41,565 nucleotides of DNA from Endomicrobium sp. (GCA_031289585.1 JAITPF010000010.1:1-41565), one strand, 5' to 3'; shown: positions 1 through 41,565, numbered from the stretch's first letter. The notes: a model not told the origin generated them from the sequence alone. A program made the numbers and translations.

Positions 1-2
1 GA

Positions 3-197
3 TTAGATTTAGAGGCATCTTGTACAGTTCCTGTTTGGCGTTCATTATCTATGGGGTTAGGTTGTGAAATATATTCTTGTGGAAGTTTGCAAGGGCAAAG
101 ACATGCAACAGCAAATATGTTAGACAAAAGTGGTTCTAAGCTAGATAAAGATGGTTATAGCTGCAATGTATTTGCTTTTATGTCTTACAGATACTAG
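3..197 (+). CDS. C-terminal end of an unidentified protein (truncated by window start)
   Basis: An open frame enters from the left edge and runs 64 codons to a TAG at 195-197. I do not recognise the family. The fragment has four cysteines, a GLGCEIYSCGSLQG segment and a C-terminal ...GYSCNVFAFMSYRY tail; a secreted or pilin-like protein is possible but unproven. The stop lies in the sequence tactagtgtgaacaga, which matches the end of the dispersed TA-flanked repeat found elsewhere in the window, so the last codons may be repeat-derived. Confidence 0.5.
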   Translation, partial: LDLEASCTVPVWRSLSMGLGCEIYSCGSLQGQRHATANMLDKSGSKLDKDGYSCNVFAFMSYRY

Positions 198-510
198 TGT
201 GAACAGATTATAATATCAATACTTTTTTCGAAAACGTTTGGATAAAATAAAAAAAGTAAGAGGTTTTAATGAATAACTTTTATAAATACAAATTGAGTAT
301 TTTATCGTCACTGTGTTGAGCTGATATATTATTTTAGTTCTAAAGTTGTACTTGTTTTGCTTTATATTTCTTGCTTAGTTTTATTTTTTCGCTTTGCTTT
401 TAAATTTTTAATAACACACTATAAATAATTGACAAAAGAAGTCAATATATCATACCATAAACTGTTACAATATGATTTTTATGTAAATAATGATACTAAA
501 AAGGTATTAG
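198..510. other. Intergenic stretch, candidate promoter near its right end
   Basis: This stretch is very AT-rich. It begins with a degenerate copy of the dispersed repeat end (TGAACAGATTA, 200-210). A 16-codon reading frame at 269-319 is the only other feature and is probably chance or debris. A promoter candidate lies at 429-458. I see no gene. Confidence 0.5.
429..458 (+). promoter_or_regulatory. Candidate sigma70-type promoter of the 2-oxoacid oxidoreductase gamma gene
   Basis: A perfect TTGACA at 429-434 is followed after 17 bases by ATACCAT (452-458) as a weak -10. The same TTGACA-17-ATACCAT arrangement occurs upstream of gap at 13464-13493, which raises the plausibility of both. The gene starts about 50 bases downstream. 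Confidence 0.4.
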
Positions 511-1077
511 ATGCAAACTGAAATAATAATAGCAGGTTTTGGCGGACAGGGTGTTCTTTTAGCCGGAACTTTAATTGCGCAGGCTGCAATAGAACAAAAC
601 CTGCACACAACGTGGTTTCCATCTTATGGAGCTGAAATGCGCGGAGGTACGGCAAACTCTACGATTGTTGTATCAAATGATGAAATAGGCTCTCCTCTCG
701 CTTTTAATCCAAATGCATTGATAGCTTTGAATGAACCGTCCTTAGACAAGTTTATGCCGAGAGTTGTTGACAGTGCTGTAATAATTGCAAATTCTTCAAT
801 TGTATCACAAGGTAAGGAATATAGAGTAAAACCCTATTTTGTACCTGTAACGGATATCGCAGATAAAGAAATTAAAAACATGAAAACTGCGAACTTAGTT
901 GCGGTGGGAGCATTAATAAAAGCCATCGAAGTACGTCAATATTATGTTTCAGTTAACGAAAAAGGATTAACTATAGAAAGTGTCTTGTCTGCATGCGAAA
1001 AAGCTTTTGCTTCAAAACCGCAACTTATTGAAATTAATAAAAAAGCAATTAAAGTAGGATATGATTTTATAAAATAA
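511..1077 (+). CDS. 2-oxoacid:ferredoxin oxidoreductase, gamma subunit
   Basis: The 188-residue protein begins with the IIIAGFGGQGVLLAG signature of the catalytic gamma domain of pyruvate/2-oxoacid:ferredoxin oxidoreductases. It continues with PSYGAEMRGGTANS and ends near the usual length for a stand-alone gamma subunit. In multi-subunit enzymes this domain works with alpha and beta (thiamine-diphosphate) subunits to oxidise a 2-oxoacid to acyl-CoA and reduce ferredoxin in the cytoplasm. No alpha, beta or delta gene adjoins it: upstream is non-coding and downstream is an acetyltransferase. Upstream partners beyond the window's left edge are unlikely to be co-transcribed, given the intervening gene end and gap. 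The substrate (2-oxoglutarate, pyruvate or branched-chain) cannot be read from the sequence. Confidence 0.85.
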   Translation: MQTEIIIAGFGGQGVLLAGTLIAQAAIEQNLHTTWFPSYGAEMRGGTANSTIVVSNDEIGSPLAFNPNALIALNEPSLDKFMPRVVDSAVIIANSSIVSQGKEYRVKPYFVPVTDIADKEIKNMKTANLVAVGALIKAIEVRQYYVSVNEKGLTIESVLSACEKAFASKPQLIEINKKAIKVGYDFIK

Positions 1078-1112
1078 TCTATAATTTTAATAAGTTAATT
1101 TAGAGGATTATA

Positions 1113-1568
1113 ATGAATATAAGACCAGCAAAAGTTACAGATGTAAAAGAAATACATAAACTTGTTGAGCATTATGCAAATAATAAAGAAATGCTGCACA
1201 GATCTTTAAATGCAATATATGAAAATATTCAAGAATTTATAGTTCTTGAATATGAAGGCAAAATAATTGGATGCGGTGCTCTACATGTTTCATGGGAAGA
1301 TTTGGCAGAAGTAAAGGCTTTAGCAATAGCTGAAGAGTTTAAAGGACAAGGGTTTGGTAGAAAAATAGTTGAAAAACTTCAAGAAAATGCCAAAGAATTA
1401 GGCATACAAAAAGTTTTTTCGTTAAGTTTTAAGCCTGAATTTTTTAAAAAACTAGGTTATATAGTAATTCCTAAAGAAATGCTTCCACACAAAATATGGA
1501 GTGAATGTGTTAACTGTTACTTGTTCCCAGATTGTGGAGAGGTTCCGTTGCTTATTTCCTTAATGTAA
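1113..1568 (+). CDS. GNAT N-acetyltransferase, short ArgA (N-acetylglutamate synthase) type
   Basis: This 151-residue single-domain GNAT protein starts MNIRPAKVTDVKEI and carries the acetyl-CoA loop EEFKGQGFGRKIVEKL (about residues 74-89). The C-terminal LPHKIWSECVNCYLFPDCGE segment, with three cysteines, is typical of the short ArgA-like acetyltransferases that lack the amino acid kinase domain. The expected reaction is acetylation of glutamate, the first step of arginine synthesis. An AGAGGA Shine-Dalgarno lies just upstream of the ATG. The gene is 35 bases after the oxidoreductase gamma gene and may be co-transcribed with it, with no obvious functional link. No other arg genes are in view, so the substrate is inferred from family resemblance. 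Confidence 0.75.
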   Translation: MNIRPAKVTDVKEIHKLVEHYANNKEMLHRSLNAIYENIQEFIVLEYEGKIIGCGALHVSWEDLAEVKALAIAEEFKGQGFGRKIVEKLQENAKELGIQKVFSLSFKPEFFKKLGYIVIPKEMLPHKIWSECVNCYLFPDCGEVPLLISLM

Positions 1569-1629
1569 TAAGTTTTATCTTTTTCGTTCTTTCAAATTAT
1601 GACGAGTTTCGTGAAAACAGGATAAGCTA

Positions 1630-1648
1630 TTAGTGTGAACAAACTCTA
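1630..1648. repeat. Dispersed TA-flanked end motif (solo copy)
   Basis: TGAACAAACTCTA at 1636-1648 is a one-mismatch copy of the 13-bp end motif. The preceding TTAGTG extends the match to longer copies. It overlaps the first codons of the GTG-initiated extension of the following frame, which argues against that upstream start. Confidence 0.6.
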
Positions 1649-1685
1649 TTTTAGGCTTACTTATAAGAAATTAATCTGTAAAATA

Positions 1686-3020
1686 ATGTTAATACAAAAT
1701 CTTAAAACTTTTCTTAAACAATTTCCAAGACATTGGATAGTCGTTGCAAGTGCATGGATTAGTAAAATCATTGTGGTGTTGGTACAAATTATAAGTATAA
1801 GGTCTCTGTTAATCTATCTTGGCGAAGATAAATATGCTGTATATGTTATTGTTTTTTCATTAACATCATGGTTCAATTTAGCTGAGTTCAGTGTTGGTTT
1901 ATCTCTTCAGAATTTTATTTCAGAATTCCGATCAAAAAACGAAAATTATGAAAAATATATTATTGCAGCATTACAAATAATATCCATTTTATTTATAATT
2001 GCTATTTTTCTCACATTATTCATTGCAAATCCTATACAGGACATTATTTTTAAAAAGTTTGTATATATTCAAGAAATACAAAATATTAACGTCATATTCA
2101 TCACAGGTATAGTAGCTATTATTACCGCACTTTTAAGCATAGTTTATCGTGTATATTATGCATTACACAAGGGATATATTCCTAATATAATGCCAGCAAT
2201 TGCCGCAAGCATATCAATGATTTCCATCGTTCTTTTTAATCGTTATTCGTCAATACGTCAAAGTATTCTATCTGCTTTGCTTATTTTCACATTGCCACAG
2301 TTAATTATAACTTTGGTGCCTTTTATAACGGTGTTTAAAAGTTTCTTTGCAAAAATATTAAAATTCGATTTTACAATTATCAAAAATTTATTTACGAGAG
2401 CAATAAAATTTCATGGAATGATAACACTTTCTATGATATATGTACAAACAGATTATCTTGTAATTTCACAAACATTAAATCCAAATGAAATAGTAATGTA
2501 TAATATTTTTGTAAGAGTATTTATGTTTTTTTCATTTATATATACTTCGGTACTTGGAGCTTTTTGGCCTGTAAGTACGGAGATGTTTGTTAAGAAAAAG
2601 TTTAGAGAAATAAAGAAAACAATAAAAAAATATCTTACTTATGTGACATTGTTTATGATTATAGGAACAATAACAGTTATAATTTTTTCAAAATTGATCA
2701 TAAAAGTATTAGCACCTGGATTAGATATTGTTCCAACAATATCTCTATTTTTATTATTTGGTTTTTATATAACTATAAGATCATGGCAAGATACTTTTAT
2801 AGTATTTCTGCAAAGTATAAATGCGTTAAAAATATTTTGGATATATATGCCTTTTCAAGTAATTGTAAATGTACTCATGCAATACTTCTTATCAAAGAAG
2901 TATGGTGCTGAAGGTATTGTGATGGGCTTAATTTTGTCTATTCTCTTAATATCGCTTTGGGTATTGCCATTAAAAACACATAAAATTTTTAAACAAAGAG
3001 AGGTTTATAAAAATTTTTAA
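1686..3020 (+). CDS. Polysaccharide/oligosaccharide flippase-like membrane protein (MOP superfamily)
   Basis: The 444-residue protein (from ATG 1686) is built almost entirely of hydrophobic helices, about 12 predicted by eye, with short basic loops. This is the layout of Wzx-like O-antigen/teichoic-acid flippases of the MOP (MATE-like) superfamily, which move undecaprenyl-linked sugars across the inner membrane. The frame is open 17 codons further up to a GTG at 1635, but that part is dispersed-repeat sequence; ATG 1686, just before the first helix, is preferred although its ribosome site is weak. The protein is rich in Ile, Phe and Lys. No glycosyltransferase genes adjoin it here; a glycosyltransferase lies 9 kb away. 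Substrate unknown. Confidence 0.7.
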   Translation: MLIQNLKTFLKQFPRHWIVVASAWISKIIVVLVQIISIRSLLIYLGEDKYAVYVIVFSLTSWFNLAEFSVGLSLQNFISEFRSKNENYEKYIIAALQIISILFIIAIFLTLFIANPIQDIIFKKFVYIQEIQNINVIFITGIVAIITALLSIVYRVYYALHKGYIPNIMPAIAASISMISIVLFNRYSSIRQSILSALLIFTLPQLIITLVPFITVFKSFFAKILKFDFTIIKNLFTRAIKFHGMITLSMIYVQTDYLVISQTLNPNEIVMYNIFVRVFMFFSFIYTSVLGAFWPVSTEMFVKKKFREIKKTIKKYLTYVTLFMIIGTITVIIFSKLIIKVLAPGLDIVPTISLFLLFGFYITIRSWQDTFIVFLQSINALKIFWIYMPFQVIVNVLMQYFLSKKYGAEGIVMGLILSILLISLWVLPLKTHKIFKQREVYKNF

Positions 3021-3061
3021 GCTTTTATTGTTTTGTCTATGTCTTTTTAGAACTGTCAAAT

Positions 3062-3329
3062 TATAGTTTGTTTAACCTAATAGGACGAAAGTGCTGCTAG
3101 GATTTTTGAAGAAAATTTGGTTGTTTTGTGATGGGCAATACCTAAACATATTGACACAACAAAACTGACAAAATTTACCAAAAAGCAATCGCATCCCGAA
3201 GGGTTATGACAAAAATGCCAACTGCCACGTTTGCTCAAGGTGTGTCAAAATCTCGCTATTTCCACACTTTTGTGTTTGCTGACTATTTTTACTCCTAACG
3301 CTTTTGCCTTATTGTATGAACAGCCCTTA
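3062..3329. mobile_element. MITE-like non-coding element with degenerate terminal inverted repeats
   Basis: The left end (TATAGTTTGTTTAACCTAAT, then AGGACGAAAGTG) and the reverse complement of the right end (GGCTGTTCATACAATAAGGC, then AAAAGCGTTAGGAG) both align with the repeat at 5164-5213. This gives an inverted-repeat element of about 268 bp with no coding capacity. Terminal bases have drifted from the consensus TAGAGTCTGTTCA, so it is an old copy. The inner part contains smaller near-repeats but no ORF. Confidence 0.6.
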
Positions 3330-3338
3330 AACGACTAA

Positions 3339-3367
3339 TTGACAAAAAAATAAAAAGTTGTTATGCT
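3339..3367 (+). promoter_or_regulatory. Strong sigma70-type promoter match upstream of amtB leader
   Basis: TTGACA (3339-3344), a 17-base spacer, then TATGCT (3362-3367). Transcription would begin near 3374, about 200 bases before amtB, placing the hairpin at 3392-3440 in the transcript. Confidence 0.5.
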
Positions 3368-3391
3368 TTTTTTAACTCAATATATAACAAT

Positions 3392-3440
3392 GAGCAAAGG
3401 CGTTCAAATATGTTTTTTAAGTATTTGAGCGTCTTTTGCT
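3392..3440 (+). promoter_or_regulatory. Long hairpin in the amtB 5' leader
   Basis: The arms AGCAAAGGCGTTCAAATA and TATTTGAGCGTCTTTTGCT pair almost completely around a loop of about 12 bases. Only two T residues follow the stem, so it is a poor intrinsic terminator. A 12-codon frame (ATG 3390, MSKGVQ...) overlaps the left arm. A role as leader control element or processed small RNA for amtB-glnB is inference; alternatively it is another decayed palindromic repeat. Confidence 0.4.
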
Positions 3441-3483
3441 TTACGAAATTGCAAAAAACCTAAAAATGTGAATGTAAATATTA

Positions 3484-3496
3484 TGAATAGACTCTA
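3484..3496. repeat. Dispersed TA-flanked end motif (solo copy)
   Basis: TGAATAGACTCTA differs by one base from the consensus TGAACAGACTCTA and is identical to the right end of the element at 13290-13448. Confidence 0.6.
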
Positions 3497-3570
3497 ATAT
3501 TTATAAAATACTGATTTGATTGTTATAAAAGATTTTAAAGTGTTTTTGAATAATTTAATGGGAGGAAAAA

Positions 3571-4800
3571 ATGCTTAGTGTTGGGAATACGGCTTTTATT
3601 CTCATTTGTACTGCGCTTGTGTTTATTATGATTCCAGGGCTTGCACTTTTTTATGGAGGTTTGGGACGCAGGAAAAATATGGTCAATAATATGATGAATT
3701 CTGCGTTCATTATGGGTCTTGGTATTGTTTTGTATATGTTGGTAGGATATTCATTGTCTTTTGGAGAAGGTGGTGGAAATTTTATAGGATCTCTTAAAAA
3801 TTTTGGACTTATTGGCATTACAAAAGATTCTCTGACAGGCTTGTTGCCTACATTTGCTTTTATGGCATTTCAAATGATGTTTGCCCTTATAACACCGGCA
3901 ATTATAACAGGATCTATTGCAGGCAGGATGAAATTCAAAGCATTGTTTTTTTTCATAGCTTTGTGGTCAATATTTGTATATTATCCTTTGGCACATATGG
4001 TATGGGGTGGAGGTCTTATAGGCGGCAATATAGGAGCTCTTGACTTTGCAGGTGGCGATGTTGTACATATTAGCTCAGGGACAACTGGTCTTATTCTTGC
4101 AATTTTACTTGGCAAAAGAGTTGGTTATGACCATACGTCATATCGCATACATAATGTACCGTTTGTCTTTTTGGGTATGGGACTTTTGTGGTTTGGTTGG
4201 TTTGGTTTTAATGCAGGAAGTGCTCTTGAAGCAAATGGACTTGCAGCTCATGCATTTATGACAACAGCTATTTCTGCTGCTACAGCTATGTTAGTATGGA
4301 TGCTTATAGATGTAATTAAGCAGGGTAAAGTTACATTGATCGGTGCATGTACAGGTGTTATAGCTGGTTTGGTGGGTATTACTCCTGCGGCAGGGTTTGT
4401 TGATATGTGGGCAGCTTTACTTATTGGTATAACAGTAAGTCCTGTTTGCTATTTTGGAATAGCTCTTATTAAAAGAGTATTTAAAATTGACGATGCTTTA
4501 GATGCTTTTGGGTGTCACGGTATTGGCGGTATATGGGGTGGAATATTAACAGGTGTTTTTGTAAACCCAGTGATCAATGGGGGCAGATATGGACTTATTT
4601 TTGGGCAAACTGCACAATTTGTTGCACAGATTAAAGGCATCCTTGTAACTTTTGCTATAGTTATTGTGGGAACTTTATTGTGTGCTGGAATTGTTAGTGT
4701 ATTCATGCCATTGCGCGTAGAAAAGAAAGAAGAACTTATAGGCCTAGATATTTCAGAACATGGCGAAAATGCCTACCCATCTTTTACTGGTTTAGATTAA
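3571..4800 (+). CDS. amtB: Ammonium transporter AmtB
   Basis: This 409-residue polytopic protein, with about 11 hydrophobic helices, has the hallmarks of the Amt family. These are the N-terminal PGLALFYGGLGRRKN block, the first pore histidine in GGDVVHISSG and the second in DAFGCHGIGGIWGG, and WFGWFGFNAGSAL in the middle. It conducts ammonium across the inner membrane. A GGGAGG ribosome site precedes the ATG. A PII gene follows after 21 bases with its own AAGGAGG, the classical amtB-glnK pairing in which the PII protein plugs the channel when nitrogen is plentiful. It has no signal peptide, which is common in this family. Confidence 0.95.
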   Translation: MLSVGNTAFILICTALVFIMIPGLALFYGGLGRRKNMVNNMMNSAFIMGLGIVLYMLVGYSLSFGEGGGNFIGSLKNFGLIGITKDSLTGLLPTFAFMAFQMMFALITPAIITGSIAGRMKFKALFFFIALWSIFVYYPLAHMVWGGGLIGGNIGALDFAGGDVVHISSGTTGLILAILLGKRVGYDHTSYRIHNVPFVFLGMGLLWFGWFGFNAGSALEANGLAAHAFMTTAISAATAMLVWMLIDVIKQGKVTLIGACTGVIAGLVGITPAAGFVDMWAALLIGITVSPVCYFGIALIKRVFKIDDALDAFGCHGIGGIWGGILTGVFVNPVINGGRYGLIFGQTAQFVAQIKGILVTFAIVIVGTLLCAGIVSVFMPLRVEKKEELIGLDISEHGENAYPSFTGLD

Positions 4801-4821
4801 TGTAGATAAGGAGGAATTTTT

Positions 4822-5166
4822 ATGATAAAAATTGAAGCCATTGTTCGCGAAGAAAAGTTAGAAGATATAAAAGAGGCTCTTAATAAAGTTGGAGTAAACG
4901 GAATTACTGTATCACAAGTTATGGGCTGTGGAAAGCAAAAAGGTTATAAAGAACTTGTACGTGGAACAGAAGTTGATATAACAATGCTTCCTAAAATTAA
5001 GTTTGAGATTATAGTTTCTTCTCAAGAGTGGGAACAAAAAACAATAAAAGCAATCCAAGAAGCTGCTTACACCGGCAATCCAGGTGACGGGAAAATATTT
5101 AGCTACGATTTACGTAATGTGATGAGAGTTCGTACAAAAGAAACCGGCACTGCAGCAATAAATTAG
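4822..5166 (+). CDS. PII nitrogen-regulatory protein (GlnB/GlnK family)
   Basis: This 114-residue PII protein has the T-loop region GCGKQKGYKELVRGTEV, the B-loop YTGNPGDGKIF and the C-terminal RVRTKE. Linkage to amtB points to a GlnK-type role, blocking AmtB according to ATP/ADP and 2-oxoglutarate levels. Gln39 and Lys58, which contact ligands in PII proteins, are present. The two T-loop tyrosines of enteric PII (46 and 51, the latter uridylylated) are both valine, so GlnD-type uridylylation at Tyr51 is not possible. The TAG stop is exactly the first three bases of the dispersed repeat end TAGAGTCTGTTCA. Confidence 0.9.
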   Translation: MIKIEAIVREEKLEDIKEALNKVGVNGITVSQVMGCGKQKGYKELVRGTEVDITMLPKIKFEIIVSSQEWEQKTIKAIQEAAYTGNPGDGKIFSYDLRNVMRVRTKETGTAAIN

Positions 5167-5213
5167 AGTCTGTTCACACTAATAGTGCAAAAGCGTTAGG
5201 AGTAAAAATAGTC
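5164..5213. repeat. One long end of the dispersed TA-flanked element
   Basis: TAGAGTCTGTTCA is an exact consensus end motif, followed by CACTAATAGTGC and AAAAGCGTTAGGAGTAAA, then AATAGTCA. The reverse complement of this block is found at 3280-3329. No matching partner end is visible nearby, so it is a solo end or a deleted element. Its first three bases are the glnB stop codon. Confidence 0.65.
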
Positions 5214-5283
5214 AAGTGGAGGGAAGGTGCTGTCATCAAATTGCAAAGTCTGAAGGATGGTTGTATCTTTTTTTTAGTCTTGT

Positions 5284-5400
5284 CTGTCGTTGCGCACTGC
5301 CGAAGGCGGCAAGGGTTGCGAAGTAACATGGGAATCTTTTCTTTTTTAACGATGTAGAAATTGTCTCATCGGGACTTTTTCTCTCCTTGCGATGACGGTA
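5284..5400. repeat. Palindromic intergenic repeat, TTGCG...GCAATCT family
   Basis: The left part reads CTGTCGTTGCGCACTGCC with an inner GCCGAAGGCGGC hairpin. The right part, CTCCTTGCGATGACGG, is roughly its complement. Related copies lie at 26078-26154, 26255-26415, 28500-28660, 31085-31137 and 35265-35343. Confidence 0.6.
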
Positions 5401-5493
5401 CTGATGTTTTGTTGTCATTGTTAATGCAGCGAAGGTAAGATATTTGAAGATAAACTCTCCTGCGCAAGCTCTATATTGACTTCGTTGTCATAT

Positions 5494-5612
5494 CCGTCCC
5501 CGATAAAAGATATTTGAGGGTAAACTCCAGCGGGAATCCAAGTTGTTGTAAGATGTTAGTTAATATGGATACCCGTCGGAATTTACTCTCGAATGTTTTT
5601 ATCGGGGGCGGG
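5494..5612. repeat. 119-bp near-perfect inverted repeat (long hairpin)
   Basis: The left arm CCGTCCCCGATAAAA (5494-5508) pairs with TTTTTATCGGGGGCGG near 5597-5612. Inner blocks GAGGGTAAACTCC, GCGGG and ATCCA pair with GGAATTTACTCTC, CCCG and TGGAT. Arms of about 45 bases flank a loop of about 25. Half-copies of the same consensus occur at 30991-31057, 33430-33545 and 41355-41475. Confidence 0.75.
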
Positions 5613-5729
5613 AATGTCACCTTAAAGACAAAACATATTTTTCCGTGTCCATACACCACCCGAATGTCTTTATCGGAGGCAGGAATGACAGAGCAAAAGA
5701 TATCAATAACGGATAAAAATGTTGTATTA

Positions 5730-5805
5730 TGCTCGCGAAAGCGGGCATCCAAGTTATAAAATAATGACAAAGAACATGGATTCCAGTTTTCATGGGAATA
5801 ACACA
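5730..5805. repeat. Two copies of the short CGGGAATCCATG-type palindrome
   Basis: CTCGCGAAAGCGGGCATCCA and, inverted, ACATGGATTCCAGTTTTCAT stand back to back. Other members: 26009-26042, 30917-30986, 33384-33412 and 41513-41540. Confidence 0.55.
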
Positions 5806-5939
5806 GAGGCGAGACTTAACAATGTAGATTGCTTTGTTGGGATTTTGTTTCTTCTAGCTGCTTTTGGTAGTGTGCAATGAGTCCTTTTCAACTGTGTTGA
5901 TGACATTGCACTAGTTTACTTCTGAGGCCTAACAAATTT

Positions 5940-7022
5940 ATGGAAATGAGAATAGATAAAATATTAGAAAAAGCCATAAACACTCACTCTTTGAATGAGA
6001 ATGAGATCCTTGAACTTTTAAAAACAGAAAAGACAGATACTCTATTCCTTCATGCAGATGAAATACGTAAAAAATATGTAGGTGATGCAGTGCATTTGCG
6101 AGCACTTATAGAATTTTCTAACTATTGTAAGCAAAATTGTTTTTACTGTGGTTTACGAAGAGATAATTCCAGTTTAAAGCGTTACCGTATAGAGTCACGT
6201 AATATTATAGACCTAGCAAAAAAAGCAAAAGATTATGGCTATAAAACTATTGTTTTGCAGTCTGGTGAAGACTCTTATTATACAGTTGAAAAAATGATAA
6301 CAATCATTTCAGGTATTAAAGATTTAGATCTTGCTCTTACATTAAGTATTGGTGAAAAAACTTTTGAAGAATACAAAGCATATCGTAATGCGGGCGCAGA
6401 TAGATATTTACTAAGAATTGAAACTACAAATGAAGCTCTTTATAATAAACTTGATCCGGAAATGAGCTTAAAAAATAGAATGCAGTGTATTGAAAATATA
6501 AAAAAACTGGGGTATGAAGTTGGCTCTGGGATAATTGTAGGACTCCCAGGGCAGACGTTAGAAAGTATTGCAAAAGATATTATTTATCTTAAATCAATTC
6601 CTGTTGATATGGCTGGAATAGGACCTTTTATTTGTCATCCAGATACACCGATGAGTCTAATTCTATATAACTCTTCTCCAACAAGTGAAGAAAAAGAAAA
6701 TTCTAGTGATTCTTTTGAATTGTCACTTAGAGCTGTGGCAATTTTGCGATTGATTATGCCTGATATTAATATACCTGCTACAACAGCAATGGAGACATTG
6801 AATCCAAAGGGACGGTTAATTGCTTTGCAAAGTGGAGCAAATGTTGTTATGCCAAATGCTACCGATACAACCTATAGAAAATACTATGAAATATATCCTG
6901 GCAAGATTTGTCTTGGCGATTCGCCGTCATATTGTAGGTTCTGTATAGAAAACAAAATTAAATCTATAAACAGATTCGTATCAACAGGGAAAGGATTTCA
7001 TATAAGACAAAGAGGTCATTAA
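5940..7022 (+). CDS. hydE: [FeFe]-hydrogenase maturase HydE (radical SAM)
   Basis: The 360-residue radical-SAM protein has C63-x3-C67-x2-C70 in FSNYCKQNCFYCGLRRDN, then KTIVLQSGED, the AGADRYLLRIET strand, SGIIVGLPGQT and GIGPFICHPDTP, an order characteristic of HydE rather than biotin synthase. A second cysteine set near the C-terminus (C324, C332, C335) matches the auxiliary cluster site of some HydE proteins. HydE helps build the dithiolate-bridged H-cluster of [FeFe] hydrogenase. No hydF, hydG or hydrogenase gene is in the window. mnmA follows after 4 bases, so the two are probably co-transcribed. ATG 5946 (codon 3) is an equally possible start. Confidence 0.88.
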   Translation: MEMRIDKILEKAINTHSLNENEILELLKTEKTDTLFLHADEIRKKYVGDAVHLRALIEFSNYCKQNCFYCGLRRDNSSLKRYRIESRNIIDLAKKAKDYGYKTIVLQSGEDSYYTVEKMITIISGIKDLDLALTLSIGEKTFEEYKAYRNAGADRYLLRIETTNEALYNKLDPEMSLKNRMQCIENIKKLGYEVGSGIIVGLPGQTLESIAKDIIYLKSIPVDMAGIGPFICHPDTPMSLILYNSSPTSEEKENSSDSFELSLRAVAILRLIMPDINIPATTAMETLNPKGRLIALQSGANVVMPNATDTTYRKYYEIYPGKICLGDSPSYCRFCIENKIKSINRFVSTGKGFHIRQRGH

Positions 7023-7026
7023 TAAA

Positions 7027-8097
7027 ATGAAGATATTGGTTGGATTGAGCGGCGGTGTTGATTCTGCGGTTGCAGCTTATTTGTTAAAAAAGCAAGGTCA
7101 CGAAGTTATCGGGGCGATGATGTCTATATGGGACGGATCTCTCCCAGAACCAAAAGTTAAAGGAGCTGATGCCTGTCTTGGTCCTGAAGAAGAAGATATT
7201 GAAACTGTACACAAAATAGCTGATTTTCTTAAAATTCCTTTGCATGTAGTGGATTGTTGTGAAGAATATAAAAAAATCGTACTTGAAAATTTTAGGAATG
7301 AGTATAAAGAAGGGCGCACACCAAATCCTTGTGTGTGGTGTAATACTTATATTAAATTTGGAGTTTTTCCCATTGCAGCAAGAAAAATTGGACTTTCTTT
7401 TGATAAATTTGCCACTGGACATTACGCAAATATAGGATTTAATAGTTCCATAAATATGTATCAATTACATAAAGCTGCTGATTCAAATAAAGATCAGACT
7501 TATTTTTTATATAGACTTACACAAAAAATTCTTTCGGAAACTCTTTTTCCGCTGGGCATTTACACTAAAGAACAGGTGAGAAATATTGCAAAAGGAATAA
7601 AACTTCCTGTAGCGGAAAAACCAGATAGCCAAGATTTTTATTGTGGGGATTACAATGAAATTTTACAGTTTCCTGTAAACTCTGGAGATATTGTAAATAA
7701 AAACGGAAAGACTCTTGGAAAACATAATGGAATATGGAACTACACTGTTGGGAAACGTAAAGGATTAGGACTTTCCGGAGGAACAAAAGATCCGTTGTAT
7801 GTTATAAATATTTCAGCTAAACAAAATGTTGTAGTAGTAGGAACAAAAGAAGACTTGTACTCTTCATCGCTTATTGCTGAAAAAGTGTCATGGGGTTCAA
7901 TTACTGCACCAAAAGAGTCTATTGAAACAACTGTAAAAATCCGTCAACAGCATAAACCTGCACAAGCAGTTATTATTCCTCATGGAATAGCTTTGGTAAA
8001 AGTTGAATTTGCTGAACCGCAGATGTCCATTACTGCAGGACAAAGTGTAGTATTTTATAAAGAAGATATAGTTTTAGGCGGTGGAATTATTCAATAG
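7027..8097 (+). CDS. mnmA: tRNA-specific 2-thiouridylase MnmA
   Basis: The 356-residue protein opens with the PP-loop SGGVDS (8-13). It has the catalytic cysteines in NPCVWCN (C102) and DFYCGDY (C206), GHYA in the active site and the C-terminal barrel ending ...VLGGGIIQ. It adenylates U34 of Lys, Glu and Gln tRNAs and installs the 2-thio group in the cytoplasm. It sits 4 bases after hydE. Its TAG stop lies inside a degenerate copy of the dispersed end motif. The last 24 bases overlap the end of the convergent fumarase beta gene, so the two transcripts can pair. Confidence 0.95.
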   Translation: MKILVGLSGGVDSAVAAYLLKKQGHEVIGAMMSIWDGSLPEPKVKGADACLGPEEEDIETVHKIADFLKIPLHVVDCCEEYKKIVLENFRNEYKEGRTPNPCVWCNTYIKFGVFPIAARKIGLSFDKFATGHYANIGFNSSINMYQLHKAADSNKDQTYFLYRLTQKILSETLFPLGIYTKEQVRNIAKGIKLPVAEKPDSQDFYCGDYNEILQFPVNSGDIVNKNGKTLGKHNGIWNYTVGKRKGLGLSGGTKDPLYVINISAKQNVVVVGTKEDLYSSSLIAEKVSWGSITAPKESIETTVKIRQQHKPAQAVIIPHGIALVKVEFAEPQMSITAGQSVVFYKEDIVLGGGIIQ

Positions 8098-8625
8098 TTT
8101 TGAACGGACTCTAAAAATATCGCCACCTAAACTATCTATTGCAACAATCAACGGCATATTCTCAACTTCGAGTTTATAAATTGCTTCGGGCCCTAAATCT
8201 TCAAAAGCAATAAGAGAGGCTTTTTTTACAGTTTTAGAAAGAAGTGCTGCAATACCGCCTGTAGCAACAAGATAAACTGAACCTGTTTCCTTTATTGAAT
8301 TGACAACTGTCTCAGAGCGTGTACCCTTTCCAATCAAAAATTTAACACCTTCTTTAAGAATCCTTGGAGTAAAAACATCCATTCTTGAAGATGTTGTAGG
8401 ACCGCAAACTCCAATAACGTTACCTGGTTTTGCAGGTGTAGGGCCACAATAGTAAATTGCAGCATTCTTTAAATTAAAAGGAACTTCTTTGCCACTATCT
8501 AAAATATCTATAATTCTCTTATGGGCAGCATCTCTTGCTGTATAGATAATTCCGCTAAGCAAGATTTTTTGCCCAGCTTTCAGCGTTTTAGTGTTTAAAA
8601 TCAAATCTTTTAAATTTATTTTCAT
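8074..8625 (-). CDS. Class I fumarate hydratase, beta (C-terminal) subunit
   Basis: This 183-residue protein corresponds to the C-terminal half of iron-sulfur fumarases and tartrate dehydratases. It shows LSGIIYTARDAAHKRI, YYCGPTPAKPG and GPTTSSRMD, then GKGTRS and VATGGIAALL. With the alpha subunit it interconverts fumarate and malate. Its start overlaps the alpha stop by 4 bases, implying translational coupling. The conserved core ends near DSLGGDIF; the remaining tail FRVRSKLLNNSTA includes residues encoded by the dispersed end motif at 8101-8113 and may be a repeat-derived extension. It converges on and overlaps mnmA. L-tartrate dehydratase cannot be excluded, but malic enzyme next door favours fumarase. 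Confidence 0.88.
   Translation of the reverse strand: MKINLKDLILNTKTLKAGQKILLSGIIYTARDAAHKRIIDILDSGKEVPFNLKNAAIYYCGPTPAKPGNVIGVCGPTTSSRMDVFTPRILKEGVKFLIGKGTRSETVVNSIKETGSVYLVATGGIAALLSKTVKKASLIAFEDLGPEAIYKLEVENMPLIVAIDSLGGDIFRVRSKLLNNSTA
8095..8113. repeat. Dispersed TA-flanked end motif inside coding overlap
   Basis: TGAACGGACTCTA (8101-8113) is a one-mismatch copy of the end motif. It contains the region just after the mnmA stop and encodes part of the fumarase beta C-terminus on the other strand. Confidence 0.5.
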
Positions 8626-9458
8626 ACCATAATTGTTTTTCTTCTACAGGAATGGCATTGAATACTTACAGCTATAGGAAGCGAAGCTATATGCGCTGGT
8701 TCGGTTTCAATAAATACAGCTAAAGCTGTGGTTTTACCTCCCATGCCCATAGGACCAATATTTAATTTATTTATATTACTCAACAATTCTTTTTCTTTTT
8801 TATTGTAAAAAACACTTTTATTTTCACTACCTATTTCACGAAGTAGAGCTTTTTTTGACATAAGTCCTACAGACGCAAAATTTCCACCTATACCTATGCC
8901 AATAACTAAAGGAGGGCAAGCATTTCTCCCTTTATCGCTTACAGAACTTAAAACAAACTCTTTTACTCCATTCCAACCCGCAGATGGAACAAGCATTTTC
9001 AATGTACTTGCATTTTCACTTCCACCACCTTTAGGCAAAAAAGTAATTTCTATTTTATCACCAGATACCATGTCAATATAAATATTTGCAGGAGTGTTAT
9101 CTTTAGTGTTTTTTCTTTCAATAGGATCGGACACAATGGATTTGCGCAAATAATTGTTTGTATATCCCAAAGAAACACCATTATTTATTATGTTGTAAAT
9201 ATCTTCTTCAAGTGCTACATCATGTCCAAGTTTTACAAAAAAATTTGCCGTACCAGTATCCTGACATAACGGGATTTGTTCTTTTTTTGCAATACTTGCA
9301 TTTTCAATAATTTCTTCTAAAATATCTTTTGCAATACCATTTTCTAAAGCAACATTTTGTTCCAGCGACTTTAAAACATCTTCTGGAAGCTCAAAGTTTG
9401 CTTTAGCACACAAATTTTCAATAGCTTTAATAATAGTTTCAGACTTTATCTTTCGCAC
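8622..9458 (-). CDS. Class I fumarate hydratase, alpha (N-terminal) subunit
   Basis: This 278-residue protein is the iron-sulfur half of a two-subunit class I fumarase. The three cysteines expected to hold the [4Fe-4S] cluster are C65 (PLCQDTGTA), C181 (NACPPLVIG) and C268 (IQCHSCRRK). LPKGGGSENAS lies between them. The oxygen-labile cluster suits an anaerobe. The gene overlaps the upstream malic enzyme by 20 bases and the downstream beta subunit by 4, so all three are surely one transcript. The function depends on the beta subunit, which completes the active site. Confidence 0.9.
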   Translation of the reverse strand: MRKIKSETIIKAIENLCAKANFELPEDVLKSLEQNVALENGIAKDILEEIIENASIAKKEQIPLCQDTGTANFFVKLGHDVALEEDIYNIINNGVSLGYTNNYLRKSIVSDPIERKNTKDNTPANIYIDMVSGDKIEITFLPKGGGSENASTLKMLVPSAGWNGVKEFVLSSVSDKGRNACPPLVIGIGIGGNFASVGLMSKKALLREIGSENKSVFYNKKEKELLSNINKLNIGPMGMGGKTTALAVFIETEPAHIASLPIAVSIQCHSCRRKTIMV

Positions 9459-10791
9459 TTTTTATATAACCTTTTTTCATCATTGTTTCAGTGATAGCTC
9501 TACTTCTCTTTATCATTACTTTCGCATCATTAAAAATTTTATCATAACTTAATTTTTTACCAGCAACTTTTTCCTTTATTGCTTTCACCCCTATTTCAGC
9601 AGCAACCTTAGGAAAAATTTCCCAATCATTCATAGTAGGAAGGATTCTTTCAGGTCTTATTTTATTATCAGCTATGCAGGAAGCAAGTGCCAAAGCAGCC
9701 GTTATACACATAGTGTCCGTAATTGTTGAAGCTCTTACATCAAGCACTCCTCGGAAAACTCCAGGAAACCCCAAAGAATTATTTACCTGATTTGCAAAAT
9801 CGCTTCTTCCTGTTGCAACCACAACTGCTCCCGCCTCTTTTGCTTCCCATGGCCAAATTTCAGGTATAGGATTTGCACACGTAAAAACTATCGGATTTTT
9901 AGCCATGCCTTTTATCCATTCTTTCTTTATTATTCCAGGTCCCGGTGTTGATAAAGCAATAACAGCATCGGCATTTTCTATAGCTTCTTTAACACCACCA
10001 TGCAAATTATTTACATTTGTATCTACAGCCAAAGCCCATTTTTCAGGATATTGTTTTAAATCAAATCTCTCTTTATGAAGAGTACCATGCAAGTCTGCCA
10101 TAATTATATTTGCAGGATTTGCACCGTAAAGAATTAACAGTCTTGATATGCATATATTTGCAGCACCTGCCCCTATCATTGCAATTTTAATTTTTCCTAT
10201 CTTTTTTCCTACAACTTTTAAAGCATTTATAAAACCTGCAAGCGTTACGAGAGCTGTTCCCTGTTGATCATCGTGCCATACTGGTATATGACATTCTTTT
10301 CTTAAAGTATTCAATACAGGGAAACATTTTGGCTGTTCTATATCTTCCAAATTCACACCGCCAAAAGATGGTTGCAATATTTTTACAGTCTGTATTATTT
10401 CTTTCTCATCTTTTGTGCCAAGGCATATAGGATACGCATCAACTCCGCCAAGATATTTGTATAAAAGAGCTTTCCCCTCCATAACGGGCATTCCGGCTTC
10501 TGGTCCTATATTGCCAAGCCCTAAAACTCTTGTTCCGTCACTTACCACTGCAACACTGTTCCATTTATTTGTATATTCATATACGAGTTCAGGATTATTA
10601 TGAATATCGGTACATACTGCCGCGACTCCCGGGCTATACCATATTGAAAAATCATCAAAATCTTTGACTCTGCATTTAGGAACAACTTCAATTTTACCAC
10701 GGTAAAAAGGATGTAGTTTCCTTGCAATTTTCGATGGCTTTTGCGTTGCTTTTAAAAGTTTTTTTTCATTAATTTTTTTCTGTTTTTTCAT
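9439..10791 (-). CDS. NAD(P)-dependent malic enzyme
   Basis: The 450-residue protein belongs to the short bacterial malic enzymes, without the phosphotransacetylase domain found in some homologues. Visible motifs are YSPGVAAVC, VSDGTRVLGLGNIGPEAGMP, metal-binding NLEDIEQP and WHDDQQGTA, the dinucleotide fold AMIGAGAANI, and CANPIPEI with GRSDFANQVNNSLGFPG. It interconverts malate with pyruvate plus CO2. Grouping with fumarase suggests a pyruvate-malate-fumarate route, either making C4 acids by carboxylation or consuming them; the direction is not visible. The lysine-rich N-terminal 25 residues exceed the usual start slightly. Cofactor preference was not determined. Confidence 0.92.
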   Translation of the reverse strand: MKKQKKINEKKLLKATQKPSKIARKLHPFYRGKIEVVPKCRVKDFDDFSIWYSPGVAAVCTDIHNNPELVYEYTNKWNSVAVVSDGTRVLGLGNIGPEAGMPVMEGKALLYKYLGGVDAYPICLGTKDEKEIIQTVKILQPSFGGVNLEDIEQPKCFPVLNTLRKECHIPVWHDDQQGTALVTLAGFINALKVVGKKIGKIKIAMIGAGAANICISRLLILYGANPANIIMADLHGTLHKERFDLKQYPEKWALAVDTNVNNLHGGVKEAIENADAVIALSTPGPGIIKKEWIKGMAKNPIVFTCANPIPEIWPWEAKEAGAVVVATGRSDFANQVNNSLGFPGVFRGVLDVRASTITDTMCITAALALASCIADNKIRPERILPTMNDWEIFPKVAAEIGVKAIKEKVAGKKLSYDKIFNDAKVMIKRSRAITETMMKKGYIKSAKDKV

Positions 10792-10891
10792 TTTACTTCC
10801 TTATTTAAACAAAAAACCTTACATATCCTGAATTCGTAAGAGTATTAACACTTAACACATCGTCAGAAAATATCTTGCAAAAATTCTTTCA

Positions 10892-11998
10892 CTAAATAAT
10901 TTGAATGCCAGTTTTTATATCAAACAAAAGAATTTTTGCAAGGTTAAAAACAAGATCTATTATCTGATTGGTTTTTACTGAATTATGAGAATCAACTTTT
11001 GCAATAAATTCATTTTTCCCGGTACTTAAATGCAGATATTTTTCACTTCCAAGAGGTTCAACCACTTCAACTGTGGCACTGAAACTACTTACTTCTTTAT
11101 TTGTTGTATTATAGAAAAGTCTATCATATATATTTTCCGGTCTTATACCCATAATAATTTTCTGTCCGATATAAGGAAAAACTTTTTCTCTAAACCGTAC
11201 AGGCAGAGGGGTTTCAAAAGTCCCCTCATTTAAAAAAATAACATCATTTTTATGTATAACATCAACTTCAAAAAAATTCATAGAAGGATTTCCTATAAAA
11301 CCAGCCACAAATTTATTTGTTGGATTATCATAAAGTTCTACAGGTCCTGCTATTTGTTGTATTCTTCCATCATTTATAACGCATATTTTGTCCCCCATAG
11401 TCATAGCTTCCGTTTGATCATGAGTAACATAAATTATTGTGCTTTGAAGTCTCTCGTGAAGTTTTTTAAGCTCTGCCCTCATCTGTCCTCTCAATTTTGC
11501 ATCAAGACTTGAAAGGGGCTCATCAAATAAGAATACTTTTGGTTTTCTTACTATTGCTCTTCCTATTGCAACTCTTTGTCTTTGTCCGTTACTTAACTGT
11601 TTAGGTCGTTTTTCAAGCAAATATCCTATATCTAAAATCTCAGCAGCTTCGTAAACTCTTTGATGTATTTCTTTTTTGCTGTAACCCCTAAGTTTTAAAC
11701 TAAACCCCATATTGTCATATGCTGTCATATGAGGATACAAAGCATAATTTTGAAAAACCATAGCAATATCGCGATTTTTTGGAGCGATGTCGTTAACTTT
11801 TAATCCATCAATATATATATATCCTTTGGAAACTTCTTCAAGTCCTGCAATCATACGTAAAATAGTAGTCTTCCCACATTCTGATGGGCCTACAAATATG
11901 CAAAAAGATCTATCCAGAACTTCTATATTAAAATTTTTTACAATATCTAAATCACCGTAACGTTTCCAGACATCTTTTAAAACTATGGCAGCCATCAT
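10892..11998 (-). CDS. ABC transporter ATP-binding protein, MalK/UgpC type
   Basis: The 368-residue protein has an ATPase domain with Walker A GPSECGKTT (37-45), Q-loop VFQNYALYPHM, signature LSNGQRQRVA (134-143, Asn in place of the first Gly of LSGGQ), Walker B VFLFDEP, D-loop SSLDAKLR and His192. A C-terminal TOBE region (about 240-368) follows, containing MGIRPENIYD. This architecture belongs to sugar or glycerol-phosphate importers. No permease or binding protein is adjacent, so it may serve transporters encoded elsewhere, as a shared MsmK-like ATPase does. A good promoter and a GGGGGG ribosome site precede it. It runs divergently from a glycosyltransferase. Confidence 0.88.
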   Translation of the reverse strand: MMAAIVLKDVWKRYGDLDIVKNFNIEVLDRSFCIFVGPSECGKTTILRMIAGLEEVSKGYIYIDGLKVNDIAPKNRDIAMVFQNYALYPHMTAYDNMGFSLKLRGYSKKEIHQRVYEAAEILDIGYLLEKRPKQLSNGQRQRVAIGRAIVRKPKVFLFDEPLSSLDAKLRGQMRAELKKLHERLQSTIIYVTHDQTEAMTMGDKICVINDGRIQQIAGPVELYDNPTNKFVAGFIGNPSMNFFEVDVIHKNDVIFLNEGTFETPLPVRFREKVFPYIGQKIIMGIRPENIYDRLFYNTTNKEVSSFSATVEVVEPLGSEKYLHLSTGKNEFIAKVDSHNSVKTNQIIDLVFNLAKILLFDIKTGIQII

Positions 11999-12029
11999 CC
12001 CCCCATAAGTTTATCAGTTCTTGAGAGCC

Positions 12030-12059
12030 ATTATATATCTTTTAAATATAGGCCGTCAA
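12030..12059 (-). promoter_or_regulatory. Promoter of the MalK-type ATPase gene
   Basis: On the minus strand TTGACG (12059-12054) is followed after 18 bases by a perfect TATAAT (12035-12030). The start codon lies 32 bases downstream. Confidence 0.55.
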
Positions 12060-12246
12060 ACAACAACCAACTGTATTTGACACGACAAACATATAAGAAA
12101 AGTTTTTTATATCAATCAATAACTTTCTGCATAAAACAGAAAAATTTCCTAAAAATATTAGTAGCTTTGTAACTGAGTTGAACTGATGTATTTGTTATAA
12201 TTATCAACATATTTGTATAATTATGGAAACTATCAGTGGAGAATTT

Positions 12247-13308
12247 ATGCCAGAAATTTCAGTAATCGTTCCTATTTATAATGTTGAATCTTATATAGCC
12301 CAATGTCTTAAAAGTATTGTAAACCAGACTTTTAGCGATATAGAAATACTATGCATAGATGATTGTGGTAATGATAATTCAATGAATATAGTCAAAGATT
12401 ATGCTGCAAACGACACTAGAATAAAAATAATAAAACTTGAAACAAATAAAGGTCCAGGTACTGCAAGAAATGCAGGATTGAAATCTGCATTAGGGCGATA
12501 TATTTCTTGTATTGATCCCGATGACTATGTTGAGTTAAATATGCTTGAACTTGCCTACACCAAGCTTAAAGAAACAGGTTTTGACAGTGTTTGGATAAAC
12601 ATTAAGGTTTTTGATAATAACAAAAAACGTCTTCTAAAAGATGACTATTACAACAAATATTACAATCAATATACATACAATACAATAAATATTACTCCTA
12701 ATAATATAAATGACTTTCCTGTAAATTCGTGGAATAAATTATACAGTCTCGATTTTATCAAGAAAAATAATGTAACATGGTCTGATAGATTATTGTACGA
12801 AGATCTGGAATTTTATTATCGTTTTTATACAAAATCAGAGAAAGTATATTTTATTGATATTCCTCTTTATGTTTATAGGTTGAGAGATAATTCGATACTT
12901 CAAAATGAAAAAATGGACAATTCAAATAGGAAAGATATTTTTAAAGTAATTGAAAAAATTTATATTTATTTAAACGAAGAAAAAATATTTGAAAAATATA
13001 AGAACCCTTTTATAGGAATGTTAGTACAAAGCATTGAACGTTCGTACAATATTAACTATATTATGCCTACAGTAATTGATTTATTGAAAAAAATTGATTT
13101 TCCTTGCGGCTATGAGAAGAATGATTTTCATTATTTTCTAAAGTACTTTAGAAAATACAGTCAAAGTTCAAAATTAAAAAGATTCTTTTACAGATGTTAT
13201 TATAATTTTATTTATTTTATTCTTACTAAAACTATCCCTATTTGTAAATATAGAAAAAAATATAGAAAAAAATATAAGAAATATGTTTTTAGAGTCTGTT
13301 TATACTAG
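12247..13308 (+). CDS. Family 2 glycosyltransferase
   Basis: The 353-residue protein (ATG 12247) has a GT2 GT-A fold: EISVIVPIYNVESYI at the start, CIDDCGNDNS, NKGPGTARNAGL and a DPDD metal-binding motif at 90-93. Beyond about residue 220 it is Lys/Tyr-rich with no recognised domain. It transfers a sugar from a nucleotide donor, probably to a cell-surface glycan; acceptor unknown. The frame is open to an ATG at 12223, but GGAG just before 12247 and a TATAAT at 12216-12221 favour the shorter form. The last codons (RVCLY) and TAG stop are encoded by the left end of a MITE-like element, so the natural C-terminus may have been replaced. Confidence 0.85.
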   Translation: MPEISVIVPIYNVESYIAQCLKSIVNQTFSDIEILCIDDCGNDNSMNIVKDYAANDTRIKIIKLETNKGPGTARNAGLKSALGRYISCIDPDDYVELNMLELAYTKLKETGFDSVWINIKVFDNNKKRLLKDDYYNKYYNQYTYNTINITPNNINDFPVNSWNKLYSLDFIKKNNVTWSDRLLYEDLEFYYRFYTKSEKVYFIDIPLYVYRLRDNSILQNEKMDNSNRKDIFKVIEKIYIYLNEEKIFEKYKNPFIGMLVQSIERSYNINYIMPTVIDLLKKIDFPCGYEKNDFHYFLKYFRKYSQSSKLKRFFYRCYYNFIYFILTKTIPICKYRKKYRKKYKKYVFRVCLY

Positions 13309-13448
13309 TAGGACAAAAGTGTTAAAATCAAAAATAGCCAAATGCAAGGCACGAAAGTGTGTCAATAACAAGATTATTGATGTATAAACGTATATTGAAG
13401 TAACGTTGCAGTTGGCTATTTTTGCCGTACTAAGGTGAATAGACTCTA
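13290..13448. mobile_element. 159-bp MITE-like element with terminal inverted repeats and TA flanks
   Basis: The left end TAGAGTCTGTTTATACTAG, followed by TAGGACAAAAG and AAAAATAGCCAA, matches the reverse complement of the right end (TAGAGTCTATTCACCTTAG, then TACGGCAAAAATAGCCAA). Both ends begin with TA, as expected for a TA target duplication. It encodes nothing, and its inner 90 bases are unlike the 268-bp element. It supplies the stop codon of the upstream glycosyltransferase. Confidence 0.75.
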
Positions 13449-13463
13449 TAATAATGCTTTAAT

Positions 13464-13493
13464 TTGACAAGAGATATAGCAATTTTATACCAT
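13464..13493 (+). promoter_or_regulatory. Candidate promoter of gap
   Basis: TTGACA (13464-13469), 17 bases, then ATACCAT (13487-13493). The arrangement is the same as at 429-458. It lies just downstream of the MITE-like element. Confidence 0.45.
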
Positions 13494-13559
13494 TTTAATC
13501 ACAGTAGAGTAGTAGTTTTAGAGTTGTGTGTCAATATGAATCACCTTTTAAAAAGATAA

Positions 13560-14588
<1,029 letters not shown>

Positions 14589-14730
14589 TTTAATAGTAGA
14601 ATAAGGATAAAACAGAAGATATTGTTTGTTGTTAGGAAGACCAAAGTTTTGATGGAGAGTATCTTAATTTGTTATTTGCTATCTTTAGAATTTGTAGTCT
14701 TGGATTTAAATTAATTAAAAAATAACATAC

Positions 14731-14772
14731 AAAACCGCATTTACACATTATTTTGTGTGTTGCGGTTTTTAT
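14731..14772 (+). terminator. Intrinsic terminator between gap and pgk
   Basis: AAAACCGCA (14731-14739) pairs with TGCGGTTTT (14761-14769), with an inner ACACA/TGTGT pairing, and ends in a T run. It lies only about 20 bases before the pgk start, so partial read-through or a distinct pgk promoter is implied. Confidence 0.7.
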
Positions 14773-14788
14773 CTTAATGAGGTAAAAA

Positions 14789-16039
14789 ATGAAAAAAATA
14801 CTTAAAGATATTAATGTAAAAGGTAAAAAAGTTTTAGTTCGGGTTGATTATAATGTTCCTCTTGATTCAAATCTTGAAATTACAAACGATAAGAGAATAG
14901 TTGCAACTATTCCAACAATACAGTATCTTTTAAAAGAAAATGCTGCAATAATTCTTATAGCTCATTTGGGAAGACCAAAAGGAAAAGTTGTTTCCGAGAT
15001 GAGTTTAAAACCGATTTCGTTACGTTTAAGCGAACTTCTTAGGTTACCTGTAAAGTTTGTTAGTGGTGACTGTATAAGCCCTGAGTCAAAAAAAGCTGCT
15101 GCTACTTTAAAATCAGGTGAAATACTTTTACTAGAAAATCTTAGATTTCATCCTGAAGAAGAGGGTAAAAATGCTTCAGGTGAAAAAGATAAAGTAGCAA
15201 TGGATGCGTTTGCAAAAGAACTTGCTTCAATGGGAGAAGTTTTTGTTCAAGACGCTTTTGGAACAGTACATAGATCTCATGCTTCAACTGCAGGTATTGT
15301 AAAGTATGTTAAAGATGCTGCTGCTGGATTTCTTGTAGAAAAGGAATTAAAATTTTTAGGCGAATCGCTTGAAAAACCTGTAAAGACTTTCTTATCAATA
15401 CTTGGTGGAGCAAAAGTATCAGATAAAATAAACGTCATAGAAAATCTTTTAAATAAAGTAGATGTAATCATAATAGGTGGAGCAATGGCTTATACTTTCT
15501 TGAAATCACAGGGAGTAAATACAGGAACTTCCTTGGTTGAGAATGATAAACTTGATTTAGCTAATGAGCTTCTTAAAGAAGCTAAAGAAAAAAAAGTTGA
15601 GTTCTTGCTTCCTATCGATCATATAATTATTAATAAAGTGGATTTTGTAAATAAGCAAATTCCAAAAGATTCAGAAGTAAAAACCACTATTGATGAAGTA
15701 ATTCCTGAAGGGTTTATGGGGGTTGACGTAGGACCGAAATCAATAGAAAAATTCTCAAAAGTAGTTAAATCGGCAAAAACTATAGTATGGAACGGACCTC
15801 TCGGTATATTTGAAATAGATGAGTTTTCTAAAGGTACAGTTGAGATAGCAAAGCTAGTAGCTGAAGCGACTGAGAACGGGGCAATATCAGTAGTTGGTGG
15901 AGGAGATTCTGTTGCTGCTGTTAAAAAAGCCGGTGTAGATAAGAGAATAAGTCATATTTCTACAGGTGGTGGTGCGTCTTTAGAATTTCTTGAAGGCAAA
16001 GAATTGCCTGGAATTGCAGCTCTTCCGGATAAAAAGTAA
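14789..16039 (+). CDS. pgk: Phosphoglycerate kinase
   Basis: The 416-residue protein shows the pgk N-terminal RVDYNVPLD and AHLGRPKG, the LLENLRFHPEE and DAFGTVHRSHAS substrate loops, GGAKVSDKI, VWNGPLGIFE, and nucleotide-binding VVGGGDSVAAV with HISTGGGASLEFLEG. It makes ATP from 1,3-bisphosphoglycerate, directly following the GAPDH step. GAGGT forms the ribosome site. The gene is slightly longer than the usual length of about 395 residues, with no obvious extra domain. Confidence 0.97.
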   Translation: MKKILKDINVKGKKVLVRVDYNVPLDSNLEITNDKRIVATIPTIQYLLKENAAIILIAHLGRPKGKVVSEMSLKPISLRLSELLRLPVKFVSGDCISPESKKAAATLKSGEILLLENLRFHPEEEGKNASGEKDKVAMDAFAKELASMGEVFVQDAFGTVHRSHASTAGIVKYVKDAAAGFLVEKELKFLGESLEKPVKTFLSILGGAKVSDKINVIENLLNKVDVIIIGGAMAYTFLKSQGVNTGTSLVENDKLDLANELLKEAKEKKVEFLLPIDHIIINKVDFVNKQIPKDSEVKTTIDEVIPEGFMGVDVGPKSIEKFSKVVKSAKTIVWNGPLGIFEIDEFSKGTVEIAKLVAEATENGAISVVGGGDSVAAVKKAGVDKRISHISTGGGASLEFLEGKELPGIAALPDKK

Positions 16040-16083
16040 TTTGTATTCAATCATTTCTTAATAAATTGAGTTCAACACTCTAA

Positions 16084-16097
16084 TTGAACAGACTCTA
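16084..16097. repeat. Dispersed TA-flanked end motif (solo, exact copy)
   Basis: TGAACAGACTCTA at 16085-16097 is an exact reverse complement of the end motif. A partial neighbouring duplicate, TTCAACACTCTAATT, lies at about 16071-16085. It stands 45 bases after the pgk stop. Confidence 0.6.
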
Positions 16098-16143
16098 ATT
16101 AGTATTTTAACTCAAATTTCACTTTGTTTTTAAGGAGGTATTT

Positions 16144-16587
16144 ATGAATGGATTAGTCTGTAAGGTATGTGGTTATGTATCTTTGGATGGAAGTAAAGAA
16201 CGTTGCCCTGTTTGCCATTTAAAAGATGTATTTGAAGAAAAAGAAGATGCTTACAAGATGCCTGATTTTAAAGCGGGTTCGGGTGAACCGGAAAAAAAAC
16301 ATATACCAGCATTTAATGTGATTGAAAAATGTGGTTTTATACCAGGAACAGGTTGTGTGGATGTTCATGTAAAAATTGGAGAAATCGTTCATCCTACTTT
16401 GCCGGAACATCACATAACGGAAATAACATTTTATATTAATAATAAATTCGTTGGAAATTTTGTGTTAACAGCCGACATTAATCCTGCAGCAGTTATTCAT
16501 TTAAAAGGCGGTACAAAAGGCAAGGTCCAGGTTATAGAAAATTGCAATTTACACGGCAGATGGTTTAATGAAGTAGAGATAAAGTAA
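16144..16587 (+). CDS. Superoxide reductase with N-terminal zinc-ribbon/rubredoxin-like domain
   Basis: The 147-residue protein has an N-terminal C6-x2-C9...C21-x2-C24 knuckle, followed by a neelaredoxin-type domain. The expected iron ligands are visible: His53 (KKHIP), His83 (HPTLPEHH), His89 and the C-terminal C134-N-L-H137-G-R-W. It reduces superoxide to peroxide without making oxygen. Most superoxide reductases have Glu-Lys-His at the first histidine; here that Glu is Lys51, with Glu50 one place earlier, while the catalytic-type Lys52 stays. Rubrerythrin follows after 58 bases, giving a superoxide-then-peroxide detoxification pair. AAGGAGG precedes the ATG. Confidence 0.88.
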   Translation: MNGLVCKVCGYVSLDGSKERCPVCHLKDVFEEKEDAYKMPDFKAGSGEPEKKHIPAFNVIEKCGFIPGTGCVDVHVKIGEIVHPTLPEHHITEITFYINNKFVGNFVLTADINPAAVIHLKGGTKGKVQVIENCNLHGRWFNEVEIK

Positions 16588-16645
16588 GCTTTTGTCATTT
16601 ATATTATAAAAAGTCTGCCTTAAATTGCTATAAAAGGAGAATCGA

Positions 16646-17224
16646 ATGGCAAAATCAATTAAAGGAACAAAGAGTGAAAAACATTTGTTAAAATCATTTG
16701 CAGGTGAATCTCAAGCAAGAATGAGATATACTTATTTTGCTTCAAAGGCAAAGAAAGAAGGTTTTGAACAAATTTCTGCAATTTTTACAGAAACTGCAGA
16801 CAATGAAAAAGAGCATGCAGAAAGATTTTTTAAATTTTTAGAAGGTGGTTCTCTTGAGATTACAGGAACTTTCCCTGCTGGGATTATCAGTGATACTGTT
16901 GAAAATTTAAAACTTGCTGCTGCAGGTGAAAATGCAGAACATTCAAAACTTTATCCAGAAGCAGCAAAAGTTGCTGATGAGGAAGGGTTTCCTGAAGTAG
17001 CTGAATGTTTCAGAAGAATTTCTATCGTTGAAAAACATCATGAAGAAAGATACTTAGAACTTCTTGATAATCTTGAAAATGATAGAGTTTTCAAAAAGAA
17101 TACGGTTATTAGATGGAAATGTCGCAACTGTGGTTATGTGTATGAAAGTAAGGAAGCTTTGGATAAATGCCCAGCTTGTTTGCATCCTAAAGCATATATG
17201 GAAGAATTAGCTGATAACTTTTAA
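16646..17224 (+). CDS. Rubrerythrin
   Basis: The 192-residue protein has a four-helix diiron domain with [11 protein letters not shown] (Glu21), [13 protein letters not shown] and [14 protein letters not shown], followed by EKHHEERY. It ends in a rubredoxin-like domain with C159-x2-C162 and C175-x2-C178. Rubrerythrins reduce hydrogen peroxide in anaerobes using electrons from rubredoxin or NADH enzymes. It is placed right after superoxide reductase and ended by a good terminator, so the two form one oxidative-stress unit. Confidence 0.95.
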
Positions 17225-17251
17225 AAATTCTTGTCTTTTAGAATAAATCGA

Positions 17252-17297
17252 GCCGGGTTTTTATGCACTTCAAGTGTATATTACGCCCGGCTAATTT
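17252..17297 (+). terminator. Intrinsic terminator after rubrerythrin
   Basis: GCCGGG (17252-17257) pairs with CCCGGC (17286-17291), with an inner ATGCACTT/AAGTGTAT stem, followed by TAATTTATTT. It closes the superoxide reductase-rubrerythrin unit. Confidence 0.75.
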
Positions 17298-17326
17298 ATT
17301 TATATTACATAAAGGTGTAAAAGAAA

Positions 17327-18034
17327 ATGAAAAAAGCAACCATTGAAGAAATAAGAAGGCGTTTTGATGTTGATGTTGAAAGATTTTCAAATCTTGATAC
17401 AGGACAAATTTCAACAATTGATGCAAAAATTTCTTTAGAGCTTATTACAGAAGCTGCAAAAAGAATAGTTCCTAAAGCTGTAAATTTACTTGATGTTGGT
17501 TGTGGAGCAGGAAATTATACTTTGATGATGCTTTCAAAAATGCCAAATTTGAGTTGTACGTTAGTAGATTTAAGTAAACCAATGTTGGATAAAGCATTTG
17601 AAAGAGTTTCAAAGCAAGCAAAAAGTGAAATTAACGTAATACAAAGCGATATTAGAACTGTAAAGCTGAAGGAAAATCATTTTGATATTATTTTATCTGG
17701 AGCAGTTTTGCATCATTTAAGAGATGATAAAGATTGGGAGAATGCATTTAATAAATTGTATAAAGTTCTCAACCCCGGTGGTTGTTTAATGATTTCAGAT
17801 TTAATAACTCAAGACAATGAATTGTTGACAGAATATACCTTTGAAAGATATGCAGGCTATTTAGAAGAGGTTGGAGGTAAAAAATATAGTCAGAAAGTAC
17901 TTGATTATGTTGCAAAAGAAGATACGCCAAGATCAATGAATTATCAATTAGCACTTATGAAAAAAATTGGATTTAGAAGTGTTGAAATTCTGCATAAAAA
18001 TATGTGTTTTGGCATTTTTGGCGCAATAAAATAA
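17327..18034 (+). CDS. Class I SAM-dependent methyltransferase
   Basis: The 235-residue protein has motif I LLDVGCGAGNYTL (54-66), an acidic end of strand 2 (LVDLSKPML), motif III-like QSDIRT and FDIILSGAVLHHL, then LNPGGCLMISD. It therefore binds S-adenosylmethionine in a Rossmann fold. The substrate is not evident; the MenG/UbiE-like core is generic and there is no biosynthetic context. It begins after the terminator and ends 1 base before the convergent RNA methyltransferase gene. Confidence 0.85.
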   Translation: MKKATIEEIRRRFDVDVERFSNLDTGQISTIDAKISLELITEAAKRIVPKAVNLLDVGCGAGNYTLMMLSKMPNLSCTLVDLSKPMLDKAFERVSKQAKSEINVIQSDIRTVKLKENHFDIILSGAVLHHLRDDKDWENAFNKLYKVLNPGGCLMISDLITQDNELLTEYTFERYAGYLEEVGGKKYSQKVLDYVAKEDTPRSMNYQLALMKKIGFRSVEILHKNMCFGIFGAIK

Positions 18035-18035
18035 T

Positions 18036-18803
18036 TTATTTTAAATATTCGTACATAATTATGGACGCTGCAACTGCAACGTTTAGAGATTCTGTGTGTC
18101 CTGGCATATGTATTTTAACAAAAACATCTGCTAAATTTTCTGTTTCGCTTTTGAGCCCATTAGCTTCGTTTCCTATTAAAAGAACGCTTTTATTTGAGAA
18201 TTTAATATTGTTTAAATATTTTTTCCCTTTTAGTGATGCTGCAAATACTGTAAATTTTTCTTTTTTCATTAAGTTTAGTATATATTTAATTTCAATATTA
18301 CCTATTATAGGTAGATGAAATATTGAACCCATTGTCGCTCTTACGGTTTTGTTAGAATATGTGTCAGCGCTTTCTTTTGATACAAACACAGCTTTTACGC
18401 CAAACGCATCTGCAGAACGGATAATTGTTCCTAAATTACCAGGATCCTGAATATTTTCCAAAATTATAAACAATCCGGAAGTCTTGATGACTTTTTCAAT
18501 ATTGTAGTGTTTTTTCTCAACAATTGCTATTATTCCCTGCGGGGATTTTGTTGTTGATAATTTGTTAAACAAATGGTCGGAAAGAGTTATAATGCTTTTA
18601 GAGTCTGTAATGTCATTTTTATATTTTTTGGATCTAAAAATTTGTTTTATAGTCCAATTTTTTGAGATTTCACCAATCTGCTTTTGACCTTCAACAAAAA
18701 AAAGCCCGCTTTCGTCACGGAATTTCTTGTCTTGTAATCTGAGAGCATCTCTAAAGATTGGGTTTTTAGCGCTTTCAATTATCATATATTTGGATTTTAC
18801 CAT
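18036..18803 (-). CDS. SpoU/TrmH-family RNA 2'-O-methyltransferase
   Basis: The 255-residue protein has an N-terminal substrate-binding region (SAKNPIFRDALRL, then LFFVEGQKQI). A SPOUT knot domain follows with motif 1 ENIQDPGNLGTIIRSADAFG, motif 2 LIGNEANGL and motif 3 IHMPGHTESLNVAVAASI. These residues identify a 2'-O-ribose methyltransferase of rRNA or tRNA, closest by layout to RlmB/TsnR-type enzymes; the target nucleotide is not predictable. It is monocistronic, convergent with the preceding gene and divergent from bamA. Confidence 0.9.
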   Translation of the reverse strand: MVKSKYMIIESAKNPIFRDALRLQDKKFRDESGLFFVEGQKQIGEISKNWTIKQIFRSKKYKNDITDSKSIITLSDHLFNKLSTTKSPQGIIAIVEKKHYNIEKVIKTSGLFIILENIQDPGNLGTIIRSADAFGVKAVFVSKESADTYSNKTVRATMGSIFHLPIIGNIEIKYILNLMKKEKFTVFAASLKGKKYLNNIKFSNKSVLLIGNEANGLKSETENLADVFVKIHMPGHTESLNVAVAASIIMYEYLK

Positions 18804-18905
18804 ATTTAAATAAAAAAGTTATCTTATCTCCCATTGAATTTTTATATGTTTTTTAATAAAATATACTGATTAGTTGGATGTCATACATTTTATTGTGAGG
18901 GTTTA

Positions 18906-21269
18906 ATGAAAAAACGTTTAATTTTGGTATTTGTGGTACTGTCTATATGTGCTTATGATGTTGTTTTTGTTTATGCAGAAAATGATACAACTTCAAATAT
19001 ATCTCAAAGCAAAAAATCAGATAAAATTGTAAATCTTCAAAAAGATAGTAATATAATTTCAGGTGTTTCAATTATTGGATTACAAAATATCAAAATGAAA
19101 AGCGTTTTATCTGTTGTAAGCCTTAAAAAAGGTAAATGCTATTCAATTGATGGAGCAAGAGAAGATGTTCGTTCAATTTTGGATCTTGGGTATTTTGACA
19201 ATGTTGAATTTCATTTTGATAATTATAGCAGAAAACTTACTTTTATTGTTACTGAAAAACCGTATATAGAACATATTGCTTTTAAAGGTAATTGTGAATT
19301 TACAATAGGAAAGCTTAGAAACACAAGTTTATTGAAGGAAAAAGATTACTATGACCTTGTAAAACTTGAAGAAACAAAGAAAAAGCTAAGTACTTTATAC
19401 GGTGATAAGGGTTATGCTGATTGTCAGATTGAAGTTTATCCTACTGTTAATACAGATACAAATAAAATGACAATAACTTTTCTTATAACAGAAAATAATA
19501 AAATTGTTATTGGAGGGGTTCAAATTGAAGGAGTAATATCTTTTAAAGAGAAAAAAATCTTTAAAATTATGAAGACAAAGTCAAAAAAAATATTTAAAGA
19601 AGATGTATTTCAAAAAGATTTGAAAGCAATAGAAGCATTTTATAAAAATAACGGCTTTATGGATTATCAGTTTGTTCAATCAACCACAACGTATAATGAT
19701 GCTAGAACAGAAATGTTTTTAAAATTAAATATAAGTGAAGGTATAAAATATGAAATAGGTTCTATAACTTATGATGGAAATTTTGTTGTTGATGATAAGG
19801 AAATTAACAAAATAATTAAAATTAAAAAAGGACAGATTTTTAATCAGCAGAAAATTATTGAAACAGTACAAAATATTCATGAATCTTATTCTGATAAGGG
19901 TTATTTACATGCAGTAGTCAATCCGTCTCTTAACAAAGAGGGTACGGACAGGATTGTGGATATAAATTTATCAATAAAAGAAAATTCTGTAGTATATGTT
20001 GGAAATGTTTACATTGATGGACTTATTTCGACAAAGGATAAGGTTATAAGAAGAGCAATTCTTGTAAAACCTGGAGAGGCTTTAGCAACTAGAAAAATGC
20101 GTAGAAGCGTTGAGAAAATTTATAATTTAGGTTTTATTGACGGTGTGGAACCTCAGATACTTCCTACAGGAACGCCAGACATTATGGATTTGGCGTTTTC
20201 CATTACTGAAGGGAAACCAGGTATGATTACTGCTGGTGTAGGATATTCTTCAGTTGATGAGTGGTTGGCAACAGGACAGCTTCGACATATGAATATTTTT
20301 GGGTTGGGGCAAATATTAAACTTCTCATGTGAAGTAGGTGGGAAAAGAAAAAATTATGAAATAGATTGGACAGAACCTTGGATTTTTAATAAAAATGCAA
20401 GTTTGAATTTAAGTATATTTGATACTCATAGAAAAAATGACTATGCAAGTACGACTAATGCATACGAGGAAAACAGGACAGGTTTTTCAGTAAAGGTAGG
20501 TCCTAGAGTTAGTGATTATATTTCTTTGTCGTTTGGATATACTTATGAGAATGTTGGCCTTTCAAATATACATGAAGACTTAAAAAAGAATGATAAAAAG
20601 AATGAGGAATTTAAAAAAAGCCTCAGATTTTCAGAAGGCAAAGTATCAAGTGTTTCTTCACAAATTGTATATGATTCAAGAGATTATATTTATGATCCTT
20701 CAAGAGGAAACAGACAGCTTGCATATTTGCAGTTGGCAGATAAATTTTTAGGTGGGGATAAGGCTTTTGTTAAAGGCGTTGTTAAGTCAACGTGGTATTT
20801 CTCTACATTATGGAGATTTGTGTTAAGTGTTAATTTACACTGTGGTGTAATCACACCTTCCTGTAATCAATCAGATGTTCCTATGCAAGAAAAGTTTCAT
20901 TTAGGTGGACCAGATAGTATAAGAGGTTATAAGTACAGAACAGAAATAGGACCTGACAGTGGTGGTAAAATTATGGGGTTATTGAATTTTGAATATAAAT
21001 TTCCAATAGTTTCTGAAAAAGGGAGATCAATTCTTTTGGGTGCTATATTCTATGATATTGGCGGTTGTTGGGAAGATTGTAGTAAAATAACTGATCAAAC
21101 TTTTAAATTAGGTGATGAGAGAGAAAGCAATTTACGTTCGGGTGTAGGTTTTGAAATAAGACTTGCAACCCCAGTATTTCCTATAAGAATTGGTTATGGA
21201 TATGGATTAAATCATAAGAAAGGCGAAACATTGGGCGAGCCGTATTTTACTTTTAATTATGGTTTCTAA
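18906..21269 (+). CDS. bamA: Outer membrane protein assembly factor BamA
   Basis: The 787-residue protein starts with a signal peptide (cleavage likely after VYA, residue 24). Successive POTRA domains follow (about 45-440; repeated GXXXXX-LGYFDNV and DKGY segments). Then comes a 16-strand-type barrel with the loop-6 motif SIRGYKYRTE near residue 674 and a C-terminal phenylalanine (FTFNYGF). BamA folds and inserts barrel proteins into the outer membrane, proof of a didermic envelope. The next gene, a Skp/OmpH chaperone, starts inside its last codons (11-base overlap), which matches the bamA-skp-lpxD order known from many Gram-negatives. Confidence 0.95.
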   Translation: MKKRLILVFVVLSICAYDVVFVYAENDTTSNISQSKKSDKIVNLQKDSNIISGVSIIGLQNIKMKSVLSVVSLKKGKCYSIDGAREDVRSILDLGYFDNVEFHFDNYSRKLTFIVTEKPYIEHIAFKGNCEFTIGKLRNTSLLKEKDYYDLVKLEETKKKLSTLYGDKGYADCQIEVYPTVNTDTNKMTITFLITENNKIVIGGVQIEGVISFKEKKIFKIMKTKSKKIFKEDVFQKDLKAIEAFYKNNGFMDYQFVQSTTTYNDARTEMFLKLNISEGIKYEIGSITYDGNFVVDDKEINKIIKIKKGQIFNQQKIIETVQNIHESYSDKGYLHAVVNPSLNKEGTDRIVDINLSIKENSVVYVGNVYIDGLISTKDKVIRRAILVKPGEALATRKMRRSVEKIYNLGFIDGVEPQILPTGTPDIMDLAFSITEGKPGMITAGVGYSSVDEWLATGQLRHMNIFGLGQILNFSCEVGGKRKNYEIDWTEPWIFNKNASLNLSIFDTHRKNDYASTTNAYEENRTGFSVKVGPRVSDYISLSFGYTYENVGLSNIHEDLKKNDKKNEEFKKSLRFSEGKVSSVSSQIVYDSRDYIYDPSRGNRQLAYLQLADKFLGGDKAFVKGVVKSTWYFSTLWRFVLSVNLHCGVITPSCNQSDVPMQEKFHLGGPDSIRGYKYRTEIGPDSGGKIMGLLNFEYKFPIVSEKGRSILLGAIFYDIGGCWEDCSKITDQTFKLGDERESNLRSGVGFEIRLATPVFPIRIGYGYGLNHKKGETLGEPYFTFNYGF

Positions 21270-21867
21270 AAAAGTTTTTTTATTATTGTTATTTTGTTTT
21301 TCTTTTACTATTTGTTGTGCTTTTAGTTTTGAAATACCTATAGGCAACACACCGATAGAGAGAAATGTTGAAAAAAGTAAAGATGATGCTTCGGGTGGTA
21401 TTCTTTTTGTGGATATGGAAAAAGTCTTTAATTCACATCCCATGACGCAAATGTATAAAAAAGAAATAAAAGAATTTGCAAATACAAGAAAAAATGTTAT
21501 AGAAGGTATGGTTCAAGAGCTTCACTCCCTCGAAAATCAGGCACAAAATATAAATTTAAAATTTGTTCAGGCGCAGTCTGAAAACAACGAGCAATTTATA
21601 AATGAACTTTCAAAACAGTTTGAAGATATTAAAAGCTTGATAGGTGAACAAAAATTAAAAATTATAGATTTATCGAGTAGGACCAAAAATGAAATTGCTT
21701 TAATGGAAGAAAAAAATACTGCAAGTGTTTTAAAAAATATAGAACTTTTATTAAAAGAAGTGTCAAAGAAACAAAATGTAGATGTTGTTTTAGATAAGCA
21801 GAGTGTTTTAACAGGTAAGGGTAAAGACGTTACTGATGAAATTATAAAAATGGCAAAGGACAGATAA
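21259..21867 (+). CDS. Periplasmic chaperone of the OmpH/Skp family
   Basis: The 202-residue protein has a signal peptide (MVSKKVFLLLLFCFSFTICC), then the family opening ILFVDMEKVFNSHP. A long Lys/Glu/Gln-rich coiled coil follows (about 75-165), then the closing VDVVLDKQSVLTGKGKDVTDEI. Skp trimers hold unfolded outer-membrane proteins and hand them to BamA. It overlaps bamA and is immediately followed by lpxD, whose ATG comes right after its TAA. Confidence 0.88.
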   Translation: MVSKKVFLLLLFCFSFTICCAFSFEIPIGNTPIERNVEKSKDDASGGILFVDMEKVFNSHPMTQMYKKEIKEFANTRKNVIEGMVQELHSLENQAQNINLKFVQAQSENNEQFINELSKQFEDIKSLIGEQKLKIIDLSSRTKNEIALMEEKNTASVLKNIELLLKEVSKKQNVDVVLDKQSVLTGKGKDVTDEIIKMAKDR

Positions 21868-22896
21868 ATGAAGCTGACAGCATCAGAGCTTGCAGTAATT
21901 GTTTCAGGTGAGCTTATTGGCGACAAAAGTGTTGTTTTGACAGGCGTTAATGGACTTTCAGCTGCGAAAAAAAATGAAATTTCTTTTTTGGGGAATTTAA
22001 AATATCTTTCGGATGCTTTAAAAACCGATGCAGGAGCTATTTTTATTTCAGTTGATACGGATATTTCGCAGTTTGAAAGCAAAAATATTATAAAAGTATC
22101 AAATCCTCAGTATGCTTATAGTATCGTTCTTGGTATTATTGAAAAAGAAAGGCTGGGTTCAATAAAAAAAAACATACATAAGTCTTCTTTTATAGCAGAT
22201 GGTGTAAAAATAGGAAAAGATGCATATATAGGGCAGAATGTTGTAATTGAAGTTGAATCTGAAATTGGTGATAATGCAAAAATATTTCCAAATGTTTATA
22301 TAGGTAGAAATGTAAAAATTGGTAATGATTGTATTATTTATCCAAATGTAGTTATAAGAGAAGACACTCTAATAGGTGATAGGGTTATTATTCAGCCAGG
22401 AGCTGTTATTGGTGGAGATGGTTTTGGTTTTATAACTATAGGTGGTAAAATACAAAAAATTCCGCAGATAGGAAGAGTTGAAATAGGAAATGATGTAGAA
22501 ATTGGGGCAAACACTACAATTGATAAAGCTACTGTTGATGTTACAAGAATAGGTAGTGGAACAAAAATTGATAATCTTGTTCAAATAGCGCATAATGTTC
22601 AAATTGGTGAAAATTGCATAATAGTTGCACAGGCTGGAATAGCAGGATCAACAAAATTAGGAAATAACGTAACAATAGGCGGACAGTCTGGACTTGCGGG
22701 GCACTTAAAAATAGGAGATAATGTGCTGATAGCAAGTCAGGCGGGTATATCAGGAAATATTAAAAACAATGAGCAGGTTGGTGGAAATCCTATGTCACCG
22801 CTTAATCAAAGTATAAAGATAAGAGCATTAATAAGAAAACTGCCAGAAATATATAAAGATTTGCAAAGAATAAGAAAAAGTTTAGAGGATAAATAG
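21868..22896 (+). CDS. lpxD: UDP-3-O-acylglucosamine N-acyltransferase LpxD
   Basis: The 342-residue protein has the LpxD N-terminal uridine-binding domain ([17 protein letters not shown] to about 100). A left-handed beta-helix of hexapeptide repeats follows, including GGDGFGF, and catalytic His242 in [15 protein letters not shown]-terminal helix completes it. It adds the second acyl chain, at position 2, to the lipid A precursor in the cytoplasm. It abuts skp upstream and is 7 bases from the LpxC-FabZ fusion gene. Confidence 0.95.
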
Positions 22897-22903
22897 ATTT
22901 AAT

Positions 22904-24262
22904 ATGGCAAAGCAAACGACTATTTCAAAAGAAATTTCTATCGAAGGTATAGGACTTCATACGGGAAACAAGAGTATAGTAAATTTTAAGCCTGCCCCTA
23001 ATGCTGGGTATGGCATTAAATTTATAAGAACAGATTTTTCAGAAAAACCTGAAATTGAGGCTCTTTGGTCAAATGCCGCTACAGGTTTGGCAATAAGAGG
23101 AAGTGTTATTGAGAAAAACGGTGCAAGAGTCTATACGGTTGAACATATTATGTCTGCATGTTTTGCTCTAAGTATTGATAATTTAATTATAGAAATAAAT
23201 AATAATGAGCCACCAATTTTAGATGGCAGTGCAAAAATATTTACAGAAACTCTTTTAAAAGGAGGAATAAAAGAGTTTGATGTTCCTAAAGAATACTATG
23301 TTCTCAAAGAGCCCGTACATTTTGAATCTGGAAAAACAAAAATATCTGCATATCCATCAGATAAACTTGAAGTAGAGTGCACTATAGGGTTCGACCATCC
23401 ATTTTTAAAATTTCAACAAATGTCTTTAAAAAATCTAAACGAAGATTTTTATTTAAATAATATTGCTCCAGCAAGAACGTTCTGTTTTGATTATGAAATA
23501 GAATCACTTCAAAAGAATGGGCTTGCTTTGGGGGGCTCTATGGATAATGCAATAGTTGTATCTTTAGATGGAATACACAATAAAGAGCCATTGCGCTATA
23601 AAGATGAGTTTGTAAGACATAAAATTCTTGATTTGCTAGGTGATATATATTTGGCAGGAAAGCCAATAAAAGCTAAGATAGTTGCTGAAAAACCGGGACA
23701 TCAAAATAATATAAGTTTTGTAAAAGAATTTTTGAGAAAAGCGATTGTTGAAAAAGATAGAACTTTGGATATGGATAGTAGTGCTAGAAGTATAGAGTCA
23801 ATTAATACTGAAAAAATATTGAGCCTTGAAGAAGTTTTAAATTATATACCCCACAGATATCCGTTTCTTATGATTGATAAAGTAAAAATAAATACTGCCG
23901 ATTCTACAAGAGCAGTAGGATATAAGTGTGTAAGTGGAAATGAAAATTTCTTTCAGGGACATTTTCCAGAAGCACCGATAATGCCTGGAGTTTTAATTGT
24001 TGAAGCTATGGCACAGACATCGTGTGTTATGTTTCTTTCAAGACCTGAAATGAAAGGTTGTCTTGCGTATTTTATGTCTATAGACAAAACAAAATTCCGC
24101 AGACCGGTAAAGCCAGGAGACGTTCTTGAGCTACGTGTAGAGGTAGTAAAAGATAGTGGAAGACGTGGCAAAATGAAAGGCGAAGCTTATGTTGACGGAA
24201 AGTTAACTACCGAAGCTGAATTTATGTTTATTGTTGTTGATAAAGAGAAACAAGTAGGGTAA
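22904..24262 (+). CDS. lpxC/fabZ: Bifunctional LpxC deacetylase / FabZ 3-hydroxyacyl-ACP dehydratase
   Basis: The 452-residue fusion has LpxC at 1 to about 285, with zinc and catalytic residues E80-H81, H239, D243 and H266. FabZ follows at about 303-452, with H317 in IPHRYPFLMID and Glu367 in GHFPEAPIMPGVLIVEAM. LpxC carries out the committed step of lipid A synthesis. FabZ dehydrates hydroxyacyl-ACP, so the fusion sits at the branch where 3-hydroxyacyl chains go either to lipid A or to fatty acids. Such fusions are known in Bacteroidetes and some other phyla. It ends before a 177-base gap preceding lpxA. Confidence 0.95.
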   Translation: MAKQTTISKEISIEGIGLHTGNKSIVNFKPAPNAGYGIKFIRTDFSEKPEIEALWSNAATGLAIRGSVIEKNGARVYTVEHIMSACFALSIDNLIIEINNNEPPILDGSAKIFTETLLKGGIKEFDVPKEYYVLKEPVHFESGKTKISAYPSDKLEVECTIGFDHPFLKFQQMSLKNLNEDFYLNNIAPARTFCFDYEIESLQKNGLALGGSMDNAIVVSLDGIHNKEPLRYKDEFVRHKILDLLGDIYLAGKPIKAKIVAEKPGHQNNISFVKEFLRKAIVEKDRTLDMDSSARSIESINTEKILSLEEVLNYIPHRYPFLMIDKVKINTADSTRAVGYKCVSGNENFFQGHFPEAPIMPGVLIVEAMAQTSCVMFLSRPEMKGCLAYFMSIDKTKFRRPVKPGDVLELRVEVVKDSGRRGKMKGEAYVDGKLTTEAEFMFIVVDKEKQVG

Positions 24263-24317
24263 GTGAAATTTGCGACAATGTTTTTTGTTGTGTATAAAAC
24301 GTGAAAAATAAGAATTA

Positions 24318-24361
24318 TGAGTCTGATAGTAGTTACGAAATATTAGAGTGAGCAGGCTCTA
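24318..24361. repeat. Short pair of dispersed end motifs
   Basis: TGAGTCTGATAGTAG on the left and TGAGCAGGCTCTA (24349-24361) on the right resemble inverted ends of the TA-flanked repeat only 44 bases apart. It lies in the gap between lpxC/fabZ and the first lpxA. Confidence 0.4.
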
Positions 24362-24439
24362 TGGATATACGAAGTTGAAAGGTTTGATTTGTCAGAGCTT
24401 GCGAAGTAGATGGTTAAGGAATAAGAGGGCTAAATAAAA

Positions 24440-25204
24440 ATGATACATCAAACAGCTGTAATTGATAAAAGTGTAATTATTGAAGAAAATGTTGAAATAG
24501 GTCCTTATACGATTATAGGTCCAGAAACTATTGTAAAAAGTGGAACAAAAATACATGGACAATCAGTCATTGAGTATGCAGAGATAGGAATCAACTGTGA
24601 GATTTTTAATTTTTCATCAATAGGCAAACGTCCGCAGGATTTAAAATATCAGGGTGAAAAGACAAACGTTATAATTGGTGACGGTACTACAGTTAGAGAG
24701 TGTGTTACTTTAAATAGAGGTACTGTTGCGGCTGGACAAACTATTGTTGGTAAAAACTGTCTGCTTATGGCTTGCTCGCATATAGCTCATGACTGTATAA
24801 TAGGAGACAATGTAATAGTTGGATATTCAACAGGAATTGCAGGACATGTTGAAATAGATGATTATGCAATTTTAAGCGCAGGTGTAGGTGTGCATCAATT
24901 TTGTAAAATTGGAAAATCTGTAATTGTAGGCGCAGGTGCAATGATTAATATGGATGTTATCCCTTATGTAATGGCTCAAGGGGATAGAGCAGTTCTTGCA
25001 GGGTTAAATCTTGTAGGATTGAAAAGAAAGAAAATGAAGCTCTCTGAGATTGAGGATATAAAAAGCGCTTATAGAATATTATTTATGTCAAAACTGATAT
25101 TGGAAGAAGCAATGGCGAAGCTAGAAGAGTCAACGTCTTCTTGTGTTAAAGACATAACAAATTTTATAAAAAATTCCCAAAGAGGGATTACGAGACCAAA
25201 ATAA
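24440..25204 (+). CDS. lpxA: UDP-N-acetylglucosamine O-acyltransferase LpxA, first copy
   Basis: The 254-residue hexapeptide beta-helix protein keeps key LpxA features. These are QDLKY (Asp74/Lys76 of E. coli numbering), the catalytic histidine in HIAHDC (His125), AGHVEIDD (His144), VGVHQFCKIG (His160/Gln161) and LNLVGLKRKK. The acyl-chain ruler position equivalent to E. coli Gly173 is Ala. It transfers a 3-hydroxyacyl chain to position 3 of the UDP sugar, the first lipid A step. The stop overlaps the start of a second lpxA by one base (TAATG), so the copies are translated together. Confidence 0.93.
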   Translation: MIHQTAVIDKSVIIEENVEIGPYTIIGPETIVKSGTKIHGQSVIEYAEIGINCEIFNFSSIGKRPQDLKYQGEKTNVIIGDGTTVRECVTLNRGTVAAGQTIVGKNCLLMACSHIAHDCIIGDNVIVGYSTGIAGHVEIDDYAILSAGVGVHQFCKIGKSVIVGAGAMINMDVIPYVMAQGDRAVLAGLNLVGLKRKKMKLSEIEDIKSAYRILFMSKLILEEAMAKLEESTSSCVKDITNFIKNSQRGITRPK

Positions 25205-25968
25205 TGATTCATAATACTGCAATAATTGATAAAAGTGTTGTTATTGGTGAGAATGTTGAAATAGGAGCTTATACAGTTATAGGTAAAGATGTTATAATCG
25301 GCGCTGGTACAATAATAGGTTCAAATGCTTATATAGAATACGCTGAAATTGGCAAGAATTGCAAACTTTATAATTCTACTTCAATTGGTACTCCTCCACA
25401 GGATATGAGTTATAATAATGAGTCTTCAAAAGTTTATGTTGGTGATGGTACTATAGCGAGAGAATTTGTAACTTTTAATAGGGGTACAAAAAAAACAGGG
25501 AAAACCATAATTGGTAAAAATTGTTATTTTATGACGGCATCACATGTGGCTCATGATTGCCGAGTTGGCGATAATGTTATTGTGGCAAATAGTGCTGCTG
25601 CAGGTGGGCATGTTGAAATAGGTGATAATGCTTTTATAAGCGCAAATGTTGGTCTTCATCAATTTACAAAAATTGGAAAGAGTACAATGACAGGCAGTGG
25701 AGCTACTGTTACTATGGATATAATTCCATACACTTTATGTGCAGGATACAGAGCAACACTTAGTGGTTTAAATTTGGTTGGTATGAAAAGAAAAAAAATG
25801 TCGGCTGAAGATATTGACGTTGTAAAAGATGCATACCGTACACTTTTTATGTCAAAACTTTTACTTAAAGATGCTTTAGCCAAACTAGAACAAAGTAAAT
25901 CTGTTTATGTGCAGGAAGTAGTTGAGTTTATAAAGAACTCAAAAAGAGGAATAGCAAGACCCCAATAA
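25204..25968 (+). CDS. LpxA-family acyltransferase, second tandem copy
   Basis: This 254-residue paralogue has the same length and fold as the preceding LpxA and keeps the catalytic HVAHDC histidine, GGHVEIGD and GLHQFTKIG. It differs at sugar-contacting positions: QDMSY replaces QDLKY, so the residue equivalent to E. coli Lys76 is Ser. The ruler position is Ser. It is therefore probably an active acyltransferase with altered substrate or chain-length preference, not a decayed duplicate. With gnnA and gnnB nearby, one copy may use the 3-amino sugar. An inactive or structural role cannot be excluded. Confidence 0.85.
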   Translation: MIHNTAIIDKSVVIGENVEIGAYTVIGKDVIIGAGTIIGSNAYIEYAEIGKNCKLYNSTSIGTPPQDMSYNNESSKVYVGDGTIAREFVTFNRGTKKTGKTIIGKNCYFMTASHVAHDCRVGDNVIVANSAAAGGHVEIGDNAFISANVGLHQFTKIGKSTMTGSGATVTMDIIPYTLCAGYRATLSGLNLVGMKRKKMSAEDIDVVKDAYRTLFMSKLLLKDALAKLEQSKSVYVQEVVEFIKNSKRGIARPQ

Positions 25969-26008
25969 CCATGTTCGTAAACAGGAATCTATGTTAATCC
26001 TTTGTTGT

Positions 26009-26042
26009 CGTGTCATTCCTGTTGTGCAAACAGGAATCCACG
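26009..26042. repeat. Short palindrome of the CATTCC...GGAATCCA family
   Basis: TCATTCCTGTTGTGCAAACAGGAATCCA is a small inverted repeat (CCTGTT/AACAGG). A half copy, AAACAGGAATCTATG, lies at 25979-25993. Confidence 0.5.
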
Positions 26043-26077
26043 TTTGTTGTCATTTTGTGTACACTGCCAAAAGCAGC

Positions 26078-26154
26078 GTTGTCATTGCGAGCCTACGAAG
26101 TAGGCGTGGCAATCTTAAAGATTGCTTCACCTTTTCAGGTCTCGCAATGACAAC
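26078..26154. repeat. 77-bp compound palindrome
   Basis: Perfect 14-base arms GTTGTCATTGCGAG (26078-26091) and CTCGCAATGACAAC (26141-26154) enclose two smaller hairpins, GCCTAC/GTAGGC (26091-26105) and AATCTT/AAGATT. A RIP/BIME-like structure of this type is common in repeat-rich endosymbiont genomes. Confidence 0.75.
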
Positions 26155-26254
26155 CTTTTCAAGTGAGTTGATGGCGACTATAGTTTCATAATTTTGTGAA
26201 ATTCCCGTCTCGACTAAAAGACATTCGGGTATGACACAGTATTTACGATCTTGT

Positions 26255-26415
26255 CCGTCATTGCGCACTGCCAAGGGCAGCGAGGGTTTGCGTAGCAATC
26301 GTGGCAATCTGTTCTTTTGCTTTTATCTGTCATCGCGAGCTAACGAACTTAGCGTGGCGATCTGTTCTTAACAACAAAGATTGCTTTGTTAGGATTTTAT
26401 CTTTCATTGCAAAGA
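26255..26415. repeat. Two further copies of the TTGCG...GCAATCT palindromic repeat
   Basis: Copy one starts CCGTCATTGCGCACTGCC at 26255; copy two starts TGTCATCGCGAGC at 26328 and closes with CATTGCAAAGACGACA. Both diverge from the copy at 26078-26154. Confidence 0.6.
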
Positions 26416-26553
26416 CGACAAAAAACAACTTGTTTCACATTGGAGGCAGGTATTCATTGTGGTCTACAACTTCGCAAGCGACAACAAAAAATATATTGTT
26501 TTATAGATTTTATCGGTTTAAACTAATTTGATAGTTTGTACTTAAAGAGAAAA

Positions 26554-27354
26554 ATGGAAAATATAGGTCTAATAGCAGGAAATAATAGGTTTCCTTTTTT
26601 AGTTGCTGAAGAAATAAAGAAAAGCGGCAGCAGGGTTATTTGCATTGCATTAAAAGAAGAAGCAGATCCTGAATTGGAAAAAAATTGTGATAAAACATAT
26701 TGGTTTTCTATTGGGAAATTTCAGAGAGTTATAGATGCTTTAAAAAGCGAAAATGTGAAAACTGTTATAATGGCAGGACAAGTAAAACACGTTAAAATTT
26801 ATTCCACAATAAGTATGGATTTTCGTGCAATTAAAGTGATGGGAAGTTTAATCAATAAAAAAACGGATACAATTTTAAAAACGATTGCTAATGAATTTGA
26901 AAAAGATGGAATGCACCTTATTGCATCTCATACTTATTTAAAACATTTACTTGCACAAAAAGGTTTGATATCTGGAAAAAAACTTTCTTCTGATGAAAAT
27001 AAAGACGTTGAATTTGGATATAAAATAGCAAAAGGTATAGCAGGTTTTGACATTGGTCAAACTGTAATCGTAAAAGACAGATCTGTTCTTGCTGTCGAAT
27101 CAGTTGAAGGTACAGATGAATGCATTAAACGTGCGTATAAACTTGGTGGAGATAATTCTATAGTTGTTAAGGTAGCAAAACCAGATCAAGATTTTAGGTT
27201 TGATGTTCCAGTTATAGGTGTTAATACTGTAAACACTCTCAAAGAAAATAAAGTTAGAGCAATGGCAATAGAAGCTGATGTCACTTTAATATTGGACAGA
27301 GATGAAGTTATATGGAAAGCAAAGGAAGCAGGAGTCACTATAATAGCAATATGA
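26554..27354 (+). CDS. lpxI: UDP-2,3-diacylglucosamine pyrophosphatase LpxI
   Basis: The 266-residue protein (ATG 26554) starts MENIGLIAGNNRFPFLVAEE and contains the LpxI signatures VIMAGQVKHVKIYS, FGYKIAKGIAGFDIGQTVIVKD, AVESVEGTDECI and VPVIGVNTV. It hydrolyses UDP-diacylglucosamine to lipid X and UMP, replacing LpxH. The open frame extends six codons to a TTG, but the AAAGAG ribosome site and homology favour the ATG. It is separated from lpxA2 by a repeat island. Confidence 0.92.
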   Translation: MENIGLIAGNNRFPFLVAEEIKKSGSRVICIALKEEADPELEKNCDKTYWFSIGKFQRVIDALKSENVKTVIMAGQVKHVKIYSTISMDFRAIKVMGSLINKKTDTILKTIANEFEKDGMHLIASHTYLKHLLAQKGLISGKKLSSDENKDVEFGYKIAKGIAGFDIGQTVIVKDRSVLAVESVEGTDECIKRAYKLGGDNSIVVKVAKPDQDFRFDVPVIGVNTVNTLKENKVRAMAIEADVTLILDRDEVIWKAKEAGVTIIAI

Positions 27355-27435
27355 AAACATTGGCATACAATCAATAGGAAACTGCAAGGGTTATCCTCAT
27401 TGGAATCAAATTTGTGAAAAAGGATAGGTGTTTGT

Positions 27436-28437
27436 ATGAAAAATTTTCTTATGCAAAATAAGTTTAGCATAATATTAATTATCTTTTTAATTGTATTTGT
27501 TGGTATTATGAAGTGGAGAGAATGCTCTTCTTCTATTAATAAATTAGTAAAAGATCCTTGTGTTATTATGACTATAGAACACGGACTAGTTGATCAATTG
27601 GAATTTTTTGTGGTCGGTCAACAAATAAAAAAATTGGGATATAAAGTTAAATATGATATTTCGTGGTATAAAAATGTTGGTCATGCGTCGGATCCTAAAA
27701 AATCTGTTGATTCTAGAAGTTTACAATTATTAAAAGCTTTTCCATATATTGAATTTGATATGGCTAGCGATGAAGAGATAAAACTGTATAAGGAAAATTT
27801 TGCTTTTTGTGTGGATTCTAAGCATCAAAAGAGATCTTGGAGGTTTGGAAAGAAAATAAAACCTCCTATTTATATTAGTGTGGAAAATATAGATTGGTGG
27901 AATTTATGCCAAGATGTATCTGCGGATATTCTTAGATTTGGTAGCGAAGATACAGCTTTGAATAATTGTTCAAAATATTTTCATTTTGAAGATTCCATTA
28001 TGGGGGGGGTAAATACGAAAATACTTGAAAGAATAAGGAAGGCAAAGCATTCTATTGGCGTTCACGTGAGACGTGGGGATGATGCAAGACATGGTGCTGC
28101 AACATCTTTAGATTATTTTCTTAAAGCTGTTAAAAAAGCTAAAGAATTATTTCCAAATTCTTATTTTTTCTTTTTTTCAGATGAACCAGAATATGTTAAG
28201 GATAATATTTTCACAAAACTGGGTTCAGACATAAGAAAAGAAATTATTAACGTAAACGACGTTGATTCGTGTTATAAGGATTTATTTTTAATGTCGGAAT
28301 GTAAGCATCAGATACGCAGCCAAGGAAGTATGGGAGCAATTGCTTATTTGTTAAATAAATATTCTGGAAAGAAACTTATAGCACCTGCACGGGTTAGGAT
28401 GTATTCAAATATAAAGCCAGATATTGTTATTGACTAA
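27436..28437 (+). CDS. Membrane-anchored glycosyltransferase resembling alpha-1,2-fucosyltransferases (GT11)
   Basis: The 333-residue protein has one N-terminal hydrophobic segment (about 9-26) that could anchor it. The HSIGVHVRRGDD block matches the HxRRxD donor-site motif of GT11 alpha-1,2-fucosyltransferases. Later FFFFSDEPEYVK and CKHQIRSQGSMGAIAYLL correspond to the following family motifs. Its place between lpxI and gnnB suggests decoration of lipid A, core or O-antigen. Sequence similarity is confined to motifs, so donor and acceptor remain uncertain, and it may be a divergent GT-B enzyme of another kind. Its start region has a plausible AAAGGATAGG ribosome site. Confidence 0.6.
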   Translation: MKNFLMQNKFSIILIIFLIVFVGIMKWRECSSSINKLVKDPCVIMTIEHGLVDQLEFFVVGQQIKKLGYKVKYDISWYKNVGHASDPKKSVDSRSLQLLKAFPYIEFDMASDEEIKLYKENFAFCVDSKHQKRSWRFGKKIKPPIYISVENIDWWNLCQDVSADILRFGSEDTALNNCSKYFHFEDSIMGGVNTKILERIRKAKHSIGVHVRRGDDARHGAATSLDYFLKAVKKAKELFPNSYFFFFSDEPEYVKDNIFTKLGSDIRKEIINVNDVDSCYKDLFLMSECKHQIRSQGSMGAIAYLLNKYSGKKLIAPARVRMYSNIKPDIVID

Positions 28438-28499
28438 AATAATGTTAAGCAGAGTTGCACGAAAGCCCAGTAAAATTTTGTTTTTGCTGTTAATCAGCT

Positions 28500-28660
28500 G
28501 TGAGATTGTGCGGCAATCTTTTCTTTAACAGCATAGATTGATTGTTTCGTCGAGATTTTGTTTCTCCTTGCAACGACGACATTGTAATGGTTTGTTGGGT
28601 GCATCCAACCCATGTTGAAAAAGTCCGTCATTGCGAAGCTCGAAGAGCTGTGGCAATCTT
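28500..28660. repeat. Two TTGCG...GCAATCT-type palindromic repeats
   Basis: A divergent copy runs about 28500-28580 (GTGCGGCAATCTTTTC ... CTCCTTGCAACGACG). A half copy, CCGTCATTGCGAAGCTCGAA, lies at 28623-28658 with the hairpin AGCTCGAAGAGCT. They fill the 261-base gap before gnnB. Confidence 0.55.
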
Positions 28661-28698
28661 GTATTTAATATTGAAATTGGATTTATAAAGAGGAAAAA

Positions 28699-29793
28699 AT
28701 GATAACAGTGGCGTATCCTATTATTGGAAAAAAAGAAAAACAGTTAATTAAAGAAGTGTTGGATTCAAGGATGCTTGCAAGCGGTAAATATGTCGTGCAG
28801 TTTGAACAGTCTTTTGCAAAATATTCTGGTGCAAAGTTTAGTATTGCAAATGCAAATGGAACAACAGCGCTTCATACAGCTCTCTTAATGTGTAAAATTA
28901 AACCAGGAGATAAAGTTATTACAACTCCTTTTTCGTTTATAGCGACTTCGAATTCAATTCTTTTCTGTGGAGCAAAACCTATTTTTGTTGATATTGATCC
29001 TAAGACTTTTAACATAAATCCTGTTGAACTTGAAAAAACATTAAAAAAAGAAAGAAGTATTAAAGCTGTTTTGATAGTTCATCTTTACGGACTTCCATGC
29101 GATATGGATGCAATTCTTAAACTCAAGAAAAAATATAAATTTAAACTTATTGAAGATTCTTGCCAGGCTCACGGTGCCAAATTTAAGAATAGAAAAGTTG
29201 GTTCTTTTGGTGATGCAGCAGCTTTTTCATTTTATGCAACAAAAAATATGATGACAGCTGAAGGCGGCATTACTCTTACAAATGATGTAAAAGCAGATAA
29301 ATACGGAAGACAGATTATCAACCATGGCAGGAAAGATCATTTGACACATACAGTTTTGGGGTACAATTACAGACTTACAAACCTTGCTGCCGCTATAGGT
29401 ATAGCTCAACTTGAGCAACTTGAAGGTTGGATTGAAAAAAGAATTGAGAATGCTCAAAAATACAACGAAGCTTTTAAAGAACTAGATTTTTTGCAAACGC
29501 CTTATGTTCCAAAAAACTGCAGACATGTTTTTCACCAATATACAATAAGAGTTCCTTTATCGGAGAGAGAGAAAATTATTAAATATTTAGCAAAGAATGG
29601 TATAGGAAGTGGAATTTATTATGATACAGTGCTGTATAAACAACCATTTTATAAACAGCTTGGATATAAAGCAGGACTATGTAAAGAAGCAGAAAAAGCA
29701 GCAAGCGAAGTACTGTCGCTTCCAGTACATCCGTCTCTTTCAAAAGCCGATACAGACAAGATAATAAATGTAGTAAAGGGTTATAAAAGATGA
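28699..29793 (+). CDS. gnnB: DegT/DnrJ/EryC1-family sugar aminotransferase, probable GnnB
   Basis: The 364-residue PLP enzyme has NANGTTALHTAL, TPFSFIATSNSI and FVDIDPKTFN, then EDSCQAHGA, and the PLP-binding Lys182 in FYATKNMMTAEGG. It belongs to the nucleotide-sugar 3-aminotransferases. A Gfo/Idh/MocA dehydrogenase overlaps it by 4 bases and lpxB follows. This matches the known gnnA-gnnB pair, which oxidises and aminates UDP-GlcNAc at C3 to give UDP-GlcNAc3N for LpxA. The assignment rests on context plus family. A related WlbE/WecE-type role in O-antigen sugar synthesis is the alternative. Confidence 0.75.
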   Translation: MITVAYPIIGKKEKQLIKEVLDSRMLASGKYVVQFEQSFAKYSGAKFSIANANGTTALHTALLMCKIKPGDKVITTPFSFIATSNSILFCGAKPIFVDIDPKTFNINPVELEKTLKKERSIKAVLIVHLYGLPCDMDAILKLKKKYKFKLIEDSCQAHGAKFKNRKVGSFGDAAAFSFYATKNMMTAEGGITLTNDVKADKYGRQIINHGRKDHLTHTVLGYNYRLTNLAAAIGIAQLEQLEGWIEKRIENAQKYNEAFKELDFLQTPYVPKNCRHVFHQYTIRVPLSEREKIIKYLAKNGIGSGIYYDTVLYKQPFYKQLGYKAGLCKEAEKAASEVLSLPVHPSLSKADTDKIINVVKGYKR

Positions 29794-30722
29794 TAAGAAC
29801 TGCTGTAATAGGAGTAGGTTCTTTAGGGCAACATCATGCAAGAATCTTAGGACAACATCCTAACTCAAAACTTGAATTTGTAGTTGATGCAGATAAAAAA
29901 AGAGCTGAGAAAATTGCAAAAGTAAATAAAACAAGCTATTTAACGGATTTTAATGCTCTTATAGGAAAAGTTGATGCTGTGGTGATTGCAGTTCCTACGC
30001 TGTATCACTATAAAGCTGCAAAACCGCTTTTACAAAACAGGATTCATTGTCTTGTGGAAAAACCTTTTACTTTAAGTATTGAGGAATCTGAAGAACTTAT
30101 AGAAATAGCAAAGGATAAAAGTTTAGTTTTACAAGTAGGGCATGTTGAGAGATTTAATCCTGCAGTTATTGCTGCTGTGCCTTTTATAAATAAACCAAAG
30201 TTTATTGAAGTTAACAGACTGGGACCTTATGATCCAAGAAGTAATCATATCGGTGTGGTATTAGATTTGATGATTCACGATTTAGATATTTTGTTTTCTC
30301 TTGTAAAGGATAAAGTTATTTCTTTTGAAGCGTATGGAGCAAAAATTCTTTCCGATACAGAAGATATTGCTAAGGTTAGATTGAAATATGCAAATGGTTG
30401 TGTAGCAGATGTATCGGCAAGTAGAGTTTCAATGGAAAAATACAGAAGAATAAGAATTTTCCAACCAGATAGTTATGTTTCTATAGATTATGCTGGAAAA
30501 AGTCTTAAGGTTTATACAAAGAAAGAAGGAAAAGAAAAAATAACTTCTCTTTTTGATATAGATATTAAAAAACCTAGACTTCCGTCAAATGAGCCTCTTT
30601 TTTATGAACTTGATAATTTCCTAAGCAGTGTTATTGAAGGGAAAAAACCGACTGTTTCAGGCGAGCATGGGAGAGATGCTGTTGAGCTTGCACTGAATAT
30701 ACTTAAAAATATGGTATTTTAA
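29790..30722 (+). CDS. gnnA: Gfo/Idh/MocA-family oxidoreductase, probable GnnA
   Basis: The 310-residue protein has an N-terminal NAD-binding fold (TAVIGVGSLGQHHARIL), VVIAVPTLYHY, the EKPFTLS catalytic-lysine motif near residue 91, VGHVERFNPA and VLDLMIHDLDIL (histidine of the family's active site). It starts in the stop region of the aminotransferase gene (ATGA), so the two are translationally coupled. As GnnA it would oxidise the C3 hydroxyl of UDP-GlcNAc before amination. Location between lpxA/lpxI and lpxB supports a lipid A role. Confidence 0.75.
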   Translation: MIRTAVIGVGSLGQHHARILGQHPNSKLEFVVDADKKRAEKIAKVNKTSYLTDFNALIGKVDAVVIAVPTLYHYKAAKPLLQNRIHCLVEKPFTLSIEESEELIEIAKDKSLVLQVGHVERFNPAVIAAVPFINKPKFIEVNRLGPYDPRSNHIGVVLDLMIHDLDILFSLVKDKVISFEAYGAKILSDTEDIAKVRLKYANGCVADVSASRVSMEKYRRIRIFQPDSYVSIDYAGKSLKVYTKKEGKEKITSLFDIDIKKPRLPSNEPLFYELDNFLSSVIEGKKPTVSGEHGRDAVELALNILKNMVF

Positions 30723-31223
30723 TTAAAATCAAAATATTGAAGTCTTAAAGGGTATGGACATGACCTAGCACATTTATTTAGTCTTGTCCTGCACCTAATT
30801 AAGACATTTGATGGTAAACTCTCGTGGGGATCTGCGTTTTTTGTCACGCTTTTTAACTTGGGTGCCCGCATGAGACTTTGTCTCCGCGAGCATGACACAA
30901 CACTTTTGTCTGTCATTCCTGCGAACGCAGGAATCCACTTTAAGATTCTTTTTGCTGTGTCATTCCCGCGAAAGCGGGAATCCATGGTGACTAATATTTT
31001 ACAACAACTTGGATATCCGCGGAAGTTTACCCTTGAATGTTCTTATCAGGGGCGAGTATGGCAAAGTCATAAAATTTTGATATCGTTCGTTATTGCGGGC
31101 AGACGAAGTAGGCGCAGTAATTTTTTCTTTTAACGATGCATATTGCTTCATTGGCTTTGTCGATTTGCAATTGCAATCCTTTTTGGCTGGGTTGATAACA
31201 AACAAAAGATTTTAAAGGTAAAA
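30723..31223. other. Repeat-filled gap between gnnA and lpxB
   Basis: About 500 bases contain at least four palindromic repeats listed separately and no gene. The frame upstream of lpxB is open through the repeat up to a TTG at 31143, which explains why lpxB can look 27 codons longer. Confidence 0.6.
30797..31137. repeat. Cluster of palindromic repeats from three families
   Basis: In order: a half copy of the 5494-type hairpin (30797-30840, AATTAAGACATTTGATGGTA), and two short palindromes, CATTCCTGCGAACGCAGGAA (30920-30939) and CATTCCCGCGAAAGCGGGAA (30961-30980). A right half of the 5494-type hairpin (ACAACAACTTGGATATCCGC, ending near 31057) and a TTGCGG...GCAGTAAT copy (31088-31137) follow. 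The 30961 palindrome is a near-perfect hairpin. Confidence 0.7.
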
Positions 31224-32300
31224 ATGTCAAATAATAAAATATTTATTTCAGCAGGTGACTTATCCGGTGAAATGCATGCCTCAAATCTTGTAAAAGAAAT
31301 CAAAAATATTAATCCTTTATGTCATGTTTCTGCGATAGGAGGTAATAATTTAAAATCAACTGCTGACGAATTTCTTGAAGATATAGTAAATATCAATGCT
31401 TTCGGTTTTTTACCTGTAAAGCAGATTTTTTATTTAAAAAAAGTTTTAAAAAAACTTGAGAAATATTTTATCAAAGAACGTCCTGATAAAATTATATTAG
31501 TAGATTATTATGGATTTCATATATTTATTGCAAGACTTGCAAAAAAATTAAAAATTCCTGTTTATTATTATATAAGTCCACAAGTGTGGGCATCGCGTAG
31601 CGGAAGAATAAAAAAACTTGCCAAAACAGTTAAAAAAATGCTTGTAATTTTACCTTTTGAAGAAGAGTTGTATAGAGATAATGGTGTTGACGCAGTTTTT
31701 GTAGGGAACCCTTTGATAGATGAAGTGCCTGAAAAACATAGCTTTAATGTATCAAATCCTCTTGTTGTAGGTTTATTTCCAGGAAGTCGTAAAAGCGCTA
31801 TTAAACGTCATGTACCTATAATTCTTAAAACTGCAAAAATACTTAAAGAAAAAATAAATGCAAAATTTATAATGTTTAGTACAGGTAATAATACAGGTTT
31901 TAATTTGCCAAATTACATCAAATTTGACAATTCTAGAGATTTTGAAAAAAGGAAATCTATAGATTTTGCAATTTGTCCATCAGGGACTGTAAGTCTTGAA
32001 AACGCTTTAATGGGAATTCCAATGGCTGTTATGTATAAATTATCATATTTTAACTATTTTTTTATAAGAGCAATCATAAAAACAAAATATATAGCTATAG
32101 TAAACATTTTAGCCAATAAAAATATTGTTCCTGAATTTATACAGTTTGATGCCAAACCACAAAAAATAGTATTATCGGTACTAGAACAAATAAGGACTGA
32201 AAAGTATATGGAAAAAGCTAAAGAATTACTTGCTTTCAGAAAAATGCTTGGAACCTCAGGAGTAAGCAAAAGAGCTGCTGAGATTATTTTAAACGATTAA
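31224..32300 (+). CDS. lpxB: Lipid A disaccharide synthase LpxB
   Basis: The 358-residue protein (ATG 31224) begins MSNNKIFISAGDLSGEMHAS, as LpxB proteins do. It includes IGGNNLKS, VDYYGFHIFIARLAKK, YYYISPQVWASRSGRIKKL, FVGNPLIDEV and FPGSRKSAIKRHVP, then CPSGTVSLENALMGIPMAVMYKLS. It joins lipid X and UDP-diacyl sugar into the tetraacyl disaccharide on the inner membrane. The in-frame extension to 31143 is repeat DNA and lacks a ribosome site; AAAGG sits before 31224. It completes the lpx set here; lpxK and kdtA are not in the window. Confidence 0.93.
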   Translation: MSNNKIFISAGDLSGEMHASNLVKEIKNINPLCHVSAIGGNNLKSTADEFLEDIVNINAFGFLPVKQIFYLKKVLKKLEKYFIKERPDKIILVDYYGFHIFIARLAKKLKIPVYYYISPQVWASRSGRIKKLAKTVKKMLVILPFEEELYRDNGVDAVFVGNPLIDEVPEKHSFNVSNPLVVGLFPGSRKSAIKRHVPIILKTAKILKEKINAKFIMFSTGNNTGFNLPNYIKFDNSRDFEKRKSIDFAICPSGTVSLENALMGIPMAVMYKLSYFNYFFIRAIIKTKYIAIVNILANKNIVPEFIQFDAKPQKIVLSVLEQIRTEKYMEKAKELLAFRKMLGTSGVSKRAAEIILND

Positions 32301-32422
32301 ATTGTTGTACTAGAACTATTTTATACTAGCAAGATTTTTTCGCAAAAAAGTGATAGTAGAATATGGAAAAATAAAGAGTTTTATTATTTTTACAATTAGT
32401 AGAGGCGGAATGAGATAATAAT

Positions 32423-33283
32423 ATGATTGTGAAAAAATTAATTTTGAGTTTTATTTTCTTGTTTGCTCTAGCTGTACATGTATACGCTGTAGTAGAGGCG
32501 AGCGATGGTGGAGAGGTTTCAGATTTTAATGCTTTGACATTATATAAACGTTCAAAATTTTTAATAGGTTTTGAAGTCATTAATTATTTGTACAAAGAGC
32601 CAGGTCTTATGAAACTTACAGGCACTAAGCAAGGTCTATTTATAGAATGGGTTGAAAGAAAAGACAACTGGTTTAGTGCTTTACAGTTTCGTTTTATGAC
32701 AGGTGAAGTTGATTATGATGGTGCTTTAATGGATGGAACTAAGTATAAATATAATGGTCATCCCGATCATTATTTTGAATGTAAGGGTTTGGCAGGATTT
32801 GTAATTCCTGCGTTAAATGATTGCCTTGAGTATCGTCCTTATTGTGGATTAGGTTACAGATGTCTTATTAACAAAAGAGGCGATGATCCTCGGGGTTATG
32901 ATAGAGAGTCCCAATATCTATATCTTCCAATGGGAGTTAATGTTAAGTATAAGTGTAAGAAAGAATTAACATTTGATATTTGTGGCGAATTTGGCTTATT
33001 ATTGTTTGGCATACAAAAAAGTGATTTTAAAGAAATAATAGGAGAAATAATAGAGAATAAACAGAATAAAGGGTATGGTTTAAGATTATCATGTAAAATT
33101 TCTAAGGTAGTTAAAAAGACTACGTTTTTTATAGGACCTTTTATTAGATACTGGAATATAGATAAGTCTGACGAGGTACCTATAAAGATTCTACTTGTCA
33201 ATGGTGAACTAGTTGACGGTAAATCTTATGAACCAAAAAACTATACGCTTGAATCAGGCGTTCAATTAGGCGTATCTTTTTAG
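32423..33283 (+). CDS. Predicted outer-membrane beta-barrel protein of unknown function
   Basis: The 286-residue protein has a clear signal peptide (basic start, hydrophobic stretch, likely cut after HVYA at 22). It then shows alternating hydrophobic/polar strands with many aromatic residues and ends in a C-terminal Phe (LESGVQLGVSF), the BamA-recognised pattern of barrel proteins. The length suits an 8-12-strand barrel. I recognise no family. Position at the end of the envelope locus suggests an outer-membrane role; a lipid A-modifying enzyme is conceivable but no catalytic motif is visible. Confidence 0.65.
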   Translation: MIVKKLILSFIFLFALAVHVYAVVEASDGGEVSDFNALTLYKRSKFLIGFEVINYLYKEPGLMKLTGTKQGLFIEWVERKDNWFSALQFRFMTGEVDYDGALMDGTKYKYNGHPDHYFECKGLAGFVIPALNDCLEYRPYCGLGYRCLINKRGDDPRGYDRESQYLYLPMGVNVKYKCKKELTFDICGEFGLLLFGIQKSDFKEIIGEIIENKQNKGYGLRLSCKISKVVKKTTFFIGPFIRYWNIDKSDEVPIKILLVNGELVDGKSYEPKNYTLESGVQLGVSF

Positions 33284-33383
33284 TGACGCTATTTAAAATT
33301 TTACAATAGCATTATTATTTTAGTTTTTAAATGACAAGCCCATACAAAAAAATTTGCAAAAATATATTAAAAAATATAAAATT

Positions 33384-33545
33384 ACATGGATTCCCGTTTT
33401 CACGGGAATGACACCACTAAAGTATAATTATAATAATATCCCAGGAGTTTACCATCCACTGTCTTATTAGGGACAGGAATGACACAACAAAAGAATAGAT
33501 TCCTGTTGGAATCTACCTTCAAATATCTTTTAATTGAGAGTGAGA
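33384..33545. repeat. Repeat pair between the beta-barrel gene and ilvC
   Basis: A perfect short palindrome, ATTCCCGTTTTCACGGGAAT (33389-33408), is followed by a split inverted copy of the 5494-type repeat. Its left half is CCCAGGAGTTTACCATCCAC with GTCTTATTAGGGACAGGAAT (about 33441-33481), and its right half is GGAATCTACCTTCAAATATC with TTTTAATTGAGAG (33509-33541). The 300-base gap holds no gene. Confidence 0.65.
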
Positions 33546-33583
33546 ATTAGCGACAAGACTAAATAAATTCAAAAAAACGAATT

Positions 33584-34582
33584 TTATTTTTTGATCCAAG
33601 ACATTTTAGAGCGTAACCTTGCTCCTACTTTTTCTATCATTTTCTCACTTTGTTCTTTTTTTGCTTTATTAAAAAATGCTCTTCCAGTTTTATTTTCTTC
33701 AAGCCAGTTATTTGCAAACTTACCGGATTGAATATCAGCCAAAACCTTTTTCATTTCTTCCCTGGTAGAGTCAGTTATTATTCTTTTTCCAGTTACATAT
33801 TCACCATATTCTGCAGTGTCAGAAATTGAATAATTCATTTTGCTAAATCCACCTTCAAATATTAAATCTACAATAAGTTTTACTTCGTGTAAACATTCAA
33901 AATATGCTATTTCTGGCTGATAGCCCGCTGCTACTAGTGTTTCAAATCCTGAATTTATTAATTCTACAAGTCCACCACAAAGAACAACTTGCTCGCCGAA
34001 TAAATCTGTTTCGGTTTCTTCAGCAAAAGTTGTTTCCAATACTCCACCTCTTGTTCCGCCTATGCCTTTTGCGTAAGCAAAAGCTAAATCTTTTGCTTTA
34101 CCACTTGCATTCTGCTCTACAGCTACCAAACACGGAACTCCTTTACCTTCTTCATACTGTCTTCTCACCAAATGTCCAGGACCTTTAGGTGCAATCATAA
34201 TTACATCTAAATCAGGCGTTGGAATTATCTGTTTAAAACGTATATTAAAACCATGTGCAAAGCTTAAAACTGCACTTTTTTTAATATTAGGTTTTATATC
34301 TTCTTGCCAAACTTTTTTCTGAATTTCATCCGGCAAAAGAATATGGACCCAATCTGCCTGCTTAACTGCTTCAGCAACACTTATCGGTTTCCAACCATCT
34401 TCAATAGCCTTTTTATAGTTATTTCCGCCAGGTCTTTGTGCAACAATAACATTTAAACCTGAATCTTTAAGATTTAAAGCATGTGCATGTCCCTGACTTC
34501 CATAGCCCAAAACCGCAATGGTCTTTCCCTGTAAAAGACTTAAATCTGCATCACTCTCATAGTACATTTTTGCTTCTACCAT
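33584..34582 (-). CDS. ilvC: Ketol-acid reductoisomerase
   Basis: The 332-residue class I enzyme has the NADPH fold [31 protein letters not shown], and the metal/catalytic block [15 protein letters not shown] with [17 protein letters not shown]. It converts 2-acetolactate to dihydroxyisovalerate (and the isoleucine analogue). It is the last gene of the minus-strand ilv group, 109 bases after ilvN. An AAGGAGC site precedes the start. A second Met at residue 6 is a possible start. Confidence 0.96.
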
Positions 34583-34691
34583 TTTTCTTGCTCCTTATCC
34601 TCTCTCATCCACTGCCAATTACCTCTATCGTAATTTTCTCTTGAAGAGATATAGTAGGGGTATAAAGCTGTGGAAATAAAAGATTTTAATT

Positions 34692-35171
34692 TTATTTATT
34701 TCCTCTTGCTAAAGCAACAAAACCTGTTCTGCACATTTCTTTTATGCCATAAGGCAAAATCATTTTTATAAAAGTATTAATTTTATCTTCATCGCCGGTT
34801 ATTTCAGCAATAATCGATTCTTGTGATACATCTATAATTCTTGCTCTAAAAGTCCCTATCATTTGTACAATTTCAGCACGATTGGATTTAGTTACATTTA
34901 TCTTTATAAGAGCAAGTCCTCTCTCAACACATTCAACATCGTTGAAATCATTAACTTTTATAACATCAACAAGTTTATTTAACTGCTTTGTAACCTGCTC
35001 TAGAATAGAATAATCACCCTGTACAACAATAGTCATTCTTGAAGTTTCAGGATCTTCAGTTTCACTCACAGCAAGAGAATCTATATTAAATCCACGTGCT
35101 GCAAAAAGGGTAGATATTCTTGCCAAAACACCAAACTTATTTTCCACCAAAACCGAAATTGTATGACGCAT
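34692..35171 (-). CDS. ilvN: Acetolactate synthase small (regulatory) subunit
   Basis: The 159-residue protein starts with an ACT domain (TISVLVENKFGVLARIS...RGFNIDSLAVSETED). The second, C-terminal domain of IlvH-type subunits follows, with GTFRARIIDVSQESIIAEITGDEDKI. It binds valine and gives feedback control to the catalytic subunit. Unusually, it is separated from ilvB by a 1.6-kb unrelated gene and a 404-base repeat-bearing gap. In most genomes the two genes adjoin. Confidence 0.95.
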   Translation of the reverse strand: MRHTISVLVENKFGVLARISTLFAARGFNIDSLAVSETEDPETSRMTIVVQGDYSILEQVTKQLNKLVDVIKVNDFNDVECVERGLALIKINVTKSNRAEIVQMIGTFRARIIDVSQESIIAEITGDEDKINTFIKMILPYGIKEMCRTGFVALARGNK

Positions 35172-35264
35172 ACTACTGACCCCTCAGAATAAATTATATC
35201 AAAATCTTTGCTTATTTAATTCTATGCTCAGTTTATATACACGACAAATGTATGAAGAAAAAAG

Positions 35265-35343
35265 GATTGCCATGTTTTTTGCCTGTCAATTGCGAAAAAA
35301 ATTAAGATCTTTTGCGAGGCAAAAAACTCGCAATGACAACAGA
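35265..35343. repeat. Degenerate palindromic repeat
   Basis: GATTGCCATGTTTTTTGCCT on the left and TTTTGCGAGGCAAAAAACTC, then GCAATGAC, on the right. The small inner palindrome GCGAGGCAAAAAACTCGC resembles a terminator stem. Confidence 0.5.
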
Positions 35344-35395
35344 AAATTGTTTTCATGCGTGTATCATAAACTTATTATAAACTTTAACTGCTTAT

Positions 35396-35565
35396 AATAT
35401 AGACTATTATGGAATTTATATATAGTTATTATGGAGTTTATATATAGTTATTAATTTATTTTACAATACAAAACTGATTGATTTTTCAATATAAACTAAT
35501 TTTATATAAATTATATTTATAATATAGACTATTATGGAGTTTATATATAGTTATTATGGAGTTTA
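35396..35565. repeat. 22-bp tandem repeat in two clusters
   Basis: The unit TATTATGGAGTTTATATATA plus GT occurs at 35405-35426 and 35427-35448, again at 35530-35551, and partly at 35552-35565. Both clusters are introduced by the same AATATAGACTATTATGG, so a block of about 125 bp has itself been duplicated. Confidence 0.7.
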
Positions 35566-35575
35566 ATAAAATATT

Positions 35576-37177
35576 TTATTTTATGCTTTTTACCCAATAA
35601 CCACACCTACGAGTACCTACAAATTCTATTTTCTGTTCTTTTGCTAATTCTTTAAGCATGTCCGATATAGTACTCTTAGATAAATTTGGCAAAACATCTA
35701 CAAATTCTTTAAGATAACCTTTACCATAGTCTTCAATATGTTGAAACAATAGCGCTTTACATCTATTTCTCTCTAACCCCTTAATTCTTGTATATTCGCC
35801 CTTTCTACCAATTACATTATAATATTTTTTACACAAAACATATTGGTTTTTTCTATAAGGTATCTTTTCTATTACGCCCAAATCAATAAGATGTTTTGTT
35901 GTTTTAATATTATTCGGTATTTTATTTTCTCTTATATTTTCAAGTTCATAAATATCATCAAATCCAAGTATGATATTACTTTCTTTTGCAATTTTATTTA
36001 GAAAACCTATAAATTCTTTATCTTTTATTTGCGCAGGAATTTTTAAAACAACTGCGTAATTATCACTTTTAGAAAAGTCAGGAATACCCTTACCTTCTTT
36101 TATCGTATAACTAAAAATATCATCTACCCCTTGTCCCGATCTCTCAATCAAACCTGCTTTTTCAAAAGCCTCAGCAATACATCTATTACGCCATTCTTGT
36201 TTATTAAGCACATTTTCCGGAGTTATGCCAGACAAAAAACCTCCAGGACTTTCTATTTCAAATGATTCTGGTGAAAATTTTATAAATATTGATGCCGAAG
36301 CTTTCTTGTAATCCCTATGGGTAACAGCATTAAGAAGCGCTTCTCTTATTGGTTTCTCGCTAAAAATATAAATATCCTTCTGGAACAATCCCTCTTGTAT
36401 TGAAACTTTTGAATTTCTAATATTTATGGTATTCCAAACATTCTCCATAATCTTAAAAAATGGCTCTCTCCATACCTGCCTAAAATCATAATTAGTTGTT
36501 GAAGAATTATTGCGCCATTCAAGAATAATTTCGCTGCCAGGAAAAAACTCATCAACTTTTTCTTTTTTTCCAAATAATATTACAGCAGCATTACTAATAC
36601 CTTTATCATTCATCAATCCTATTGCTTTCAAAGTTTTATCATTCGCGAAATGCGCATATTCATCTTTCCCTATTTTTTCACTCCACAATTTTTTAAAATT
36701 CGAAATAGCTGACTCATCTATATCATTTAAAGAAAAATCTTTGCATATTTCACCGCTAAAATCTGGTTGTGTTTCTCTAAATATCTTTGCTTGTGTAACA
36801 TCATCCATTCTAACCAAAGAACTGCCATTTCTCATATATGCAAGACCATCTACTTTAACAGTTTTACCTTTTTCACGACAGGGAATATTAAAAACTAATA
36901 CTCTTTTATTTTCTTTAAACTCTTCAATAACAACACGAATCCCAAGGTCTGCACATAGCTTATGTGTTGTCTCATTATGATTTGGATAAGCAGTTGTCCC
37001 TACAGGAACACGATCATCACTTACGCCAAGTATAAAAAAACCACCGCCTTCATTTGCTAAAGCTGAACAATATTTTTTTAATTCAGGATAAGGGAAACTG
37101 GTTTTAGCTTCTTTAAGTTCTAACTTTGAGCTTTCACAATTTTCTAAGATTTCATCCAATTTTTTACAACTCGACAT
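35576..37177 (-). CDS. AlbA_2 (Schlafen-type) domain protein with ATPase-like and winged-helix regions
   Basis: The 533-residue protein begins with an AlbA_2/Schlafen-type domain (SSKLELKEAKTSFPYPELKK, ANEGGGFFILGVSDD, GLAYMRNGSS, about 15-130). The middle has the HATPase_c_4-like segment REALLNAVTHRDY...ESPGGFLSGITPENVLN (about 280-355). The last 60 residues look like a winged helix. Such proteins are often annotated as transcriptional regulators or as defence-associated accessory genes. It sits 44 bases after ilvB and before ilvN, in the same direction. Regulation of the ilv operon is possible; an acquired cargo gene is equally so. Confidence 0.75.
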   Translation of the reverse strand: MSSCKKLDEILENCESSKLELKEAKTSFPYPELKKYCSALANEGGGFFILGVSDDRVPVGTTAYPNHNETTHKLCADLGIRVVIEEFKENKRVLVFNIPCREKGKTVKVDGLAYMRNGSSLVRMDDVTQAKIFRETQPDFSGEICKDFSLNDIDESAISNFKKLWSEKIGKDEYAHFANDKTLKAIGLMNDKGISNAAVILFGKKEKVDEFFPGSEIILEWRNNSSTTNYDFRQVWREPFFKIMENVWNTINIRNSKVSIQEGLFQKDIYIFSEKPIREALLNAVTHRDYKKASASIFIKFSPESFEIESPGGFLSGITPENVLNKQEWRNRCIAEAFEKAGLIERSGQGVDDIFSYTIKEGKGIPDFSKSDNYAVVLKIPAQIKDKEFIGFLNKIAKESNIILGFDDIYELENIRENKIPNNIKTTKHLIDLGVIEKIPYRKNQYVLCKKYYNVIGRKGEYTRIKGLERNRCKALLFQHIEDYGKGYLKEFVDVLPNLSKSTISDMLKELAKEQKIEFVGTRRCGYWVKSIK

Positions 37178-37221
37178 AGTCTCCTCAATATGAATATTAA
37201 TTTTATATTAACAGTTTGAAT

Positions 37222-38958
37222 TTATCCGTTCATTCGCACAATAATATCGTCAAGAGATGCCCCTGCAGGAACCATCGGAAAAACATTTTCTTCTATTTCA
37301 ACCCATATATCAACAACAACTGAATTTTTTGCCTCAATCATATTTTTTAAAGCAGGTACAATATCTTTTTTATCTGTTATGCGTATTCCCAAAGCACCAT
37401 AACTTTCAGCCCATTTCACAAAATCTGGAATATAAACCGGACATCTATTTCTGTTTGGCGTATTACACCATTTTGGACAATCTTTACGTTTTGCAAGACA
37501 ACTATGTGAATATCTTTTACCGTAAAACATTTCCTGCCACTGGCGTACATTGCCAAGATATTGATTATTTAATATGACAACTTTAACATTAATTTCATTT
37601 AATACTGCTACTGCCATCTCTTGCATATTCATCTGGAAAGAACCATCACCAGCTACAACTATAACTTCTTTATCTGGATTTCCAAATTTTGCTCCGATAC
37701 CAGCAGGATATCCAAAACCCATAGTTCCAAGTCCACCAGAACTTAAAAATAAACGCGAATATTTTGCTTTATAATATTGCGCTGCCCACATTTGATGTTG
37801 TCCAACTTCCGTTGCAACAATTGCCTCGCCTTTTGTGAGTTCTGAAATTTTTTCAATTACATATTGCGGATGAAGCTTATCATCATCTCTGTTATATGAC
37901 AACGGATGTTCCTCTTTCCATTCGTTAATTGTTTTAATCCAGTTTTTTCTTTCTTTCTTTTCTATCAAAACTAACATTTCTTTCAAAACTGTTTTTGCAT
38001 CACCCACTACAGGAATATCAACATCAACAACTTTTAATATAGCTGTAGGATCTATATCAATATGGATTATTTTTGCATTTTTTGCAAAATCGCAAATTTT
38101 ACCCGTACATCTATCATCAAATCTTGCACCAACAGCTATAATAACATCAGCTGCTTGTACTGCTCTGTTTGCGCAAAAAGTGCCATGCATTCCAAGCATT
38201 CCCAAACTTAAATTTGTGTTAATAGGATATGCACCAACAGCAAGCAATGTATTTGTCACTGGAATTTCAGCTTTTTTTGATATTTCAAGAACTTCATTTT
38301 CTGCATTAGAAACTATAACACCAGTTCCTATATAAAGCACTGGTTTTTCACTTTTATTTATGATATCAGCAGCTTTTTTAATCTGTCCCGGATGACCATT
38401 ATAATTAGGTTTATAAGAACGTATTTCAACTTTTTCAGGGTAAATAAATTCACAAATCCCACGCTGAACATCAACAGGAATATCAACTAAAACGGGTCCT
38501 GGTCTACCAGTAGTTGCAATATAAAACGCTTCTTTTATTGTCTTTGCTAAATCCTTTACATCTTTAACTAAAAAATTATGTTTTGTAACTGGCCTTGTGA
38601 TACCTGTGGCATCTGCCTCTTGAAAAGCATCTTGACCAATTACGCTTGTCGAAACCTGACCCGTAATCGCAACTAAAGGAACAGAATCTATATATGCAGT
38701 TCCAAGTCCAGTAACTATATTTGTAGCTCCAGGACCAGAAGTAACTATACATACGCCTGGTTTACCGGTAGAACGAGCATACCCATCAGCCATATGTGAA
38801 GCTGCTTGCTCATGTCTTGTTAAAATGAAATTTAGTTTTGATCCGTGCATTGCATCAAATATCGGTAGCGCTTGCCCGCCAGGAAGTCCAAATACTACTT
38901 CAACGTTTTCTTTTAACAAACTTTCAACTAAAATTTGCGCCCCCGTTTTTTTATCCAT
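37222..38958 (-). CDS. ilvB: Acetolactate synthase large (catalytic) subunit
   Basis: The 578-residue thiamine-diphosphate enzyme has catalytic Glu50 in [15 protein letters not shown], an FAD-binding-type middle domain and the ThDP motif GDGS(438-441)...NN(464-465). It condenses pyruvate (or pyruvate and 2-oxobutyrate) for valine and isoleucine synthesis. A segment at residues 487-506 holds four cysteines spaced C-x6-C-x3-C-x7-C ([13 protein letters not shown], then NRCPVY). This is an insertion relative to the enteric-type sequence between RYSH and PDFVKWAE. The gene starts 19 bases after the kinase stop. Confidence 0.95.
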
Positions 38959-38977
38959 ATTTCATCCTTATTTTTAC

Positions 38978-39496
38978 CTAGAGCCTGTTCATAATAATCT
39001 CAAGTACTGCGCTTAAAACTTCATTCTTATTCAAATTTGAAACGTCAATTTTAATAGTTTTTAATCTATGATAATATTTCATTTTGTCCATAGAGTTAGT
39101 TACTGCTTGTTCCAACTCATTTACGCCAATATTTGGATTTCTTACTTTTTGTCTATCTCTGATTGTCTGTTCGTTAGCAATTAACGAAATATCATAAAAC
39201 CTAAATTCTTTATTTCTTAATTTTTCTAAAATAAAATCTCGTGTTTCCTGTAAGTGCAAGACCCAACTAAATATGACATTATTAAAATTATTGTTTTTTA
39301 AAAAACTATTAAGCAGATAACAAATATTATCTACTGCCATATCTTTATTTTCTTGGCAATAATTCCAATTATCACCCTGCTCCCAACACCAATCACCGTC
39401 AAGCATAACAGATTTTTCAAGTCTATTAACTAGCATCTTAGCGATAGTTGTTTTCCCAATACTCATCGCACCACTTATAAAAATTAATTTTTTCAT
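38978..39496 (-). CDS. Small P-loop kinase of unknown substrate
   Basis: The 172-residue protein has Walker A GAMSIGKTT (9-17), a nucleotide-kinase-like LDGDWCW acid pair near 37-43, and a lid-like RDRQKVRNPNIG. It resembles AAA/chloramphenicol-phosphotransferase-type small kinases. It lies between ilvD (no spacing) and ilvB (19 bases), so it is in the ilv transcript. Its substrate is unknown; a metabolite or antibiotic kinase is possible. The last codons (MNRL) and TAG are encoded by a copy of the dispersed end motif. Confidence 0.7.
   Translation of the reverse strand: MKKLIFISGAMSIGKTTIAKMLVNRLEKSVMLDGDWCWEQGDNWNYCQENKDMAVDNICYLLNSFLKNNNFNNVIFSWVLHLQETRDFILEKLRNKEFRFYDISLIANEQTIRDRQKVRNPNIGVNELEQAVTNSMDKMKYYHRLKTIKIDVSNLNKNEVLSAVLEIIMNRL
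38979..38991. repeat. Dispersed TA-flanked end motif at the kinase stop codon
   Basis: TAGAGCCTGTTCA has one mismatch to the consensus. On the minus strand it encodes the last residues of the kinase, and its terminal TA plus the next base form the TAG stop. Confidence 0.6.
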
Positions 39497-41146
39497 TTAT
39501 TTCAATATAGCGCCAGTATCTGCTGACTGTACCAATTTAGCATAACGAGCCATATAACCAGTTTTAACTTTAGGTTCCGGTTTAATAACCTTGGCAATTC
39601 TTTCTTTTATTTCTTCATCTGTTAATTCAACATTTAATGTTCTTTTTGGTATATCTATATTTATAATATCACCTTCATTAATAGCAGCTATTGCTCCACC
39701 TGCAGCAGCTTCAGGAGAAATATGTCCGATACAAGGTCCTCTTGTTCCGCCCGAAAAACGTCCATCAGTAAGAAGTGCGACAGAATCACTTAACCCCATA
39801 CCGTGCAATGCACTTGTAGGGCTTAACATTTCTCTCATTCCGGGTCCACCAGCGGGTCCTTCATATCTTATAACTACAACGTCTCCTGAAACAATTTTAT
39901 TATCAAGTATTGCTTTCATAGCAGTATCTTCACAATCAAATACGCGCGCTTTACCTGAAAATATTTTCATTTTCTCACTTACCGCTGCTTGCTTGACAAC
40001 ACAACCATCAGGAGCAATATTGCCTCTTAAAATCGCAATACCGCCCTCAAGCTTATAGGGAGTCTTTGTTCTTATAACATCTTCATCTAAAACTCTAGAT
40101 GACTTCGCAATATCTTTTATATCAATGCCTGTAACAGTTTCAGAAGAAGTTAATCTTTCATAAAGTGCAGATAATACTGCAGGTACTCCACCAGCATTAT
40201 CTAAATCTTCCATATAATAGTCTCCTGCTGGTTCCAAACAACAAACCTGTGGAGTTTTTTTGGAAATTTCATCAAATAGTTCTAAAGGCAATTTTATTTC
40301 AGCTTCGTTTGCTATAGCCGGAAGATGCAATACTGTATTTGTAGAACCTCCTAAAGCCATATCTGCAGTAATTGCATTTTTAAAAGCATTCAACGTTAAT
40401 ATATCGCGTGGTTTTACATTCTCTTTTACAAGCTCAACAATTTTTATGCCTGATTCATAAGCAATTCTTTTTTTCTTTGCACTAACAGCAAGTGCGGTCG
40501 CACAACCTCGCAGTGACATTCCCATTGTTTCAGTTAAACATGCCATAGTATTAGCTGTATACATACCCTGACAGGCACCAGCCCCCGGGCATGCCGACAT
40601 TTCCAACTCTTCAAGCTGTGCTGCAGTAATTTTCCCTGCTTGAAACTGACCAACTGCTTCAAAAGTATCTCTTACCATAGAACGTCTTTTTTTATCATAC
40701 ATTCCTGTCATCATAGCACCTGCAGTAACAACAATTGAAGGTATATTAAGTCTCGCAGCAGCCATAAGCATTCCAGGGGTAATTTTATCACAATTTGATA
40801 AAAGAACAAGACCGTCCAACATGTGCGCATTTGCAATAGTTTCTATCAAATCGGCAATTATTTCCCTTGAACCAAGTGAATAATGCATTCCACTATGTCC
40901 CATAGCTATACCATCACACACCGCAGGAGCACCAAAAATAAAAGGAACTCCTCCGCCTGCAGCAATACCTCTTTCTATGTATCTTTCCAAATCTCTCATT
41001 GCAATATGACCAGGAACTAAATCCGTAAAAGATGAAGCAATACCTATAAATGGTTTGTTCAAATCTTTAGGACTTATTCCTGTAGAATATAACAAACATC
41101 TGTTAGGTGCCCTTACTGCACCTTTTTTTATCTGATCACTTCTCAT
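39497..41146 (-). CDS. ilvD: Dihydroxy-acid dehydratase
   Basis: The 549-residue protein has [32 protein letters not shown] (C77), [13 protein letters not shown] (C119), [16 protein letters not shown] (C192), [21 protein letters not shown] and [12 protein letters not shown]. The cysteine pattern fits an iron-sulfur-dependent dehydratase with VPGH in place of the TPCN motif of [2Fe-2S] enzymes, suggesting an oxygen-labile [4Fe-4S] type. It makes the 2-oxo acids for valine, leucine and isoleucine. It is first in the minus-strand ilv group, and the kinase gene follows without a gap. Confidence 0.96.
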
Positions 41147-41198
41147 AAAAACTCCATTTATTTTCTAAATTTTTGATTTTTTAATATTAATGTCTCGT

Positions 41199-41204
41199 AT
41201 TATA
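41199..41204 (-). promoter_or_regulatory. Candidate -10 element of the ilv operon
   Basis: A perfect TATAAT on the minus strand lies 53 bases before the ilvD start. The -35 is weak: TTGTAT at 41231-41226 is 21 bases away, too far for a canonical site. Confidence 0.35.
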
Positions 41205-41341
41205 CAAAATCTTTATTTATTATACATACAACACAAACTTATAGAAAAACTGTTTGAGCATGCATGACTGTTATTAAAAGTTTCACGTGTATTTCAGCAT
41301 GCGAGGAAATAACAAAATACCTTGCTTCACCGGCTTTTCCG

Positions 41342-41443
41342 GTTCGCAATAACGTGGATTTCCACTGGAGTTTACCCGCAAAATAGGCTCAATATTTTCA
41401 CTGCTTTGTTCGCAATAACGTGGATTTCCACTGGAGTTTACCC
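41342..41443. repeat. 36-bp direct repeat
   Basis: GTTCGCAATAACGTGGATTT, then CCACTGGAGTTTACCC, is repeated exactly at 41342-41377 and 41408-41443 with 30 bases between. It joins the tail of a TTGCG-type repeat to the start of a 5494-type half, showing that the two families travel together. Confidence 0.8.
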
Positions 41444-41512
41444 TCGAATGTCTTAATTAGAGACAGGTATGACATAACAAAAGACATGAATGACAGACAA
41501 AAGTGTTGTATC

Positions 41513-41540
41513 ATTCCCGCGAACGTGAGAATCCATGTTT
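41513..41540. repeat. Short CATTCCCGCG...GAATCCATG palindrome
   Basis: CATTCCCGCGAACGTGAGAA then TCCATG is a drifted copy of the element at 30961-30986. Confidence 0.5.
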
Positions 41541-41565
41541 TTTATCATCATTTTTAAACATGGAT

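Follow-up and report, generated by a model that had tools for sequence, protein, structure and literature searches.

Which sugar forms the lipid A backbone of an Endomicrobium species is the question raised by a cluster of lipid A genes in the 41,565-nucleotide stretch of DNA analysed here (JAITPF010000010.1, from assembly GCA_031289585.1; hereafter, the window). Backbone chemistry sets membrane stability and the strength of host sensing, and it is normally known only from chemical analysis; a search of the literature on Endomicrobium lipid A returned nothing useful. The initial annotation of the window had read a gnnA/gnnB pair inside an lpx cluster as predicting lipid A built on a 2,3-diamino sugar (GlcN3N). 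Using gene content, ancestry, active-site residues, and gene loss across the genus, we arrive at a modified reading, to which we assign a probability of roughly 0.6: the lipid A would be a GlcN/GlcN3N hybrid, with the labour divided between two acyltransferases, LpxA1 and LpxA2.

From position 21868 to 32300, the genes run in the order lpxD, lpxC-fabZ, lpxA1, lpxA2, lpxI, a GT11 glycosyltransferase, a DegT aminotransferase, a Gfo/Idh/MocA oxidoreductase, and lpxB, all on the plus strand (Table 1), and by this content the region reads as a lipid A operon. Open reading frames and family scans bear out the order from the first lpxA to lpxB as originally described, and the described overlap, in which the oxidoreductase gene begins within the last four bases of the aminotransferase gene, can be read in the sequence (ATGA at 29790-29793). 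The lpxD and lpxC-fabZ genes (21868-24262) and the meaning of the second lpxA lie beyond that description. Both LpxA copies score over the NCBIfam cut-off, and their genes have one base in common (25204). Of the 60 relatives surveyed, most members of the genus with the locus show the same order, minus GT11, which is therefore not due to chance; GT11 itself is patchy, and only two of the other fetched loci have it, whole or in part. LpxK was found in the source genome (1.28 Mb in 49 contigs, 86% complete), so further processing of the lipid A is possible. The start codon of lpxI is the ATG at 26554, with a TTG upstream at 26536, while for lpxB the ATG at 31224 is the likelier start and a TTG at 31143 a possible one. 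Repeat-like sequence makes up the bulk of the gaps preceding lpxI, the aminotransferase gene, and lpxB.

Table 1. Genes of the putative lipid A operon in the window.
Gene and product	Coordinates	Strand	Evidence
lpxD, UDP-3-acyl-glucosamine N-acyltransferase	21868..22896	+	TIGR01853, 350.6 bits (cut-off 242.5)
lpxC-fabZ fusion (deacetylase + hydroxyacyl-ACP dehydratase)	22904..24262	+	NF009667, 480.6 bits (cut-off 465)
lpxA1, UDP-GlcNAc-type acyltransferase (K76, L116, I152)	24440..25204	+	TIGR01852, 295.6 bits; residues
lpxA2, probable UDP-GlcNAc3N-type acyltransferase (S76, Y116, F152)	25204..25968	+	TIGR01852, 293 bits; residues
lpxI, UDP-2,3-diacylglucosamine pyrophosphatase	26554..27354	+	PF17930 and PF06230 (LpxI_N/C)
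GT11 glycosyltransferase, alpha-1,2-fucosyltransferase-like	27436..28437	+	PF01531, 49.9 bits
DegT/DnrJ/EryC1 aminotransferase, functional GnnB analogue (predicted)	28699..29793	+	PF01041, 396.7 bits; trees; profile bits
gnnA, UDP-GlcNAc 3-dehydrogenase-like oxidoreductase	29790..30722	+	7bvj, E 8e-54; tree
lpxB, lipid A disaccharide synthase	31224..32300	+	TIGR00215, 198.9 bits (cut-off 190.25)

The oxidoreductase has the domains of the Gfo/Idh/MocA fold (PF01408, PF22725), and its best match among solved structures is 7bvj, labelled 'Oxidoreductase, NAD-binding' in the PDB, which we take to be the GnnA of Acidithiobacillus ferrooxidans. In a tree combining lpx-linked GnnA of many phyla with WlbA-like proteins of the same phylum as the window (the latter assigned to the WlbA type by acetyltransferase fusions or neighbours and by DegT neighbours), it groups with lpx-linked GnnA and 7bvj, apart from the WlbA-type enzymes of its own phylum; a long branch with full (100%) support divides it from these. 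To judge from this placement, it belongs to the lpx-linked GnnA family, and the gnnA half of the earlier name stands, having passed the phylogenetic check that the initial annotation itself had set; assignment to the WlbA type is ruled out by the same tree. The placement also bears on a different role for the pair, namely O-antigen synthesis by way of a 2,3-diacetamido sugar or uronic acid, as by WlbA/WlbE-type enzymes. The enzyme superfamilies are identical in both cases, and pairs of WlbA-like and DegT proteins occur elsewhere in the phylum, but this role is at odds with the deep split in the tree and with the surroundings of the pair, next to which ORFs and family scans of the window found no N-acetyltransferase or UDP-glucuronate gene; we regard it as highly improbable.

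Family membership of GnnA does not by itself settle the backbone. A gnnA without gnnB, between lpxI or lpxA and lpxB, is found across the majority of the phylum's other families and also in numerous other phyla, which makes gnnA alone in an lpx cluster weak evidence for GlcN3N and leaves room for another GnnA role; in this phylum, GnnA without GnnB is the ancestral state. A gnnA standing alone in an lpx operon should accordingly not be taken as a sign of GlcN3N lipid A. Bacteroidota partly failed as a gnnA-free control, with GnnA-like proteins outside the lpx locus in 99 of 148 genomes, though none in the fetched lpx loci.

The aminotransferase belongs to the DegT/DnrJ/EryC1 family (PF01041) and carries its PLP lysine in the motif SFYATKN. 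Its ancestry is not the one that the name gnnB would imply. Proteobacterial GnnB genes adjoining gnnA form one tight family (alignment A2), whereas the window protein groups with its counterparts from the same order (G036, G038, G039, G042) in a separate clade that lies across several generic DegT enzymes from them, with perosamine-synthase-like C4 aminotransferases as its nearest neighbours, on long branches. Against a profile of proteobacterial GnnB, the window protein scores 304 bits, compared with 487-671 for canonical GnnB and about 240-480 for generic DegT enzymes, and a single clade with lpx-linked proteobacterial GnnB is rejected (AU p 0.006, with long branches present), in trees and a profile built on GnnB from organisms other than A. 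ferrooxidans, Leptospira, Campylobacter, and Capnocytophaga. Orthology with lpx-linked GnnB, and with it the gnnB half of the initial annotation, is thus rejected by descent, and 'GnnB' becomes a functional guess for a protein outside that clade. The guess is suggested by position: across the genus, lpxI precedes the gene and gnnA follows it, either overlapping it or starting a few bases further on. The enzyme probably does the job of GnnB, having been recruited separately.

Alternatively, the aminotransferase may act at C4 or on another sugar, like perosamine synthase or PseC, with GnnA working as it does in GnnB-free species and the lipid A built of ordinary GlcN. The perosamine synthase next to it in the tree and the ancestral GnnA without GnnB both fit this account, as does the best NCBIfam match, PseC, which falls under its cut-off (312.8 versus 423.5 bits). 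It accounts poorly, however, for the genus-wide position and translational coupling of the gene to gnnA, for the joint decay of the two gnn genes in two relatives (both pseudogenes in G018, both with many stops in G027), and for a tyrosine-phenylalanine signature of LpxA (Y116-F152, described below) that, within the order of the window, is found only in genomes with the gnn pair. We hold this activity to be unlikely.

The two LpxA copies are 59% identical. Both have left-handed helix hexapeptides, a C-terminal domain, and the catalytic His125, and both keep the catalytic and substrate-binding residues H122, H125, H144, H160, N198, and R204 (position 160 is Val in the LpxA2 of three relatives). 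Residues are numbered after what we take to be the E. coli LpxA sequence; its pocket residues match the table in PMC7072397. Positions 76, 116, and 152 read K/L/I in LpxA1, as in E. coli, and S/Y/F in LpxA2. Leu116 and Ile152 of E. coli are among the UDP-pocket residues, and Lys72 of P. aeruginosa, equivalent to E. coli Lys76, contacts the 6-OH of GlcNAc (PMC7072397). Most members of the genus that have the locus carry two LpxA copies, and the split runs through all of them, with K76 in 23/23 LpxA1 and Ser, Gly, Asn, or Cys at 76 in 22/22 LpxA2; LpxA2 has Tyr116 and Phe152, LpxA1 has Leu or Met at 116 and mostly Ile at 152. The same positions read G-Y-F in Leptospira LpxA (3hsq) and S-F-V in Campylobacter LpxA (3r0s), and the S-Y-F of window LpxA2 fits the selective, Leptospira-type pattern. 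According to the Raetz group, Leptospira LpxA is reportedly strictly selective for UDP-GlcNAc3N, while E. coli LpxA is said to take both substrates; for the Leptospira enzyme, the carbonyl of Gln73 has been proposed as the determinant of this selectivity. We treat the changes at 76, 116, and 152 as markers, which may also be the cause of selectivity.

A tree built without the signature columns places LpxA1 and LpxA2 of the genus as sisters (support 100/100), and LpxA2 is thus a tandem duplicate of LpxA1, with an active site that changed afterwards. The LpxA pair of G036, from the same order, represents a second duplication (98/92, signature columns again removed); its second copy reads K-Y-F, being changed at 116 and 152 with K76 kept, so the signature does not depend on loss of K76. 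A single ancient duplication common to the genus and G036 is disfavoured, though not firmly, since one clade of second copies from the two fits less well (AU p 0.036). Proteobacterial second copies fall elsewhere in the tree, away from both pairs, and transfer of LpxA2 from their clade is unsupported given its sister relationship to LpxA1.

Several small or decaying genomes of the genus have lost part of the lpx and gnn genes, and the pattern of loss separates the two copies. In G025 (99% complete), LpxA1 is a pseudogene, with LpxA2, gnnB, gnnA, lpxI, and lpxB intact; in G018, LpxA2 is absent alongside the decayed gnn genes, and LpxA1, lpxI, and lpxB are intact. G001, G015, and G028 keep gnnAB with LpxA1 as their sole LpxA, so LpxA2 is not required alongside gnnAB. 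The losses indicate that either LpxA is singly dispensable and that LpxA1 can persist without gnnAB, and no intact LpxA2 without gnnAB was seen in the loci of the fetched relatives of the genus.

These observations bear on a fully diamino lipid A, the backbone implied by the initial annotation, in which LpxA1 and LpxA2 would both use UDP-GlcNAc3N, differ in acyl-chain length only, and give GlcN3N at both sugars. The breadth ascribed to E. coli-type LpxA would permit this, and the chain-length ruler at position 173 is Ala in LpxA1 and Ser in LpxA2 and differs between the copies in most LpxA pairs surveyed. A difference in chain length, however, does not need a strict 76/116/152 split in the sugar-nucleotide pocket, and the retention of LpxA1 and the remaining pathway in G018, which has lost gnnAB, implies that LpxA1 uses UDP-GlcNAc there. 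We consider a fully diamino backbone improbable. The duplicated LpxA thus changes what is predicted: a mixed backbone becomes more probable than the diamino one, because LpxA1 keeps a UDP-GlcNAc-type active site. What survives of the original proposal, besides GnnA, is its GlcN3N content, lipid A containing this sugar being the most likely product of the locus as judged from its genes.

In the hybrid pathway that we infer, GnnA would oxidise C3 of UDP-GlcNAc in an NAD-dependent manner, and the overlapping DegT enzyme, recruited from a DegT line other than proteobacterial GnnB, would transaminate the resulting ketone to UDP-GlcNAc3N. LpxA1 would transfer a 3-hydroxyacyl chain onto the 3-oxygen of UDP-GlcNAc and LpxA2 onto the 3-nitrogen of UDP-GlcNAc3N, whereupon LpxC-FabZ, LpxD, LpxI, and LpxB would process both products and join GlcN and GlcN3N units, with the position-3 amide restricted to the latter; either sugar may form the reducing end.

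The association between LpxA residues and the gnn pair extends beyond the genus, in LpxA drawn from 80 named genomes found via GnnA, 114 evenly drawn Gammaproteobacteria, and part of the 148 Bacteroidota. Where a gnn pair occurs with two LpxA (46 genomes), just one of the two copies is aromatic at 116 in 44/46 and just one lacks K76 in 42/46; where it occurs with a single LpxA (32 genomes), 116 is non-aromatic in 30/32 and K76 is present in 25/32. Among Gammaproteobacteria, for which some single-copy LpxA were not fetched, two LpxA are found in 12 of 24 genomes with canonical GnnB versus 5 of 50 examined without it (p 0.0003), and a non-K76 LpxA in 15/24 versus 13/50 (p 0.004), both p-values ignoring relatedness. 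The LpxA tree requires about 20 changes at position 76, and when phylogenetically independent pairs were compared, position 76 showed no significant link with 116 or 152, as too few such pairs differ.

The LpxA pairs have separate origins in the genus of the window, in G036, and in Proteobacteria, at least three in number. On the strength of these three or so origins and the Leptospira structure, and not of a large sample, we tentatively propose, at slightly less than even odds, that LpxA switched from a hydroxyl to an amine substrate at least three times by the same changes (K76 to a small residue, L/W116 to Tyr/Phe, and I152 to Phe), each time in a second copy accompanied by GnnA and an aminotransferase, the latter being here not lpx-linked GnnB by descent. 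If true, the backbone type of a genome's lipid A (GlcN, hybrid, or GlcN3N) could be predicted from LpxA sequence alone, and a three-residue code backed by independent duplications would carry such prediction to uncultured groups, the present one included. K76 as a single switch is ruled out, both by the second copies of G036 and Rhodocyclales, which combine K76 with an aromatic 116 and F152, and by G056/G059, which have S76 with L116/I152. Loss of K76 is likewise rejected as proof of gnnAB, many gnnA-only genomes having H, R, T, or G at this position; the fetched Bacteroidota LpxA are all K76 except one. The signature is also present in some genomes without a recognised GnnB.

Three known systems and one group of phylogenetically distant LpxA offer points of comparison. 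In Capnocytophaga canimorsus, two lpxA genes occur together with gnnA and gnnB, and the backbone is a proven hybrid of GlcN3N and GlcN (PMC3342949). The window resembles it in gene content, a likeness of genes in which the aminotransferase function is predicted, and differs in that everything lies in one operon, the two lpxA stem from a tandem duplication within the genus, and the aminotransferase comes from a lineage other than lpx-linked proteobacterial GnnB. With A. ferrooxidans, the window shares the GnnA family and, presumably, the placement of gnnA and gnnB within an lpx cluster, whereas its aminotransferase is non-orthologous to lpx-linked GnnB (A. ferrooxidans GnnB itself being left out of that comparison) and precedes gnnA, and its LpxA are two. 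LpxA2 resembles the LpxA of Leptospira interrogans (3hsq, 3i3a, 3i3x) in having Y116 and F152 and lacking K76, a likeness that is convergent, since LpxA2 is the sister of LpxA1 from its own genus. Finally, gnnAB-bearing Gammaproteobacteria (Methylococcales and others) have a second LpxA that is likewise paired with a K76 LpxA and shows an S/G-Y/F-F pattern, but it constitutes an old separate clade, whereas window LpxA2 is a local tandem copy.

In many phyla, the lpx locus includes a GnnA-like gene flanked by lpxI (or lpxA) and lpxB but has no GnnB (L093, L094, L096-L100, L104-L112, L123, and L140-L192), and most of the LpxA proteins from these GnnA-only loci carry K76 (E. coli numbering). Position 76 is His in LpxA of four loci from Desulfobulbales-like genomes (L226, L271, L274, and L279) and Arg in their relative L273, with GnnA alone in all five. 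A further variant, His160 to Val, affects a conserved substrate-binding residue in the second tandem copy, LpxA2, of L067, L078, and L080.

In five loci from one family of the class (L097, L100, L103, L104, and L106), LpxA is contained in open frames of 434-466 aa; because these far exceed the length of LpxA alone, they suggest an LpxA fusion.

Two lipid A operons are decaying: L076 (genome G021) has broken lpxA copies, yet its LpxK is intact, while L081 (genome G027) has many stops in gnnA, gnnB, and lpxB.

A few genomes of the genus have a GT11 fucosyltransferase-like gene in the lpx operon, where its insertion site varies; in genome G035, the gene persists only as a fragment. Gaps of the lpx operon in the window are occupied by repeat-like sequence, and the core of a dispersed repeat, GTCATTGCGAG, has 6 matches in the whole window against 0.26 expected.

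Positions of the dispersed repeat and of GT11 genes
Feature	Sequence	Position
Dispersed repeat	Window	25970-26540
Dispersed repeat	Window	28440-28690
Dispersed repeat	Window	30740-31220
Dispersed repeat	Window	35327
Dispersed repeat	Window	40507
GT11 fucosyltransferase-like gene	Window	27436-28437
GT11 fucosyltransferase-like gene	L078	7548-8588
GT11 fucosyltransferase-like gene	L088	about 3157
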